Shown piece after piece: positions 1-64,000 of a stretch of 64,000 nucleotides of DNA. Under the pieces are notes generated by a model that searched no databases, was not told the DNA's origin, and saw nothing but the letters and a program-made list of their open reading frames with translations. Source of the DNA: Acidihalobacter ferrooxydans (GTDB lineage: Bacteria; Pseudomonadota; Gammaproteobacteria; DSM-5130; Acidihalobacteraceae); assembly GCF_001975725.1 (NCBI RefSeq), contig NZ_CP019434.1, forward strand, positions 2,807,322 through 2,871,321, read 5' to 3'. The stretch's first letter is position 1, and each line of letters begins with the position of its first letter. The translations under genes were made by a program, and so were the position numbers.

Positions 1-186
1 CTGATCCTCGGCGCGTTGCATCAGCGCCTGAGCCTGCGCGTACTCCTGTGGCGCGCTCTGCCGTGCGCCCGCCTGCGCAGCCGCCTGCATCGCCTGCCGC
101 GCATCGCTCATTTCCTGCACCGGCGCCGTAGCGCAACCGGCCAGCAATAGGAGTAACGTTAAAATCGCGATTCTGTATTTTTTCAT
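1..186 (-). CDS. DUF4398-like lipoprotein, partial (C-terminus off the left edge)
   Basis: Reading leftwards from an ATG at 186, the frame stays open to the window edge and gives 62 residues. A Lys-rich start (MKKYR), a hydrophobic stretch and the lipobox LAGC (Cys18) form a type II signal peptide, so the product should be anchored in the outer or inner membrane. The mature part is an Ala/Gln-rich helix (ARQAMQAAAQAGARQ, then QEYAQAQALMQRAED). This resembles small periplasmic lipoproteins of the DUF4398 type, which are often followed by an OmpA-like domain. The rest of the gene is outside the window, so the family call is tentative. The lipoprotein call is firm. Confidence 0.7.
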   Translation of the reverse strand, partial: MKKYRIAILTLLLLLAGCATAPVQEMSDARQAMQAAAQAGARQSAPQEYAQAQALMQRAEDQ

Positions 187-200
187 GAGATGGCTTGATC

Positions 201-366
201 TAACCCGAATGTTTCACAAATACCCACCGCTCTCGCAGGTCTCTTGATTCCACAAGGGATATGTCCTCAGTCGGCCGTCATCGCCAATACGCCGCTCCTT
301 CGAAAATCCCCCGGTGAAAACGCTATCCGGCGCGATATCAGCACTCGTTATGAAACATCCGGGTTA
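201..366. repeat. MITE-like element, family M4 (copy a)
   Basis: A 166-bp non-coding element bounded by 16-bp inverted ends, TAACCCGAATGTTTCA at 201-216 and TGAAACATCCGGGTTA at 351-366 (one mismatch). The same sequence recurs in inverted orientation at 9108-9271. It carries no protein-coding frame of its own. It resembles a miniature inverted-repeat element, but no parent transposase is visible in the window. Confidence 0.7.
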
Positions 367-381
367 GAATCCACTTAAAAA

Positions 382-470
382 CTTTCTTCGTTCAAGCATA
401 GCGCAACAATGCCGCTCGCCGAAGTAAAGCTCCCAGTAAATCCAGATCTCTGCGCAATCATCACCCCGCG
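382..470. repeat. dispersed ~90-bp repeat, family M3 (copy a)
   Basis: About 90 bp that recur in inverted orientation at 22053-22141 with most positions conserved (shared blocks include CTTTCTTCG/TTTTCTTCG, GCGCAAC.ATGCCGCTC and TCTCTGCG.AATCATCACC). It sits directly after M4 copy a in the gap before the arsC-like gene. A short reading frame crosses both copies on one strand, but the copies differ by in-frame and out-of-frame changes, so I read it as a repeat rather than a gene. Confidence 0.6.
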
Positions 471-611
471 CGGCACGCCGTCCGGGATAAACTCTGTCGC
501 ACGGCGTACAACAGACGCGCTCGCGCAACTCATCGTAAACTATGTAGCGCAGCATTGTGCGCACGCAAGCTCTGCAACATTATCCATCAGGCAACCCGTA
601 CCGAGTAGACC

Positions 612-2274
<1,663 letters not shown>

Positions 2275-2288
<14 letters not shown>

Positions 2289-3348
2289 CGTCCTGCCGAT
2301 CCCGATAGAAGGCGCTGCCGCGATAGCGCCGATGCAAATGGCGCAAGAACACTGCCAGCACGGCTGCCACGGGCAACGCCAGCAGCACGCCGATGAACCC
2401 GAACAACTGCCCGCCGGCCAGCACGGCAAAAATCACCGCAACCGGGTGCAGACCGATGCGATCGCCGACCAGCAATGGCGTGAAGACCGCACTCTCCAGT
2501 ACCTGTCCAATACCGAATACGACCAGCACCGGCCACACGGCGAGCACATCGTGCGTCTGAAAAAACATCGCCGCCAGCGCCGCGATCAGGCCCAGCGTAA
2601 AACCCAGATACGGCACGAAACTGACCACCCCGGCAACCACACCGATCAGGATGCCGACCTTCAGGCCGATCAGCCAAAGACCGACCGCATACACCGTCCC
2701 CAAGGCCAGCATCACGGAAAGTTGCCCGCGCAGGAACGCGCCCAGTACCTCGTCGGCTTCGCGTGCCAGCTCGGCCGAAGTCGACTGAAAGCGCGCCGGA
2801 AGGGATTCGCCGATATACGCGATCAGGCGGTCCCAGTCGCGCAAGAGATAAAAGGTGACGATCGGAATCAGCACCAGATTGGCCAACCAGCCGAGCAACA
2901 CCAGCCCGGACCGGCTCAAGGTGTCAGCCAGGTGTGCCGCGTACCCGCCGGCCTGCTGCCAGTGCTTCGACAGCAAACCGACCAGTGAATTGAGGTCGAG
3001 ATAGCGCGCACTGATGCCCAGCTTCGATTGCAGCCAGGGCAGCATATGCAGATTCACCCACTTCTGATAGCCCGGCACAGCCTGCGCCAGCGCGGCAATC
3101 TGCGCCTCCAGCAGCGGCACCAGCAGCAACACCGCGCCGAGCACCACCACCCCCATCACGACGAACACCACAACGACCGCAAGCGTGCGCGGCAGATGCC
3201 AGGCTTCGAGGCGATCCGCCAGCGGATCACCCAGATACGCCAACAGCGCACCGACCAGAAACGGCGCCAGAATCGGCGAGAGCAGATAAATCAGCCAGCC
3301 AAGGAAAACAACGATCGCCAGGCCAAACCACAGTGGCCCCATTCGCAT
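2275..3348 (-). CDS. AI-2E/PerM family membrane permease
   Basis: A 357-residue polytopic protein with about eight hydrophobic segments and the family layout: two N-terminal helices (FGLAIVVFLGWLIYLLSPIL and the following segment), a loop domain, then a C-terminal cluster containing FVPYLGFTLGLIAAL and GQLFGFIGVLLALPVAAVL. Named members export autoinducer-2 or act as Na+/H+ antiporters, and the substrate here is unknown. The start at 3348 has a good ribosome-binding site (GGAGG, seven bases upstream). A start at 3384 would add an unlikely N-terminal tail. It lies upstream of and overlaps hda. Confidence 0.85.
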
Positions 3349-3410
3349 TTCAGAACCTCCGATCCAGGCGTACCGCACGGGCACTCAGCCTCTGCATAGC
3401 CTGCACTCAC

Positions 3411-4559
3411 TCAAGGGGTGTAGGTAAAATAAAGCGTCTGTCCGGCAGCGGCGGATTGCGACGCATCAGGCACGGACTGCCGGGGCTTCAGCCAGTCCAC
3501 CAGATCCAGATTGCGCCTCACATCACTCAGCTGGCCGCGCGGCACAACCTGAAACACAAGCTGCCCTGCAGCGGCCGAAACCAGCTGAACCGACTTGATC
3601 GGCGTGAGCTTGTCCAGCAGGTGTTCGATGCGCGCATAATCACTTACCGTGCTCACCCCGCCGATCTGCACTGACAGGGCGCGCCCGGTAGCCGCCACGG
3701 CCGACACTGCCAGCCTGGCAGCCAGCCGATCGGCGGCGCCGTCGATCGCACTGGCCAGCACCCGCGCCTGCGTCGATCCGCTCGATGTCCAGTGAACGGT
3801 CTTGCCGCGAAAGGCCAGCCACCAGCGCCCGATCCATTGCCCCCCCGCCGGTTGCACGACACCAGCCAGTTCCGCATTCGCCGCATAGCGCGCTGAAGCT
3901 TTCAGCAGCGGCTCCACGAAACCGCCGCTCAGATCGGAGAAGCTGAACGCTCCTCTGTCCTGCAAATCCATCAGCGGCAGAATAACCGGCAACCCACGCC
4001 TCTGCGCCGCCTGCTCGACCGCATGGGTGGCGTTCGGATGCGACACATCGCTTTCGGTGCCGAGCACGAAGCGTTTTCCGCCACCTTGATTGATGCCGGC
4101 CCACACAATCACCACCGGTCGCTCGCGGCCCCACAGCGGGAGGTTGTTGGTCAGCAGCAAACGGTCGATGGCCTGCGGATCGAAACGCACCTGCAACTGC
4201 AGCGGGGCCTCACCCGATGCGGCCTTGGGCGAGGCGATACCCGATCCGCTCGCTGCAGCCTGCTGCTGGTAGGCGTACTGCTGCACATAGGTCGAAGCGT
4301 TCTGCAACGCGTGTGCGACCGGGGCCTGCGCAGCGATTTTCGAATCGCCGGAAACCTTGATCAGCACCTGGTTCAGCGCCTGCCGGAAAGCCACGGTCAG
4401 CGCAGCCTGACTGCGCGCCGCAACAGGCAGCGTCACCCGGTATAGACCGGTCGCCTCGACCGCTGCCGCGGGCGGCGCCCACGCGGCCATCGCCGCGGCA
4501 CACAACAGTACAAAAACGAAGACCACGACCCGCAGCTCCACCCGCGACGAATTCAGCAT
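3411..4559 (-). CDS. DUF2066 domain-containing secreted protein
   Basis: From the ATG at 4559 this gives 382 residues. A signal peptide follows the start ([20 protein letters not shown]... ending near [12 protein letters not shown]). The family-typical opening of the mature protein is [34 protein letters not shown]. The family is found next to hda/purM in many gammaproteobacteria and has no known function. Upstream in-frame ATGs at 4580 and 4586 would only lengthen the signal-peptide N-region, so the exact start is open. It is divergent from purM, with the 4560-4699 gap serving both promoters. Confidence 0.8.
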
Positions 4560-4699
4560 CGAGCGCCCCCGCATGCGCATGCCCATTGAAGGAAGCCAAC
4601 GATAGCACAGATCATCGACCACGCTACGACACGCAATCCGGTTTACACCGCGCGCCCTGGACAATACCATTCTCCGCTCGCCCGCCAGTGGTTTCCGCC

Positions 4700-5751
<1,052 letters not shown>

Positions 5752-5755
<4 letters not shown>

Positions 5756-6435
5756 ACTCCACCACGCCGCTGCGCATCGTCGTCCTCGTTTCCGGTAACG
5801 GCAGCAATCTCGAAGCACTGATCGCAGGATGCGCAACGGGCGAAATCCCCGCATGTATTGTTGCCGTCATCAGCAACCGCCCCGACGCCCATGCCCTGGA
5901 ACGCGCCGCCCGCCACGGCATTCCCGCCGTCGCGCTGGATCACCGGGGTTTCCCCACCCGTGCCGCTTTCGATCAGGCGCTGCGCGACAGCATCGACGCC
6001 CATGCGCCGGATCTTGTCGTCCTCGCCGGGTTCATGCGTATTCTCACGCCCGGCTTCGTCGCCCACTACGCCGGACGCATGCTCAACATCCACCCCTCGC
6101 TGCTACCGGCCTACCCCGGCCTGCACACCCATGCCCGCGCCCTGGCCGACGGCGCTGCGCAGCACGGCGCGAGCATCCACTTCGTCACCAGCGAACTCGA
6201 CGGTGGCCCCGTTGTCCTGCAAGGCGAGGTGCCGGTTGCCGCGGACGACGATCCGGCGCGCCTGGCCGCCCGCGTGCAGCGCATCGAGCATCTCATCTAC
6301 CCGCGCGCCGTCGCCTGGTACGCCGCCGGCCGGCTGCGGCTCAGCAACGGCCATGCCACCCTGGACGGCGCGGCCATCGTACAGCCGCAACGCTTGCGCC
6401 TGAAGGACATCGAACATGCCGACCTCAACGTATAA
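5752..6435 (+). CDS. purN: phosphoribosylglycinamide formyltransferase 1 (folate-dependent)
   Basis: A 227-residue GAR transformylase that uses 10-formyl-tetrahydrofolate. The phosphate-binding loop [12 protein letters not shown] is near the N-terminus. The catalytic Asn/His are in [18 protein letters not shown], and the catalytic Asp is in [18 protein letters not shown]. It is coupled to purM by an ATGA overlap, and its 3' end overlaps the following DUF3108 gene by 20 bp. The C-terminus is about 15 residues longer than the E. coli protein. A second, formate-dependent GAR transformylase (purT) is at 22222. Confidence 0.94.
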
Positions 6436-7198
6436 GCGCCTGTGCCGCGCCCTGTGCCGCGCCGGCATCGCCGCCCTGCTGCTGGCCACCCCGCTGGCGC
6501 ATGCCGACGGCGCCTTCGGCATCCCCTTCTTCACCGCCAAATACATCCTGCACCAATACGGGATCGACGCCGCCGAGAGCACCATCAGCCTGCAACCGGA
6601 TGGAACCCGAATCGTCTATACTCAACGCACCCACGCCATCGGTTTCCTCAGCCTGTTCTTCAAGCAGACCATTGCGGAGCGCAGCCTGCTGGCACCCGAC
6701 ACGACGCTGCCCCTGCCCACCCAGTTCACCTACGACGAAACCGGCGGCGGCAAAAACATCCACGCCCGCATTCTGTTCGACCGCAAAACCCTGCGCGCGA
6801 CGGGCACGGACCGCAAGGGCAAGCCGGTCAACGTCGCCATCGAACCCGACACGGTCGACTTCCTCTCGATCCAGCTCGCCATCATCCAGGCTGTCGCGCA
6901 GCACAAAAAACGGCTGGACTTCACCGTCGTCCAGTCCGCCGACAAGCTCAATCACTACCACTTCGCCTATGCCGGCACCGAACGCATCCATACCCCGATG
7001 GGCACGCTCGATACCGTCATCGTGCAACGCTTCCGGGACCACAAAAAGGTACGCTACGACTTCTACCTCGCCCCCGCCCTGCACTACCTGCCGGTCAAAC
7101 TCACGCAAACCAAGATGGACAACGGCTCCACGCTGACGCTGAGCATACAGTCCGTCCACTGGAATACTCCGGCCAACGCCACAGGAAACACGAAATGA
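6416..7198 (+). CDS. DUF3108 domain-containing secreted protein
   Basis: 260 residues, with a signal peptide ([18 protein letters not shown], then likely cleavage after AHA near residue 30) and a DUF3108 body: YILHQYGIDAAESTISL, a THAIGFLSLFF stretch, then RFRDHKKVRYDFYLAPALHYLPVKL near the C-terminus. Proteins of this type are periplasmic or outer-membrane-associated and commonly follow purN in gammaproteobacteria. The function is unknown. It overlaps purN by 20 bp and its TGA overlaps the ATG of the next gene (ATGA at 7195-7198), so it belongs to the purMN operon. Confidence 0.85.
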   Translation: MPTSTYKRLCRALCRAGIAALLLATPLAHADGAFGIPFFTAKYILHQYGIDAAESTISLQPDGTRIVYTQRTHAIGFLSLFFKQTIAERSLLAPDTTLPLPTQFTYDETGGGKNIHARILFDRKTLRATGTDRKGKPVNVAIEPDTVDFLSIQLAIIQAVAQHKKRLDFTVVQSADKLNHYHFAYAGTERIHTPMGTLDTVIVQRFRDHKKVRYDFYLAPALHYLPVKLTQTKMDNGSTLTLSIQSVHWNTPANATGNTK

Positions 7199-8601
7199 GC
7201 AAGCACTTCGACCTCGCCGTCATCGGCTCCGGCCCCGGTGGCTATCGCGCCGCCACCCTCGCGGCCTTGCGCGGCCTGCACGTCGCCATCATCGAGCGCG
7301 CCGACTGGGGCGGCTGCTGCCTCAATCGCGGCTGCGTACCGAAAAAAACCTGGCACCACACGGCCCGCCTCATCGCCGCCAGCCGCGATTTTGCCGAACG
7401 CGGCATCCAGGGCACGCTGAGCGCTAACATGAACGCCGCCTGGCAGCATCAGGAAAAAGTGGTCGCCAGCGTGCAGGAAAGCTACGTCGACTACATGCAC
7501 CGCCTGAAAATCGCCACCTTCGCCGGCAGCGCCCGCTTCGCCAGCGAACACGCACTCGACATCACCGAGCCCGGCGGTGCAACCCAGCGCATCGAGGCCG
7601 ATTCGATCATCATCGCCACCGGCGGCACCGCCCACGTACCCGCACCGTTCACCCCGGTGCCCGGCAAGGTGCTCACCAGCGACATGCTCTACGATCACGA
7701 ACCGCCCGCCGGTAAACGCGTCGCCATCATCGGCAGCGGCGTGGTCGCCACCGAATTCGCCTTCATCTTCGCCATGCTCGGCAAAGAGGTCACCTGGCTG
7801 GCGCGCTCCACCGCGTTGCGCAAGATACCGTTCAGTCCGCAGGCGCTCGGCAGTCTGCACAACGCTCTCGCACGCTACGATATCGCCCTGCGCCAGGGCG
7901 AGAACTTCGAACGCATCGACACCGAAGGCGAAGGCGTGCGCATCCACCTTGGCTCCGGTGAAACCATCGACGTCGACTGGGTCTGCCTAGGCACCGGCCG
8001 CACGCCGCACACCGCAGGCCTCGACCTGGACGCCGTCGGTATCGAAACACACGAGAACGGCTTCATCCAGCGCAACGCCCACCTGCAGACCTCAGTGGCG
8101 CACGTCTACGCCATCGGCGACGTCGCCAGCCCGGACATGACCGCCAACCACGCCATCTCCGATGCCACCATTGCCGTCACCAACATCATCGACGGCAACA
8201 CCCGGGAGCAGGACAGCCGCTGGGTCCCCGTGGTGGTCTACAGCGCTATCGAACTGGCCCGCCTCGGCCTGGACGAAGACGCCGCCGAAGACGCTGGCTT
8301 TGAACCCGCGGTCGGCTTTGCCGCTTTCGAAACCTCCCCGCGCGCCATGGGCCAGGACGATACCGAAGGCTTCGTGCGCCTGCTCGGCGACATGGACGAC
8401 GGGCGCCTGCTCGGCGGCGAGATCATCGGTGCCGAGGCCGGCGAACTCATCCACCTGCTCTCGCTCGCACCCGACCGCGAAACCGCGCTTCACTGGCTCG
8501 CCCATGGCACGTACAACCACCCCGCGCGCGCCGAAGAATTCGCCAATGCCACCGAAACGCTGGCCAGCAAATGGGGGCTGTCGGAGACCATTTTCGGCTG
8601 A
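7195..8601 (+). CDS. FAD-dependent pyridine nucleotide-disulfide oxidoreductase (dihydrolipoamide dehydrogenase-like)
   Basis: A 468-residue two-dinucleotide-binding flavoprotein. The FAD-binding loop is GSGPGGYRAA (residues 11-20). The redox-active disulfide is in GGCCLNRGCVPKK. The NAD(P) loop is IIGSGVVATEFAFIFAMLGKEV, and the second FAD motif is VYAIGDVAS. In the dimerisation domain the family His-Pro is present in TYNHPARAEEF. It is not beside any 2-oxoacid dehydrogenase genes. It is the last gene of the purM-purN-DUF3108 run and is coupled to it by an ATGA overlap. Lipoamide dehydrogenase, mercuric/glutathione reductase-like or another disulfide reductase are all possible, and I favour the first. 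Confidence 0.85.
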   Translation: MSKHFDLAVIGSGPGGYRAATLAALRGLHVAIIERADWGGCCLNRGCVPKKTWHHTARLIAASRDFAERGIQGTLSANMNAAWQHQEKVVASVQESYVDYMHRLKIATFAGSARFASEHALDITEPGGATQRIEADSIIIATGGTAHVPAPFTPVPGKVLTSDMLYDHEPPAGKRVAIIGSGVVATEFAFIFAMLGKEVTWLARSTALRKIPFSPQALGSLHNALARYDIALRQGENFERIDTEGEGVRIHLGSGETIDVDWVCLGTGRTPHTAGLDLDAVGIETHENGFIQRNAHLQTSVAHVYAIGDVASPDMTANHAISDATIAVTNIIDGNTREQDSRWVPVVVYSAIELARLGLDEDAAEDAGFEPAVGFAAFETSPRAMGQDDTEGFVRLLGDMDDGRLLGGEIIGAEAGELIHLLSLAPDRETALHWLAHGTYNHPARAEEFANATETLASKWGLSETIFG

Positions 8602-8643
8602 CCGCCGGCCGCACGATTTAACCCGAGTCCACAACTCATGTAT

Positions 8644-8659
8644 ATTAGTAGCTACTAAT
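8644..8659. promoter_or_regulatory. perfect 16-bp palindrome upstream of the rhodanese-like gene
   Basis: ATTAGTAG followed by its exact complement CTACTAAT, 25 bp upstream of the ATG at 8685 and inside the only AT-rich stretch of this gap. Its position between a plausible promoter and a ribosome-binding site (GTGAGGA) suits an operator for a dimeric regulator. This is inference from symmetry and position only. Confidence 0.4.
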
Positions 8660-8684
8660 TCACTAACCTACGTGAGGACTCGAT

Positions 8685-9110
8685 ATGTACGACTTATACA
8701 AACCGGAAAAGCCGGCCGGCCTGATGGACTTCGTCAAAGCCGCCAAATCCTGTATCAAGGAAGTGACCCCGGCCGACCTGGAAAAAATGCAGCAGGAAAA
8801 ACCCGATCTGATGCTTCTTGACGTGCGCGAATCTGCAGAGCATCAGGAAACCGGTCACATCAAACACGCCACCTTCGTGCCGCGCGGCATCCTTGAAGCC
8901 GCCGCCGACCCGAGCTATCCAAAGCGTCTGCAGGAACTGGTCGACGCCCGCGAACGCCCGGTCGTCTGCTACTGCGCCACCGGCGGCCGTTCGGCCATGG
9001 CCGCAGCCGTACTGCAGATGATGGGCTTCAAGGAAGTCTACAGTCTGGCTGGCGGCTTCGGCGGCTGGGTCGACGCCGGCAAGCCAGTCGCCCGGGAAGC
9101 GAGCTACTAA
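8685..9110 (+). CDS. rhodanese-like domain protein (sulfurtransferase)
   Basis: A 141-residue single-domain rhodanese. The family opening DLMLLDVRESAEHQETGHIKHATFVPRG and the active-site loop CYCATGGRSAMAA are present, with the catalytic Cys being the second Cys of CYC. Single-domain members carry persulfide sulfur, often in sulfide oxidation or detoxification. There is no signal peptide, so the protein is cytoplasmic. It has its own promoter region with a 16-bp palindrome. Its TAA stop (9108-9110) is at the same time the first three bases of the M4 element that follows. Confidence 0.9.
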   Translation: MYDLYKPEKPAGLMDFVKAAKSCIKEVTPADLEKMQQEKPDLMLLDVRESAEHQETGHIKHATFVPRGILEAAADPSYPKRLQELVDARERPVVCYCATGGRSAMAAAVLQMMGFKEVYSLAGGFGGWVDAGKPVAREASY

Positions 9111-9271
9111 CCCAAATGCCTCATAACCTGCGCTGATATCGCGCCGGACAGAGGGTTCACGAGGGACACCGAAGGAACGGTGTATCGGTCATAACGGTCG
9201 ACTGAGGAAATATCCCTTGTGAATCGATAGACTCGTAAGATCGGCAAGAATTTTTGGAATATCCGGGCTGA
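9108..9271. repeat. MITE-like element, family M4 (copy b, inverted relative to copy a)
   Basis: Begins TAACCCAAATGCCTCA (9108-9123) and ends near GGAATATCCGGGCTGA (9256-9271). On the minus strand it follows copy a (201-366) closely: both contain CACAAGGGATAT, TCCTCAGTCG and CCGGCGCGATATCAGC. It starts exactly at the stop codon of the rhodanese gene. Confidence 0.65.
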
Positions 9272-9304
9272 ATAAGAAATCCGGCCAGTGTGTTCGATAG
9301 AGCG

Positions 9305-9351
9305 CTGTGGGTGGGGCGTGGCAGCCGACTTCATCCCTGCCCCATCCACAG
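9305..9351. other. strong hairpin in the rhodanese-caxA gap
   Basis: The 13-bp arms CTGTGGGTGGGGC (9305-9317) and GCCCCATCCACAG (9339-9351) pair with one G-T and enclose a 21-nt loop. No T-run follows, so it is not a textbook terminator. It could be an RNA structure or a decayed repeat. Apart from this and the two dispersed elements I see nothing in the 9111-9672 gap. Confidence 0.4.
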
Positions 9352-9452
9352 ACGCCTATTCACCGAAGCCGCGCAACCTTCCCCCGTCTATCCGACAGGC
9401 CCCAGGCATCGACTTCATACCATCCCTGAGAAATCGCCTCACGGGGCTAACA

Positions 9453-9583
9453 AGGCTGTTGTTGTCTACTCATACGGCACGCCAGAGCGTCAAAATCGGG
9501 CTCTTGGGCTCATTTACGCACTGTAAACTGCGCTTTTTCACCCGACAATCCTTCTCGCACTCGCAGAGCGACAACAACAGCCT
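9453..9583. repeat. MITE-like element, family M1 (copy a)
   Basis: A 131-bp element with perfect 14-bp terminal inverted repeats, AGGCTGTTGTTGTC (9453-9466) and GACAACAACAGCCT (9570-9583). Its interior is the reverse complement, with differences, of the element at 24087-24216: both share CGACAATCCTTCTC, a GCTTTTTC tract and CGGGCTCTT. No open frame of note is present. Confidence 0.75.
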
Positions 9584-9672
9584 AATGGATTATCCGGGTT
9601 CAACAGAGCCATGGCGCGCCTGCGATGCCATGTATAATCCCGCTACCGCCCCTCCAGGCAATAGCCCACTCC

Positions 9673-10632
9673 ATGCTGATCGCCCTGCTTGCCATCGCCG
9701 CCGGTTTCGCCCTGCTGATCTGGGGCCCCGATCGTTTCGTTGACGGCGCCGCCGCGCTGGCCCGCAATCTCGGCGTACCGCCGCTGCTCATCGGCCTGAC
9801 CATCGTCGGCATGGGCACCTCGGCACCTGAACTGCTGGTCTCCGGGCTGGCCGCCGCGCAAGGCAATCCCGCTCTCGGCATTGGTAATGCGATCGGCTCG
9901 AACATCACTAACATCGGCCTGGTGCTCGGCGTCACCGCGCTCATCACGCCGTTGCACGTCCACTCGCGTCTGCTGCGCCGCGAACTGCCGTTGCTGCTCG
10001 CGGCCATGCTGTTCGGCTATGTACTGCTCGCCGACGGTCGCCTGGAGCGCGGAGAAGGCATCGCACTGCTGCTCGGCCTCGCTGCGGTGCTGGCGTGGAT
10101 GGTCTTCTCCGCGCGCGGCGCCGGTCGCGACGAACCGCTCCAGGACGCCCTCGAACTGCCGCAGACAATGACGACGTTGCGCGCCGCCGTCGTGTTCATC
10201 ATCGGTCTGGTCGTCCTGCTGGCGGGCTCCAAGGCGCTGGTCTGGGGCGCGGTGGACATTGCCCAACGACTCGGCGTCAGCGATCTGGTCATCGGCCTGA
10301 CCATCGTCGCCATCGGCACCAGCCTGCCCGAACTGGCCGCATCCGTCATCAGCGCGCGGCGCGGCGAAGCCGACATCGCCCTGGGCAATGTGGTCGGCTC
10401 CAACCTGTTCAACGTGCTCGGCGTACTCGGTCTGCCGGGCCTCATCGCCCCCGGCGTAGTGCCCCACGAAGTCCTCACCCGCGACTATCCGGTCATGTTG
10501 GCCATGACCTTGCTGCTGCTCGTCTTCGCTTTCAGCCTGCGCGGCGGCGCGCGCACTATCAACCGCATCGAGGGCGGCGTCCTGCTCGCATTGTTCATCG
10601 GCTACGAAATCTGGATCTATCTCGCCCCCTGA
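9673..10632 (+). CDS. calcium/sodium antiporter, CaxA/YrbG family
   Basis: A 319-residue membrane protein with about ten hydrophobic segments and the two inverted alpha-repeats of Na+/Ca2+ exchangers: GLTIVGMGTSAPELLVS in the first half and GLTIVAIGTSLPELAAS in the second, each followed by GN..GSN (GNAIGSNITNIGLVLG, GNVVGSNLFNVLGVLG). These acidic and polar residues bind the ions. In E. coli yrbG lies just before kdsD-kdsC-lptCAB, and the same order is seen here. I chose the ATG at 9673 because it begins directly before the first membrane segment. The in-frame extension to 9625 adds an unlikely tail. Confidence 0.92.
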   Translation: MLIALLAIAAGFALLIWGPDRFVDGAAALARNLGVPPLLIGLTIVGMGTSAPELLVSGLAAAQGNPALGIGNAIGSNITNIGLVLGVTALITPLHVHSRLLRRELPLLLAAMLFGYVLLADGRLERGEGIALLLGLAAVLAWMVFSARGAGRDEPLQDALELPQTMTTLRAAVVFIIGLVVLLAGSKALVWGAVDIAQRLGVSDLVIGLTIVAIGTSLPELAASVISARRGEADIALGNVVGSNLFNVLGVLGLPGLIAPGVVPHEVLTRDYPVMLAMTLLLLVFAFSLRGGARTINRIEGGVLLALFIGYEIWIYLAP

Positions 10633-10833
10633 ACGCATGAGTTTTCCGGGCCGACAACCCGCGCGTCTGCCATCCACGGCGCGGGCACTGTATGATCGCC
10701 ACCAAGACCCAGGAGCCCCGGTTGCCTGCGGACATGGCTGAATTTCACGCAATCGCTTGTTATCGAAAAATTTCGTGTATACACATCTGCTCATCGGCCA
10801 TGCCGGCCGAACCTATCTCTCGCGCTTGACACC

Positions 10834-11808
10834 ATGCATCTCGACGCCACCCAACTGACCGAACTCGCCCGCGCCGTCATCCGTACCGAAGCCGACGCTG
10901 TGGTCGCTCTGGCCGACCGGCTCGACGACGCCTTCGTCGCCGCCTGCCAACACCTGCATGCCTGCCGCGGGCGCATCGTGGTGCTCGGCATGGGCAAGTC
11001 CGGTCATGTCGGCAGCAAAATCGCCGCCACCCTGGCCAGCACCGGCAGCCCGGCATTTTTCGTCCATCCCGGCGAAGCCAGCCACGGCGATCTCGGCATG
11101 ATCGTCGAAAGCGATGTGGTGCTGGCGCTGTCCAACTCCGGCGAAACCAACGAACTGCTCACCATTTTGCCGATCATCCGCCGCCTCGGCGTGCCGCTGA
11201 TCGCGCTGACCGGCAATCCGCGCTCCAGCCTCGCCAGAGAGGCAACGGTGCACATCGACGTCAGCGTCGAACGCGAGGCCTGTCCGCTGGGGCTGGCGCC
11301 GACCTCCAGTACGACCGCCGCGCTGGTCATGGGCGACGCGCTCGCCATCGCCCTGCTCGAAGCGCGCGGCTTCACCGCCGAGGACTTCGCGCGCTCCCAT
11401 CCGGGTGGCCGCCTCGGGCGCCGCCTGCTGCTGCACGTAGCGGACATCATGCACCGCGATGACGCGATTCCGGCTGTCGCACCAGACACGCCGCTGGGCG
11501 AGGCGCTGCTCGAAATCACGCGCAAGAATCTCGGCATGACTGCCATCGTCGACGCCGAGCGCCGGATATGCGGCGTGTTCACCGACGGCGATCTGCGCCG
11601 CACGCTGAACGGCGGTCACGGCATGGAGACCCGCATCGACGCCGTGATGACGCCCGACTGCCGCACCATCCAGCCCGGCATGCTCGCCGCCGAAGCGGTC
11701 AAGATCATGGAGGACAACCGCATCACGGCGCTGCCGGTCACCGACGCCGACGGCCATCTGGTCGGCGCCCTCAACATGCAAGACCTGCTGCGCGCCGGCG
11801 TGGTCTGA
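10834..11808 (+). CDS. kdsD: D-arabinose 5-phosphate isomerase
   Basis: 324 residues. An N-terminal SIS sugar-isomerase domain (VVLGMGKSGHVGSKIAATLASTG, residues about 50-72, and LSNSGETNEL) is followed by two CBS modules (IMHRDD..., VMTPDC...). It interconverts ribulose 5-phosphate and arabinose 5-phosphate, the first committed step towards KDO of lipopolysaccharide. The substrate-linked SHPGGRLGRRLL stretch precedes the CBS pair as in E. coli KdsD. It starts the kdsD-kdsC-lptC-lptA-lptB block. The 202-bp gap upstream contains a short palindrome GTGTATACAC (10775-10784). Confidence 0.94.
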   Translation: MHLDATQLTELARAVIRTEADAVVALADRLDDAFVAACQHLHACRGRIVVLGMGKSGHVGSKIAATLASTGSPAFFVHPGEASHGDLGMIVESDVVLALSNSGETNELLTILPIIRRLGVPLIALTGNPRSSLAREATVHIDVSVEREACPLGLAPTSSTTAALVMGDALAIALLEARGFTAEDFARSHPGGRLGRRLLLHVADIMHRDDAIPAVAPDTPLGEALLEITRKNLGMTAIVDAERRICGVFTDGDLRRTLNGGHGMETRIDAVMTPDCRTIQPGMLAAEAVKIMEDNRITALPVTDADGHLVGALNMQDLLRAGVV

Positions 11809-11826
11809 ACCCGGAGCGCCCGCCCC

Positions 11827-12366
11827 ATGCCAACCCTTTCCGCCGCCGCCTTGCACGAACGCCTGTGCGCGATTCGCATGGTGATTTTCGATATCGACGG
11901 CGTACTCACCGACGGCAGTCTGTACCTCGGCGACGACGGTCAGGAATACAAGGCATTCAATTCCAGAGACGGCCTGGGCATGCGCATGCTCGCCGACAGC
12001 GGCGTACAGCTCGCCATCCTCACCGGCCGGCGTTCCAGAGTCGTCGAGCGCCGTGCGGCCGATCTGGGTATCGAACACGTCATCCAGGGCCGGCGCGAGA
12101 AGCTGCCCGCGTTCGAGGAACTGCTCGCCGCCACCGGCCTGGCGCCCGCAACGGTCGCCTATATGGGCGACGACGTCGTGGACCTGCCGGTGATGCGCCG
12201 TGTCGGCCTGAGCGTGGCCGTGGCCGACGCAGTCTCCACGGTGCGCGAGCACGCCCACCTCACCACCGCACTGGGCGGCGGGCACGGCGCGGCGCGCGAG
12301 TTGTGCGAACGCATCATGCTGGCCCAGGGCAGCCTCGAACGCCAACTCGCGCCTTACCTGGCCTGA
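11827..12366 (+). CDS. kdsC: 3-deoxy-D-manno-octulosonate 8-phosphate phosphatase
   Basis: A 179-residue HAD-superfamily phosphatase that releases phosphate from KDO 8-phosphate. Motif I is VIFDIDGVLTDG with both Asp residues, and YMGDDVVDLPVM is motif IV. The short cap-less form is typical of the tetrameric KdsC. It follows kdsD by 18 bp and precedes lptC by 19 bp, so it is very likely co-transcribed with both. Confidence 0.94.
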   Translation: MPTLSAAALHERLCAIRMVIFDIDGVLTDGSLYLGDDGQEYKAFNSRDGLGMRMLADSGVQLAILTGRRSRVVERRAADLGIEHVIQGRREKLPAFEELLAATGLAPATVAYMGDDVVDLPVMRRVGLSVAVADAVSTVREHAHLTTALGGGHGAARELCERIMLAQGSLERQLAPYLA

Positions 12367-12385
12367 ACCGGGCGCCGCCATCGTC

Positions 12386-12937
12386 ATGACCGCCCAACGT
12401 CTGTGGCTCGGCGCCGTGATTCTTGCCACGGTGGCCATGACCGCATGGCTCTACGCCCAGCTGTTTCCGCCCGCGACCCGCTCGACGCAGCCGGTCAGCG
12501 GCGTCAATTACAGCGCCGACGGCGTGGTCCTGACCCAGATGCGCAGCAGCGGTACGCCAAGTTACCGGCTGCGCGCCGCCAGCCTCAGCCACACGATCCC
12601 CGACGATATCACCCATCTGCGCGACATCGTGCTGACCCTGTTTCCAGCCCAGGGCACACCGGTCACGCTGATTACACCGCGCGCCGATCTGCTTGCCGGC
12701 GGCCAAACCGTCGTGATGCCCGGCCAGGTCGTCATCACGCGTCCGACCAGGAGCGGTGAAATGCGACTGACCACCTCGGCAGTCCGAGTCAACATCCACA
12801 CCCAAACAGCCGACACCCAGGCCCTCGCCACGCTCACCGGACCGGGCTATCGTATCCAGGGGCTTGGCCTGCACGGCAATTTCGCCGACCATATCATCGA
12901 ACTGCTGCACGACGTGCGCAGCACCTACCAACGTTGA
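12386..12937 (+). CDS. lptC: LPS export ABC transporter periplasmic protein LptC
   Basis: 183 residues: one N-terminal membrane anchor (LWLGAVILATVAMTAWLYAQLF) and a periplasmic beta-jellyroll that passes lipopolysaccharide from LptBFG to LptA. Family features include YSADGVVLTQM, YRLRAASLSHT and a final GPGYRIQGLGLHGNF strand region. The order kdsC-lptC-lptA-lptB is the standard one. Its stop overlaps a possible TTG start of lptA. Confidence 0.9.
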   Translation: MTAQRLWLGAVILATVAMTAWLYAQLFPPATRSTQPVSGVNYSADGVVLTQMRSSGTPSYRLRAASLSHTIPDDITHLRDIVLTLFPAQGTPVTLITPRADLLAGGQTVVMPGQVVITRPTRSGEMRLTTSAVRVNIHTQTADTQALATLTGPGYRIQGLGLHGNFADHIIELLHDVRSTYQR

Positions 12938-12942
12938 ACGCC

Positions 12943-13467
12943 ATGCCAATCATCCGTTATTGCCTCGCATCCTGCACCGCCGCCCTGCTGTTCGCGGCGC
13001 CCACCTGGGCCGCCACGAACACCCTGGCCGCCTCGCGTGCGCCCGTGCACATCAGCGCCGACCATTTCCGCTTCGATCAGCCAAAAGGTATCGGCAACTA
13101 CAGTGGCAACGTCATCGTGACCCAGGCCAAGCTGATCATCAAAGGTGCCAAACTCACGATTCTCGCCCCGCAGAACGGCACCCTCAAGAAACTCACCATG
13201 ACCGGCAACCTGGCCGCATTCCAGGACGTGACCACCACCGGCAAAGCGGTATCCGGGCAGGCCCTGCGCATGGAATACGACCCCGCGAAACAGCAAATCG
13301 TGCTGCTCGGCAAGGCCCGGGTGGAACAAAGCGGCAACACTTTCCGCGCTGCCCGTATCGTCTATGACATCCGCCACGACCTCGTCGACGCCGGCGCGCC
13401 GGGACAGCGTATCGAAGCCACCTTCAAGCCAGCCAGCGCGACCACCGGAACCGCCCATAAACCATGA
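12943..13467 (+). CDS. lptA: LPS transport periplasmic protein LptA
   Basis: A 174-residue secreted protein. The signal peptide [18 protein letters not shown] ends before ATN, and an OstA/LptA beta-jellyroll follows ([21 protein letters not shown], then [19 protein letters not shown]). It forms the periplasmic bridge that carries lipopolysaccharide to the outer membrane. I use the ATG at 12943; a TTG at 12934 overlapping the lptC stop is a possible alternative. Its own TGA overlaps the ATG of lptB. Confidence 0.9.
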
Positions 13468-14189
13468 GCATCCTGCGTGGAGTCGATCTGGCCAAGCGCT
13501 ACCGCAAGCGCGACGTTCTTGACGGCGTGACCCTCGAAGTCGCCAGCGGCGAAGTCGTCGGCCTGCTCGGCCCCAACGGCGCAGGCAAAACCACCTGTTT
13601 CTATATCATGGTCGGCCTGATCCAGGCCGACGGCGGCAGCATCGAGTTCAACGCGCAGGACATCACGCGCCTGCCCATGCACGCGCGCGCCCGCATGGGC
13701 ATTGGCTACCTGCCCCAGGAAGCCTCCGTGTTCCGCAAGCTCAGCGTGGCCGACAACATCCTCGCGGTCCTCCAACTGCGCAAGGAACTCGACGCCAAGG
13801 CGCGCCAGGAAAGGCTCGAAACCCTGCTCGAGGAACTGCAGATCGCGCACATCCGCGACAACCGCGGCTACAGCCTGTCCGGCGGCGAGCGCCGCCGCGT
13901 GGAGATCGCCCGCGCGCTGGCTGCCGACCCGGCGTTCATCCTGCTCGATGAACCGTTCGCCGGCGTCGACCCGATTTCCGTGCTCGACATCCAGCGCATC
14001 GTGCGCCACTTGAGCGAACGCAACATCGGCGTGCTGATCACCGACCACAACGTGCGCGAAACCCTCGGCATCTGTCAGCGTGCGTACATCCTCAGCGAAG
14101 GACACGTCCTCGCCGCAGGCGAACCCGAAGCGATCCTGAAAAACCGCAAGGCGCGCGAAGTCTATCTGGGCGAGGATTTCCGACTTTGA
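13464..14189 (+). CDS. lptB: LPS export ABC transporter ATP-binding protein LptB
   Basis: A 241-residue ABC ATPase that powers lipopolysaccharide extraction from the inner membrane. Walker A is [17 protein letters not shown], the signature is [17 protein letters not shown], Walker B is [13 protein letters not shown], and the switch His is in [10 protein letters not shown]. The [12 protein letters not shown] stretch after the Q-loop is typical of LptB. It is coupled to lptA by an ATGA overlap. The LptF/LptG permeases are not in the window. Confidence 0.95.
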
Positions 14190-14278
14190 GGCGGCTCGTC
14201 AGAATTCTCACATTGAAATCGTTTCATTAAATCGTCTCATTAAAATCGGCGTACACTGACACAAAACAGACCCGGATC

Positions 14279-14305
14279 TTGCATGCCGTGCGGATTCGAT
14301 ATAAT
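14279..14305 (+). promoter_or_regulatory. possible sigma-70 promoter upstream of rpoN
   Basis: A perfect TATAAT lies at 14300-14305 with TTGCAT at 14279-14284, spacing 15 bp (short of the ideal 17). It is in the 196-bp gap between lptB and rpoN, which is unusually AT-rich for this genome. This suggests rpoN can be transcribed separately from the lpt genes. Confidence 0.4.
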
Positions 14306-14385
14306 CCTCCGCAGAGGAAACACCATCGAACCGCGCGCAAGCAGCGGGAGGAGCAGGCGGCTCACGCCGCGACGACGGACACCTG

Positions 14386-15843
14386 ATGATCAAACCTTCA
14401 ATCCAACTCCGGATGGGGCAGCAACTGGCCATGACGCCCCAGCTGCAACAGGCCATTCGCCTGCTGCAGTATTCGACGCTCGAATTGCAGACGCACATCC
14501 AGGAAATACTCGAATCCAATCCGCTGCTCGACAGCGATGATGAAGACGAGGACGGTTATTCAGCCACCGACGACCGCGAAGAGCACGAGACCAGCGGCGA
14601 AGACACCCTGCCCGACGACCTGCCGGTAGACAGTGCCTGGGAAGACATCTACGAAACATCCGGCCTGTCCAGCCCCGGCGGCAGCCGCCCGGAAGGCGAC
14701 GACCGCGACCCTTACGAAACCCAAAGCGAGGCCGGCGAATCGCTGGCCGACCACCTGCTCTGGCAGATTCATCTCACCACGATGAGCGAGCAGGATCGAT
14801 TGATCGCGATCAACCTGATCGATGCCATCGACGAAGACGGTTACCTGCTCGAAGAACTCAGCACCATTGAGCACAGCCTAGCGCAGGAACTGGGCATCGA
14901 GAACACACCCGACATCGAAGACATCGAAGCGGTGCTCCACCTGATCCAGCGGCTCGACCCTCCGGGCTGCGGAGCGCGCAATCTCTCCGAATGCCTGCGC
15001 GCGCAACTCATCGAATTGCCAGCGGACACCCCGGGCCTGCAGTTCGCGCATACGCTCACTGACGAGCACAACCTCGCCCTGCTCGCGAGTCACGACCTCA
15101 AGGCGCTGATGCGCCGTCTCGATTTTGACGAAGCCACGCTCCAGAGCGCCATCGCCCTGATTCAGACGCTGAACCCGCGCCCCGGCGCGCAGATCAGCGA
15201 CCGGCGTCCGGAATACATCGTGCCCGATGTGATGGTGCGCAAGCAGGGCGCGCGCTGGCGCGTCGAGCTCAACACCGAGGCGATCCCGCGCCTGCGCGTG
15301 AATCCGACCTACGCGGCCATGGTCAAGCGCTCCGACAACAGCGCCGACAACACCTACATCAAGAACCAGCTCCAGGAAGCGCGCTGGTTCATCAAAAGCC
15401 TGCACAGCCGCAACGAAACACTGTTGCGCGTCGCCTCGGCCATCGTCGAGCAGCAGCGCGGCTTTCTCGAATACGGCGACGAAGCGATGAAACCGCTGGT
15501 GCTGCGCGACATCGCCGAACAGGTCGAAATGCACGAATCGACCATCTCGCGTGTCACCACGCAGAAATACATGCACACCCCGCGCGGCATCTTCGAGTTC
15601 AAGCATTTTTTCTCCAGCCACGTCGGCACCGACGACGGCGGCGAATGCTCTGCCGTCGCCATTCGCGCCATGATCCGCAAGCTGATCGAAGCCGAACCTG
15701 GTGACAAACCGCTTTCAGACAGTAAAATCGCCAGCCTTCTGGGGGAGAAAGGCATCAAGGTGGCCCGCCGCACGGTCGCCAAATACCGCGAGAGCATGAA
15801 CATCCAGTCCTCCAGCGAGCGTAAACGCCTGAGCAGCGCGTAA
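14386..15843 (+). CDS. rpoN: RNA polymerase sigma-54 factor
   Basis: 485 residues with the three regions of sigma-54. The Gln/Leu-rich activator-interacting region is N-terminal ([20 protein letters not shown]), an acidic linker follows ([10 protein letters not shown]...), then the core-binding domain and the DNA-binding C-terminus with the RpoN box [10 protein letters not shown] near residue 465. It directs transcription from -24/-12 promoters and needs enhancer-binding ATPases. One such activator, PilR, and a candidate target, the pilA promoter, lie in this window. The gene heads the usual hpf-ptsN-hprK-rapZ-PTS series. Confidence 0.96.
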
Positions 15844-15879
15844 ACGCCTACATTCGACCAAAAACCGACGGAGTCACCC

Positions 15880-16197
15880 ATGCAAATCAACCTGACCGGC
15901 CACCACCTCGAACTCACCGACGCCCTGCGCAGCTATGTCGAGGAAAAATTCCGGAAACTTGAGCGTCATTTCGACAACGTGATCGACGTACACGTCGTCC
16001 TCAGTGTCGAAAAACTGCGCCAGAAAGCCGAAGCGAGCCTGCTGCTCGGCGGCAGCCGGATTCATGCCGTGGCCGAAACGGAAGACATGTACGCCGCCAT
16101 CGACAGCCTGATCGACAAGCTCGACCGCCAGGTTGTGAAGCACAAGGAAAAAACCAAGGATCACCACAAGGCAGACGCCGACAAGCGCCTGGCCTGA
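15880..16197 (+). CDS. hpf: ribosome hibernation promoting factor, short form
   Basis: 105 residues with the beta-alpha-beta-beta-beta-alpha fold of HPF/YfiA, opening MQINLTGHHLELTDALRSYVEEK. The short form lacks the C-terminal dimerisation domain of long HPF and works with RMF to form 100S ribosomes in stationary phase. It lies 36 bp after rpoN, the standard location in proteobacteria, and has a good ribosome-binding site (GACGGAG). Confidence 0.93.
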   Translation: MQINLTGHHLELTDALRSYVEEKFRKLERHFDNVIDVHVVLSVEKLRQKAEASLLLGGSRIHAVAETEDMYAAIDSLIDKLDRQVVKHKEKTKDHHKADADKRLA

Positions 16198-16220
16198 CGC
16201 CTCATATCGTAAGGTAACCC

Positions 16221-16688
16221 ATGCAGATCGGCGAGCTACTGAGCCTGGACCGCGTCGTCGTCGACGCCGATGTCGCCAGCAAAAAACGCACCCTGGAATT
16301 GCTCAGCGGCCTGCTGAGCAATTCCAGCCCGGAGCTCTCGTCCAACGACGTGTTCGACACGCTGCTCGCGCGCGAGCGGCTTGGCAGCACCGGCCTCGGC
16401 GCCGGTGTCGCCATTCCGCATGGGCGCTTGAAAGGCCTGGACAAACCCGTTGCTGCCTTCGCCAGGCTGCACACCGGCATCGATTACGATGCCCCGGACA
16501 AACAGCCCGTTGATCTGCTGTTCGCCCTGCTCGTGCCCGAAGAATGCACCGACGCGCACCTCAACATCCTGGCGCAACTCGCCCGGCTGTTTCGCGACGA
16601 AGAAACGGTGGAGCAACTGCGTGCATGCACGGACAGCGACTCACTCTACCGCACGCTGACCGAATGGAGCGCACGCGACGCAGCCTGA
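16221..16688 (+). CDS. ptsN: PTS IIA-like nitrogen-regulatory protein
   Basis: 155-residue EIIA-Ntr domain. The phosphorylated His is in GVAIPHGRLKGL (about residue 67). In the nitrogen PTS it receives phosphate from HPr-like proteins and regulates potassium transport, sigma-54-linked functions and cell-envelope processes rather than sugar uptake. It lies 23 bp after hpf. A gap of 181 bp separates it from hprK, in which I see no gene. Confidence 0.93.
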   Translation: MQIGELLSLDRVVVDADVASKKRTLELLSGLLSNSSPELSSNDVFDTLLARERLGSTGLGAGVAIPHGRLKGLDKPVAAFARLHTGIDYDAPDKQPVDLLFALLVPEECTDAHLNILAQLARLFRDEETVEQLRACTDSDSLYRTLTEWSARDAA

Positions 16689-16869
16689 ACATCCGCCGCC
16701 CGCGCGCCTCAGCCTTCACGTCCGGCGTCCATGCACCGCGCCGCGATGCACTCCACCGCCCTCACCGGCGCCACCGCGATTGCAGCAGCCGGGCTGTCAT
16801 CCGTAGACTATCTCTCCAGACAATCTCCGTACACAATCCGCCAAATCGCGTTAACGGCCAGCCATCACT

Positions 16870-17814
16870 ATGAAGCCTCCCTCGTTGACTGTGCAGACGC
16901 TGGCCGATGCGCTGAGCGAAACCCTGCAACTCGCATGGATTGCGGGCCAGCGTGGTGCAACGCACGATTTGAGCTGCGCTGATTCCCCGACGGGCGGCGC
17001 CAGCCTGGTCAATCACCTCAACCTGATCAATCCCTGCGCAATCCAGATCATCGGCCCGCTCGAACTGAGCCATCTCACCGCGCTCGCGCAAACCGACCGG
17101 GCCGAATCGATCCAGCGTCTGTTTACGCACGCACTCACCGTCATCCTCAGCGACGGCGTCGTAGCGCCGCCGGCACTGCGTGACGCGGCCGACCGGCATG
17201 CCGTGGCGCTGTTCGGCACGCCGCTTGACGGCGAAAAAATTCTCGTTCACCTGCGCCGCTTTCTCAGTGAGGCGCTCGCCGAGCGTGCCACGGTACACGG
17301 CGTTTGCCTGGAAGTACTCGGCATCGGCGTCCTCCTGACCGGCGCCAGCAACGTCGGCAAAAGCGAGCTGGCACTCGAATTGGTCACCCGCGGCCATCGC
17401 CTGATCGCCGACGACGCACCGGAATTCGCCCGCATCACCCCCGACACACTGCAAGCCCGCTGCCCCGCCGTGTTGCAGGACCTGCTGGAAGTGCGCGGTC
17501 TCGGCCTGCTCAACGTGCGCGCCATGTACGGCGACAACGCGGTCAAGCAAACGAAAAACCTGCGTCTGGTCATCGAACTGCGGCACACTGCGCCCACGCC
17601 CACCGACCTCGTTCGCCTGCACGGCACCTACGACGAATGCACGATCCTCGGCATTACCGTGCCGGTCATCGTGATCCACGTCGCCCCGAGCCGCAACGTC
17701 GCCGTGCTGGTCGAAGCCGCCGTGCGCAAACATCTGCTGCATGAGACCGGCTACGATGCCGCAGACGATCTGGCCCGGCGCCAACTCAAACTGATCGAGG
17801 CACAACACCCATGA
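16870..17814 (+). CDS. hprK: HPr kinase/phosphorylase
   Basis: 314 residues. The N-terminal domain is followed by a P-loop kinase domain with Walker A GASNVGKSELALELV (family consensus is GxSGxGKSE, so the Gly-to-Asn change at the fourth position is unusual). The HprK signature is EVRGLGLLNVRAMYG, and the C-terminal KQTKNLRLVIEL stretch is conserved. The enzyme phosphorylates and dephosphorylates HPr on its regulatory Ser, and HPr here has that Ser. Its TGA overlaps the ATG of rapZ. Confidence 0.92.
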   Translation: MKPPSLTVQTLADALSETLQLAWIAGQRGATHDLSCADSPTGGASLVNHLNLINPCAIQIIGPLELSHLTALAQTDRAESIQRLFTHALTVILSDGVVAPPALRDAADRHAVALFGTPLDGEKILVHLRRFLSEALAERATVHGVCLEVLGIGVLLTGASNVGKSELALELVTRGHRLIADDAPEFARITPDTLQARCPAVLQDLLEVRGLGLLNVRAMYGDNAVKQTKNLRLVIELRHTAPTPTDLVRLHGTYDECTILGITVPVIVIHVAPSRNVAVLVEAAVRKHLLHETGYDAADDLARRQLKLIEAQHP

Positions 17815-18671
17815 GACTTGTCATCGTCAGCGGCTTGTCCGGCTCGGGCAAGACCGTCGCCCTCCATGCCCTGGAAGACGAAGGCTTCTACTGCATCGAC
17901 AACCTGCATCTGGGCTTGCTCACCGCCTTTGTCGCCCAGCTGCTCACCCCGAAACTCAAACTGTACGAAGATGCCGCGGTCGGCATCGACGCACGCAGCG
18001 GCGTCGAGGAACTGCGCCGTTTCAGCGCCATCGTCGAGGATATTCGCGCACAGGGCATCGACCTCGAAGTCGTCTACCTGCAAGCCGAAGTCGAGACGCT
18101 GCTCAAACGCTTCAGCGAAACGCGCCGCAAGCACCCGCTCTCGCGCAAGGGACTGCCGCTGATCGAAGCCATTCATCTCGAACGCACCCTGCTCAGCGAG
18201 ATTGCCGCGCACGCCGATCTCGTCATCGACACCACGCGCAGCAACGTCCATCAACTCATCGCGCAAGTGCGCGAGCGCGTCGGGCACGGCCCGCAGGGCG
18301 CACTCGGCCTGCAATTCCAGTCCTTCGGCTTCAAACACGGCGTGCCCACCGATTCGGACTACGTCTTCGACGTGCGCTGCCTGCCCAATCCGCATTGGGA
18401 GCCGCGCCTGCGCAGCCAGACCGGGCTCGACCCGGCCGTACGCGAATACCTTGAAGCGCATCCGATGGTCGAACAGATGTATGACGACCTGCGCCGCTTT
18501 CTGGAAAACTGGATTCCGCGCTTCGAGGCGGAAAACCGCAATTACCTGAGCGTATCGATCGGCTGCACCGGCGGGCAGCATCGTTCCGTCTACCTCGTGC
18601 AGCGCCTCGGCGAGCATTTCCGCACCGAGCGCAGTGCGGCGCTGTCGATCCGTCACCGCGAACTCGAATAA
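17811..18671 (+). CDS. rapZ: RNase adapter / nucleotide-binding protein RapZ
   Basis: 286 residues, with P-loop VSGLSGSGKTVALHALED (residues 5-22) and the conserved C-terminal domain containing YVFDVRCLPNPHWEP, PMVEQMYDDL and SIGCTGGQHRSVYLV. In E. coli RapZ binds the small RNA GlmZ and, with RNase E, tunes GlmS and therefore amino-sugar supply for envelope synthesis. It is coupled to hprK (ATGA) and lies upstream of the EIIA-Man and HPr genes. Confidence 0.95.
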   Translation: MRLVIVSGLSGSGKTVALHALEDEGFYCIDNLHLGLLTAFVAQLLTPKLKLYEDAAVGIDARSGVEELRRFSAIVEDIRAQGIDLEVVYLQAEVETLLKRFSETRRKHPLSRKGLPLIEAIHLERTLLSEIAAHADLVIDTTRSNVHQLIAQVRERVGHGPQGALGLQFQSFGFKHGVPTDSDYVFDVRCLPNPHWEPRLRSQTGLDPAVREYLEAHPMVEQMYDDLRRFLENWIPRFEAENRNYLSVSIGCTGGQHRSVYLVQRLGEHFRTERSAALSIRHRELE

Positions 18672-18748
18672 ACGCCGCCCGACCGGCGCCGCACGTCATC
18701 GCCTATCGTCTTGTCTCCAGACGCCATCCCGCGTAGGCTTCGATTCCT

Positions 18749-19156
18749 ATGTCAGTCGGCATATTGCTCATTACCCACGGCAACATCGGTGGCGACCTCG
18801 CGGACACCGCGCGCAACGTGCTCGGCGCCGATCCGCTGGCGATCGCGCAGCTTTCCGTCACTCCGTCGGACAACCCCGATCAAGTGCTCGAAAAAGCCAA
18901 AACCCTCTGCCGCCAACTCGACGAAGGCGACGGCGTGCTGGTCATCACCGACATGTTCGGCTCCACGCCCAGCAACATCGCCTGCCGCCTGAACCAGTTG
19001 CCCGGCGTGCGCATTCTCGCCGGTCTCAACCTGCCGATGCTGATCCGCGTCCTCAACTACCCGACGCTCAGCCTCGACGCACTCTGCGCAAAAGCCTTGA
19101 GCGGCGGACACGATGGCGTGCTCGATTGCCAGCAATCGGCCGCAAGCAGGTCCTGA
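18749..19156 (+). CDS. PTS EIIA component, mannose family (soluble, single domain)
   Basis: 135 residues matching the EIIA-Man fold. The opening SVGILLITHGNIGGDL carries the phosphorylated His10, and VITDMFGSTPSNIACRL is the second conserved loop. No EIIB/C/D permease genes are nearby, so in this lineage it is probably a regulatory phosphocarrier like the EIIA-Man of beta- and gammaproteobacterial hprK clusters. It ends one base before the ATG of ptsH. Confidence 0.92.
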   Translation: MSVGILLITHGNIGGDLADTARNVLGADPLAIAQLSVTPSDNPDQVLEKAKTLCRQLDEGDGVLVITDMFGSTPSNIACRLNQLPGVRILAGLNLPMLIRVLNYPTLSLDALCAKALSGGHDGVLDCQQSAASRS

Positions 19157-19157
19157 C

Positions 19158-19430
19158 ATGCCACTCTGCCGCGAAGCCACCATCGTCAACCGGCTTGGCC
19201 TGCATGCCCGCGCCGCGGCGCGCTTCGTCAACCTCGCCTCGCAGTACGCGGCCGACATCGAAGTCGAGCGCGACGGCCAGCGCGTCAACGGCAAGAGCAT
19301 CATGGGCGTGATGATGCTGGCCGCCGCCCAGGGCAGTCAGATCACGCTACATGCCAGCGGCGTGGATGCCGAAGCCGCGCTGGACGCGCTGGACGCGCTG
19401 ATCGCGCAACGCTTCGGCGAAGAGTCCTGA
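19158..19430 (+). CDS. ptsH: phosphocarrier protein HPr
   Basis: A 90-residue HPr. The active-site His16 is in VNRLGLHARAAARFV. The regulatory Ser is in VNGKSIMGVMMLAA (about residue 47), the site that HprK modifies. I use the ATG at 19158, which aligns with the family N-terminus. It closes the rpoN-to-ptsH run. The enzyme I gene that usually follows is displaced to 24294. It converges on the ABC ATPase gene with a 10-bp gap. Confidence 0.94.
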   Translation: MPLCREATIVNRLGLHARAAARFVNLASQYAADIEVERDGQRVNGKSIMGVMMLAAAQGSQITLHASGVDAEAALDALDALIAQRFGEES

Positions 19431-19440
19431 CAGTTTCGGG

Positions 19441-20379
19441 CTAGGCCCTTAGCGCCTTGCCCGTCAGTTCCAGAAACAGATCTTCGAGCGTACGGCTGCG
19501 AATCCGTAGTCCGCTCAGCGATACGCCGGCCGCGAGCAACGCGGCAATGGCCGCGTTGACGTCGCAGGTCTCGATTTCCAGACCCTCGGGGCCTTGTCGA
19601 GCGGGCAGCGGCAAGGCATCCGGTCCGCCGGGCACCGCATCCGGCGGCAACTGCAACACCACATCACTGAAATGGCGGGCGAGCAATTCGTCCGGCGTGC
19701 CGCGCGCGATGACCTCGCCGTGGTCCATGATCGCAATTTCGTCGCAGAGCGTGTACGCCTCTTCCATGTAATGCGTGCTGAGCAGAACGGTCTTGCCCTC
19801 GGCCTTCACGTCCTCGATCAGCGCCCAGAAATTGTGCCGCGCTTGCGGATCGAGCCCCGTGGTCGGCTCATCGAGGAACAGGATGTCAGGATCGTTGACC
19901 AGCGCGATGGCCAGCAGCATGCGCTGGCGCTGACCACCGGAGAGGCGGCGATTGTCGCGGTCGAGGTATTCGCCCAGCGCACAGCGCTCGACCAGCTCGT
20001 CGAGCGGGCGCGTGCGCGGATAGAGGCTGGCGAACATACGCAAGGTCTCGCGCACGGTAATATGCTCGGGCAGCGCGGTGTCCTGAAACATGATGCCCGC
20101 GCGATGCCGGAAACCGGCGCCGAGCGGTTCGCCGCGATACAGAATCGCCCCGCCGCTGGGCAAGGTAATGCCTTCGAGCATTTCCAGCGTGGTGGTCTTG
20201 CCGGCGCCGTTCGGGCCAAGCAGGCCGAGACAGGCGCCGGAGGCAACGGCCAGATCGATGCCGCGCACAGCCTGTACCTTGCCGTAGTCCTTGAGCAGGC
20301 CGCGGGCGGCAAGCAGGGTGTCCATCGCGTGCGGCTCAGTCTGTGGCGCAGCCGGCGCCGGGGGCTCCGGGGCGGACAT
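19441..20379 (-). CDS. ABC transporter ATP-binding protein, DrrA/NodI type, without a permease neighbour
   Basis: 312 residues. Walker A is [16 protein letters not shown], the signature is RRLSGGQRQRMLLAIAL, Walker B is ILFLDEPTTGLDP, and the His-switch is in LSTHYMEEAYTLCDEIAIM. The C-terminal SRTLEDLFLELTGKALRA tail is typical of ABC-2 exporters. A Pro/Ala-rich N-terminal leader precedes the domain, and an alternative ATG is at 20325. The ABC-2 permease that should accompany it is absent: the upstream genes on this strand encode a conserved small protein and a methyltransferase. Confidence 0.85.
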   Translation of the reverse strand: MSAPEPPAPAAPQTEPHAMDTLLAARGLLKDYGKVQAVRGIDLAVASGACLGLLGPNGAGKTTTLEMLEGITLPSGGAILYRGEPLGAGFRHRAGIMFQDTALPEHITVRETLRMFASLYPRTRPLDELVERCALGEYLDRDNRRLSGGQRQRMLLAIALVNDPDILFLDEPTTGLDPQARHNFWALIEDVKAEGKTVLLSTHYMEEAYTLCDEIAIMDHGEVIARGTPDELLARHFSDVVLQLPPDAVPGGPDALPLPARQGPEGLEIETCDVNAAIAALLAAGVSLSGLRIRSRTLEDLFLELTGKALRA

Positions 20380-20419
20380 CGAGGGCGGCGACTTCGAGGC
20401 TCATCCGGGCAGCGCCGAT

Positions 20420-20854
20420 TCAGTCGAGACTCAGTTCATTGCGAATCCGGCCACGCCCCGTACTCAGATCGATTTGCAGGTCGCGCCCGTCCAGCACGGT
20501 GGCCGCGGCGAGCAGAAAAATCTCCAGAAACTCGGTGCGCTCCTGGTCAGGCAGCGTGCTTTGGCGATTGAAGGTGCCGAAGAAACTGTCGTGGAAAGCG
20601 GCGATGAACAACACCACTTCGCGCATGCGCTCCTGGTTGTGCGGATCGGGGGCCTTGAAGCCGGCAAAAGGCATCGGCTCATCGAGCTTGTGCTTGATGC
20701 GCTCATAGACATGCTCCAGATATTCGGCCGCGCTCTGCTTGCCGTGTTCGTCGGCCAGCGAAATATCCAGACTTAGGCGCTCTCCGCTACGACTGAGGAC
20801 GCTGATGCGTTTGTTGATCGGTGCGCCAGCGGCCGGCGTTTGTTGTGAGGTCAT
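20420..20854 (-). CDS. conserved hypothetical protein
   Basis: 144 residues, soluble and acidic, with no signal peptide and no motif I recognise. Notable stretches are KRISVLSRSGERLSLDISL near the N-terminus, the helical YLEHVYERIKHKLDEPM and VVLFIAAFHDSFFGTFNRQ. It lies 3 bp after the methyltransferase gene and 40 bp before the ABC ATPase on the same strand, so the three probably form one transcript. I cannot assign a function. Confidence 0.65.
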   Translation of the reverse strand: MTSQQTPAAGAPINKRISVLSRSGERLSLDISLADEHGKQSAAEYLEHVYERIKHKLDEPMPFAGFKAPDPHNQERMREVVLFIAAFHDSFFGTFNRQSTLPDQERTEFLEIFLLAAATVLDGRDLQIDLSTGRGRIRNELSLD

Positions 20855-20857
20855 GGC

Positions 20858-21886
20858 TCAGGCCGCCAGCGTGCCGGTGACAACCACATCGCGCCCGTCG
20901 GCGACGAAGTGGACGGACGGCTCCAGGCCGACACTCACAAACTGCTCGGCGATGTCGTCCGGGCGCAGGAAGTGATTACCCTGCACGTGTTCACTGAGGT
21001 TCTGAAAAGCCATGCCGCGACGCGACGGGCTGCGCAGGTCGGCGCGGCTGGCCGGCCAGTTCGGCTCCCAGATGACCGCCGCGCCACCCGGACTGAGGTG
21101 TTCACGCAGAATACGGAAGACGTTTTCCTTTTGATCCCAGACATGGTGCAGCGAGCGATTCATGGCGATCAGATCCACCGGCTCCTCGATATGGAAATGG
21201 TAAATGTCGCCGACCGCGAAATGCAGCCGGTCGTTCAACCCCTGCTGTTCGGCGAGCGCACCGGCCTGTTTGATGTTTTCCTCGAAGCCGTCGAGGCCGA
21301 TGCCACGCAGATTGGGACAATGGCAGGCCAGTGCGCGCAGATACCAGCCATTGCCGCAGCCGAGATCGACGGCCAGACCACCGCGCGCGTTGACGGCATC
21401 GAACACCGGCACCGCATCGATGACCTGCTTCTCCAGCAGCGGGCCGAACTGGTGTTCGAGCATCGGACCGAACCATGGCAGGATCGTCTCACGCTCGGCC
21501 AGCGTGCGTTCGCCAGGCCGCTCGCCGGTGCGCATTAGGCCGGCGGCACGCTCGGCCATGTGTGCGGACAGCACGGCCTGCACGGCAAAGGGCATCGCGG
21601 TGCCGGGCGTATCGGGCAGAAAGGCGCGCCCGAGCGGGGCCAGCCGGAATTCATCCGGCGCGGACTCTTCGAGCAGTTCGAAAGCGTAGGCGGCATCGCA
21701 CCAGCGTTGCACATAACCGGCATCCATTTCCGTCAGCCTGGCGAGCTGTCGAGCGCTGGCGCTGCCGTGTTCGGCCAGCGCAGCAAGCAAGCCGTTGGCG
21801 ATACCGATGTAGGCAATATCCAGGCTGAGCGCGCCCTGGGCGCGACGCATGATATCTTGACGTATGCTGTCGAGTTGCGCAGACAT
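20858..21886 (-). CDS. SAM-dependent methyltransferase with N-terminal winged-helix region
   Basis: 342 residues. The first ~100 residues resemble the winged-helix/dimerisation domain of O-methyltransferases (GLLAALAEHGSASARQLARLTEMDAGYVQRW). A class I Rossmann domain follows with motif I LAVDLGCGNGWYLRAL, an acidic residue in GIGLDGFEENI, and FHIEEPVDLIAMNRSLHHVWD. The substrate is unknown. I chose the ATG at 21886. An extension to 21934 is open but lacks a ribosome-binding site. It is the first gene of a three-gene unit with the hypothetical protein and the ABC ATPase. Confidence 0.82.
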   Translation of the reverse strand: MSAQLDSIRQDIMRRAQGALSLDIAYIGIANGLLAALAEHGSASARQLARLTEMDAGYVQRWCDAAYAFELLEESAPDEFRLAPLGRAFLPDTPGTAMPFAVQAVLSAHMAERAAGLMRTGERPGERTLAERETILPWFGPMLEHQFGPLLEKQVIDAVPVFDAVNARGGLAVDLGCGNGWYLRALACHCPNLRGIGLDGFEENIKQAGALAEQQGLNDRLHFAVGDIYHFHIEEPVDLIAMNRSLHHVWDQKENVFRILREHLSPGGAAVIWEPNWPASRADLRSPSRRGMAFQNLSEHVQGNHFLRPDDIAEQFVSVGLEPSVHFVADGRDVVVTGTLAA

Positions 21887-21959
21887 GGGCTGTACCGATG
21901 TGGTGTGTGTCAAGCGCATAGTGTAGCGCGCCATCTACATGCATGCCGAGTGACATGAT

Positions 21960-22001
21960 CATGACACGATCGTCATGGTGGTTGTCATGGTGATTGTCAT
22001 G
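21960..22001. promoter_or_regulatory. inverted and tandem GTCATG repeats upstream of the methyltransferase gene
   Basis: CATGAC and GTCATG form a 6+6 inverted repeat with a 6-bp spacer (21960-21977). The right arm then starts a tandem series GTCATGGTGGTT, GTCATGGTGATT, GTCATG with a 12-bp period (21972, 21984, 21996). It lies 75-115 bp upstream of the methyltransferase start. Regularly spaced half-sites suggest a regulator-binding region. The evidence is pattern only. Confidence 0.4.
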
Positions 22002-22052
22002 CGTACCTGCGCGAACGCTGTCGCGCACGATCAATTCCAGAGAGTCCATCAG

Positions 22053-22141
22053 GCGAGGTGATGATTACGCAGAGATTTGGATCCACAGGAAAATTCTGAG
22101 TGAGCGGCATCGTTGCGCCATGCCTGAGCGAAGAAAATTTC
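22053..22141. repeat. dispersed ~90-bp repeat, family M3 (copy b)
   Basis: Inverted counterpart of 382-470. The left edge is GCGAGGTGATGATTACGC and the right edge is CGAAGAAAATTT. It lies in the divergent gap between the methyltransferase unit and purT, 80 bp upstream of the purT start. Confidence 0.6.
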
Positions 22142-22221
22142 CCGTGAATTCAAAGATCGAGCACGGGCGCCTCTTCTAATGGATTATCTGGGATAATGCG
22201 GATTTGATCCTGGGAACCGAT

Positions 22222-23421
22222 ATGCGATTGGGTACACCGTTGAGTCCGGGCGCGCTGCGCGTCATGCTGCTGGGCGCAGGCGAATTGGGCAAGGAAGTGG
22301 TGATCGAGCTACAGCGCCTGGGCGTGGAAGTGATCGCGGTCGACCGCTATCCCGACGCCCCGGCGCATCAGGTCGCGCACCGCGCGCATGTCATCGATAT
22401 GACCGACGCCACCGCGCTGCGCGCGCTGATCGCCAGCGAACGTCCGCATTACGTGGTGCCGGAAATCGAGGCCATCGCCACCGACGAACTGGCGCGCATC
22501 GAAGCTGCGGGCCTGGCCGAAATCATTCCCACCGCGCGCGCCGCGCAACTGACCATGAACCGCGAGGGTATCCGCCGTCTGGCCGCCGAAACGCTGGGCC
22601 TGCCGACCTCGCGTTACGCGTTTGCCGACTCGCTGGAAACCCTGCGCACGGCAGCCGACGCGATCGGTTATCCCTGCATCGTCAAGCCGGTGATGTCCTC
22701 CTCCGGCAAGGGCCAGTCGCGGGTTGATGCGCCGACCGGAGTCGCAGCCGCCTGGGACCACGCGCAGTCCGGCGGACGCGTCAACAAGCGCCGCGTGATC
22801 GTCGAGGCGGTGCTTGAGTTCGATTTCGAAATCACCCTGCTGACCGTGCGCACGCTGAACGCTGACGGCCATCCCGAAACGCACTGCTGCGAACCGGTCG
22901 GCCACCGCCAGGAACGCGGCGACTATGTCGAGAGCTGGCAGCCACAGCCGATGTCGGCGCTGGCGCTGGCGCGTGCCCGCCAAATCGCCCATGCGGTGAC
23001 CGACAATCTGGGCGGTCGCGGCATCTTCGGCGTCGAACTGTTCGTGCGCGGCGACGCGGTGTGGTTCAGCGAAGTCAGCCCACGGCCACACGATACCGGT
23101 CTGGTGACGCTGGTGACCCAGGCGCAGAGCGAGTTCGCGCTCCACGCCCGCGCCATCCTCGGCCTGCCGGTCTCGACCGAACTGCTCACGCCGGGCGCCA
23201 GCGCGGTGATCTATGGCGGCGTCGAGGCGCGCGGCATTGCCTTTGAAGGCGTGCCCGAAGCGCTGCGTGTGCCAGGCTCGGAGCTGCGCCTGTTCGGCAA
23301 GCCGGAAGCATTCACGCACCGACGCATGGGCGTCGCGCTGGTCCGCGCCGAGAACATCGAAACGGCCCGCGTGCGAGCGCAGGAGGTGGCCGGTCGGGTG
23401 CGTCCGGTCGTCGTTGACTGA
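22222..23421 (+). CDS. purT: formate-dependent phosphoribosylglycinamide formyltransferase (GAR transformylase 2)
   Basis: 399-residue ATP-grasp enzyme that makes formyl-GAR from formate, ATP and GAR. The N-terminus [20 protein letters not shown] is nearly that of E. coli PurT. The ATP-grasp core contains [16 protein letters not shown], and the active-site region is [25 protein letters not shown] use the ATG at 22222, which matches the family. A TTG six codons upstream is also in frame. With purN at 5752 the cell has both routes for this purine step. Confidence 0.95.
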
Positions 23422-23637
23422 ACCGGCGTGGGTTGGCCGGCTCGTCCAGGCCCGGCACCGCAGCCCGTTGCAACGCAGGTGGCGCGGCGGCGAACATCTG
23501 ATTCGACGCCGCGGACAGGCCTCGCGTGATCCGGTCCAGCCCGGCCACTTTCGAGCCCGTGTTGCAAGCCCGTGAACTCGAAGGCCTGAAGTTCGCACTA
23601 ATCGAGTACTTTTCCAAAACCGCAAGGAGTACCGCCG

Positions 23638-23949
23638 ATGTATTACGTCGTAGCCAATCGCGTTCCCGTCGCCGCCGACTGGGAGGAACAGTTCGAGGAA
23701 CGTTTTCGCAACCGTGCCGGGCAGGTCGAGCAGCAACCGGGTTTCGTCAGCATGGAAATTCTCAAGCCGCGCAGCGAAGGCGCGCCCTGGGTGGTGCTCA
23801 CGCGCTGGGAGGACGAGGCCGCGTTCCGCAACTGGGTCGGCAGCGAGGATTTCAAGGCCGCGCATCGCAACCCGCTGCCGAAAGAGGCGTTTTCCGGCGA
23901 GGGCGGACTGGAACAGCACGAGGTCGTGATTGCTGCCTATCGCGACTGA
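23638..23949 (+). CDS. antibiotic biosynthesis monooxygenase (ABM) domain protein
   Basis: 103-residue ferredoxin-like protein of the ABM fold: YYVVANRVPVAADWEEQFEERF, QQPGFVSMEILKP, WVVLTRWEDEAAFRNWVGSEDFKAAH. The last part contains the His that in IsdG-type haem oxygenases binds haem iron. Haem degradation or quinol monooxygenase activity are the options, and the sequence does not decide between them. There is a good ribosome-binding site (AAGGAG). It is flanked by purT and a dispersed element and has no obvious partner. Confidence 0.8.
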   Translation: MYYVVANRVPVAADWEEQFEERFRNRAGQVEQQPGFVSMEILKPRSEGAPWVVLTRWEDEAAFRNWVGSEDFKAAHRNPLPKEAFSGEGGLEQHEVVIAAYRD

Positions 23950-24086
23950 CCGCCGCGTGGCGATAGGGCATCCCGCCCTCCGCACTCGTCTGAGCGACCA
24001 CCACGCCTGCGACAAAGACGGGGTAAGATAGCCGCATGGCCCGGGGTGCTGCGTCATAACCAGTAGCCTGACGGGACGAGCGGGTT

Positions 24087-24216
24087 AGGCTGTTGTTGTC
24101 GCTCAGGCGAGTGCGAGAGAAGGATTGTCGGGCGAAAAAGCGCCGTTTACAGCGCGTTAATGGGTAAAAGAGCCCGACTTCAACGCCCTGTCACCGCCTG
24201 AGTAGACAACAACAGC
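24087..24216. repeat. MITE-like element, family M1 (copy b, inverted relative to copy a)
   Basis: 130-bp element from AGGCTGTTGTTGTC (24087-24100) to GACAACAACAGC (24205-24216). Its interior is the reverse complement of the 9453-9583 element. It fills most of the 345-bp gap upstream of ptsI. Ten bases after it is ATCCGGGTTCA, a string that also follows copy a. Confidence 0.75.
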
Positions 24217-24293
24217 GAATCGATGATCCGGGTTCATAGCCGGTCAGACTGGCTCCTGGTCACGCGGGCGCGGAGAACGCACGGGGGGGAGAA

Positions 24294-26039
24294 ATGGCAC
24301 TGCTGCTCAACGGCATCGGTATCGCACGCGGCATCGCCATCGGGCGCGTCTACCATTACGCCTACGCCACGCCCGACATCCGCCGGCAAACGCTTGCCGC
24401 CGAGGCCATCGAAGCCGAAATCGAGCGCTTCAACACGGCGCTGCAAGCCACGGCCGACGAACTGCGCGCCATCAAGGATCGCATCCCGCAAACCTCACCG
24501 GCCGAGGTCGGCGCTTTCATCGACACCCACCTGCTCATGCTGCAGGATCATCTGCTGGCGCGCGTGCCGATCGAGCACATCCGGGCGCTGTGCTGCAACG
24601 CCGAATGGGCGCTCAAACTGCAACACGACGAACTCATCGCCACGTTCGACGCGATGGCCGATCCGTATCTGCGCACACGCCGCGACGATGTCTCGCACGT
24701 CGTCGGCCGCGTCCTGCGGCGCCTGCATCACGGCGTGGCCGAGCCGGCGCTGGCGAGCCCGCCGCGCGCCAGCATCGTCGTCGCCGAAGACCTCTCGCCG
24801 TCCGACGTAGCCACGCTGCAACAGGCCCGCATCGGCGGCCTGGTCACCGAATACGGCGGCCCGCTCTCGCACACCGCCATTCTCGCGCGCAGCCTCGGCA
24901 TACCCACCCTGATGGGAGTCCACGCCGCCGGGCGCCTGCTGCGCGATGGCGAGCGCGTCATTCTCGACGGGGCCGCCGGACTGCTGCTCGCCGATGCCGA
25001 CGACGCGCTCACCCAGCGCTTTCGCCAGCAAATGCGCGCCCAACAGGCGCGCGGCGAACGCCTTGCCGCGCTGCGCGACCGACCGACGGTCACCGCGGAC
25101 GGAGCCGCCGTCAGCCTGCAAGCCAACATCGAACTCGACAGCGACATCGCTGCGGTGCGCCAGGTCGGTGCGGACGGCGTGGGGCTCTACCGCACCGAAT
25201 TCCTGTTCATGGGCCGGGCCAGCGTGCCCGATGAAACCGAACAGTACACCGCCTACCGACGCGCGGTCCGCAATCTGCGCGGCCAACCGCTAACCATTCG
25301 CACACTGGACCTCGGCGGCGACAAGCTCAGCGGCGCCATCGACCTCGGCGAGCAGGCGCCCAACCCGGCCATGGGCCTGCGCGCCATCCGCCTCAGCCTG
25401 CGCGAACCCGGCCTGTTCGTACCGCAGTTGCGCGCCATCCTGCGCGCCTCGGCGCACGGCCCGGTACGCCTGATGCTGCCGATGCTCACCGATCTGTCCG
25501 AACTCGACCATGCTCTCGGCCTGATCGCCGGGCAGCGCGCCGCGCTCGACGCTGCCGGACAGCGTTACGACCCCGCCATGCCCATCGGCGCAATGATCGA
25601 GGTGCCCGCCGCGGCGCTGATGGCCGAGGCATTCGCCAGCCGGCTCGATTTCCTCTCCATCGGCACCAACGACCTCATTCAATACACGCTCGCGATCGAC
25701 CGCACAGACGACGCCGTCAACGATCTCTACGATCCGCTGCATCCGGCCGTGCTCAGGCTCATCCAACTGACCCTCGAAGGCGCGGCGCGCGCCCGCGTGC
25801 CGGTCGCAATGTGCGGTGAAATGGCCGGCGATCCGGCCTACACCCGCCTCCTGCTCGGCCTGGGCCTGCGCGAATTCAGCGTACCGCCGAATCGACATGC
25901 CGAAGTCAAATACGTCATCACCCAAAGCCACGCAGGAGCCCTCGAAAAAGCGGCCCGGACCCTGTCCGGACTGCCCGAACGCAGCGCGCGCCAGCAAGCG
26001 TTGCAGGCACTCAACCGCGGACTGCAGGAACCGGGTTAG
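24294..26039 (+). CDS. ptsI: phosphoenolpyruvate-protein phosphotransferase (enzyme I)
   Basis: 581 residues with the full enzyme I layout. The helical HPr-binding domain is N-terminal, then the phospho-His domain with His193 in YGGPLSHTAILARS, then the PEP-binding TIM barrel (GLYRTEFLFMGR, IRTLDLGGDK, FLSIGTNDLIQYTLAIDR) and the catalytic Cys in VPVAMCGEMAGDP. Length is close to E. coli EI (575). No GAF domain is present, so it is the ordinary EI rather than EI-Ntr (PtsP). It presumably phosphorylates HPr from 19158, although the two genes are 4.9 kb apart and separated by unrelated genes. Confidence 0.95.
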   Translation: MALLLNGIGIARGIAIGRVYHYAYATPDIRRQTLAAEAIEAEIERFNTALQATADELRAIKDRIPQTSPAEVGAFIDTHLLMLQDHLLARVPIEHIRALCCNAEWALKLQHDELIATFDAMADPYLRTRRDDVSHVVGRVLRRLHHGVAEPALASPPRASIVVAEDLSPSDVATLQQARIGGLVTEYGGPLSHTAILARSLGIPTLMGVHAAGRLLRDGERVILDGAAGLLLADADDALTQRFRQQMRAQQARGERLAALRDRPTVTADGAAVSLQANIELDSDIAAVRQVGADGVGLYRTEFLFMGRASVPDETEQYTAYRRAVRNLRGQPLTIRTLDLGGDKLSGAIDLGEQAPNPAMGLRAIRLSLREPGLFVPQLRAILRASAHGPVRLMLPMLTDLSELDHALGLIAGQRAALDAAGQRYDPAMPIGAMIEVPAAALMAEAFASRLDFLSIGTNDLIQYTLAIDRTDDAVNDLYDPLHPAVLRLIQLTLEGAARARVPVAMCGEMAGDPAYTRLLLGLGLREFSVPPNRHAEVKYVITQSHAGALEKAARTLSGLPERSARQQALQALNRGLQEPG

Positions 26040-26120
26040 CCGTCTGTCCGACCTGAGAACACTCATCTACGACGATAGAATAACGGACTTACCTCCCCCC
26101 ACGCGCTTCGCCACGCCCCC

Positions 26121-26281
26121 AGGAGCCTGTCGGACTGGGAGGATCGTCGCGAGGCGAGTGAGCAGTGGAGGCCAGTTTCAGGGGCTTTGAGGACGAATGG
26201 CTCTATTCGACGATAAAGAGCGGGTTGTGGGCCCATTATCCCATCGCCGCAGCCGATTCTTTCCCAGTCCGACAGGCTCCC
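26121..26281. repeat. MITE-like element, family M2 (copy a)
   Basis: 161-bp element with perfect 18-bp inverted ends, GGAGCCTGTCGGACTGGG (26122-26139) and its complement at 26263-26280. The interior includes CTATTCGACGATAAAGAGCG and GGGCCCATTATCCCATCGCC, shared in the same orientation with 35251-35413. It lies in the 512-bp gap between ptsI and mgtE. In the rest of that gap I see only a further ATCCGGGTT string (26512-26520) and no gene. Confidence 0.75.
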
Positions 26282-26551
26282 AGGGCCGATAGCGGCTTGT
26301 GGAAGCGTCCGGATTGAATTGGGAGTCATTCGCCAACGCAAGCTGCCGCGCAGAGTCACGGCGCGGGGCATGGCCGACACCCGCAATCCACTGCCTTCCT
26401 GCTACACTCGCCCGGCGCTTCACGGGCTTTTGTGCGAATTCACGCACCCGCACCGGAGCATTCAACCTGGATCATCCCATTCTGCGCAATGATCACCTTG
26501 CCTGATGGTAAATCCGGGTTCATCGACGCACTCCACACGAGCAGGTGAAGT

Positions 26552-27916
26552 ATGGCTGACGCGGCACCGGAACGACGCACTTCGAATACTCTCCAGCGCA
26601 TCGGCGAAATCCTGCAAAGCGGCACCATGCAGGAAGCCCGACGGCTGCTGAACGCATTGCATCCGGCCGAAATCGCGCACCTGCTCGAATCCATGCCGCC
26701 GGCGCAACGCGAACTGGTCTGGGAGCTGGTCGACCCCGAGTACGACGGTGAAGTGCTGCTCCATCTCGGCGACGATGTGCGCCAGAGCCTGATCGAGGGC
26801 ATGGACGCCCAGGAACTGATCCAGGCCACCGAGGGTCTGGATGTCGACGACCTCGCCGACCTCGTTCAGGACCTGCCGGAAACCGTGCTCAAGGAAACCC
26901 TCAAGGGCATGGACAAGCAGCGGCTGCAACGTCTCGAAGCCGTGCTGCTCTATCCCGAGGACTCGGCCGGTGGCCTGATGGACACCGACACCGTGACCGT
27001 GCGCGCCGACGTCAGCCTCGACGTGGTACTGCGCTACCTGCGCCTGCGCGGCGCACTCCCCGACGCCACCGACACCCTGATCGTCGTCAACCGCTACGAC
27101 CGCTACCTCGGCCTGCTGCCGCTGTCCGCCCTGCTGATCAACGACCCGGATCACACCGTCGCCGAAGTCATGGCCCAGGACATCGATGGCATCCCGGCCC
27201 AGGCGTCGGCCCGCGAAGTCGCCAAAATCTTCGAGGACCGCGATCTGGTGTCCGCCGCCGTGATCGACGAACAGGGCAAACTGCTCGGGCGCATTACCAT
27301 CGATGACGTGGTCGACGTGATCCGCGAAGAGGCCGACCATTCGGTCATGGGCCGCGCCGGTCTGAGCGACGACGAAGACATCTTCGCCCCGGTGCTGCTG
27401 AGCTCGCGCCGCCGCGCCGTGTGGCTCGGCATCAATCTCGCCACCGCGTTTCTCGCCGCCGGCGTCATCGGCCTGTTCGAAGGCACCATCGAAAAATCCG
27501 TGGAACTGGCCGTACTCATGCCCATCGTCGCCAGCATGGGCGGCATCGCCGGCAGCCAGACCCTGACGCTCGTCGTGCGCGGCCTCGCCCTCGATCAGGT
27601 CGCGCACGGCAACCTGCGCTGGATCTTCCGCAAAGAAGTCGCCGTCGGCGCGCTCAACGGCATGCTCTGGGCGCTGGTGGTCGCGCTCATCGCCATCGTC
27701 TGGTTCGGCAACTACAAGATCGGCGGCATCATCGCCCTGGCCATGATGCTCAACCTCGCGGTCGCCGCGCTGGTCGGCGTCGGTATCCCGCTCGTGCTGC
27801 GCCGCTTGCGCATCGACCCGGCCATCGCCGGCGGCGTGATTCTGACCACCTTCACCGACGTCATCGGCTACGCCAGCTTTCTCGGTCTGGCCACGCTGCT
27901 GCTGTTCACGGTATAG
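26552..27916 (+). CDS. mgtE: magnesium transporter MgtE
   Basis: 454 residues with the MgtE order: an N-terminal superhelical domain (about 1-130, containing LHPAEIAHLLESMP), a CBS pair (AVLLYPEDSAGGLMD at its start; VAEVMAQDIDGIPAQAS; LLGRITIDDVVDVIREE) and five membrane segments (LAVLMPIVASMGGIAGSQTLT is the pore signature). It is an inner-membrane Mg2+ channel gated by Mg2+ binding to the N and CBS domains. It has a ribosome-binding site (AGGTGAAG) and stands alone, converging on the TSUP gene. Confidence 0.95.
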   Translation: MADAAPERRTSNTLQRIGEILQSGTMQEARRLLNALHPAEIAHLLESMPPAQRELVWELVDPEYDGEVLLHLGDDVRQSLIEGMDAQELIQATEGLDVDDLADLVQDLPETVLKETLKGMDKQRLQRLEAVLLYPEDSAGGLMDTDTVTVRADVSLDVVLRYLRLRGALPDATDTLIVVNRYDRYLGLLPLSALLINDPDHTVAEVMAQDIDGIPAQASAREVAKIFEDRDLVSAAVIDEQGKLLGRITIDDVVDVIREEADHSVMGRAGLSDDEDIFAPVLLSSRRRAVWLGINLATAFLAAGVIGLFEGTIEKSVELAVLMPIVASMGGIAGSQTLTLVVRGLALDQVAHGNLRWIFRKEVAVGALNGMLWALVVALIAIVWFGNYKIGGIIALAMMLNLAVAALVGVGIPLVLRRLRIDPAIAGGVILTTFTDVIGYASFLGLATLLLFTV

Positions 27917-27947
27917 CGGCGCGCCGCGACCGCCCGTTCTGGCCGCT

Positions 27948-28727
27948 TCAGAACAGCCCCATAAACAGCCCCTTCTGCCACGCGTAGCGCAGCACCATCG
28001 CCGTACACATCAGCACGATCAAGGGCCGGATCAGGCGCGCGCCGCCGCGCACCACCGCATGCGAGCCCAGCCAGGCGCCGATCATCTGGCCGACGACCAT
28101 GACCCCGCCGACCAGCCACACCACTTTCCCGCCGATCACGAACACCGCCAGCGAGGCAATGTTGCTGGCAAAGTTGAGCAGCTTCGCATTGGCCGTTGCC
28201 GTGACCAGCGAGTGACCGCGCAGCGCCACGCCGGCCAGGGAAAAGAACGAACCCGTGCCCGGCCCGAAAAACCCGTCGTAAAAGCCGATTACCGGCACCA
28301 CGCCATTGCGGTAGGCGCGCGCGCCGAGCCGTGGCCGCCCCGCCACCGCACCCGCGCTCGGCGCGAACAGGAAATACAGGCCGATGCCGATCAGCACCAC
28401 CGGAATGAGCACATCCAGAGCTTGTGCATGCACATGCTGCACGGCCAGGGTGCCCGCCGCCGCGCCGAACAGCGACGCCACGAACAGGCCGCGGATTGCC
28501 GACCAGCGCACGAGACGCCGGCGCAGCATCGCATACGACGAGGTCAGCGTTCCGAAACTGCCCTGCAACTTGTTCGTCGCCAGCGCATGAACCGGCGGCA
28601 CCTGTGCCAGCAGCAGCATCGGCAGCGTGATCAGCCCGCCGCCGCCGGCCACGGTATCGACGAATCCCGCCACCGTAGCGGCCACAAACAACACGCCCAG
28701 CATTTCGCCGCCGATCGTCACATCCAT
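27948..28727 (-). CDS. TSUP (TauE/SafE) family membrane permease
   Basis: 259 residues, about eight membrane segments, with the two family repeats: AGFVDTVAGGGGLITLPMLL near the N-terminus and VIGFYDGFFGPGTGSFFSLA in the second half. Members export sulfite, sulfoacetate or other small sulfur-containing anions. The substrate cannot be told from sequence. It converges with mgtE and is divergent from the Bcr/CflA exporter gene. Confidence 0.9.
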   Translation of the reverse strand: MDVTIGGEMLGVLFVAATVAGFVDTVAGGGGLITLPMLLLAQVPPVHALATNKLQGSFGTLTSSYAMLRRRLVRWSAIRGLFVASLFGAAAGTLAVQHVHAQALDVLIPVVLIGIGLYFLFAPSAGAVAGRPRLGARAYRNGVVPVIGFYDGFFGPGTGSFFSLAGVALRGHSLVTATANAKLLNFASNIASLAVFVIGGKVVWLVGGVMVVGQMIGAWLGSHAVVRGGARLIRPLIVLMCTAMVLRYAWQKGLFMGLF

Positions 28728-28937
28728 GCGTTCCCGCTCCCATTCAATGCACGCAATCTACGCGCATCCGGGCGGCGCGGGTAGGGCCTGAAAATCATTT
28801 ATCTGAAAATTTTTCATCTGACAATCGCACGACACGCGGAAACGCTGTACAACGACATTGATCAAGCCTCAAAGCGGGTTCAAAGTCACTTTCAACCCCG
28901 CCTTTGTCATCCGCACCGCTCACCGTTCAGAGGTCAG

Positions 28938-30131
28938 ATGTCCACTTTCCCACGCACGCAAATCATCGTCATTCTCGGCGCGCTCAGCGCATTCGGCTCC
29001 CTGTCGATCGACATGTATCTGCCGAGCCTGCCGACGCTGCAACACGATTTCGCGACCACCCAACTCGGCACCCAGCTCACGCTGGCCGCCTTCTTCATCG
29101 GCTTTGCGCTCGGGCAGGCCTTCGTCGGCCCGCTCTCCGACCGCTTCGGGCGCAAGCCGCCACTGGTCATCGGCCTGGCGCTCTATGTGATTTCCTCGCT
29201 TGGCTGCGCGTTCGCCCCGTCCATCGACGCCCTCACCGCCCTGCGCTTCATACAGGGGCTGGGCGCCTGCTCCGGCGTGGTCATCGCGCGCGCCGTCGTG
29301 CGCGACCTCTTTCCGGCGCAGGAAACGCCGCACATCTTTGCCAGCCTGATCCTCGTCATGGGCGTGGCGCCCGTGCTCGCGCCCCTGCTCGGCGGCTATC
29401 TGCTCGCCTTTGCCGGCTGGCAAGCGATCTTCTGGACGCTGGCCTGCATCGGCACCGTCATTCTCCTCGCCAGCGCGCTGCGCCTGCCCGAAAGCCACCA
29501 GCCGACCGCAGAACACAGCCTCGCCTTCGGCGCCGTGTTCGCCCGCTACGGCAAGCTCCTGCGCGAACGGCACTACCTCGGCTACACGCTCATCACCGGC
29601 ATCAGTTTTTCCGGCATGTTCGCCTACATCGCCGGCTCGCCGTTCGTGTTCATCGAACTCTATCGCGTCCCCGCGCACGACTTCGGCTGGTTCTTCGGCC
29701 TCAACGCGCTGGGTCTGGTCGGCGCCTCCCAGTTCAACCGCCTCCTCCACCGCTTCATCGACACCTTCGGTCTGCTGCGCATCGCCGTCATCGTGCAGAC
29801 CACGGCCGGTGTCGCCCTGCTGCTGACCGGTGCCACCGGCGCAGGCGGTCTGACGGGCGTGATGATCCCCTTATTCGTCTACATCGCCAGCATCGGCCTG
29901 ATCGCGCCCAATGCCACCGCCCTGGCCATGGCACCGCATGCGCGCAACGCCGGCAGCGCCTCCGCGCTCATGGGCACTCTGCAATTCGGCATCGCGGCGA
30001 TAGCCGCCGTCGCGGTCGGGTCGATACATGTCCATAGCGCGCTGCCGATGAGTGCGGTCATCGCGGCCTGTGGCGTGCTCGCGTTGAGCGTCATGGTGAT
30101 CATGCTGAAGAACGTGCCGCGCCTAGCTTGA
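28938..30131 (+). CDS. Bcr/CflA family drug-resistance MFS transporter
   Basis: 397 residues and twelve membrane segments. The MFS motif A loop is FVGPLSDRFGRKPPLVIGLA between helices 2 and 3, and the opening LGALSAFGSLSIDMYLPSLP is characteristic of the Bcr/CflA branch. Members are proton-driven exporters of bicyclomycin, chloramphenicol and other compounds. A ribosome-binding site (AGAGG) precedes the ATG. The gap to the TSUP gene (28728-28937) is divergent and contains an AT-rich stretch suited to promoters. Confidence 0.9.
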   Translation: MSTFPRTQIIVILGALSAFGSLSIDMYLPSLPTLQHDFATTQLGTQLTLAAFFIGFALGQAFVGPLSDRFGRKPPLVIGLALYVISSLGCAFAPSIDALTALRFIQGLGACSGVVIARAVVRDLFPAQETPHIFASLILVMGVAPVLAPLLGGYLLAFAGWQAIFWTLACIGTVILLASALRLPESHQPTAEHSLAFGAVFARYGKLLRERHYLGYTLITGISFSGMFAYIAGSPFVFIELYRVPAHDFGWFFGLNALGLVGASQFNRLLHRFIDTFGLLRIAVIVQTTAGVALLLTGATGAGGLTGVMIPLFVYIASIGLIAPNATALAMAPHARNAGSASALMGTLQFGIAAIAAVAVGSIHVHSALPMSAVIAACGVLALSVMVIMLKNVPRLA

Positions 30132-30320
30132 GTCATGCCCGCAAATCCCATTCCGCGAGACCCACTGCGGGAATAAAAGACGATTGCGGGTGTTTACCTT
30201 ATAGTCAGGATCGTTGTGCCGAGGCAGAACACCGCCAGAACGCCTCGCCTCATGAGCGATCCGGATGCCGTCCGGCAGCCCCTGTGGCCGCCGCACCACC
30301 CCACCGAAGGAGATTCAACC

Positions 30321-30794
30321 ATGCGCAAAACCGCTTTAATGCTTGCCACCGTGATCGGTGCCGCCACCCTGCCCGCCCTGGCCATGGCCTCGCCGATGCA
30401 GGAAGCCCGTGCCCATCTGCACGCCATCGCCAAGGCCGACGTTCCGGCCATCATGGCCGACTACGCGCCGAACGCCGTATTCCAGTGGGTCGGTGGACCG
30501 CTGGACGGCAATTACGAGGGCACGCCTGCCATTCAGAGCGTCTGGCGCAAGTTCACCCATGCCAACGGGCCGATCCATGTGAAGATCGACGACATGGAAG
30601 TCGCCGCCAACCCCAAGGGCGCAACCGTGACGGCAGACGTCATCTTCAAGGGCGCGAAGCCGATTCCCGTACGCTATGTCATGACCTTCCGTCAGGGCGT
30701 GCTGGTCAATGAAATCTGGCAGATCGACCCGAAACTGATGCACGAAATGAAAGAAATGCACGAAGAAAACGGCTCGGGTTACTCCGGGTCCTGA
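30321..30794 (+). CDS. secreted NTF2-like (SnoaL-type) protein
   Basis: 157 residues. The signal peptide KTALMLATVIGAATLPALAMA has likely cleavage before SPM. The mature part resembles a nuclear-transport-factor-2/SnoaL fold: MQEARAHLHAIAKADVPAIMADYAPNAVFQWVG, a central beta-sheet, then a Met/Glu/His-rich tail (KLMHEMKEMHEENGSG). No catalytic residues are evident. I chose the ATG at 30321 because of the strong GAAGGAG ribosome-binding site and the signal peptide. It lies 45 bp before the ECF sigma gene and may be co-transcribed with it. Confidence 0.75.
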   Translation: MRKTALMLATVIGAATLPALAMASPMQEARAHLHAIAKADVPAIMADYAPNAVFQWVGGPLDGNYEGTPAIQSVWRKFTHANGPIHVKIDDMEVAANPKGATVTADVIFKGAKPIPVRYVMTFRQGVLVNEIWQIDPKLMHEMKEMHEENGSGYSGS

Positions 30795-30839
30795 TCGACC
30801 GACCGGGCGCGCCTGTGCGCCCGGTCGCCCTTCCGGCTC

Positions 30840-31331
30840 ATGGATCATGCCGCGCTCGAAGCCCATATCCCGCGCCTGCGGCGCTATGCCCGCGCCCTGG
30901 TGGGCGACGCCGTGCGCGCCGACGATCTTGTGCAGGACACGCTGGAGCGGGCGCTGCGCAAATTTTCGCTGTGGCGCCGCGGCAGCGACCTGCGCGCCTG
31001 GCTGTTCACCCTGATGCACAACATCTACATCAACCAGCGCCGCGCCGAACGCCCCAACGTGCCCTGGGATGAAACCCACGATACGCCGGTTCGCGGGCGG
31101 CAGGAAGATCAGTTGGTGTTGCGCGATCTGCACACGGCGCTGGAAGCCCTGCCGCCGGAGTTCCGCGAAGTGGTGCTGCTGGTCGGGCTGGAAGAATTCA
31201 GCTACGCCGAAGCGGCGCGCGTACTCGGCATCCCGCCGGGGACCGTCATGTCGCGCCTGTCCCGCGGGCGCGAACGCCTGCGCCGCATGCTCGAAGGCGA
31301 CCCGCCCACGCCGCTGCGGAGGGTCAAGTAA
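30840..31331 (+). CDS. ECF RNA polymerase sigma factor
   Basis: 163 residues with region 2 (LRRYARALVGDAVRADDLVQDTLERALRKFSLWRRGSDLRAWLF, where the core-binding helix ends) and region 4 (ALEALPPEFREVVLLVGLEEFSYAEAARVLGIPPGTVMSRLSRGRERLR), the compact two-domain ECF design. Its stop codon and the ATG of the next gene share one base, and that gene encodes a membrane protein with an anti-sigma N-terminus, so the pair is a classical sigma/anti-sigma operon. The regulon is unknown; the upstream NTF2-like gene is a possible target. Confidence 0.92.
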   Translation: MDHAALEAHIPRLRRYARALVGDAVRADDLVQDTLERALRKFSLWRRGSDLRAWLFTLMHNIYINQRRAERPNVPWDETHDTPVRGRQEDQLVLRDLHTALEALPPEFREVVLLVGLEEFSYAEAARVLGIPPGTVMSRLSRGRERLRRMLEGDPPTPLRRVK

Positions 31332-32092
31332 TGTCCGACTGGCCGCCGCTCGACGACGCAACACTGCATGCCTGGGTCGACGGGCAGCTTACCCCCGAAC
31401 GACGCCTCGAAGTCGAAGCGCAGCTGGCCGGAGACCCGGCTTTGGCCGCTCGCGCCGGGGCTTACCGGCGCCAGCGCCAGGCCCTGCACAACGCCTTCGA
31501 CGCCGTGCTCGACCAACCCCTCCCGCGCCGCCTCCAGCCCCGTGCCATGCCGCGCCCGCGCTGGCCGGCGGCGGTCGCCGCGGCGCTGTTGATCGGCATT
31601 GGGCTGGGCTGGTCCGGCGCCGGCCTGCTGCGCCCGGCCGCACCGTCGCCGACGAACACCGCGGCAGTACTGCCGGCCGAGGCGGCGCTGGCCTATGCGG
31701 TCTACACGCCCGAAGTGCGCCATCCGGTCATGGTCGGCGCCGATGAAAAGAAACACCTTTTGCACTGGCTGTCCAAACGGCTCGACCACCCCCTGCGCGC
31801 GCCCGATCTGCACACGTTTGGCTACCGTCTGATGGGCGGCAGCCTGCTGCCGGGCAACGCCGGGCCTGCCGCGCAGTTCATGTACCAGAATACGGCCGGC
31901 CAGCGCATCACCCTGTACATCACCTGGCCGCGCAAACCCTTGCAACGCACCGCGTTCCGCTTCGTCAACACCCGCGGAGTCGAAGTGTTCTACTGGATCG
32001 ACAGCGGACTGGCCTACGCCGTGGCCGGGCATCTCGACCGCGCCGAATTGCTACGCATCGCCGAAAGCGTTTACCGACAACTGGGCGCCTGA
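31331..32092 (+). CDS. transmembrane anti-sigma factor
   Basis: 253 residues. The N-terminal ~50 residues match the anti-sigma domain of the RsiW/ChrR-like group without a zinc ligand set (DDATLHAWVDGQLTPERRLEVEAQLAGDPALAARAGAY). A single membrane segment at about 78-98 (WPAAVAAALLIGIGLGW) follows, then a periplasmic domain of about 150 residues. It overlaps the sigma gene by one base. It should hold the sigma factor at the membrane until an envelope signal arrives. The downstream gap is filled by REP array A. Confidence 0.85.
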   Translation: MSDWPPLDDATLHAWVDGQLTPERRLEVEAQLAGDPALAARAGAYRRQRQALHNAFDAVLDQPLPRRLQPRAMPRPRWPAAVAAALLIGIGLGWSGAGLLRPAAPSPTNTAAVLPAEAALAYAVYTPEVRHPVMVGADEKKHLLHWLSKRLDHPLRAPDLHTFGYRLMGGSLLPGNAGPAAQFMYQNTAGQRITLYITWPRKPLQRTAFRFVNTRGVEVFYWIDSGLAYAVAGHLDRAELLRIAESVYRQLGA

Positions 32093-32170
32093 ACAGCGGA
32101 TTGCCTACGCACGACCGCAGGCTCATCCGCAAACGCCAGCCCAGGCCTCAGTGCAACGCCAAGCCCTCAC

Positions 32171-32626
32171 GGTGGATGCGCGTTCGCTTATCCACCCTAC
32201 ACACACCCAACCACCGACGCCCGACCCCGCGTAGGGTGGATAAGCGCAGTGCATCCACCAACCCAGGCCCCAGCGCCGCGACAAGCCCTCACGGTGGATG
32301 CGCGTTCGCTTATCCACCCTACACACTCCCAACCACCCGACGCCCGATCCCGCGTAGGGTGGATAAACGCAGTGCATCCACCAACCCAGGCCTCAGCGCC
32401 GCGACAAGCCCTCACGGTGGATGCGCGTTCGCTTATCCACCCTACACACTCCCAACCACCCGACGCCCGATCCCGCGTAGGGTGGATAAACGCAGTGCAT
32501 CCACCAACCCAGGCCTCAGCGCCGCGCCAAACTTCCACGGTGGATGCGCTGCGCTTATCCACCCTACACACACCCAACCACCGACGCCCAATCCCGCGTA
32601 GGGTGGATAAGCGCAGCGCATCCACC
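32171..32626. repeat. REP array A: 8 REP elements in 4 inverted pairs
   Basis: Reverse-orientation elements at 32171, 32293, 32416 and 32539, forward elements at 32231, 32353, 32477 and 32598. The pair repeats every 122-123 bp, so the array grew by tandem duplication of a pair (BIME-like). Each forward element is GTAG, then arms GGTGGAT / ATCCACC around an inner GCGC-A-GCGC (GT instead of GC in some copies). The array sits between the ends of two convergent units (anti-sigma and sucD). Confidence 0.85.
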
Positions 32627-32696
32627 AGCCCAAGCCTCGGCACCGCGCCAACTCTCCACCGCGCCGCACTCCAGCCCATCCGCGCACCGAAGCCGC

Positions 32697-33575
32697 TCAG
32701 CTTCCGCCGAGTCGCTCCAGCATGCGCACGCCCATTTCCGCCGGGGAATGCACCACGCTGACGCCGGCCGCTTGCAATGCGGCGAACTTCTGCTCGGCGG
32801 TGCCTTGCCCGCCCGAGATGATGGCGCCGGCATGTCCCATCCGCTTGCCCGGCGGCGCCGTTACGCCGGCGATGTAGGCCACCACCGGCTTGCTCACCTG
32901 CGCCTTGACGAACGCGGCGGCCTGTTCCTCGGCCTGTCCGCCAATCTCGCCCACCAGGATAATGCCCTCGGTCTGCGGATCGGCATTGAACAGGGTCAGG
33001 CAATCGACGAAATTCATCCCCTGGATCGGATCGCCGCCGATGCCCACGCAGGTTGACTGCCCGAGTCCGGCGCGCGTGGTCTGGTGCACCGCCTCGTAGG
33101 TCAGCGTGCCCGAGCGCGACACGATGCCCACGCGGCCCGGCTGGTGGATATAGCCCGGCATGATGCCGATCTTGCAGGCGCCCGGCGTGATGATGCCGGG
33201 GCAGTTCGGCCCGATCAGCCGGGCGCGCGGGTAATCCGCCAGCGCTGCCCGTACGCGCAGCATGGCCAGCACCGGAATGCCTTCGGTGATGCACACGATG
33301 ACCTCGATACCGGCATCGGCCGCTTCGAGAATGGCGTCGGCGGCGAACGGCGGCGGCACGTAAATCATCGTCGCCTGCGCGCCGGTGGCGGCAACCGCAT
33401 CGTGCGCGGTGTCGAACACCGGCAGGCCGAGATGCGTCTGGCCGCCCTTGCCGGGGGTCACGCCGCCGACCAGACGGGTGCCGTACGCCAATGCCTGCTC
33501 GGAATGGAACGTGCCCTGTTTGCCGGTAAAGCCCTGGCAGATGACCCGGGTATCGCTATCGATCAGTATGCTCAT
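32697..33575 (-). CDS. sucD: succinate-CoA ligase (ADP-forming) subunit alpha
   Basis: 292 residues. The CoA-binding Rossmann domain opens with [27 protein letters not shown]. The phosphorylated active-site His lies in the conserved [11 protein letters not shown] to GHAGAII region ([13 protein letters not shown]). The central stretch [11 protein letters not shown] is also typical. The TCA-cycle enzyme makes ATP from succinyl-CoA. The start at 33575 overlaps the sucC stop by four bases (ATGA). No other TCA genes adjoin. Confidence 0.94.
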
Positions 33576-34747
33576 GCCGCCGCTCCCTGGCCGGCCAGAT
33601 CGACCGCCTTTTGCGCCGCATCGGCAAGCTCCGCCGCGGCAACCACATTCATGTCCGAACCGGCGAGCATCGCCCGGCCTTCCTCGGCCCTGGTTCCCTC
33701 CAGCCGCACCACCACCGGCACGCTCACATCCACCTCGCGGATCGCCTGCAGAATGCCCTCGGCAATCAGATCGCAGCGCACGATGCCGCCGAAAATATTG
33801 ACCAGGACCACCTTCACGCGCGTGTCCGACAAAATCAGCTTGAACGCCTCGGTCACGCGCGCGGCGGTCGCGCCGCCGCCGACATCGAGAAAATTCGCCG
33901 GCTCGCCGCCGCACAGCTTGATCAGATCCATCGTCGCCATCGCCAGACCGGCGCCGTTGACCATGCAGCCCACGCTGCCGGACAGATGTATGTAATTCAG
34001 CGCATGCTCGCGCGCCCGCGACTCGCGCGGGTCCTCCTGCGTCGCGTCGCGCACTGCGGCAAGCTCGGGCTGACGGTACAGCGCGTTGTCGTCGATGTTC
34101 ACCTTCGCGTCGAGCGCCAGCAACGCGCCGTCGGCGGTCACCACCAGCGGGTTGATCTCGATCAGCGACGCATCGCTGTCGAGCAGCAGGCGATACAACT
34201 GACCGAGCAAGCCGGCAAACGCGCTGGCCTGGCGTGCATCCAGCTCCAGCGCGAAGCCGAGCCGCCGCCCCTGCCAGGCTTGCAGCCCGGCGGCCGGATG
34301 CACGTATTCGGTGAGGATGCGATCCGGCGTTTCCGCCGCCACCTGCTCGATATCCATGCCGCCCGCGGCCGAAGCAACCACCGCCACGCGCCGCCGCGTA
34401 CGGTCCACCAGCAGGCTGACATACAACTCGCGGCTGATGTCGGTCAGGCTTTCGATCAGCACCGCGTGGATCGGCAAGCCGTCCGGGCCGGTCTGATGCG
34501 TGATCAGCGTGCCGCCCAGCAGCACGCCCACCGCCTCGCGCAGCGCCTCGCGGCCCTGCGCCATGCGCACGCCGCCGGCCTTGCCGCGCCCGCCGGCATG
34601 CACCTGCGCCTTGGCCACCCAGGCCGCGCCGCCCAATTGCTCGATCGCCGCATCGACTTCGTCGACTGCGCGCACTACGGTTCCGCCAGGCACTGTTACG
34701 CCATAACGCGCAAACAGGTCCTTGGCCTGATATTCATGGAGATTCAT
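33572..34747 (-). CDS. sucC: succinate-CoA ligase (ADP-forming) subunit beta
   Basis: 391-residue ATP-grasp subunit. The opening [17 protein letters not shown] is diagnostic, and later come [19 protein letters not shown] (nucleotide-binding), [13 protein letters not shown] and [19 protein letters not shown]...[11 protein letters not shown] use the ATG at 34747, which matches the family. An upstream in-frame ATG at 34828 lies in the divergent promoter gap. It forms an operon with sucD. Confidence 0.95.
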
Positions 34748-34879
34748 TGAAAGTCGCCTTATGCTGGAAGTGTCGCGGAGCGGCCCGAGGCATCCTGCCG
34801 CAGGCCGGTATGGTCTATTTTGGTTCATAATCCAGCGATAGCAAGCCGCCCACGTTGCCCGAGAGGTCTCATCCAGCCC

Positions 34880-35119
34880 ATGTCACGCCTGCTCTTACTG
34901 ATCGCCATCGCCGCCGTGGGGTACTACCTGTACCGCAGCCTGCGCCGCCCGAAGGCTCCGCCCCCACGCCAGGTGCATGCCGAGGATGCCGTGCGCTGCG
35001 AATACTGCGGCGTGCATCTGCCTGCCTCCGAAGCGATCCGCGTCGGCACGCACCCGTACTGCAGCGAAGCGCACCGCAAGCTCGCCGGCGCCGCGCAGCA
35101 GCGGGACGACGCCGATTGA
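34880..35119 (+). CDS. PP0621-like small membrane-anchored zinc-ribbon protein
   Basis: 79 residues: an N-terminal membrane helix (LLLLIAIAAVGYYLYRSL), a basic Pro-rich linker, then a C-terminal metal-binding pattern CEYCGVHLPASEA...THPYCSEAH (Cys-X2-Cys and a later Cys/His pair). Proteins of this design, called the PP0621 family, are often encoded just upstream of pilS, as here. The function is unknown. I chose the ATG at 34880 because it begins directly before the membrane helix. Confidence 0.8.
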   Translation: MSRLLLLIAIAAVGYYLYRSLRRPKAPPPRQVHAEDAVRCEYCGVHLPASEAIRVGTHPYCSEAHRKLAGAAQQRDDAD

Positions 35120-35218
35120 ATGGCCGCACGAATCGCCGGCGTATGCAGCGCGCCGACACGCCCTCTGAATCGCGCCTTTACACCCGGTTTTTTACCGTAT
35201 CGCCCGCGCGAATTTCAC

Positions 35219-35280
35219 CGCTCCGATCCTCCAAGTCCGACAGGCTCCTGGGAGTCTGTCGGACTTGGAGGATCGGAGCG
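35219..35280. repeat. 62-bp near-perfect palindrome made of two inverted M2 ends
   Basis: The arms 35219-35248 and 35251-35280 are complementary at 29 of 30 positions around a TG centre. The right arm is the start of M2 copy b. The left arm is a 30-bp inverted fragment of the same end. It lies 100-130 bp after the PP0621-like gene. Confidence 0.7.
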
Positions 35281-35413
35281 AGGCGAGTGGGGAATGGAGA
35301 CCAGTTTCTCGCTCTTTTGAGGACAATAGTGGTTCTATTCGACGAAAAAGAGCGGGGAAATGGGCCCATTATCCCATCGCCGCAGCCGATTCTTTCCAAG
35401 TCCGACAGGCTCC
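35251..35413. repeat. MITE-like element, family M2 (copy b), abutting the pilS start
   Basis: 163-bp element with ends GGAGTCTGTCGGACTTGG (35251-35268) and CCAAGTCCGACAGGCTCC (35396-35413), in the same orientation as 26121-26281 and strongly similar. It ends four bases before the pilS ATG and so replaces the usual 5' region of that gene. Confidence 0.75.
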
Positions 35414-35417
35414 TATC

Positions 35418-37028
35418 ATGTTCGACCGGTTCAAGCGCGAGCGTTTGACCACGCCCCCGTGGCGCGCGTTGCAGATCTTCAACGGCTACCGCGTGCTCGT
35501 TCCCCTGGTGTTCCTCGCCAGCCTGATCGCCGGCATCCAGACGCGTTACCTGGGGCACGACTACCCAAGGCTTTACCTCTTCACGCTGCTGGGCTATCTC
35601 GCGGTCGGACTGCTGGGCCTGATCGTGACCGCGCTGCAAAAGCCCCCGTTCAAGGCACAGGCCGCCATTCTCGCAACCTCGGATGTCGCCTTCGTCATCC
35701 TGCTGATGCATGCCAGCGGCGGCATCAACAGCGGTCTCGGCGTGCTGCTCATCCCGGCAGTCGGCGCGGTCGGCGTCCTGCTCGCCGGCAGTTGGGCCCT
35801 GTTCGCCGCGGCCGTCGCCTCGCTGCTGCTCATCATCGACCAGGCCTTGCTGTTCTGGCTCGGGGTCAATGACAACCACGCTTACGCCATCGCCGGCTTC
35901 ACCGGTCTGGCGTTGTTCGCCACCGCCCTCATCAGCACCTACCTCGCCAACCGCGCCCGCGACAGCGAAGCCCTGGCGACCCGTCGCGGCCTGGATCTGG
36001 CCAACCTCACCGAACTGAGCGAATACATCGTCGAGCATCTGCGCAGCGGCGTCATCGTGGCCGACACCCACGGCGCCATTCGCCTCATCAACCAGCAAGC
36101 CTGGGATCTGCTCGGACAACCCGTCGGCAGCGCGCAGCAAACCCTCGCCACGCTCGCGCCGACGCTGGCCCGGCAGCTCGATGCCTGGCAACGCGCCCCG
36201 CACGCCCGTCAACCGCCCGTATCCATCGCCGGCCGCGATATTCAATTGCGCTTCACGGCGCTCGGCACAGACCGCGAGGCTGTCATGGTGGCCCTGGAAG
36301 ATCAGGCCGAAATCGCCGGCCAGATACAGGCGGCCAAGCTCGCCTCGCTCGGCCGCCTGAGCGCCAGCATCGCGCACGAGATCCGCAATCCGCTGTCCGG
36401 TATCGCCCATGCCGCGCAACTGCTCGCCGAATCCGCACACCTCAACGAGAGCGACCAACGCCTGCTCGAAATCGTGCACACCCAAAGCCGGCGCATCGAC
36501 CGCATCATCGACGACGTCCTGCGCCTCTCGCGCAAGGACCCGCCCGCCACCCGCACCCTCGACCTCACGACCTGGCTCCCCCCCCGCGCGCAGGAAATCG
36601 GCGCCCAGCTCCGCCTCGCCCCGGACGAACTCCGCCTCAACCTCGCCGACACCGACCTGCACGTCGAATTCGACGCCGGGCACCTCACCCAGATCGTGGA
36701 CGGACTCTGCACCAACGCCCACCGTTATGGACGCAGCCCCGATGGCGCGCTCGCGCTCACCCTCGCGGCGCACCGCGCGCCTCACTCAAGGCGCGTCATG
36801 CTCGACGTCCTCGATGCCGGCCCCGGCATCGAAGCGGCCGTTCTGCCGCACCTGTTCGAGCCGTTTTTCACCACCGCCCCTTCCGGCAGCGGGCTCGGGC
36901 TGTACATCGCCAGCGAACTCGCCGCCCTCAACCACGCCCGGCTGGAATACCTGCCCGTACCCGGCGGCGGCAGTTGCTTCCGGCTCCAGCTTCCGGCATC
37001 GCCGCACCCGCCGCCCGCCGCGCCGTAA
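35418..37028 (+). CDS. pilS: two-component sensor histidine kinase PilS
   Basis: 536 residues. About six membrane segments occupy the first ~190 residues (VLVPLVFLASLIAGI onwards), then a PAS-like region and a HisKA/HATPase core: H-box SASIAHEIRNPLSGIAHAAQLL, N-box LCTNAHRYG, G-boxes DAGPGIEA and SGSGLGLYIASELA. PilS phosphorylates PilR to control pilin transcription through sigma-54. The frame is open upstream into the M2 element to 35265, but a start at 35418 fits the family. No clear Shine-Dalgarno is present because the element ends there. pilR follows. Confidence 0.92.
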   Translation: MFDRFKRERLTTPPWRALQIFNGYRVLVPLVFLASLIAGIQTRYLGHDYPRLYLFTLLGYLAVGLLGLIVTALQKPPFKAQAAILATSDVAFVILLMHASGGINSGLGVLLIPAVGAVGVLLAGSWALFAAAVASLLLIIDQALLFWLGVNDNHAYAIAGFTGLALFATALISTYLANRARDSEALATRRGLDLANLTELSEYIVEHLRSGVIVADTHGAIRLINQQAWDLLGQPVGSAQQTLATLAPTLARQLDAWQRAPHARQPPVSIAGRDIQLRFTALGTDREAVMVALEDQAEIAGQIQAAKLASLGRLSASIAHEIRNPLSGIAHAAQLLAESAHLNESDQRLLEIVHTQSRRIDRIIDDVLRLSRKDPPATRTLDLTTWLPPRAQEIGAQLRLAPDELRLNLADTDLHVEFDAGHLTQIVDGLCTNAHRYGRSPDGALALTLAAHRAPHSRRVMLDVLDAGPGIEAAVLPHLFEPFFTTAPSGSGLGLYIASELAALNHARLEYLPVPGGGSCFRLQLPASPHPPPAAP

Positions 37029-37130
37029 CGCGCGCCCTTGCGTGTTAAGCTTATCCTTGAATTTTCCCGGGAATCCTCCCGCGGATTGTCACCAGAATCA
37101 CCGAACCCAACCCGCTCTCTCCCGCCCATC

Positions 37131-38501
37131 ATGCCCAGCCAGCACATCCTGATCATTGACGACGAAGCCGATATCCGCGAGCTGCTCGAAATCACCTTCA
37201 GCCGCATGGGCCTCCTCAGCCGCGCCGCGGCCGACCTCGCGCAGGCGCGCGCCCTGCTGGCCGAGGCGCACTTCGACCTGTGCCTCACCGATCTGCGCCT
37301 GCCGGACGGCTCCGGCCTCGACCTCGTCGAACACGTCCAGCGCCATCACCCACACCTGCCGGTCGCCGTCATCACCGCCCACGGCAGCATGGACACCGCC
37401 ATCGCCGCCCTCAAGGCCGGCGCCTTCGACTTTCTCAACAAACCGATCGAACTGCCCCGGCTGCGCGCCCTGATCGAAGCCGCCCTCAAAACCGCCACGC
37501 CGCCGCCCGACGCGCCACCCGGCGCCGACCGCCGCGCCACCCGCCTGCTCGGCGACTCGCCCGCCATGGACCACATCCGCGCCACCGTCGCCAAACTCGC
37601 CCGCAGCCAGGCCCCCGTCTACATCCACGGCGAATCCGGCACCGGCAAGGAACTCATCGCCCGCCAGATTCACGACCAGAGCCCGCGGCGCACCGCCGCG
37701 TTCGTGCCCGTCAACTGCGGCGCCATTCCCGCCGAACTGGTCGAAAGCGAATTCTTCGGCCACCTCAAAGGCAGCTTCACCGGCGCCGTGGCCGACCGGC
37801 AAGGACTCTTTCAGGCCGCCGACGGCGGCACCCTGTTCCTCGACGAAGTGGCCGACCTGCCCCTGCCCATGCAGGTCAAACTCCTGCGCGCCATCCAGGA
37901 ACGGCGCATCAAGCCCGTCGGCGCCACGGCCGAAATCCCGGTCGACGTGCGCCTGCTCAGCGCCACGCACAAAAACCTCGCCGACGAAGTCGCCGCCGGC
38001 CGCTTCCGCCAGGACCTCTACTACCGCCTCAACGTCATCGAACTCCTCGCCCCCCCGCTGCGCGAACGCCGCCAGGACATCCCCCAACTCGCGCAACACA
38101 TCCTCGACCGACTCGGCCAGCGCGGCGCCACCCCGGCGCCGACGCTCAGCCCCGACGCGCTCGAATGCCTGTGCCGCCACACCTTCCCCGGCAACGTGCG
38201 CGAACTCGAAAACATCCTCGAACGCGCCACCGCCCTCTGCGACGGCGACCGCATCCAGCCCGCGGACCTGCGCCTCCAGCAAGCCGACGACATCCGCCCC
38301 GACGCGCCCGCAACCCACGCCCCCGACGACACCCCCTCCCTCGACGCAACCTCTCTCGACGCAACCCTCATCGACCACCAGCGCGAAATCATCCGCCGCG
38401 CACTCGAACAAACCCGCTGGAACAAAACCGAAGCCGCCCGCCAACTCGGCATGACCTTCCGCCAACTGCGCTACCGCCTGAAAAAACTCGGCATCGAATA
38501 A
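37131..38501 (+). CDS. pilR: sigma-54-dependent response regulator PilR
   Basis: 456-residue NtrC-type activator. The receiver domain opens ILIIDDEADIRELLEI, the phospho-acceptor Asp is in CLTDLRLPDGSG, and the conserved Lys is in FLNKPIEL. The AAA+ domain has Walker A GESGTGKE, the sigma-54-contact loop GSFTGAVADR (usual GAFTGA, here Ser for Ala), Walker B GGTLFLDEVADL, and a C-terminal Fis-type helix-turn-helix ending TEAARQLGMTFRQLRYRLKKL. It is expected to drive pilA. REP array B begins 20 bp after its stop. Confidence 0.94.
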   Translation: MPSQHILIIDDEADIRELLEITFSRMGLLSRAAADLAQARALLAEAHFDLCLTDLRLPDGSGLDLVEHVQRHHPHLPVAVITAHGSMDTAIAALKAGAFDFLNKPIELPRLRALIEAALKTATPPPDAPPGADRRATRLLGDSPAMDHIRATVAKLARSQAPVYIHGESGTGKELIARQIHDQSPRRTAAFVPVNCGAIPAELVESEFFGHLKGSFTGAVADRQGLFQAADGGTLFLDEVADLPLPMQVKLLRAIQERRIKPVGATAEIPVDVRLLSATHKNLADEVAAGRFRQDLYYRLNVIELLAPPLRERRQDIPQLAQHILDRLGQRGATPAPTLSPDALECLCRHTFPGNVRELENILERATALCDGDRIQPADLRLQQADDIRPDAPATHAPDDTPSLDATSLDATLIDHQREIIRRALEQTRWNKTEAARQLGMTFRQLRYRLKKLGIE

Positions 38502-38520
38502 AACAATCCCCAACCCCCAC

Positions 38521-39155
38521 GTAGGGTGGATAAGCGCAGCGCATCCACCAACCCAAACCCCAACGCCACACCCACCGTCCACGGTGGATGCGCTATCGCT
38601 TATCCACCCTACAAAACACAGAAAACCTCACGCCCATTCCCCAAACCCAACCCCCACGTAGGGTGGATAAGCGCAGCGCATCCACCAACCCAAACCCCAA
38701 CGCCACACCCACCGTCCACGGTGGATGCGCTATCGCTTATCCACCCTACAAAACACAGAAAACCTCACGCCCATTCCCCAAACCCAATCCCCACGTAGGG
38801 TGGATAAGCGCAGCGCATCCACCATTCCCAAACCCCAACGCCCCACCCACCGCCCACGGTGGATGCGCTATCGCTTATCCACCCTACAAAACACAGAAAT
38901 CCCAAACCCTCACCCAACCCCCACGTAGGGTGGATAAGCGCAGCGCATCCACCATTCCCAAACCCCAACGCCACACCCACCACCCACGGTGGATGCGCTA
39001 CCGCTTATCCACCCTACAAAACACAGAAAACCTCACGCCCATTCCCCAAACCCAAACCCCACGTAGGGTGGATAAGCGCAGCGCATCCACCATTCCCAAA
39101 CCCCAACGCCACGCCCACCGCCCACGGTGGATGCGCTATCGCTTATCCACCCTAC
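38521..39155. repeat. REP array B, left part: 10 REP elements in alternating orientation
   Basis: Forward elements at 38521, 38658, 38795, 38925 and 39063, reverse elements at 38583, 38720, 38858, 38988 and 39126. The pair recurs every 130-138 bp and the spacers between elements are also conserved (runs of C and A such as CCCAAACCC and ACAAAACACAGAAA). The array continues after the IS element at 40512-40603. Confidence 0.88.
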
Positions 39156-39211
39156 AAAACATGAACCGCCCCGGGTTTCCCGGAGACTCTATTTCTTGAG
39201 AGGATAGAGTC

Positions 39212-40431
<1,220 letters not shown>

Positions 40432-40511
40432 CTCAAACAAAACAGTCTCCGGAATACCCGGGGCGGTTCAACACAGAAATCCCACGCCCTCACCCAAACC
40501 CCAAACCCCAC

Positions 40512-40603
40512 GTAGGGTGGATAAGCGCAGCGCATCCACCACTCCCAAAGCCCAACGCCGCACCCACCGCCACGGTGGATGCGCTATCGCTTATCCACCC
40601 TAC
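40512..40603. repeat. REP array B, right part: 2 REP elements
   Basis: One forward element (40512-40540) and one reverse element (40574-40603) with the same spacers as the left part. They are the continuation of array B after the IS insertion and end about 45 bp before the dyad upstream of pilA. Confidence 0.85.
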
Positions 40604-40648
40604 AAAAGCCCGCCCCCAAAATCCCACGCCAATCGCCTTCACATAAAC

Positions 40649-40663
40649 TGACAAAAATTGTCA
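40649..40663. promoter_or_regulatory. candidate PilR upstream activating site
   Basis: TGACA-AAAAT-TGTCA, a perfect 5+5 dyad about 90 bp upstream of the candidate -24 element of pilA. A further GACA half-site follows at 40670-40673. PilR is reported to recognise TGTC-containing sites upstream of pilA in Pseudomonas. The match is inferred from position and half-site sequence. Confidence 0.5.
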
Positions 40664-40747
40664 CTTTGCGACAAATCACGTCCCTTATCGCCACAATCGC
40701 GCCGCGCGCGCCCCGCCACACCCCCTGAAAACCTTGCGCACAACACC

Positions 40748-40769
40748 TGGCACGGTTTCTGTATTGCTT
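40748..40769 (+). promoter_or_regulatory. candidate sigma-54 promoter of pilA
   Basis: A GG at 40754-40755 and a GC at 40766-40767 are exactly 10 bp apart, with TATTGCTT as a good -12 element. The -24 half (CACGGTTT) is a weaker match. A perfect TGGCAC at 40748 lies five bases too far upstream for standard spacing. It is placed 95 bp before the pilA ATG, with RpoN and PilR encoded in the window. Confidence 0.5.
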
Positions 40770-40829
40770 AACGCGGCAGTGATGAAAACCGCTTCACGAT
40801 CTGCGCAGATCGAACCATCACCGCGTTAA
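40768..40829. promoter_or_regulatory. nested palindromes in the pilA promoter/leader
   Basis: Outer arms TTAACGCG (40768-40775) and CGCGTTAA (40822-40829), continued by GTGATG (40779-40784) and CATCAC (40816-40821), enclose a perfect inner 16-bp palindrome CGATCTGC/GCAGATCG (40797-40812). The GTGATG part onwards should lie in the mRNA and could fold into a long two-part hairpin before the pilA ribosome-binding site (TTTGGAGA). Confidence 0.55.
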
Positions 40830-40861
40830 CGCAACCTGAAAAACACTTTGGAGAACCACCC

Positions 40862-41293
40862 ATGAAGAAAAATCTGCAAAAGGGCTTCACCCTGATCGAA
40901 CTGATGATCGTGGTGGCCATCATCGGCATCCTCGCCGCCATCGCCATCCCGATGTACGCCAACTACGTGATCAAATCCCAGGCCGCCGCCGGACCGACAA
41001 TCTCATCCGGTGTTCGTACCGCAGTGGCGGAATACTATGCGCGCGCGGGCACCTTCGCGAACATAACCACAGCTAAGCTCGGTATTACTACTTTGCCGGT
41101 TGGCAAATACGCCGCAGTCGGAACAATCGCAGCCAATGGCGTGATTTCTGTTCACTACACGTCCGCCACCAATACCAAACTACAGACAGGGTCCTTAGTT
41201 GAGTCTCCTTATGCAGCCAATGGAGCTGTGCAATGGAGTTGTACGGGTAGTACCGCCAGCATTAAGAGCTATCTCACGTCCTTCTGCAACTAA
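40862..41293 (+). CDS. pilA: type IV major pilin PilA
   Basis: 143-residue prepilin. A short basic leader ends at Gly8 before Phe ([27 protein letters not shown]), with the invariant Glu5 of the mature protein. The rest is a small globular head. Two Cys near the end ([17 protein letters not shown]) can form the C-terminal disulfide loop. PilD would process and methylate it. It is the only pilin-like gene in the window and lies downstream of pilS-pilR with its own candidate sigma-54 promoter and a terminator. Confidence 0.95.
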
Positions 41294-41369
41294 GCCGGCA
41301 ACGGAACAGGCGACGCTTGCGCCACCGCCCTTTAAGCAAAAACCTGCAAGCGGCATGAGCCTGACTTCG

Positions 41370-41396
41370 CGCCCCGTCCTCGACGGGGCGTTTTTT
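41370..41396 (+). terminator. Rho-independent terminator after pilA
   Basis: A 9-bp perfect stem CGCCCCGTC / GACGGGGCG with a 3-nt loop is followed by TTTTTT. It lies 77 bp after the pilA stop. It is the clearest terminator in the window and isolates pilA as a monocistronic unit. Confidence 0.9.
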
Positions 41397-41459
41397 ATGC
41401 GCCATCGCCCAGCCGGACGCCCCACAAAATCCCAACCCCAATCCAAACCCAAATCCCGC

Positions 41460-41855
41460 GTAGGGTGGATAAGCGCAGCGCATCCACCAGCCCAAACCCC
41501 AACGCCGCGCCAACCGCCCAAATCCATCGTCCCCCATGCCCAACGCCATCCCCAACGTCATGCCTGCCTTCTGCGGTGGATGCGCTGCGCTTATCCACCC
41601 TACGGAACCTTCGGCCTGTCGTGCTCAACCCGGACCTTTCGACGCGTCTGCTTTCTGTGGTGGATGCGCTTCGCTTATCCACCCTACGGAACCTTCGGCC
41701 TATCGTGCTCAACTCGGACCCTTCGCCGTGCCTGCCTTCCGCGGTGGATGCGCTTTGCTTATCCACCCTACGGAACCTTCAGCCTGGCGTGCTCAACCCG
41801 AACCTTTCGCCGCTCCTGCCTTCTGCGGTGGATGCGCTTTGCTTATCCACCCTAC
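41460..41855. repeat. REP array C with exact 84-bp tandem repeat
   Basis: One forward REP (41460-41488) is followed by four reverse REPs at 41575, 41659, 41743 and 41827. The last four are spaced exactly 84 bp apart because a unit containing a reverse REP plus a conserved spacer (GGAACCTTC.GCCT..CGTGCTCAAC) is repeated about 3.4 times. Unlike other arrays all tandem units point the same way. It fills the gap between the pilA terminator and the next gene. Confidence 0.85.
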
Positions 41856-41983
41856 GTCAACGCCCGATCGGCCCCTCACGCGATTCCACCGGGGCGCAAT
41901 CCGCCGGGCATTTCCACCGAGGCGGTCACTCGGGCCATAATCGCCGCTTTTGCTGATCACTTTCCGCAGGAATCCTCCCGCCC

Positions 41984-43966
41984 ATGCGCCAGAACCTGAC
42001 CCTCGCCGCCGGCCTGCTGCTCGCTGTCGCCGCCACCGTGCTGATCTACTGGCCCGGCATCCACGGCCCCTTCCTGCTCGACGATTTCGCCAACATCGTC
42101 AACAACCCCGCGCTGAAGCTTCACCACCTGAGCTACAACGCCCTGATGGCCGCGGCCTTTTCTTCCGACGCCGGCCCGCTGCACCGGCCCATCGCCATGG
42201 TCAGCTTCGCGCTGAACGAATACTTCGTCGGCCCCGGCGCGGCGTCGATGAAGGCGACCAACATCTTCATCCACGCCTTCAACGGCGTGCTCGTCTACGC
42301 CGTCGCCGCGCTCACGCTCACCGCCTACCGCCGCCGCTTCCGCCCCGACCTGACGCGCGGACAGGTGTTGGGCACGGCGCTGGCCATCGCCGCCGCCTGG
42401 CTGGTGTTGCCGATCAACCTCACCGCCGTGCTGTACGTGGTGCAGCGCATGACCAGCTTCTCGGCCACGTTCGCCCTTGGCGGCATCGCGCTGTATCTCT
42501 GGGGCCGCCTGCGCTTGCTCGACGGTCGGCGCGGCCTGTGGATGCTGTGGACCGGCATCGCGCTGGGCGGCGGCCTGGCCGTGCTGACGAAAGAGGACGG
42601 CGCGTTGCTGCCGGTGTACACGCTGGTGCTGGAATGGGCGCTGTTCGGCTTCGCGCGCGCCTCCGGCGGCCGCGACCGCCGCCTCTACCTGCTCTACGCG
42701 CTGTTGCTGCTCGCGCCCGGCATTCTGGGCCTGATCTGGCTGTGGCCGGGCATCGCCGGCAGCTTCCAGCATTCGGGCCGCCCGTTCACCATCGTCGAGC
42801 GCCTGCTCACCGAGCCGCGGGTGTTCTTCGACTATATCTACTGGACGCTCGCCCCCAACCTCGGCGCCCTCAGCCTGTATCACGACGATTACCCCTTCTC
42901 CACCGGCCTGCTCGCGCCGCCGACCACGCTGCTGTCGATCCTCGGGATCGTCGCCCTGCTGGCGGTGGCGGTCTGGCTGCGCCGGCGGCGGCCCCTGATC
43001 GCGCTCGGGATAGTCTGGTTCTTCGCCGGGCAGTTGATGACCGGCACATTCTTCGACCTCGAACTGGTGTTCGAGCAACGCAACTACATTCCCGATATCG
43101 GCCTGCTGCTGATCGTCTTCGGCACCGTGCTGCTGGAGCGGCCCGTTGAAAAACTGCTGCTCGCGCGGCGCACGCTGGTCGTCGCCCTCATTGTGCTGTA
43201 TGCGCTGATCCTCGGCCTGCGCGTGCAGGAGTGGTCGAACGGCCTGCGCCTGGCCGAGATGCAGGCATCCATGCATCCGCATTCGCCGCGCGCCACCTAT
43301 TCATTGGGGCGGATTCTAGCCGTAGCGGCTACCAGAGAGCCGCACAACATCAAGCTGATCAAGACAACCACCCGCGCGCTGAACCAGTCTGCCGCCATTC
43401 CCGGCTCCAGCCTGCTGGCCGACCAGGCGCTGCTGATCCTCTACGCGCAGATTCACCAACCCTACAACCCGGCCTGGTGGTCGCGCATCGATCACAAACT
43501 GCGCACCCAGCCGATGTCGGCGCAGAATCTGGTGTCGCTGCAATACATGGTCACCTGCGAGGTGCAAAAACACTGCGTGTTCCCGCAGGCGCAGATGCAA
43601 CAGGTCTTCGACATTGCCACCCGGCGCTTTGCCCGCAACCCCAAACTGCTGAGCGTCTACGCCAACTGGCTGCTCAACATCCGCCGCGAACCGCTCGCCG
43701 CGCGCGCCGTGATGGAGCGCTGCGTCGAACTCGATCCGCGTACCCCGCAATACTGGATCAATCTGATCCGGCTCGACATCGCGCTGTACCGCTTCAAAGA
43801 CGCCCGCGACGACATCGCGCAACTGGCCAAATACAACCACCTCGGCCAACTCGACGACACCTTGCGCTCCCTGCGCCGGCAACTGCACGACACCGAACAA
43901 ACGTTCGTTAAACAGGTCAAAAACGCCCAACAAAAATCAGCCCACAAAGGCCCGCCGGGTGGATAA
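41984..43966 (+). CDS. multi-span membrane protein with C-terminal TPR-like region; candidate glycan/pilin-modification enzyme
   Basis: 660 residues. About ten membrane segments occupy residues 1-420. An Asp-Asp pair in FLLDDFANIVNNP lies in the first periplasmic loop, where GT-C glycosyltransferases hold their catalytic acid. The C-terminal ~230 residues are helical and TPR-like (ATYSLGRILAVAATRE, PKLLSVYANWLLNIRREPLAARAVMERCVELDP). A paralogue is at 45371. Its location downstream of pilA, like tfpO/tfpW in Pseudomonas, suggests pilin glycosylation. This is inference; the family is otherwise uncharacterised to me. The last codons and stop lie within a degenerate REP. Confidence 0.7.
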   Translation: MRQNLTLAAGLLLAVAATVLIYWPGIHGPFLLDDFANIVNNPALKLHHLSYNALMAAAFSSDAGPLHRPIAMVSFALNEYFVGPGAASMKATNIFIHAFNGVLVYAVAALTLTAYRRRFRPDLTRGQVLGTALAIAAAWLVLPINLTAVLYVVQRMTSFSATFALGGIALYLWGRLRLLDGRRGLWMLWTGIALGGGLAVLTKEDGALLPVYTLVLEWALFGFARASGGRDRRLYLLYALLLLAPGILGLIWLWPGIAGSFQHSGRPFTIVERLLTEPRVFFDYIYWTLAPNLGALSLYHDDYPFSTGLLAPPTTLLSILGIVALLAVAVWLRRRRPLIALGIVWFFAGQLMTGTFFDLELVFEQRNYIPDIGLLLIVFGTVLLERPVEKLLLARRTLVVALIVLYALILGLRVQEWSNGLRLAEMQASMHPHSPRATYSLGRILAVAATREPHNIKLIKTTTRALNQSAAIPGSSLLADQALLILYAQIHQPYNPAWWSRIDHKLRTQPMSAQNLVSLQYMVTCEVQKHCVFPQAQMQQVFDIATRRFARNPKLLSVYANWLLNIRREPLAARAVMERCVELDPRTPQYWINLIRLDIALYRFKDARDDIAQLAKYNHLGQLDDTLRSLRRQLHDTEQTFVKQVKNAQQKSAHKGPPGG

Positions 43967-44413
43967 ACACAACGCATCCACCAGCCCAGGCCCCGTCACC
44001 GCGCCCACCCTCCGCGGTGGATGCGCGATTGCTTATCCACCTACAAAACCCCCACCCCCCCAAGCCGAACCCCCCGTAGGGTGGATAAGCGCAGCGCATC
44101 CACCAGCCCAAACCCCAACGCGACACCCAACGCCCACGGCGGATGCGCGATTGCGTATCCACCCGCCAAAATCCCCAACCACCCAATCTCAACCCCACGT
44201 AGGGTGGATAAGCGCAGCGCATCCACCAGCCCAAACCCCAACGCCACGCCCACCCTCCACGGTGGATGCCCGATTGCTTATCCACCCTACAAAACCCCCA
44301 ACCTCCCAAGCCCAACCGCGCGTAGGGTGGATAAGCGCAGCGCATCCACCAGCCCAAAGCCCAGCGCGACACCCACCCTCCACGGCGGATGCGCTATCGC
44401 TTATCCACCCTAC
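43957..44413. repeat. REP array D: 8 REP elements left of the RAYT gene
   Basis: Forward elements at 43957 (degenerate, lacking GTAG), 44076, 44199 and 44322, reverse elements at 44016, 44138 (degenerate), 44261 and 44384. The pair recurs every 122-123 bp, the same period as in array A. The last element ends 65 bp before the RAYT start. Confidence 0.87.
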
Positions 44414-44478
44414 AAAACCCCCAACCATCCAAACCCAAGCCCAACCCCCGCACCTATCCCGCTCACGGAACCCGCGCC

Positions 44479-44997
44479 ATGAGCCGTTACCGCCGTCCTG
44501 AAATTCCCGGCGGGGTGTTCTTTTTTACCGTCGTGACCTGCAACCGACGCCCCGTCTTCACCACCGACGAATCCGTGAACGCACTGCGCGCTGCTTTCCG
44601 CCGGGTACGCCACGCGCGCCCGTTCGCAATCGACGCGATGGTCGTATTGCCGGATCATCTGCACTGTATCTGGCGTCTGCCGGAAGGCGACAGCGATTTT
44701 TCCGGCCGCTGGCGGGAGATCAAAAAGGCGACCTCACGCACGCTTGCTCCGCAAAGCAACACCCGCAAGGAGCGCTCCATCTGGCAACGCCGGTTCTGGG
44801 ATCACGCCATCCGCGACGAAACCGACTGGCAACACCACCTCGATTACATCCATTACAATCCGGTCAAACACGGCCACGCCGAGCGCCCCGATGCCTGGCC
44901 CTGGTCGAGCTTCCGGCGCTGGCAGGAGCGCGGCGCGTATCCCCATGATTGGGGCCGCTCCGAACCTGCGGAAATTGCCGACATGAATTGCGAATGA
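44479..44997 (+). CDS. REP-associated tyrosine transposase (RAYT), Y1/HUH family
   Basis: 172 residues. The opening YRRPEIPGGVFFFTVVTCNRRPVF is typical of RAYTs (group with IS200-like Y1 domain). The HUH metal-binding motif is DHLHCIWRLP, and the nucleophile Tyr is in LDYIHYNPVKHG, followed by WPWSSFRRW. Related enzymes nick single-stranded REP hairpins 5' of or near the GTAG tetranucleotide, cutting as monomers and not as a self-mobile IS. The gene has REPs on both sides, within 65 and 76 bp. It is intact. The REPs here have exactly the GTAG-plus-hairpin form expected for a cognate substrate. Confidence 0.93.
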   Translation: MSRYRRPEIPGGVFFFTVVTCNRRPVFTTDESVNALRAAFRRVRHARPFAIDAMVVLPDHLHCIWRLPEGDSDFSGRWREIKKATSRTLAPQSNTRKERSIWQRRFWDHAIRDETDWQHHLDYIHYNPVKHGHAERPDAWPWSSFRRWQERGAYPHDWGRSEPAEIADMNCE

Positions 44998-45073
44998 AAC
45001 CGGAGGCAAATCAACGCGTGGACGATCAAACTCGCCCCAACCACCCAGGCCTTTCGCCGCGCCCACCCTCCGC

Positions 45074-45342
45074 GGTGGATGCGCTATCGCTTATCCACCC
45101 TACAAAACCCCAACCCCCACACCCAACCCCACGTAGGGTGGATAAGCGCAGCGCATCCACCAGCCCAAAGCCCAACGCGACACCCACCGCCAACGGTGAA
45201 TGCCCGACCCCATATCCACCCAAAACCCCCAACCACCCATACCCAATCCCGCGTAGGGTGGATAAGCGCAGCGCATCCACCAACCCGAACCCCAACGCGA
45301 CACCCACCGCCCACGATGAATCCCCGATCACCGATTCACCCG
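45074..45342. repeat. REP array E: 5 REP elements right of the RAYT gene
   Basis: Reverse element at 45074, forward elements at 45133 and 45253, and two degenerate reverse elements at about 45194 and 45314. The spacing (about 120 bp per pair) and spacers match array D, so the RAYT gene appears inserted in, or amplified with, one continuous array. Degeneration increases away from the RAYT. Confidence 0.8.
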
Positions 45343-45370
45343 ACACCAACCCGGCCTGCGCACGCTGCTC

Positions 45371-47368
45371 ATGATCCGCACTGTCTCTCGCAATGAACTC
45401 GCTGCCGGGCTCGCGCTCTGGGCGCTGCTCGGGCTGGCGTGGCTGGCTTATCATCCCGGCCTTAGAGGCAGCTTTCTGTTCGATGATTTTTCCAATCTTG
45501 CCCCGCTCGGCGCCTACGGCCCCATCCGCAACTGGAACACCTTCGTCACCTACATGCTCAGCGGCATTTCCAGCCCTTCCGGGCGACCGGTGGCGCTGCT
45601 CACGTTCCTCATCGACGCCAACAACTGGCCGACTTCGCCGTATCCGTTCAAGGTCACCAATGTCCTGATCCACCTGCTCAACGGCGCGCTGCTGGCCTGG
45701 CTGTCACTGCGCCTGCTGCGCGTGCTGAATGTCGCGGCGCGTCCGGCGGTGTGGGCGGCGGTGCTGGCGGCCGGCATCTGGTTGCTGCACCCGTATCTGG
45801 TCGGCATCACGCTGTACGTCGTGCAGCGCATGGCCATGCTCGACGCGCTTTTCGTAATGGCCGCGCTGCTCGCCTATCTGCAGGGGCGAGGTCACTGGGT
45901 CGCGGGCCGTCACCGGCGCGGCTACCTCTGGATGAGCTTCGGCATCGGCGGCTTCGGCCTGCTCGCCGTGCTGTCCAAGGGCAACGGCGCATTGCTGCCG
46001 CTGTTCGTGCTGATCGTGGAGGCAACGATTCTCGACCGCGCCGATTCGCCGCTGCGCATCGTCGCGCCGACCCGTGGCTGGCGCATCTGGCGCTGGCTCT
46101 TTCTCTATCTGCCGCTGCTGCTGTTCGCCGCTTACCTGATCCATCTCCTGCCCGGCATTCTGGACAGCACCGGCAACAAAAACGCGCAGTTCACCGTCTG
46201 GCAGCGGCTGCTGACGCAGCCGCGCGCGCTGCTCGACTACCTGTGGCACCTGATCGCGCCGCGCGCCTACACCGCCGGGCTCGACACCGACAATTTCCCG
46301 CTTTCCACCAGCCTGCTGCATCCGTGGACCACGCTGCCCGCTATCCTCGGCGTATGCGGTCTGCTGGCGCTGGGCTGGTGGTCGCGCCGCCGCTATCCGG
46401 CCCTGGCCCTGGCGATTCTGTTCTACTTCGCCGCGCAACTGCTCGAATCGACCTTCATTCCGCTGGAACTGTATTTCGAGTACCGCAACTACCTGCCCTC
46501 GATCTTCCTGCCGCTGCCGCTGGCGCTGTGGATCGCCACCACGCCCCGCCTGCGCGTCGCCTGGGCCCGCCCCGCGCTGGGCGTGAGCGTGCTCGCGCTG
46601 CTGGCCCTGCTGACCTGGCAGCGCGCGACGCTCTGGGGGCAACCCTTTCTCCAGGCCAAGGTGTGGTACGCCATCAACCCGACCTCGCCGCGCGCGGAAA
46701 CCTCTCTGGCCATCCTCTACATGAGCCGTAATGACTACCGCCCGGCCGTGCGCGTGCTCGCAGCCGGCCTCGCCCACCACCCCGACAACATGATGCTCAC
46801 TCTCAACCTGGGGCTGGCCGAATGCGGCATGGGCCGGCTCGCGCCCGCCACCTATGCACGCATCGGACACGTGCTGCGCACGACGCGCTACGCCGGCAGC
46901 GTGGTCTACAACACGCTGAACGACTTCATCGCCGACCTGCCGGCGCGGCGCTGCGCGGGGCTGGATGCTGCGCGCGTCGCCGCCTTGCTCGACACGGGCC
47001 TGAGCAATCCGCATATCCAGGACAACGGCGCCTGGAAACAGGACCTGCTCGCCCTGCGCGGCAAACTGGCGCTGCAACAGCATCACCCGCAAGCCGCGCT
47101 GACAGCGTTCCGCGCCGCGCTGGCCGCCCGCCCGCGCGCGGCCGCCGCGCTGCATGAAGCGGCCGAACTCGGCATCGCCGGCCAGCCGCGGCTTGGCCTT
47201 GCCCTGCTCGATTATTACGCCACGCTCAAGCCCTGGCACCCCAGTGGCTTCAATGTCGCGCACCTGCACGCGCTATGGCTCGAACACCTCGACTTTTATC
47301 CTCAACAGATCGCCCACGTGCGTACAATCCTGCAAGAACAGGCCGCAGCCGCCCACACATCGCCGTAA
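45371..47368 (+). CDS. multi-span membrane protein with TPR-like C-terminus, paralogue of the 41984 gene
   Basis: 665 residues with the same layout as the 41984 product: FLFDDFSNLAPLG in the first loop, about ten membrane segments, FEYRNYLPSIFLPLPLAL late in the membrane part (compare FEQRNYIPDIGLLLIVFG), then a TPR-like region (ARVLAAGLAHHPDNMMLTLNLGLAE-type helices and LALQQHHPQAALTAFRAALAARP). It starts only 29 bp after array E and ends in the run-up to array F. I infer a related glycan-transfer or surface-modification role. Confidence 0.7.
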   Translation: MIRTVSRNELAAGLALWALLGLAWLAYHPGLRGSFLFDDFSNLAPLGAYGPIRNWNTFVTYMLSGISSPSGRPVALLTFLIDANNWPTSPYPFKVTNVLIHLLNGALLAWLSLRLLRVLNVAARPAVWAAVLAAGIWLLHPYLVGITLYVVQRMAMLDALFVMAALLAYLQGRGHWVAGRHRRGYLWMSFGIGGFGLLAVLSKGNGALLPLFVLIVEATILDRADSPLRIVAPTRGWRIWRWLFLYLPLLLFAAYLIHLLPGILDSTGNKNAQFTVWQRLLTQPRALLDYLWHLIAPRAYTAGLDTDNFPLSTSLLHPWTTLPAILGVCGLLALGWWSRRRYPALALAILFYFAAQLLESTFIPLELYFEYRNYLPSIFLPLPLALWIATTPRLRVAWARPALGVSVLALLALLTWQRATLWGQPFLQAKVWYAINPTSPRAETSLAILYMSRNDYRPAVRVLAAGLAHHPDNMMLTLNLGLAECGMGRLAPATYARIGHVLRTTRYAGSVVYNTLNDFIADLPARRCAGLDAARVAALLDTGLSNPHIQDNGAWKQDLLALRGKLALQQHHPQAALTAFRAALAARPRAAAALHEAAELGIAGQPRLGLALLDYYATLKPWHPSGFNVAHLHALWLEHLDFYPQQIAHVRTILQEQAAAAHTSP

Positions 47369-47433
47369 AGCACAACGCACCAACAACCAAAAAGAGCCAA
47401 ACGCTATGCCTGTGACCGAGCGCCTTAGCCGAA

Positions 47434-47708
47434 GCAGAGTGGATCAACGCAGCGCGCCCACCAACCCAGGCTCCAACGCCACGCCCACCCTCCGCGGTGG
47501 ATGCGCGATTGCATACACACCCGACAAAACCCCCAACCACCCAAGCCCAACACCGCGCAGGGTGGATAAGCGCAGCGCATCCACCAGCCCAAAGCCCAAC
47601 GCCACATCCAATGCCCACGGCGGATGCACGGCCATATACCCACCCGACAAAACCCCCAACCACCCAAGCCCAACCCCACGTAGGGTGGATAAGCGCAGCG
47701 CATCCACC
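47434..47708. repeat. REP array F: 5 REP elements, partly degenerate
   Basis: Forward elements at about 47434 (degenerate), 47557 (GCAG in place of GTAG) and 47680 (intact), reverse elements at 47496 and 47619 (degenerate). Spacing is again about 123 bp per pair. It ends 45 bp before the GT2 gene. Confidence 0.78.
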
Positions 47709-47752
47709 AACCCAAACCCCAACGCCGCACCCCCGTACCAGGCCCGCAGATA

Positions 47753-48691
47753 ATGACCCAAACAAACACAGACAACACGGCCCCGCCGCTGAGCATCGTG
47801 CTCCCCGCGCGCAACGAAGCCGACAATCTGCCCGCAGTCCTCGACGCGCTGCGCACCCGCTTCCCCGACGCCGAACGCATCCTGGTCGACGACGGCTCCA
47901 CCGACGACACCGCCGCCGTGGCCCGGGCGCATGGCGCGCGGGTCGTCAGCCACCCCTACGGCATGGGCAACGGCGCCGCCATCAAGAGCGGCGCCCGCCT
48001 GGCCCGTGGCGACCTCATCGTGTTCATGGACGCCGACGGACAGCACGATCCAGCCGACGTGGAACGGCTGCTGGCCAAGATGGACGAGGGTTACGACATG
48101 GTCGTCGGCGCGCGCAACGCCGGCTCGCAGGCCTCCGTGGGCCGTCTGGCCGCCAACACCTTCTACAACCGCCTCGCCAGTTGGGTCACCGGACATAAAG
48201 TGCTCGACCTCACCTCCGGCCTGCGCGCGGCGCGCGCCGACCGCTTCCGCCAGTTCCTCTACCTGCTCCCGAACGGTTTTTCCTACCCGACCACCAGCAC
48301 CATGGCTTTCTTCCGCGCCGGTTACGCGGTCGGCTACCTCCCGATCCGCACTCGCCCGCGCGGCGGCAAAAGTCACATCCGCCCGCTGCGCGACGGCCTG
48401 CGCTTTGTCCTCATCATCTTCAAGATCGGCACGCTGTACTCCCCCCTGAAAGTCTTCGCGCCGGCCAGCGCAGCGTTCGCCCTGCTCGGCCTCGCCCGCT
48501 ACGCCTGGACGCTCCACTTCTCCGGCACCTTCACCAACATGAGCGCGCTACTCCTCATGGCCAGCGCCCTGACCTTTCTCATGGGACTGATTTCCGAACA
48601 AATATCCAACCTCATGTACGCTAACACCGAAATGCGCCAAGCGCCCAGGCGGCGCGAAGACACCGAAGCCAGCACCGAACAGGATCGCTAG
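47753..48691 (+). CDS. family 2 glycosyltransferase (DPM1/DolP-Glc synthase-like)
   Basis: 312 residues. The GT-A domain opens with LSIVLPARNEADNLPAVLDAL, followed by ILVDDGSTDDTAAVARAHGA and the DXD region IVFMDADGQHDPADV. Two hydrophobic segments occupy the C-terminal third (FAPASAAFALLGLARYAW and MSALLLMASALTFLMGLI). This matches undecaprenyl- or dolichyl-phosphate sugar synthases that load a lipid carrier. It could supply the donor for the neighbouring GT-C-like proteins. The gene is preceded and followed by REP elements. Confidence 0.88.
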   Translation: MTQTNTDNTAPPLSIVLPARNEADNLPAVLDALRTRFPDAERILVDDGSTDDTAAVARAHGARVVSHPYGMGNGAAIKSGARLARGDLIVFMDADGQHDPADVERLLAKMDEGYDMVVGARNAGSQASVGRLAANTFYNRLASWVTGHKVLDLTSGLRAARADRFRQFLYLLPNGFSYPTTSTMAFFRAGYAVGYLPIRTRPRGGKSHIRPLRDGLRFVLIIFKIGTLYSPLKVFAPASAAFALLGLARYAWTLHFSGTFTNMSALLLMASALTFLMGLISEQISNLMYANTEMRQAPRRREDTEASTEQDR

Positions 48692-48756
48692 CCAGGCGCC
48701 TGCGGATAAGCCAATGCGCACCACCACCCTCCACAACCACCCAAACCCAACCCCAC

Positions 48757-48848
48757 GCAGGGTGGATAAGCGCAGCGCATCCACCAGCCCGAACCCCAAC
48801 GCCGCACCAGACCTCCACGGTGGATGCGCTATCGCTTATCCACCCTAC
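48757..48848. repeat. REP pair G
   Basis: One forward element (48757-48785, GCAG in place of GTAG) and one reverse element (48819-48848). It fills the 187-bp gap between the GT2 gene and the frameshifted GT4 gene. Confidence 0.8.
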
Positions 48849-48878
48849 AAAACGGCCGATGTCCGGACCCGCCGCTCT

Positions 48879-50040
48879 ATGACGACAAAACACTCCACGC
48901 TCGCGCCGGATCGCCCCGCTGCCCTGCTCATCACCCGCAACCTGCCACCGCTGGTCGGCGGCATGGAACGGCTGGTATGGCACATCGCCGACGCTCTGCA
49001 TGCCGACTGGCGGCTGCACGTCATCGGCCCTGCCGGCTGCGCGGCGCGGCTGCCGGCCGGCGTGACGGCCAGCGAAGTCCCGCCGCGACCGCTGTGGCGC
49101 TTTCTCGCCGCCACCAAGTTCACCGCCTTCCGCCATGCGCTTCGCCGCCGCCCCGCGCTCGTCGTCGCCGGCAGCGGCCTCACCGCGCCTTTCGCTCAGG
49201 TCTCCGCGCGGCTGGCCGGCGCGCGCTGCATCGTGTATCTGCACGGCCTCGATATCGAAGCCCGCCACCCGGTCTATCGCCTGCTTTGGAAACCCTTTTT
49301 CCGCCGCTGCGAACGCGTGCTGGTCAACAGCCGCTTCACCCGCGATCTGGCCCTGCAAGCCGGCGTGCCGAGCGAACGGCTCGCCATCCTCCCCCCCCGG
49401 CGTCGACCTACCCGACCTGAGCCGCGCCGGGCAGGCCCGCGCCGCCTTCCGCGAACGTCTCAATCTGGGAAACGCCAAAGTGCTGCTCTGCGTCGGGCGC
49501 ATCACCGCGCGCAAGGGGCTGGCCGTGTTCGCGCGCGACATCCTGCCCGCCATCGTCGAACGCCGGCCCGACGCGCGCCTGCTCGTCATCGGCGACGAAC
49601 CGGTCGGCGCGCTTCAGCATCGCAGCGGCGAAGCAGCCCGCGTGCAAGAGGCCCTGTCGGCTGCCGGCCTCGTCGATCGAACTCTGTTCCTGCGCGATGC
49701 GGACGATGAAACCCTCGACGCCGCCTACTTCGCCGCCGACGCGCTCGTCTTCCCGGTGCAGGATCGGCCCGGCGATCACGAAGGCTTCGGCATGGTCGCC
49801 GTGGAAGCCGCCGCCCACGGCCTGCCCACCATCGCCTTTGCCGCCGGCGGGGTGAGCGACGCCGTGCGCGACGGCGTCAGCGGCCGCCTCGTCCCGCCCG
49901 GCGACAACGCCGCCTTCGCCGCCGCCGTGCTGGACACGCTCGATCAACCGCCCGACCCGAAAGGCGCGCGCGGCTTCGCCGAACAATTCGCCTGGGCTCT
50001 TTTCGCCGTTAAACTTCGCCAACTGGCAAGCGACGCATGA
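48879..50040 (+). pseudogene. family 4 glycosyltransferase interrupted by a single-base frameshift in a C8 run
   Basis: The first frame encodes the N-terminal GT-B domain (ALLITRNLPPLVGGMERLVW to VNSRFTRDLALQAGVPSERLAILPP). At 49391-49398 a run of eight C shifts the frame. With seven C the text continues GVDLPDLSRAG in the next frame and gives a full C-terminal GT4 domain (VLLCVGRITARKGLAVFARD, HEGFGMVAVEAAAHGLPTIAFAAGGV) up to the stop at 50040. Total length would be about 386 residues, normal for GT4. The choice is between a sequencing slip, a true mutation and a phase-variable tract. Confidence 0.85.
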
Positions 50041-50065
50041 ATCCGCTACCCAAGGACAGCCTCAG

Positions 50066-50800
50066 ATGACCGAAACTCACACGACACGCCTGCCCCATGC
50101 GGTTCTGGATCTGCCGTCCAGGCGGCTCAAGGGGCTGAAAATCGAGCGTCTGCTGGATTTGGCAGCTTTGCCGCAACCCATCGAAATGCTCGAAATCGGC
50201 ACCGGGTCGGGTGGCATCGCGCACTACTTCGCCACGCATGAAACCCTCCGCTGCCAAGTGACCGCCGTGGACGTAATCGACCAGCGCCTGCAAGACGCGG
50301 GCTTTGACTTTCGCCTGGTCGAAGGCACCACGCTGCCGTTTGCCGATGCCCGCTTCGATGTCGTCATCAGCAATCATGTCATCGAGCATGTCGGCGACGA
50401 AGCCGCGCAACGCCATCATCTCGCCGAAGTCCGTCGCGTCATGCGCCCCGCCGGCATGGGCTACCTCGCCGTACCCAACCGCTGGATGCTGGTCGAGCCG
50501 CACTACCGCCTGGCCTTCCTGAGCTGGCTGCCCATGGCCTGGCGTACCCCTTACCTGCGCGCCATGCGCCGCGGCCGGGTTTACGACTGCAATCCGCCCA
50601 GCCTGCGCAGGATTCAACGATTGCTGACCGACAGCGGCTTTCACTTTGAATACCTGTCCACCCGCGCCTTGCGCGAGACACTGGCCATCGAGAGGAACTG
50701 GGGAATGCTCGCCCGAACCGCCGCCGCACTGCCGGATGCGCTGCTCGACCGCCTCGCGCCTTTCAACCCGACGCTGATCTTCAAGCTGACGCGCGCATGA
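50066..50800 (+). CDS. class I SAM-dependent methyltransferase
   Basis: 244 residues with motif [17 protein letters not shown] (about 48-63), an acidic residue in [11 protein letters not shown], and the post-I to motif II run [20 protein letters not shown]. It is in the Methyltransf_11/UbiE-like fold group. Set within a polysaccharide cluster, it probably methylates a sugar or lipid-linked glycan. It follows the frameshifted GT4 by 25 bp and overlaps the next GT4 start (ATGA at 50797). Confidence 0.85.
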
Positions 50801-51840
50801 GCTCCAACACACCTGCGCCCGCCGTCTGGTTCCCCGCCGTGCGTGCCCACAGCGGCGCGGACGTGTTCACCGAGCGTCTGTGCGCCGGGCTGAACGCGCG
50901 CGGCATCCGCGCCGAAATCACCTGGCTGCCGCTGCGCGCCGAATATGCGCCGTGGAGCGTGCCGGTGCCCAAGCCGCCCGCCTGGGCGAATATCGTGCAT
51001 GCCAATGCCTGGCTGCATCCGCGTTTTCTGCCGCGTGGGCTGCCGCTCGTGACCACCCTGCACAGCTGCGTGCACGACCCCGCGCTCATACCCTACAAAA
51101 GCGCGGCGCAGCGCATCTACCACACCACCTGGATCAGGCGGGTGGAAGCCGCCCACCTGCGCCGTTCCGACCGCATCGTCGCCGTGAGCCGCTATACCGC
51201 CCGCGCAGCCGAAGCGGCCTTCGGCCTGCGAGGCATCGAGGTCATCCACAACGGCGTGGACACGCATCGCTTTCATCCCATCGAGCGCCAAGCCCCCAAC
51301 CGCCCCTTCCGCCTGCTCTACGTGGGCAACTGGAACGCCCTCAAAGGCGTTGATCTTTTCAATTCGATCATGCGGGAATTAGGCGATGATTTCGAGCTGG
51401 CCTACACCGCCGACCGTAACGGCGCGCATGAACGCTATTCACTGCCGCCAAACTGCCATAATCTCGGAAGGCTCACCGGCGCGGCTCTGGTTGGCGCCTA
51501 CCAGCAGGCCGATGCGCTGCTGTTTCCCAGCCGCCTGGAAGGTTTGCCACTCACCGTGCTCGAAGCGATGGCCTGCGGTTTGCCGGTGATCGCCGCCGAC
51601 ACGTCGTCGCTGCCGGAGGTGGTCGAGGATGGCGTGACCGGCATACTCTGCCCCAAAGACGCTTTAAACGCATTTTCACAGGCCGCCAAAGCCCTTTCTC
51701 GTGATGCCTCCCGCTGGCTGGGCATGCGCCGGGCCGCCAGCCAGCGCGCGGCAATGCATTTTGGCATCGATGCCCAGATCGACAGCTATAAGGACGCATA
51801 CCATCGCCTGCTGGAACCCTCGACGAGCACAGTCTCGTGA
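50797..51840 (+). CDS. family 4 glycosyltransferase
   Basis: 347 residues, GT-B fold. The N-terminal domain opens with [20 protein letters not shown] and contains [12 protein letters not shown]. The C-terminal domain carries [28 protein letters not shown] and the donor-binding [26 protein letters not shown] (EX7E motif). It is coupled to the methyltransferase by an ATGA overlap. It converges on the next gene with a 49-bp gap. Confidence 0.9.
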
Positions 51841-51889
51841 GTGACTGACCACCAACCCTGAAGCAAAAGCGCCTCGGTCGTCTTGCGAT

Positions 51890-53014
51890 TCAAGCCTTGG
51901 CCGACACCAATACCGAGAAACAGTCGAGGTATTGCCGGGCCACTTTCTCCAGGGAAAAGTGCTCCTCCACCAGTTTCCGGCAGGCGCGAGACATGGCTGC
52001 ATGGCGCTGCGGGGTAAGGTCGAGTGCTGCTTGCAAGGCGGTCTCCAAGCCGGTGGCGTCACCCACATCGAACACCCATCCACTTTCCTCCGTCAGACAC
52101 GCATCCACCCCGCCGCAGCGGCTCAGCACGCACGGCACGCCGTGCGCCAGCGCTTCGAGGGCCGCGTTGGACAAGCCTTCATAACGCGAGGGCAAGACGA
52201 ACGCCCGCGCTTTGGCCAGTTGCGCGCGGACGACCGTTTGGGGTTGCGCCCCCATGAACGTAACGCAATCACCCAGCCCCAGATCGCGGGCCTGACTTTC
52301 CAGCTTGCCGCGTAATGGTCCATCCCCGATCAGCGTGCAAAGAAAATCTCTCCCCGACGCCCGCAACCGCGCCAGCACTGGCAGCAACAGATCCAGCCCT
52401 TTCTGCGGAGCGAGGCGACCGACGAACAGCAGTTCCGGCCCCGGCGGTTCGCGCGCTTCCCACGCCGGCAGATCGACACCGTTTGGTATGCGCGTCGTTT
52501 GCCTGGGCGCAAGCCCCGCCTCACGGAAGGTCTGCTCGATGCCGGGCGCGATGTAATTGACGCAATCGCATTGCCGGTTCAACAGCCCGATGAGCCTGTC
52601 CGTGGCGGGCAAGGAATGCAGCAACGCAAGATCGGCATTGCCTTCCCGACCGCTCGCAGCGGGCACGGCGACCAGCGGCGCATGGATCAGCCGCAGCTGC
52701 TTCAATACCGCCATACTGAGCGCCGCCTCGCCGATAAAGCGGCAATAGATCAGATCGTAAGAGCTCCGCTTGCGCGCTGTCAGAAACCACGCCAGGGCGG
52801 CGAAATAGGTCGCGCCGCGCAGCGCCCGGCCCGCCCGCTTGAACACCGGCAAATGGTGCAGGCGAATGCCTTCGCGCATCACGTCCGGTATCCGATGCCC
52901 GGCGATTTCAACATCGTGCCCCGCATCCCGCCACGCCCGCGCCAGCCGCCAAGCCTGCATCTCCGCGCCGCCGATCACATCGGGCGGCACGTCGGCCAGG
53001 ATCAGGATTTTCAA
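51890..53014 (-). CDS. family 4 glycosyltransferase (TTG start)
   Basis: 374 residues from a TTG at 53014. GT-B features are LKILILADVPPDVIGGAEMQAW at the N-terminus, RIPNGVDLPAWE, LLFVGRLAPQKGLDLLLPVL and LPSRYEGLSNAALEALAHGVPCV. I chose the TTG because it overlaps the asnB stop by four bases (TTGA), has a GGGAG site eight bases upstream, and begins exactly at the conserved first strand. An ATG at 53059 is in frame but would need a 49-bp overlap. Confidence 0.88.
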   Translation of the reverse strand: MKILILADVPPDVIGGAEMQAWRLARAWRDAGHDVEIAGHRIPDVMREGIRLHHLPVFKRAGRALRGATYFAALAWFLTARKRSSYDLIYCRFIGEAALSMAVLKQLRLIHAPLVAVPAASGREGNADLALLHSLPATDRLIGLLNRQCDCVNYIAPGIEQTFREAGLAPRQTTRIPNGVDLPAWEAREPPGPELLFVGRLAPQKGLDLLLPVLARLRASGRDFLCTLIGDGPLRGKLESQARDLGLGDCVTFMGAQPQTVVRAQLAKARAFVLPSRYEGLSNAALEALAHGVPCVLSRCGGVDACLTEESGWVFDVGDATGLETALQAALDLTPQRHAAMSRACRKLVEEHFSLEKVARQYLDCFSVLVSAKA

Positions 53015-54897
53015 GATCGCCACTCCCGCTGCCAGGCCATCAGCATCAGTACGTTCCACAGCACGTAACCGGCATCGATCCTGCCATCGCAGTGGCTTTG
53101 CCAGATGCGCCGAATCGTCGCCGCACGCAGTTGCGGAATGCTGCTCAGCGATTCCGGCGCGAGCAGATCATTCGCCCATTCGCGCAGCGGGCCGCGCAGC
53201 CAGTCGTGTATCGGGATTCCGAAGCCTTGTTTGGGCCGCTCGAACAGCTCGGTGGGCACATAGCGCGAGAGCAGTTGCCGCAGCGGCCACTTGCCCCGCC
53301 CATCCCGATGCTTGAAGGAAGAAGGCAGCGCGCCTGCGAATTCCGCGACCCGGTGATCGAGCAAAGGCGCGCGCATCTCCAGGCCGACCGCCATGCTTGC
53401 CCGGTCAACCTTGACCAGAATGTCGTCCGGCAGATAGAGCGTCTGGTCGCGCAGCATCATGCGGGCATCCTTGTCCGTGAGGGACGCCGGCAAGTCCGGC
53501 AGTTGTGCCCACAACGCGGGCGCATCGCGCCAGAACAACGCCGGGTCGGGCAACATCGACAATACCGAAAGATAAAACGCATCGAAATCGGGCGCGGACA
53601 GGCGCTGGCTCAAGCGCCACATACGGAAACTGCGCTGCGCCGAAGTGGCTGCGCGCCGGGCGGCGAAACGCCTGAACCCGCCGGGCAGCCACCCGTACAT
53701 CGGCCACAAGCGCCGCGCAAGCTGGTAACGCGCATAACCGTAAAAAAGCTCGTCCCCGCCGTCGCCGCTCAAGGCCACAGTGACATGCCGCCGCAGCGCC
53801 TGAGACAGCAGCAGGGTGGGCAGTTGCGAGGAATCGCCGAAAGGCTCGTCCCAGATCTTCGGCAACCGAGGGATCAGATCCAGCGCATCGGAAGCCGGTA
53901 ATACAATTTCGGTGTGATCGGTGCCAAGATGCCCGGCGATCCGGCGGGCGTGGGGCGCCTCATCATAAGCCGCCTCCTCGAAACCCACGGTGAACGTCCT
54001 GATCCTGTCCATCGACTGAGACTGCATCAAGGCGACGACCAACGAGGAATCGATACCGCCGGAGAGGCAGGCGCCCAATGGCACGTCGGACAGCATGCGC
54101 GAGCGCACCGTCTCTTTCAGCACATGATCGAGCCGGTCGATTTGCTCGATGGGGTGGGCGGGCGCCTCAGGATTGGAAAGACAGTCCTCCGGCTGCCAGT
54201 AAGGGCGCATGGCGGCTGTGAGCGCATCCAGACTGGCCGGCCGGTGGGCGTCATCCATCGTCAGCCGGAGATAATGTCCGGGCGGCAGCTTGAACACCCC
54301 CCGAAGGATGGAACGCGGCGCGGGCACATAGCCCAGCCCCAGCATCAGGGCCATTGCCTCGTCGTCGGTGTCGGCCGGGAAACCCGCCAGCAGCGGCTTC
54401 AGTTCCGAAGCACAGACCAGCGCTCCGCCCAGCCAGCCCACATACAGCGGCTTCTCCCCCATGCGGTCCCGAGCCAGATAAAGACAACGCGCCTGCCGGT
54501 CCCACAGGGCAAAGGCAAACATGCCGTTGATCGCTTCCAGCGCGCGCGCCACGCCCCGGCTTTCAACGACTGCGAGCAGTGTTTCCGTATCGCTGCCGCC
54601 ACGGAATGCCAACTCCGGCGCTTCCCGGCGCAGGCGCTCACGCAGTTCGAGGTGGTTGTAGATTTCGCCGTTGTAGGCGATGACATAGCGCCCGCTCGCG
54701 GAAACCATCGGTTGATGCCCCTGCGGCGACACATCCAGAATCGCCAGCCGCCGGTGCGCAAGCCCCAGGCCGGCTTCGGGTTCGAGATACACGCCTTCAT
54801 CATCCGGCCCACGGTGCGCCAGCGCACGCCCGTGACGGAGCATGTCTTCGCGAGTGGGTGGCGAATGCGGTGCGAGAATGGCGACGAAACCGCACAT
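53011..54897 (-). CDS. asnB: asparagine synthetase (glutamine-hydrolysing)-like amidotransferase
   Basis: 628 residues. Cys2 (MCGFVAIL) is the glutaminase nucleophile, and GLAHRRLAILDVSPQGHQPM and AYNGEIYNHLELR complete that domain. The synthetase domain has the PP-loop CLSGGIDSSLVVALM and ALSGDGGDELFYGYARYQ. In polysaccharide clusters this family often amidates uronic-acid sugars rather than free aspartate, and that is my inference here. The ATG at 54897 places the Cys correctly. It is the second-last gene upstream in a minus-strand run, coupled to the GT4 by TTGA. Confidence 0.9.
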   Translation of the reverse strand: MCGFVAILAPHSPPTREDMLRHGRALAHRGPDDEGVYLEPEAGLGLAHRRLAILDVSPQGHQPMVSASGRYVIAYNGEIYNHLELRERLRREAPELAFRGGSDTETLLAVVESRGVARALEAINGMFAFALWDRQARCLYLARDRMGEKPLYVGWLGGALVCASELKPLLAGFPADTDDEAMALMLGLGYVPAPRSILRGVFKLPPGHYLRLTMDDAHRPASLDALTAAMRPYWQPEDCLSNPEAPAHPIEQIDRLDHVLKETVRSRMLSDVPLGACLSGGIDSSLVVALMQSQSMDRIRTFTVGFEEAAYDEAPHARRIAGHLGTDHTEIVLPASDALDLIPRLPKIWDEPFGDSSQLPTLLLSQALRRHVTVALSGDGGDELFYGYARYQLARRLWPMYGWLPGGFRRFAARRAATSAQRSFRMWRLSQRLSAPDFDAFYLSVLSMLPDPALFWRDAPALWAQLPDLPASLTDKDARMMLRDQTLYLPDDILVKVDRASMAVGLEMRAPLLDHRVAEFAGALPSSFKHRDGRGKWPLRQLLSRYVPTELFERPKQGFGIPIHDWLRGPLREWANDLLAPESLSSIPQLRAATIRRIWQSHCDGRIDAGYVLWNVLMLMAWQREWRS

Positions 54898-54925
54898 CAG
54901 AGTGGATTGCCGCCTGCGGCGTTTT

Positions 54926-56092
54926 TCATGATGAGACTCCCAGCACATTCAAATATTGATCGGCGATTTTTTCCGGTTGGAATCGCGCGACCGCTTCATC
55001 GTAATCGAATCGTGGCGCGTCGCCGGTAAGAACGCGCAGCATAGCGGCTGCCAGCGCCTCCTCATCACCCACCGGCGTCAGGAGACCATAGCGCCCGCCT
55101 TCCAGAATCTCCGCCGGGCCGGATGGACAGTCAGTTGACACTATTGGAAGGTTCAGGGCTAGAGCCTCGATCAGCACGTTAGGCAAACCTTCATAATCCG
55201 AGGAACAAACCAACGATACCGCGAGGGTCATGAATAACCAGGGATTGTCGCGGTAACCTGCAAGCCAGATATCCTGTGACAAACGCGTTTCCCGGATCAG
55301 AGATTCCAACAACCGGCGTTCTTCTCCTTCACCGACAATAGCCAGGTGGCAAGGCATGTGCGCGCGCACGCGACGAAAAGCCCGCAACAAGAGTGGGAAA
55401 TTTTTCTGTTCGTTCAGCCGGCCCACTGCAATGAAGACTGGATAGTCATCCACCCAGGGGAAACGCGCTTCTTCTTGCGCAGCCGCTCGGATACCTGCGA
55501 TATCGACCGGGTTGTAGATCACCCGTAGCTGCTTTTTAGGTACTCCGAACGCTTGCTGGACACTCAATGCCGCTCCATGCGAAACGGCCACCACCGTATC
55601 GCTCCACGGATAGATCCGTTTCCCCAGCGCCACCGTCAGCCAGCGGTCCAGCGGGCGCTTTCCACGCTGAAGTGCCTTCTCAATGCTTACTCGTTCGCTC
55701 AACACACAACGCCCCTCCACGCCGGACAGCCTGTGGGCGATGGCCGCAACCAGATTGGCATGAGTAAGCGCCGAAAGAAACGCACGAGGCCGCTCCCGCC
55801 GCAGATAGCGGATCAAGGCAAAAATGCCGCGGCTGGGCCTTGATACGCCCAGATCGATCAGCCGTACCTCGGGCGGCACCCGCGCCAGCAAAGCCCCTTC
55901 GTGCCGCGCCACCACCAGATCCACCCGCAGCCCGCGCGCGGCGAACAGGCCCGACAAGGTAACGAACACGCGCTCCGCCCCGCCGCCTGCAAATGACGGC
56001 AGAAACAGCGCGATATCGACCGCGCTCGCCACCACATCCACAGGGCCTATCTGATTTTTCGAGGCAGTCTCATCAAGGCCATTTCCGGCCAT
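54926..56092 (-). CDS. family 4 glycosyltransferase
   Basis: 388 residues, with FLPSFAGGGAERVFVTLSGLF (acceptor-binding loop), VIYNPVDIAGI, FIAVGRLNEQKNFPLLLRAFRRV and CSSDYEGLPNVLIEALALNLPIVSTDCPSGPAEIL. The GGAERV opening and SGPAEIL ending resemble N-acetylgalactosaminyl/glucosyl transferases of the WbnE/PglJ group. Its start immediately follows the stop of the upstream methyltransferase gene (no gap), and the asnB start is 28 bp beyond its stop. Confidence 0.9.
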   Translation of the reverse strand: MAGNGLDETASKNQIGPVDVVASAVDIALFLPSFAGGGAERVFVTLSGLFAARGLRVDLVVARHEGALLARVPPEVRLIDLGVSRPSRGIFALIRYLRRERPRAFLSALTHANLVAAIAHRLSGVEGRCVLSERVSIEKALQRGKRPLDRWLTVALGKRIYPWSDTVVAVSHGAALSVQQAFGVPKKQLRVIYNPVDIAGIRAAAQEEARFPWVDDYPVFIAVGRLNEQKNFPLLLRAFRRVRAHMPCHLAIVGEGEERRLLESLIRETRLSQDIWLAGYRDNPWLFMTLAVSLVCSSDYEGLPNVLIEALALNLPIVSTDCPSGPAEILEGGRYGLLTPVGDEEALAAAMLRVLTGDAPRFDYDEAVARFQPEKIADQYLNVLGVSS

Positions 56093-57148
56093 TTATCTAA
56101 CCTTCGTGGCGCACAGCACGACATCTCCCTGAATGCGGGGAATGAGTGCCACCAGCAATTCCAACGGCTGGTAGGCTAGACCAAGTTTGGTCTGCAAAAA
56201 AGGATCGGTATGTACCGCTTCGCCTTTCAGGCCAATCCGGCGTGCGGTCGAAGCACGCCAGTGCGCCTGCACTTGCGCGCCGGAATGTTGCAGTTTTACC
56301 TTGAAGCCTTGCGATTCCAACCGTTGCTGCAGAGCTGTTGAATTAAACAAAATAAGATGATGGGGTACAAAAGCTAACCAATTCGCCCCAAACCAACGAT
56401 GAACGAGTGAATTGGCATTCGGGGTAGCTATCCATAACAAACCGTTGGGCCGTAGCAGGCGGCTACATTCTCTCAGCAGCTCACTGGGATCGTGCACGTG
56501 CTCGATGACATGACAGAGCGTAATCGCATCGAAACAGCCGTCCTTGAAACCTTGCGCTTCCAGCGCCCCCAAGTGCGCCTCGATGCCCTGCGAACGAGCC
56601 ATCTCAACCGCTTTGAGGTCGAAATCCACGCCCACGCATTCCCAGCCGGCAGACTGCGCGGCGGCGAGAAATTCGCCGTTACCACAGCCCACATCCAACA
56701 GTCGGTTGCGGCCTGGCGCCGGTTTAGGAAGATGGCGGGCAGCGTAATCCCATTCCCAGCGCAGCCAAGGCGGCAGCATGTACATGAGCCAACGCCCCCC
56801 CTTTAGGGTCGGCGTATTGCGGTAACCATACTTCCAGTTGAGGTAGTCGTTGCGTAGCCCCAGGGCCAGTTTGCCGATACCCCGCCTTTCCCGCTGCGGC
56901 GTGGGCTCGTGGGTGAAATAATTCTCGTAAAGCCTGCCGATGGAATCCGGAGTAGGCCGGGGATCGATATAGAACACACCACAACCCTTGCAGCGGTAGT
57001 AATCCCAGATCCCCGGCGTGCCTGTGTACCAGTCATCGACCTGACACACGTGATCGCGTTCGGTCGAATCGCAGATCGGGCATTGGCCGAGGTGCTCCAG
57101 TTCTGAGTCTTTCCAGATTTTCTGATCCATTAGTATTTTCCTGGTCAT
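56093..57148 (-). CDS. SAM-dependent methyltransferase with N-terminal zinc-ribbon
   Basis: 351 residues. The N-terminal CPICDSTERDHV ... YYRCKGCGVFYIDPRPT is a four-Cys zinc knuckle. A class I methyltransferase domain follows (LLDVGCGNGEFLAAAQSAGWECVGVDFD; DAITLCHVIEHVHDPSELL; GLLWIATPNANSL). This is the Methyltransf_23 layout common in O-antigen and capsule clusters. An in-frame ATG seven codons in (57130) is an alternative start. Codon usage is slightly more AT-rich than in its neighbours. Confidence 0.88.
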   Translation of the reverse strand: MTRKILMDQKIWKDSELEHLGQCPICDSTERDHVCQVDDWYTGTPGIWDYYRCKGCGVFYIDPRPTPDSIGRLYENYFTHEPTPQRERRGIGKLALGLRNDYLNWKYGYRNTPTLKGGRWLMYMLPPWLRWEWDYAARHLPKPAPGRNRLLDVGCGNGEFLAAAQSAGWECVGVDFDLKAVEMARSQGIEAHLGALEAQGFKDGCFDAITLCHVIEHVHDPSELLRECSRLLRPNGLLWIATPNANSLVHRWFGANWLAFVPHHLILFNSTALQQRLESQGFKVKLQHSGAQVQAHWRASTARRIGLKGEAVHTDPFLQTKLGLAYQPLELLVALIPRIQGDVVLCATKVR

Positions 57149-57208
57149 GCAATTTTTATAATGAGCGGAGATGCGCTGATTATCGCTTCCCGTTTAAGCC
57201 CGAAGCAG

Positions 57209-58501
57209 TCAATCTAATCGTCTCCCGGCCGTCCGCCCAATACCCAGAAGCAGCGTCAGCAGCCATGCGATCATGAAAAACTCGGCCGCATAGGTCGCCC
57301 CCACCGCGCCCTGCCAGCCCCAGCGCGGGATCGCCCACAGGTTCAATACAATATTGAGTAAGGCTGCGCAGCCCATCACCAGCACGAAAACGTGCTGCCG
57401 ATCCGCCCCGATGAACGCCTGCTGCAACAGATCGCGCGGCACGCTGAGCAACGGCAGCCAGGCCAACCAGCGCAGCGCCTCCGCCGCCCCGGCATAGTCC
57501 GCGCCCAGCAGCCAGGGCAGCAGATCGGCAGACACAAAAAAGACTGCGCCGGTCAACGCGGCATAGGCGAGCGGAACCGGGAGCAGCTTCAGCGCATAGC
57601 GCGCCGCTGACCCCACGCCCTGCTCCCCGGCGCGAAAGAAGCGCGCCACCGACGCGCCATACAGACCCGCCAGCGGAATTGCGGCCATATCCACGAAACG
57701 ATAGGCCGCGCTATAGACGCCCGCCGCCTCCAGGCCGCCGAGCCGCGCCAGCATGAGTTTGTCGATATCGACGTAGACCTTGCCCGAGGCGCTGCCCAAT
57801 GCATAGGGCCAACCATCGCGCATCGCGCGGCCCAGCCCCTGCCAAACCGGCGTAAATGCCAGTCCGAAATCCTGCCGCAACCGGGCGAGCGCATAGACTG
57901 CAGCCAGAGCGGCGGCGATCAGATACAACACCGACCACAGAAACAGTGGATCGGGCGCGCGCAGCCACACCACCCCAATCACCAGCGGCAGGATCGCCGC
58001 GACACGTGGCACGATGGGCGCCAGATGCATGCGCGCCGCACGCCCCATCCGCTCATGGCCTTGATAAGCCTGCATGGCGGCATGACCGACGCGCGCGAAC
58101 AGGATTTCGGCCACGCCAAAGCCCATGACGACATCCCAGTGGATGTCGGCGGGCAACAGCAGCCAGGCCAGCGCCCCATAGAGGAGCAAGGCGGGGGGTG
58201 CGGTGATCCAGAGCGCGGCGAGCGTTCGCCCCCAGGCTTGTTCGAAAACCTGTGCGTCCCGCGCCGTATCACGCAGCATGACGCCCGACACGCCCATGCC
58301 GACGAACCAGCCAAGCACCATCGCCAGCGCCAGCACCGCCGAATACGCGCCGTAGGCTTCGACGCCGAGCACGCGGGCGACAATGAGGAACACCGCCGCC
58401 TGGCCGAGGGTGCGCAGGCCAAGGCCGGCGGTCATCGCCAGCGTGCCTTTGGCCAGCTTGCCGGGCCGCCAGGCGCGCAGGCGCTGCAAGGGAGAGATCA
58501 A
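57209..58501 (-). CDS. polysaccharide flippase, Wzx/MATE-like (PST family)
   Basis: 430 residues with about twelve membrane segments. The opening LAKGTLAMTAGLGLRTLGQAAVFLIVARVLGVEAYGAYSAV is typical of Wzx flippases, and the middle KVYVDIDKLMLARLGGLEAAGVYSAAYRFVDMA is the second conserved region. It should move lipid-linked repeat units across the inner membrane. It is the first gene of the minus-strand polysaccharide run. Immediately upstream lies REP array H. Confidence 0.9.
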   Translation of the reverse strand: MISPLQRLRAWRPGKLAKGTLAMTAGLGLRTLGQAAVFLIVARVLGVEAYGAYSAVLALAMVLGWFVGMGVSGVMLRDTARDAQVFEQAWGRTLAALWITAPPALLLYGALAWLLLPADIHWDVVMGFGVAEILFARVGHAAMQAYQGHERMGRAARMHLAPIVPRVAAILPLVIGVVWLRAPDPLFLWSVLYLIAAALAAVYALARLRQDFGLAFTPVWQGLGRAMRDGWPYALGSASGKVYVDIDKLMLARLGGLEAAGVYSAAYRFVDMAAIPLAGLYGASVARFFRAGEQGVGSAARYALKLLPVPLAYAALTGAVFFVSADLLPWLLGADYAGAAEALRWLAWLPLLSVPRDLLQQAFIGADRQHVFVLVMGCAALLNIVLNLWAIPRWGWQGAVGATYAAEFFMIAWLLTLLLGIGRTAGRRLD

Positions 58502-58631
58502 GGTTTCAAGGCGGTGCGATTCATGGCGTCATTAGACTATCCGGGGCGTGGATCGGCAAGGGTCGTGTGTTGTCGAGCGGGGCTTCGTGGTGGCGGATGT
58601 GTGTGGTCGGCCTTGAGCGCGGGGGTGGGCT

Positions 58632-60035
58632 TCTGCGGCATCGCGCCATGGGCTCTTGCGGGCTATTCGGAATAGGTGGTGTGTTGGGTGGCGAGGTCGG
58701 GCGCTTGCTTGCGGGATGGCTTTGGTGGTGCGCTGGGGCTTCTGTGGTGGATGCGCTTTGCTTATCCACCCTACGTCACAGCAACCGTTGGAGTTTGATT
58801 CTGGGTTGGGGTGATAAGCGCAGCGCATCCAGCAGCCCAGGCTCCGGTGTCGCGCCATGCGTTCTTGTGGGCTATTCGGGTTGGATGCTGTGTTGGGTGG
58901 CGAGGTCGGGCGCTTTCTTGCGGGATGGCTTTGGTGGTGCGCTGGGGCTTCTGTGGTGGATGCGCTTTGCTTATCCACCCTACGTCACATCAACCGTTGG
59001 AGTTTGATTCTGTGTAGGGGGATAAGCGCAGCGCATCCACCGGCGTAGGCTACGGATCGCGCCATGCGTTCTTGCGGGGCCATCCGGGTTGGGTGGCGAG
59101 GTCAGGCGCTTTCTTGCGGGATGGCTTTGGTGGCGCGCCGGGCTTCTGCGGTGGATGCGCTTTGCTTATCCACCCTACGTCACGACCACCGTTGGAGTTT
59201 GATTCTGTGTAGGGGGGATAAGCGCAGCGCATCCACCGGCGTAGGCTACGGATCGCGCCATGGGCTCTTGCGGGGCCATCCGTGTTGGGTGGCGAGGTCG
59301 GGCGCTTTCTTGCGGGATGGCTTTGGTGGTGCGCTAGGGCTTCTGTGGTGGATGCGCTTTGCTTATCCACCCTACGTAAAATCAACCGTTGGAGTTTGAT
59401 TCTGGGTAGGGGGGATAAGCGCAGCGCATCCACCAGCGTAGGCTCCGGCATCGCGCCATGGGCTCTTGCGCGATCATCCAGGTTGGGTGGCGAGGTCTGG
59501 CGCTTTCTTGCGGGATGGCTTTGGTGGCGCGCTGGGGCTTCTGCGGTGGATGCGCTTTGCTTATCCACCCTACGTAAAATCAACCGTTGGAGTTTGATTC
59601 TGTGTAGGGGGGATAAGCGCAGCGCATCCACCGGCGTAGGCTACGGATCGCGCCATGGGCTCTTGCGGGGCCATCCGTGTTGGGTGGCGAGGTCGGGCGC
59701 TTTCTTGCGGGATGGCTTTGGTGGTGCGCTAGGGCTTCTGTGGTGGATGCGCTTTGCTTATCCACCCTACGTCACGACCGCCGCTGGAGTTTGATTCTGT
59801 GTAGGGGGGATAAGCGCAGCGCATCCACCGGCATAGGCTACGGTGTCGCGCCATGCGTTCTTGCGGACTATTCGGGTTGGGTGTTGTGTTGGGGAGGCGA
59901 GGTCGGGCGCTTTCGTGTGGGATGGCTTTGGTGGTGCGCCGGGCTTCTGCGGTGGATGCGCTTTGCTTATCCACCCTACGTTACGTCCACCGTTGGGGCT
60001 GATTCTGTGCTGGGGAGGACTTATGCGGCGCATCC
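58632..60035. repeat. REP array H: seven ~200-bp tandem units, each with an inverted REP pair
   Basis: Reverse REPs start at 58746, 58955, 59150, 59347, 59545, 59742 and 59951, giving periods of 209, 195, 197, 198, 197 and 209 bp. Forward REPs lie between them (for example 59014, 59209, 59407, 59605 and 59803) but usually carry GGGGGAT in place of GGTGGAT. The ~130-bp spacer (CCATGGGCTCTTGCG... to GATGGCTTTGGTGG) is also conserved, so whole units were duplicated. The 1.5-kb gap between the flippase and fabF genes holds nothing else. Confidence 0.88.
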
Positions 60036-60042
60036 GTGGGGA

Positions 60043-61308
60043 TTAGCTGCGGCTGACGATCAGCGAGGCGTTGACGCCGCCGAAGCCGAAGCCGTTGCTC
60101 AGTGCGTGGTCGATGGCTTTTGTTTTCGCTTCCCGGGGTACGAGGTCGAGGTCGGCCATGCTTTCGTCGGGGGTGTCGAGGTTGAGCGTCGGGGGCAGGC
60201 GCCCGTCGCGCACGGCGAGCACGGAAAATACGCTTTCGATGCCGCCCGCCGCGCCCAGCAGGTGCCCGGTGGCGGATTTGGTCGAGGAGATCGGGATGTC
60301 TTTGAGCGCCTCGCCGAACACGCTGCGCAGGGCTTGTATTTCGCCACGGTCGCCGACCGGCGTGGAGGTGGCATGGGCGTTGACGTAGCCGATGGCGCCC
60401 GGCTCCAGGCCGGCCATGCGCAGCGCGCTGGTCACGGATGCGGCCGCGCCGGAGCCGTCTTCGGCGCCTGCGGCGATGTGGTAGGCGTCGGCGCTGGTGC
60501 CGTACCCGCTGAGGATGGCCAGCGGCTGCGCGCCGCGCGCCTCGGCATGCGCCAGGGTTTCGATGAGCAGCAGGCCGGCGCCTTCGCCCATGACGAATCC
60601 GTCGCGCTCTTGGTCGAACGGGCGCGAGGCTTGCTGCGGGGCGTCGTTGCGCGTGGACAGGGCTTTCATGGCGTGGAATCCGCCCAGCGAGAGCGGATCG
60701 ACGCAGGCCTCGGCGCCGCCCACCAGCGCCACTTCGGCTTCGCCGCTGCGCAGCATGCGCATGCCGTCGCCGATGGCCTGTACGCCGGCGGCGCAGGCCG
60801 TGACGGGGCAGCCCAGCGGGCCTTTGAAACCGTATTGAATCGAGATGTTGCCGGCGGCGAGGTTGGCGAGGAACGCCGGCACGACGAAGGGCGACAGCCG
60901 CTTCCAGCCCTTGTCGCGCAGGGTGTCGTGGGCGTGCGTGATGGTCGGGAATCCGCCGATGCCGGTTGCGATCACGGTGGCCGTGGCGCGGCGCTCGGCT
61001 TCGGTCTGCGGCGCCCAGCCCGCCTGCGCCAGGGCCTGCCTAGCGGCCTCCAGGGCATACAGGGTGAACAGTCCGAGTTTTTTGATTTCCTTTTTTTCGA
61101 CCACGCCTTCGGGGTCGAAACCGGCTTCGGGGTCTTGTTGGCGGTCGGGCACCAGGCCGGCGATTTTGACCGGGAAAGCTTCAACGTCGAAGCGGTCGAT
61201 GCCGCCAATCCCGGATCGGCCGGCCAGCAGCCGTTGCCACACCGGTTCGACGCCGCACCCCAGGGGGCTGACGATGCCGAGGCCGGTCACTACGATGGGC
61301 GAGTGCAT
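60043..61308 (-). CDS. fabF: beta-ketoacyl-ACP synthase II-like (FabF)
   Basis: 421-residue condensing enzyme. The active-site triad is Cys172 in VTACAAGVQA, His in YVNAHATSTPVGD and His in STKSATGHLLGAAGG. The N-terminal VVTGLGIVSPLG and GEGAGLLLIETLAHAEARG are typical. It elongates acyl-ACP in fatty-acid synthesis. The start at 61308 has a GGAGG site. It is not within a fab operon and is divergent from a TetR regulator 100 bp away, so it may be a specialised second synthase. Confidence 0.92.
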   Translation of the reverse strand: MHSPIVVTGLGIVSPLGCGVEPVWQRLLAGRSGIGGIDRFDVEAFPVKIAGLVPDRQQDPEAGFDPEGVVEKKEIKKLGLFTLYALEAARQALAQAGWAPQTEAERRATATVIATGIGGFPTITHAHDTLRDKGWKRLSPFVVPAFLANLAAGNISIQYGFKGPLGCPVTACAAGVQAIGDGMRMLRSGEAEVALVGGAEACVDPLSLGGFHAMKALSTRNDAPQQASRPFDQERDGFVMGEGAGLLLIETLAHAEARGAQPLAILSGYGTSADAYHIAAGAEDGSGAAASVTSALRMAGLEPGAIGYVNAHATSTPVGDRGEIQALRSVFGEALKDIPISSTKSATGHLLGAAGGIESVFSVLAVRDGRLPPTLNLDTPDESMADLDLVPREAKTKAIDHALSNGFGFGGVNASLIVSRS

Positions 61309-61408
61309 GGATTCCTCCACAGTACGAGTATCGGTTAACACAATCGTATCCCTTCACAGGATATGTTCAAGGTAATATTCACGCTCTTGTCCTGCGCTCG
61401 AGGTGCGC

Positions 61409-62056
61409 ATGCCGTACGCAAAAGATCACAAGCTACGAACCAGGGAACGGATCATGCAGTCGGCGACGGAGCTGTTTTGCCGCTATGGTTTCGACCGGGT
61501 GTCGATCGATCAGATCATGCATCTGGCGCGCATGACGCGCGGCGCGTTCTATGCGTACTTCGAGTCCAAGGAGGCGCTGTACAACGAGTCGGTGCACGCG
61601 ACGCTGCGCCGCAGCCGTGTCGCGCGTCTGGCCAAGGCGCCGTTCTCGATCAAGCATTTGACCGCGCTGGTCACGGATTATCTCAATCTGTGCGATTTGC
61701 AGCACGCTAACGCACCCGGCCCGGAGGCGGTTCTGTTCAACGAAATCGGCAGCGAGCATGCCGAAATCAGGCAGGTGTACGAGGAAGCCTACGCACGGAT
61801 GCGCAAGATCCTCGAAACCCGCCTCACCGCGCTCGCCCGGCTTGGCCGCCTGCCCTTCGCGGCGGACCGCGACATCATCGCACAGAAGGCGCGGGCGATT
61901 CTCGCCTCGCTGGTCGGCGCGGTCGCCATCGCCAAGAGCATTTCACAGGAGGACGAACAACGCGAAATCCTCGCCGCCGCGCAACGCCAGATACTTGAGA
62001 TGCTCGGCGTCGAGGAGGATGCAGGCGCACAACCAGGCTCCGGGGCGGCGCGCTGA
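61409..62056 (+). CDS. TetR/AcrR family transcriptional regulator
   Basis: 215 residues. The N-terminal DNA-binding domain has LRTRERIMQSATELFCRYGFDRVSIDQIMHLARMTRGAFYAYFESKEALY, where the recognition helix ends in TRGAFYAYF. The C-terminal ligand domain resembles the TetR_C group of AcrR-like repressors. I prefer the ATG at 61409 (GAGG five bases upstream) to the GTG at 61403. Placed back to back with fabF, it most likely represses that gene in response to a lipid-like ligand. Confidence 0.9.
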   Translation: MPYAKDHKLRTRERIMQSATELFCRYGFDRVSIDQIMHLARMTRGAFYAYFESKEALYNESVHATLRRSRVARLAKAPFSIKHLTALVTDYLNLCDLQHANAPGPEAVLFNEIGSEHAEIRQVYEEAYARMRKILETRLTALARLGRLPFAADRDIIAQKARAILASLVGAVAIAKSISQEDEQREILAAAQRQILEMLGVEEDAGAQPGSGAAR

Positions 62057-62077
62057 ATGTTCGCCACCGGCGGCCGC

Positions 62078-63643
62078 TCAGCCGCCGGCGCCGAGGCGCT
62101 CCAGATGGGCGCGCGCACCGGCCACCAGATCGCTCGGCAGGCCGTTCTGCTCGGCGATGATCAGCCCCCGCGACTCGCCCGGCCCGCCGATGCGTAGCTG
62201 GTAGGTCGGGCGCAGCGTGTCGGGGTCGAAGTGCATCGACGCGTTGCGCAGGCCGGGCCGGTCGGCGGCATAGTCCTTGAGCGGCGCAAGGTGGGTGTTG
62301 ACCACGCCTTGCACGCCGCGCGCGCCGAGTTCGTCGAGCATCGCCATGGCCAGCGCGGCGCCTTCTTCGGGGTCGGTGCCGGTGCCGAGTTCATCCAGCA
62401 GCACCAGTGTTTCGCTGTCGGCCTCGTCCAGCACGCGCTTGAGCACCTCGACGTGTCCGGCGAAGGTGGACAGGTGGTGGTAGAGGCTCTGGTGATCGCC
62501 GACATCGACGATCAGTTGCCGGTAGTGGCCGATCGTGCAGTCATGCTCGGCCGGAATGTGCAGCCCGCAGTGCGCCATCACGGTGAGCAGGCCGAGCGTC
62601 TTGAGCGCCACGGTCTTGCCGCCGGTGTTCGGGCCGGTGATGACCAGCAGCCGATCCTGGGGATCGAGGCGCAGGGTCAGCGGCACCGGCTGCGGGCCGG
62701 AGCCGTCCGCGAACTGCACCAGCAGCAGGGGGTGATAGGCGTCCTTGAGATCGATTTCCGGCCCGTCGGTCAGCCGCGGCGCGTGTGCGTTCATCGCCTG
62801 GCTGAGCCGCCCGGCGGCCAGCGCCAGGTCGATCCAGGTCAGGGCGGCAAGCATTTTGTGCAGGGCATCGAGGTGTTCGCGCACGGTGGTGGTGATTTCG
62901 CGGAACAGCCGCTGCTGCTCGGTGCCGATACGCCCGTTCAGGGCTTCGAGCTGGTTGTTGACGGGCACCGCCTCCATCGGTTCGACCAGCACGTCGCGCC
63001 CGCCCATGCGCGCATCGCGGCGCACGCCCTTGACGCGCTCCACGTCGCCGGCGCGCACGGTGAGCACCGCGCGCTCATGGTGCCAGGCGACGTTTTTGTC
63101 CTCCTCGAACAGGGCGCGCACATCCGCCTGCCCCATGCGCTGCCTGATGATCCGCTCGGCGTCGGCACGCAGCCGCCCACGCTCGCGAAACAGCTCGGCC
63201 AGCGCCGGGTTGGCGTCGTCGCGCAGGCTGCCGGCGCCGACCAGCGTGCGCGCCAGGCGCTCGACCAACGGCGCAGGCGGCAGCAGATCGTCCAGCGCGC
63301 CGGGATACACGCCGGGAAAGTCGCCCAGCTCCTGGTGCAGGTTCGTGCAACCGCGCATGACCTGTTGCAGATTGAACAGCGCCTGACCGGACAGCGAGGC
63401 GCCGACCGACGCGGACTGGCGCAGCGCCGCGCGCACGTCCGGCAGCGCGCCCAGAGTCAGGCGCTGCTGCGCCTCGAAGAAGGCGCGCGCGGCACTCACC
63501 GCATCCTGCATCCGGCGCGCGACGGCCACGGTCGGCGTCGGCTCCAGCGCGCGGGCGGCATCGGCGCCGTAGGGCGTGTACGTCAGGCGTTCCAGCAGTT
63601 TGCGAACGGCGTTGAATTCCAGTGGTTTGAAATCGGCCTGCAT
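62078..63643 (-). CDS. MutS2-like DNA mismatch-repair-family ATPase lacking the Smr domain
   Basis: 521 residues. A MutS-III-like core/lever region precedes the ATPase domain: Walker A VITGPNTGGKTVALKTLGLL, Walker B TLVLLDELGTGTDPEEGAAL and GVQGVVNTHLAPLKDYA. The protein ends soon after the ATPase (GAGG), about 250 residues short of typical MutS2, so the KOW and Smr nuclease domains are missing. A stop codon, not a frameshift, ends it. I use the ATG at 63643 (GGAG five bases upstream); a GTG at 63649 is also possible. Confidence 0.85.
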   Translation of the reverse strand: MQADFKPLEFNAVRKLLERLTYTPYGADAARALEPTPTVAVARRMQDAVSAARAFFEAQQRLTLGALPDVRAALRQSASVGASLSGQALFNLQQVMRGCTNLHQELGDFPGVYPGALDDLLPPAPLVERLARTLVGAGSLRDDANPALAELFRERGRLRADAERIIRQRMGQADVRALFEEDKNVAWHHERAVLTVRAGDVERVKGVRRDARMGGRDVLVEPMEAVPVNNQLEALNGRIGTEQQRLFREITTTVREHLDALHKMLAALTWIDLALAAGRLSQAMNAHAPRLTDGPEIDLKDAYHPLLLVQFADGSGPQPVPLTLRLDPQDRLLVITGPNTGGKTVALKTLGLLTVMAHCGLHIPAEHDCTIGHYRQLIVDVGDHQSLYHHLSTFAGHVEVLKRVLDEADSETLVLLDELGTGTDPEEGAALAMAMLDELGARGVQGVVNTHLAPLKDYAADRPGLRNASMHFDPDTLRPTYQLRIGGPGESRGLIIAEQNGLPSDLVAGARAHLERLGAGG

Positions 63644-63655
63644 GGGCACTCCGGC

Positions 63656-64000
63656 TCAGGCTTTCTGATACATCGCGAGGTAAGGTTTGCGCTCCATCGG
63701 CGGGATGCGCGCGACGGCCAGCAGATCGTCAAGATGCGCCGGCGTGCTGATGCCGACCAGCGAGGTGCCCAGCCCCGGCGTGGAACGGTTGAACTGCATC
63801 GCGCGCTGCGCCGGGTTGGCCAGACAGGGCATCGCCTGCTCCATGCCCGGCAGCGATTGCTGCGCCAGATGCCCCTTGAACATCGTGTGGCTGGCGATGG
63901 TGTACACCTCAAGCTGATGCGCCGCCTGGATCGGCGAGGCGACGTTGCCCTGCCCGGTCGCGGTGTTGAAGCGGGTGAACGCTTCCGGCATCACCTGATT
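63656..64000 (-). CDS. aldo/keto reductase family protein, partial (N-terminus off the right edge)
   Basis: 114 residues to the stop, open to the window edge. The part seen contains QLEVYTIASHTMFKGHL, NPAQRAMQFNRSTPGLGTSLVGISTPAHLDDLLAVARIPPM and a PYLAMYQKA end. The GTSLVGISTPAHLDDLLAVA stretch matches the NADPH-binding C-terminal region of aldo/keto reductases. No catalytic tetrad can be checked because the N-terminal half is missing. It ends 12 bp before the MutS2-like gene. Confidence 0.65.
   Translation of the reverse strand, partial: NQVMPEAFTRFNTATGQGNVASPIQAAHQLEVYTIASHTMFKGHLAQQSLPGMEQAMPCLANPAQRAMQFNRSTPGLGTSLVGISTPAHLDDLLAVARIPPMERKPYLAMYQKA

Follow-up and report, generated by a model that had tools for sequence, protein, structure and literature searches.

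Our analysis indicates that the gene at positions 44479 to 44997 of the window (by which we mean the whole 64,000-nucleotide stretch of Acidihalobacter ferrooxydans DNA that was analysed) encodes an intact REP-associated tyrosine transposase (RAYT), and that this gene and the REP hairpins arrayed around it probably constitute a REPtron of RAYT group 2 (subclass 2.2) whose RAYT mobilises its REPINs, a reading to which we assign a probability of about 0.82. According to this reading, the chromosomal RAYT would act as an HUH/Tyr single-strand nuclease that recognises, in single-stranded DNA, the GTAG tetranucleotide and a hairpin with an AA/GC mismatch, and that cleaves beside the hairpin via Y123. 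A REPIN of about 92 nt would then be moved or copied to other intergenic sites, some insertions would subsequently multiply as tandem arrays with the spacer carried along, and the REPINs would so far have spread mostly near the RAYT gene. Cleavage by the window RAYT, its strand specificity and REPIN mobilisation are here carried over from TnpAREP of E. coli, which binds and cleaves single-stranded REP, not inverted REP, and needs both GTAG and the mismatch (PMC8266576). On the model of the E. coli enzyme, the window protein should cut its own REPs and move REPINs.

Results

A preliminary description of this DNA had proposed that the forward-strand open reading frame at 44479–44997 is a RAYT with HUH and tyrosine motifs, and this was borne out. 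The 172-residue protein matches the NCBIfam equivalog NF047646 (REP-associated tyrosine transposase) along its entire length, scoring 201 bits where the cut-off is 80; it also matches Y1_Tnp and has every catalytic residue in place, with H60/H62 of the HUH motif within PDHLH and the catalytic Y123 within DYIHYNP. The IS200 model matches weakly, at a score under its own cut-off. The E. coli protein TnpAREP (4er8_A) matches with 165 bits and 52% identity over 158 columns; H60/H62 correspond to E. coli H59/H61, Y123 to Y115, K83 to K82, and the conserved W102, Q103 and R112 to W94, Q95 and R104. In E. coli, W94, Q95, E100, R104, G160 and E161 contact or adjoin GTAG, G160 and E161 being contacts, while K82 touches a bulged REP base. 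The window RAYT has D at the E100 position, and its M169/N170 are unmatched to G160/E161 in a tail where the alignment is uncertain. DHLH and YIHYNP are motifs listed for subclass 2.2 of group 2 (PMC6006769), and these motifs, the equivalog match and the flanking GTAG REPs with their long mismatched stem place the window RAYT in group 2 (subclass 2.2).

The genome has no other close RAYT than the window copy; IS200 copies occur elsewhere, as does a relative with an open frame of 288 amino acids. We also considered an IS200/IS605 insertion sequence, that is, a multicopy element with its own ends, and rejected it, the gene being single-copy in the genome and flanked by REPs. PADLOC found no defence family, and a promoter scan of the REP array found no promoter. 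Two large membrane proteins with a similar N-terminal layout flank the RAYT (41984–43966 and 45371–47368), and TPR was found in the second only.

Each REP consists of GTAG followed by a GGTGGAT/ATCCACC stem that is interrupted by an AA/GC mismatch, which is the layout of E. coli REPs, where the AA-GC mismatch has been described (PMC8266576). Most of what had been proposed for the hairpin holds in the sequence: REPs lie within 65–76 bp on both sides of the gene (the upstream one ends at 44413, 65 bp away, and the downstream one starts at 45074, 76 bp away), GTAG immediately precedes the hairpin, and the arms are GGTGGAT/ATCCACC with an AA that lies on the 5' side. The suggested inner stem GCGC-A-GCGC must be given up because it would need an impossible loop of 1 nt; DNA folding of a single REP gives GCG-CAG-CGC with an AA bulge. 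In an alignment of 20 diverse REPs, most of them from RAYT relatives, an invariant AA stands opposite an invariant GC, and the inner stem has 2–6 bp; four pairs show changes in both partners. Only these two-sided changes are informative, since the REPs were found via their palindromic arms and the 100% pairing in the alignment is thus partly by construction; likewise the presence of AA..GC in 97/97 REPs is partly built into the search pattern.

These repeats are not a product of chance. Allowing up to 3 mismatches, we counted 38 instances of the 25-nt hairpin in the window and none in 100 shuffles; in the genome, a single contig of 3.449 Mb, the GTAG 29-mer was found 61 times, whereas its reversed control was not found at all. 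Palindromes of the form GGTGGAT-N8-20-ATCCACC number 87 in the genome. The genome-wide count that the preliminary description had asked for thus gives 61 copies of the 29-mer, and a relaxed scan over the fetched REP regions of the genome raises it to 97 oriented REPs at 21 sites, with 51 in the window and 85 carrying GTAG. A REPtron has multicopy REPs in the genome as well as beside its gene, and the 97 REPs at 21 sites are of this kind.

The REPs are organised in inverted pairs. Head-to-head offsets are 57–60 bp in 24 pairs and 111–147 bp in 10, and the usual REPIN has about 92 nt, made up of GTAG-REP-a, a 33-nt linker and an inverted REP-b-CTAC. Its two ends differ, REP-a having the inner sequence AAGCGCAGCGC and REP-b often AAGCGATAGCGC, and the REPIN that adjoins the RAYT is predicted to fold, when single-stranded, as one long hairpin (−29.2 kcal/mol, z −8.0). 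When distant sites are compared, REP identity is 0.92–0.94, linker identity 0.61, and flank identity 0.53 and 0.49, with 0.53 for shuffled flanks. Since the REPs are 92–94% identical while the flanks are at chance level, the REPIN is the dispersed unit, and the near-constant 92-nt unit of two inverted REPs disperses as one, as the definition of a REPIN has it.

One could instead suppose that the REPs are passive, old hairpins serving as terminators or mRNA stabilisers that replication slippage and gene conversion have multiplied, with the RAYT a mere neighbour or relic. The arrays are indeed regular tandem repeats that include the spacers, and sites near the RAYT share some spacer (identity 0.68 and 0.61, against 0.53), a sharing that either local copying of entire array units or common base composition could explain. 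However, slippage fails as a source of the distant copies because these have nothing but the REPIN in common, their flanks being unlike. The RAYT, moreover, is intact in all its catalytic residues, and we therefore regard passive REPs as unlikely.

Around the gene, the upstream REPINs (all on the forward strand) begin with a degenerate outer one at 43954–44045, in which GCCG replaces GTAG, followed by one at 44076–44167 with an intact REP-a (44080–44104) and a degenerate REP-b (44138–44163), by a 92-nt REPIN with a 33-nt linker at 44199–44290, and by the REPIN adjoining the RAYT start at 44322–44413. The REP at 43958–43982 supplies the final codons and the TAA stop (GGT GGA TAA) of the 41984–43966 gene. 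On the 3' side, a reverse-strand REP-b at 45074–45103 lacks its REP-a partner, a forward REP-a at 45133–45161 has a degenerate partner (45195–45220), and a forward REP-a at 45253–45281, whose partner at about 45315–45340 has decayed, ends the downstream array. It had been suggested that a period of about 123 bp continues across the gene. Both sides do show such a period (123 and 123 bp upstream, 120 bp downstream), but the phase is lost across the gene, since the distance of 811 bp between the two sides is no multiple of the period. Similarly, the idea that copies decay away from the gene describes the array edges, which are degenerate at 43958, 45195 and about 45315, but not the wider picture, since perfect copies lie at 32.6, 38.5–39.1, 40.5, 41.5 and 47.7 kb of the window and occur up to megabases from the RAYT.

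Elsewhere in the window we find a REPIN array of 8 REPs with a period of about 123 bp (32171–32630), one of 10 REPs with a period of about 137 bp on the forward strand (38521–39155), a single forward-strand REPIN 3' of an IS3-type transposase (40512–40603), an array of 5 REPs with an 84-bp period (41460–41855), a partly degenerate forward-strand REPIN array (47557–47712), and a single forward-strand REPIN between glycosyltransferase genes (48757–48848). The array at 58746–59979, with 12 REPs and a period of about 197 bp, consists of long-linker REPINs (166–179 nt); this second form has a linker of about 110 nt, and similar long forms occur at genome positions 1.438 Mb and 2.876 Mb. The IS3-type transposase orfB (rve, HTH_21) lies at 39490–40431 between two REP arrays and is overlapped by the Rfam ALIL pseudoknot, an IS3 frameshift signal. 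A glycosyltransferase is split over two frames at 48714–50040, with its N-terminal domain in the open reading frame 48714–49709 and its C-terminal part in 49135–50040; the apparent frameshift at about 49400–49480 may reflect either a pseudogene or a sequence error.

How far does the pairing of RAYT and REP hold beyond this genome? We typed 80 RAYT loci from named genomes and further loci from relatives; the typing made use of an E. coli REP, whose AA-GC mismatch is the one given in PMC8266576. RAYT relatives in other Pseudomonadota have the same or a compensated hairpin beside the gene: in Nitrococcus, Sedimenticola, Methylotetracoccus, Thiocapsa, Methylomonas, Dokdonella and others it is a GTAG-GGTGGAT, GGCGGAT or GCCGGAT hairpin. 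Across taxa, stem types track the RAYT tree: 34 changes of stem label are needed where shuffled labels need 58.6 on average (minimum 53), and 6 changes between GGTGGA and other stems where shuffled labels need 16.6 (minimum 13). This too speaks against passive hairpins. The preliminary description had held that its proposal would fall if the RAYT clustered with a group having different REPs; it does not do so, the neighbours of the window RAYT having GTAG with GGTGGAT, GGCGGAT or GCCGGAT and the AA/GC mismatch. Of the 125 loci that have REPs on both sides, 75 have the RAYT preceded by a forward REP and followed by an inverted one. At one locus (L047, a Dokdonella MAG) nine REPs in inverted orientation form a 52-bp tandem array immediately 5' of the RAYT, and at another (L081, Ectothiorhodospiraceae) GTCGGA and GTCGGT hairpins alternate downstream of the RAYT in a regular array with a period of about 117 bp.

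The residue equivalent to E. coli K82 sorts with the REP bulge type, although we regard this as suggestive only. In a first set of RAYTs, K went with AA/GC, R or H with AA/G, and T with a lone 3' G. The corresponding prediction was recorded after this set and before a second set of 58 new RAYTs was fetched, in which K went with AA/GC in 2/2 and R/H with AA/G in 5/6, while the prediction for T failed (3/9). Over both sets (145 RAYTs) the figures are 17/20 for K with AA/GC, 16/17 for R/H with AA/G and 27/35 for T with the lone 3' G, and under the strict typing rule three REPs of non-K RAYTs (two S, one M) fall in the AA/GC class. Since at most two phylogenetically independent contrasts for the association are well supported, we do not claim a specificity code as shown.

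In the class, the REP is found in 6 of 369 genomes. Its copies number 74 (own genome), 24 (G150) and 8 (G273) where there is a RAYT 61–100% identical to the window's, and 5 (G072), 1 (G253) and 1 (G348) where there is none of at least 61% identity; the repeats are thus not equally abundant in genomes without a RAYT, the other outcome named beforehand as one that would count against the proposal. In G072, which has no RAYT match, five strict REPs (eight with mismatches) lie on contigs C1, C19, C26 and C76. This is an orphan REP population, so REPs can persist alone, and their survival there is a point in favour of passive REPs.

In the same-genus genome G001 we searched for both the REP and a close RAYT and found neither, and the same-family genomes G002 and G003 have a RAYT that is 55% identical, beside a different REP (GTTGGGCC), with the window REP type absent. 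These distributions, together with a polysaccharide cluster nearby, would fit the import of a REP-rich genomic island along with the RAYT as the cause of the REP concentration. Against this, the genes around the arrays are syntenic in G001–G004, mostly at 67–81% DNA identity, comparable gaps have no REP arrays, and no GC anomaly was found. The gap at 38.5–40.6 kb, which holds arrays and the IS3 element, measures about 2.3 kb here and 168 bp between matches in G001, and the gap of the 41.5-kb array about 570 bp here and about 80 bp in G001, both REP-free in the latter. Given this synteny and these short, REP-free gaps, the RAYT and REPs sit on a native gene background, and we consider island import slightly less probable even than passive REPs. 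It remains likely that the RAYT arrived horizontally, accompanied only by a founding REPIN, and the RAYT and REPs were presumably gained here, not lost in the sibling. In G002–G004 the first flanking membrane-protein gene is followed by the glycosyltransferase, without a RAYT; in G001 the second flanking membrane-protein gene is on another contig beside the same glycosyltransferase. Comparison with G001 gave no readable exact insertion target site, because the intergenic flanks are too diverged.

Finally, 10 of the 21 REP sites are found no more than 25 kb from the RAYT, where 0.3 would be expected (binomial p 4e-12). This clustering has two readings, local spread and tolerance of insertions. 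If the stretch, with its long intergenic gaps, simply tolerates insertions, no local spread need be assumed, and this would bear on that part of our proposal only. The IS3 element also sits in intergenic gaps here, the excess is weaker once sites within 3 kb are merged (4/14 near the RAYT, p 0.0008), and no REP clustering near the RAYT is seen in Methylomonas LW13 or G150. However, the proportion of sites near the gene is high, the corresponding gaps in G001 are short at two sites, and REPs likewise concentrate at the RAYT in Thiocapsa imhoffii (where the 9.9-kb contig with the RAYT carries 13 of the 16 REPs), in the Dokdonella MAG and in G081. Insertion tolerance is a serious possibility, if short of an even chance. 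Somewhat more doubtful still is a fuller proposal, namely that a residue-82 specificity code sets REP type and that, separately, REPINs spread preferentially near the RAYT, with young REPs clouding around the gene.

Discussion

The system described here most resembles the E. coli REPtron (TnpAREP/YafM, PDB 4er8, Y/Z REPs), with which it shares a group 2 HUH/Tyr RAYT (52% identity), equivalents of W94, Q95, R104 and K82, GTAG REPs with an AA-GC mismatch, inverted pairs and a single REP-flanked gene. It differs in its lower stem, GGTGGAT, in its number of REPs (about 100 against about 600), about half of which lie within 25 kb of the gene, and in a protein with a 7-residue insertion before the IWQ motif and D for E100. 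As in Pseudomonas fluorescens SBW25, whose REPINs were described by Bertels and Rainey (2011, PMC3116915), the mobile unit is two inverted REPs, tandem arrays include the flanks, and arrays lie beside the RAYT. Pseudomonas REPs, by contrast, belong mainly to the short, perfectly paired type of group 3 and reach far larger genome-wide numbers. The GTAG tag is shared with the GTAG families 1–24 (Di Nocera 2013, PMC3733652), and as described the organisation resembles that of GTAG-3, in which dinucleotides are left unpaired between the stem and a loop flanked by GC. In the literature text searched, GGTGGATAAGCG was not found, and GTAGGGTGGAT occurred only in papers unrelated by title. The view that this is an under-described system can thus be kept in part: group 2 REPtrons that have REPINs are a well-described kind, but the GGTGGAT stem and the density near the gene appear to be undescribed in the literature text searched.

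More generally, our results add a GGTGGAT REP family, one that is widely shared, to the REPtrons of the E. coli type. The association between residue and REP gives single-residue swaps for recognition, a point that was left open after the E. coli co-crystal. Moreover, since one species has the RAYT and REPs and its genus sibling has neither, it becomes testable how, and how far, REPs disperse. The system is a clear new example of a familiar type of "domesticated" bacterial transposase, not itself a new type, and it offers hints on how RAYTs choose their repeats and why these repeats accumulate near the gene.
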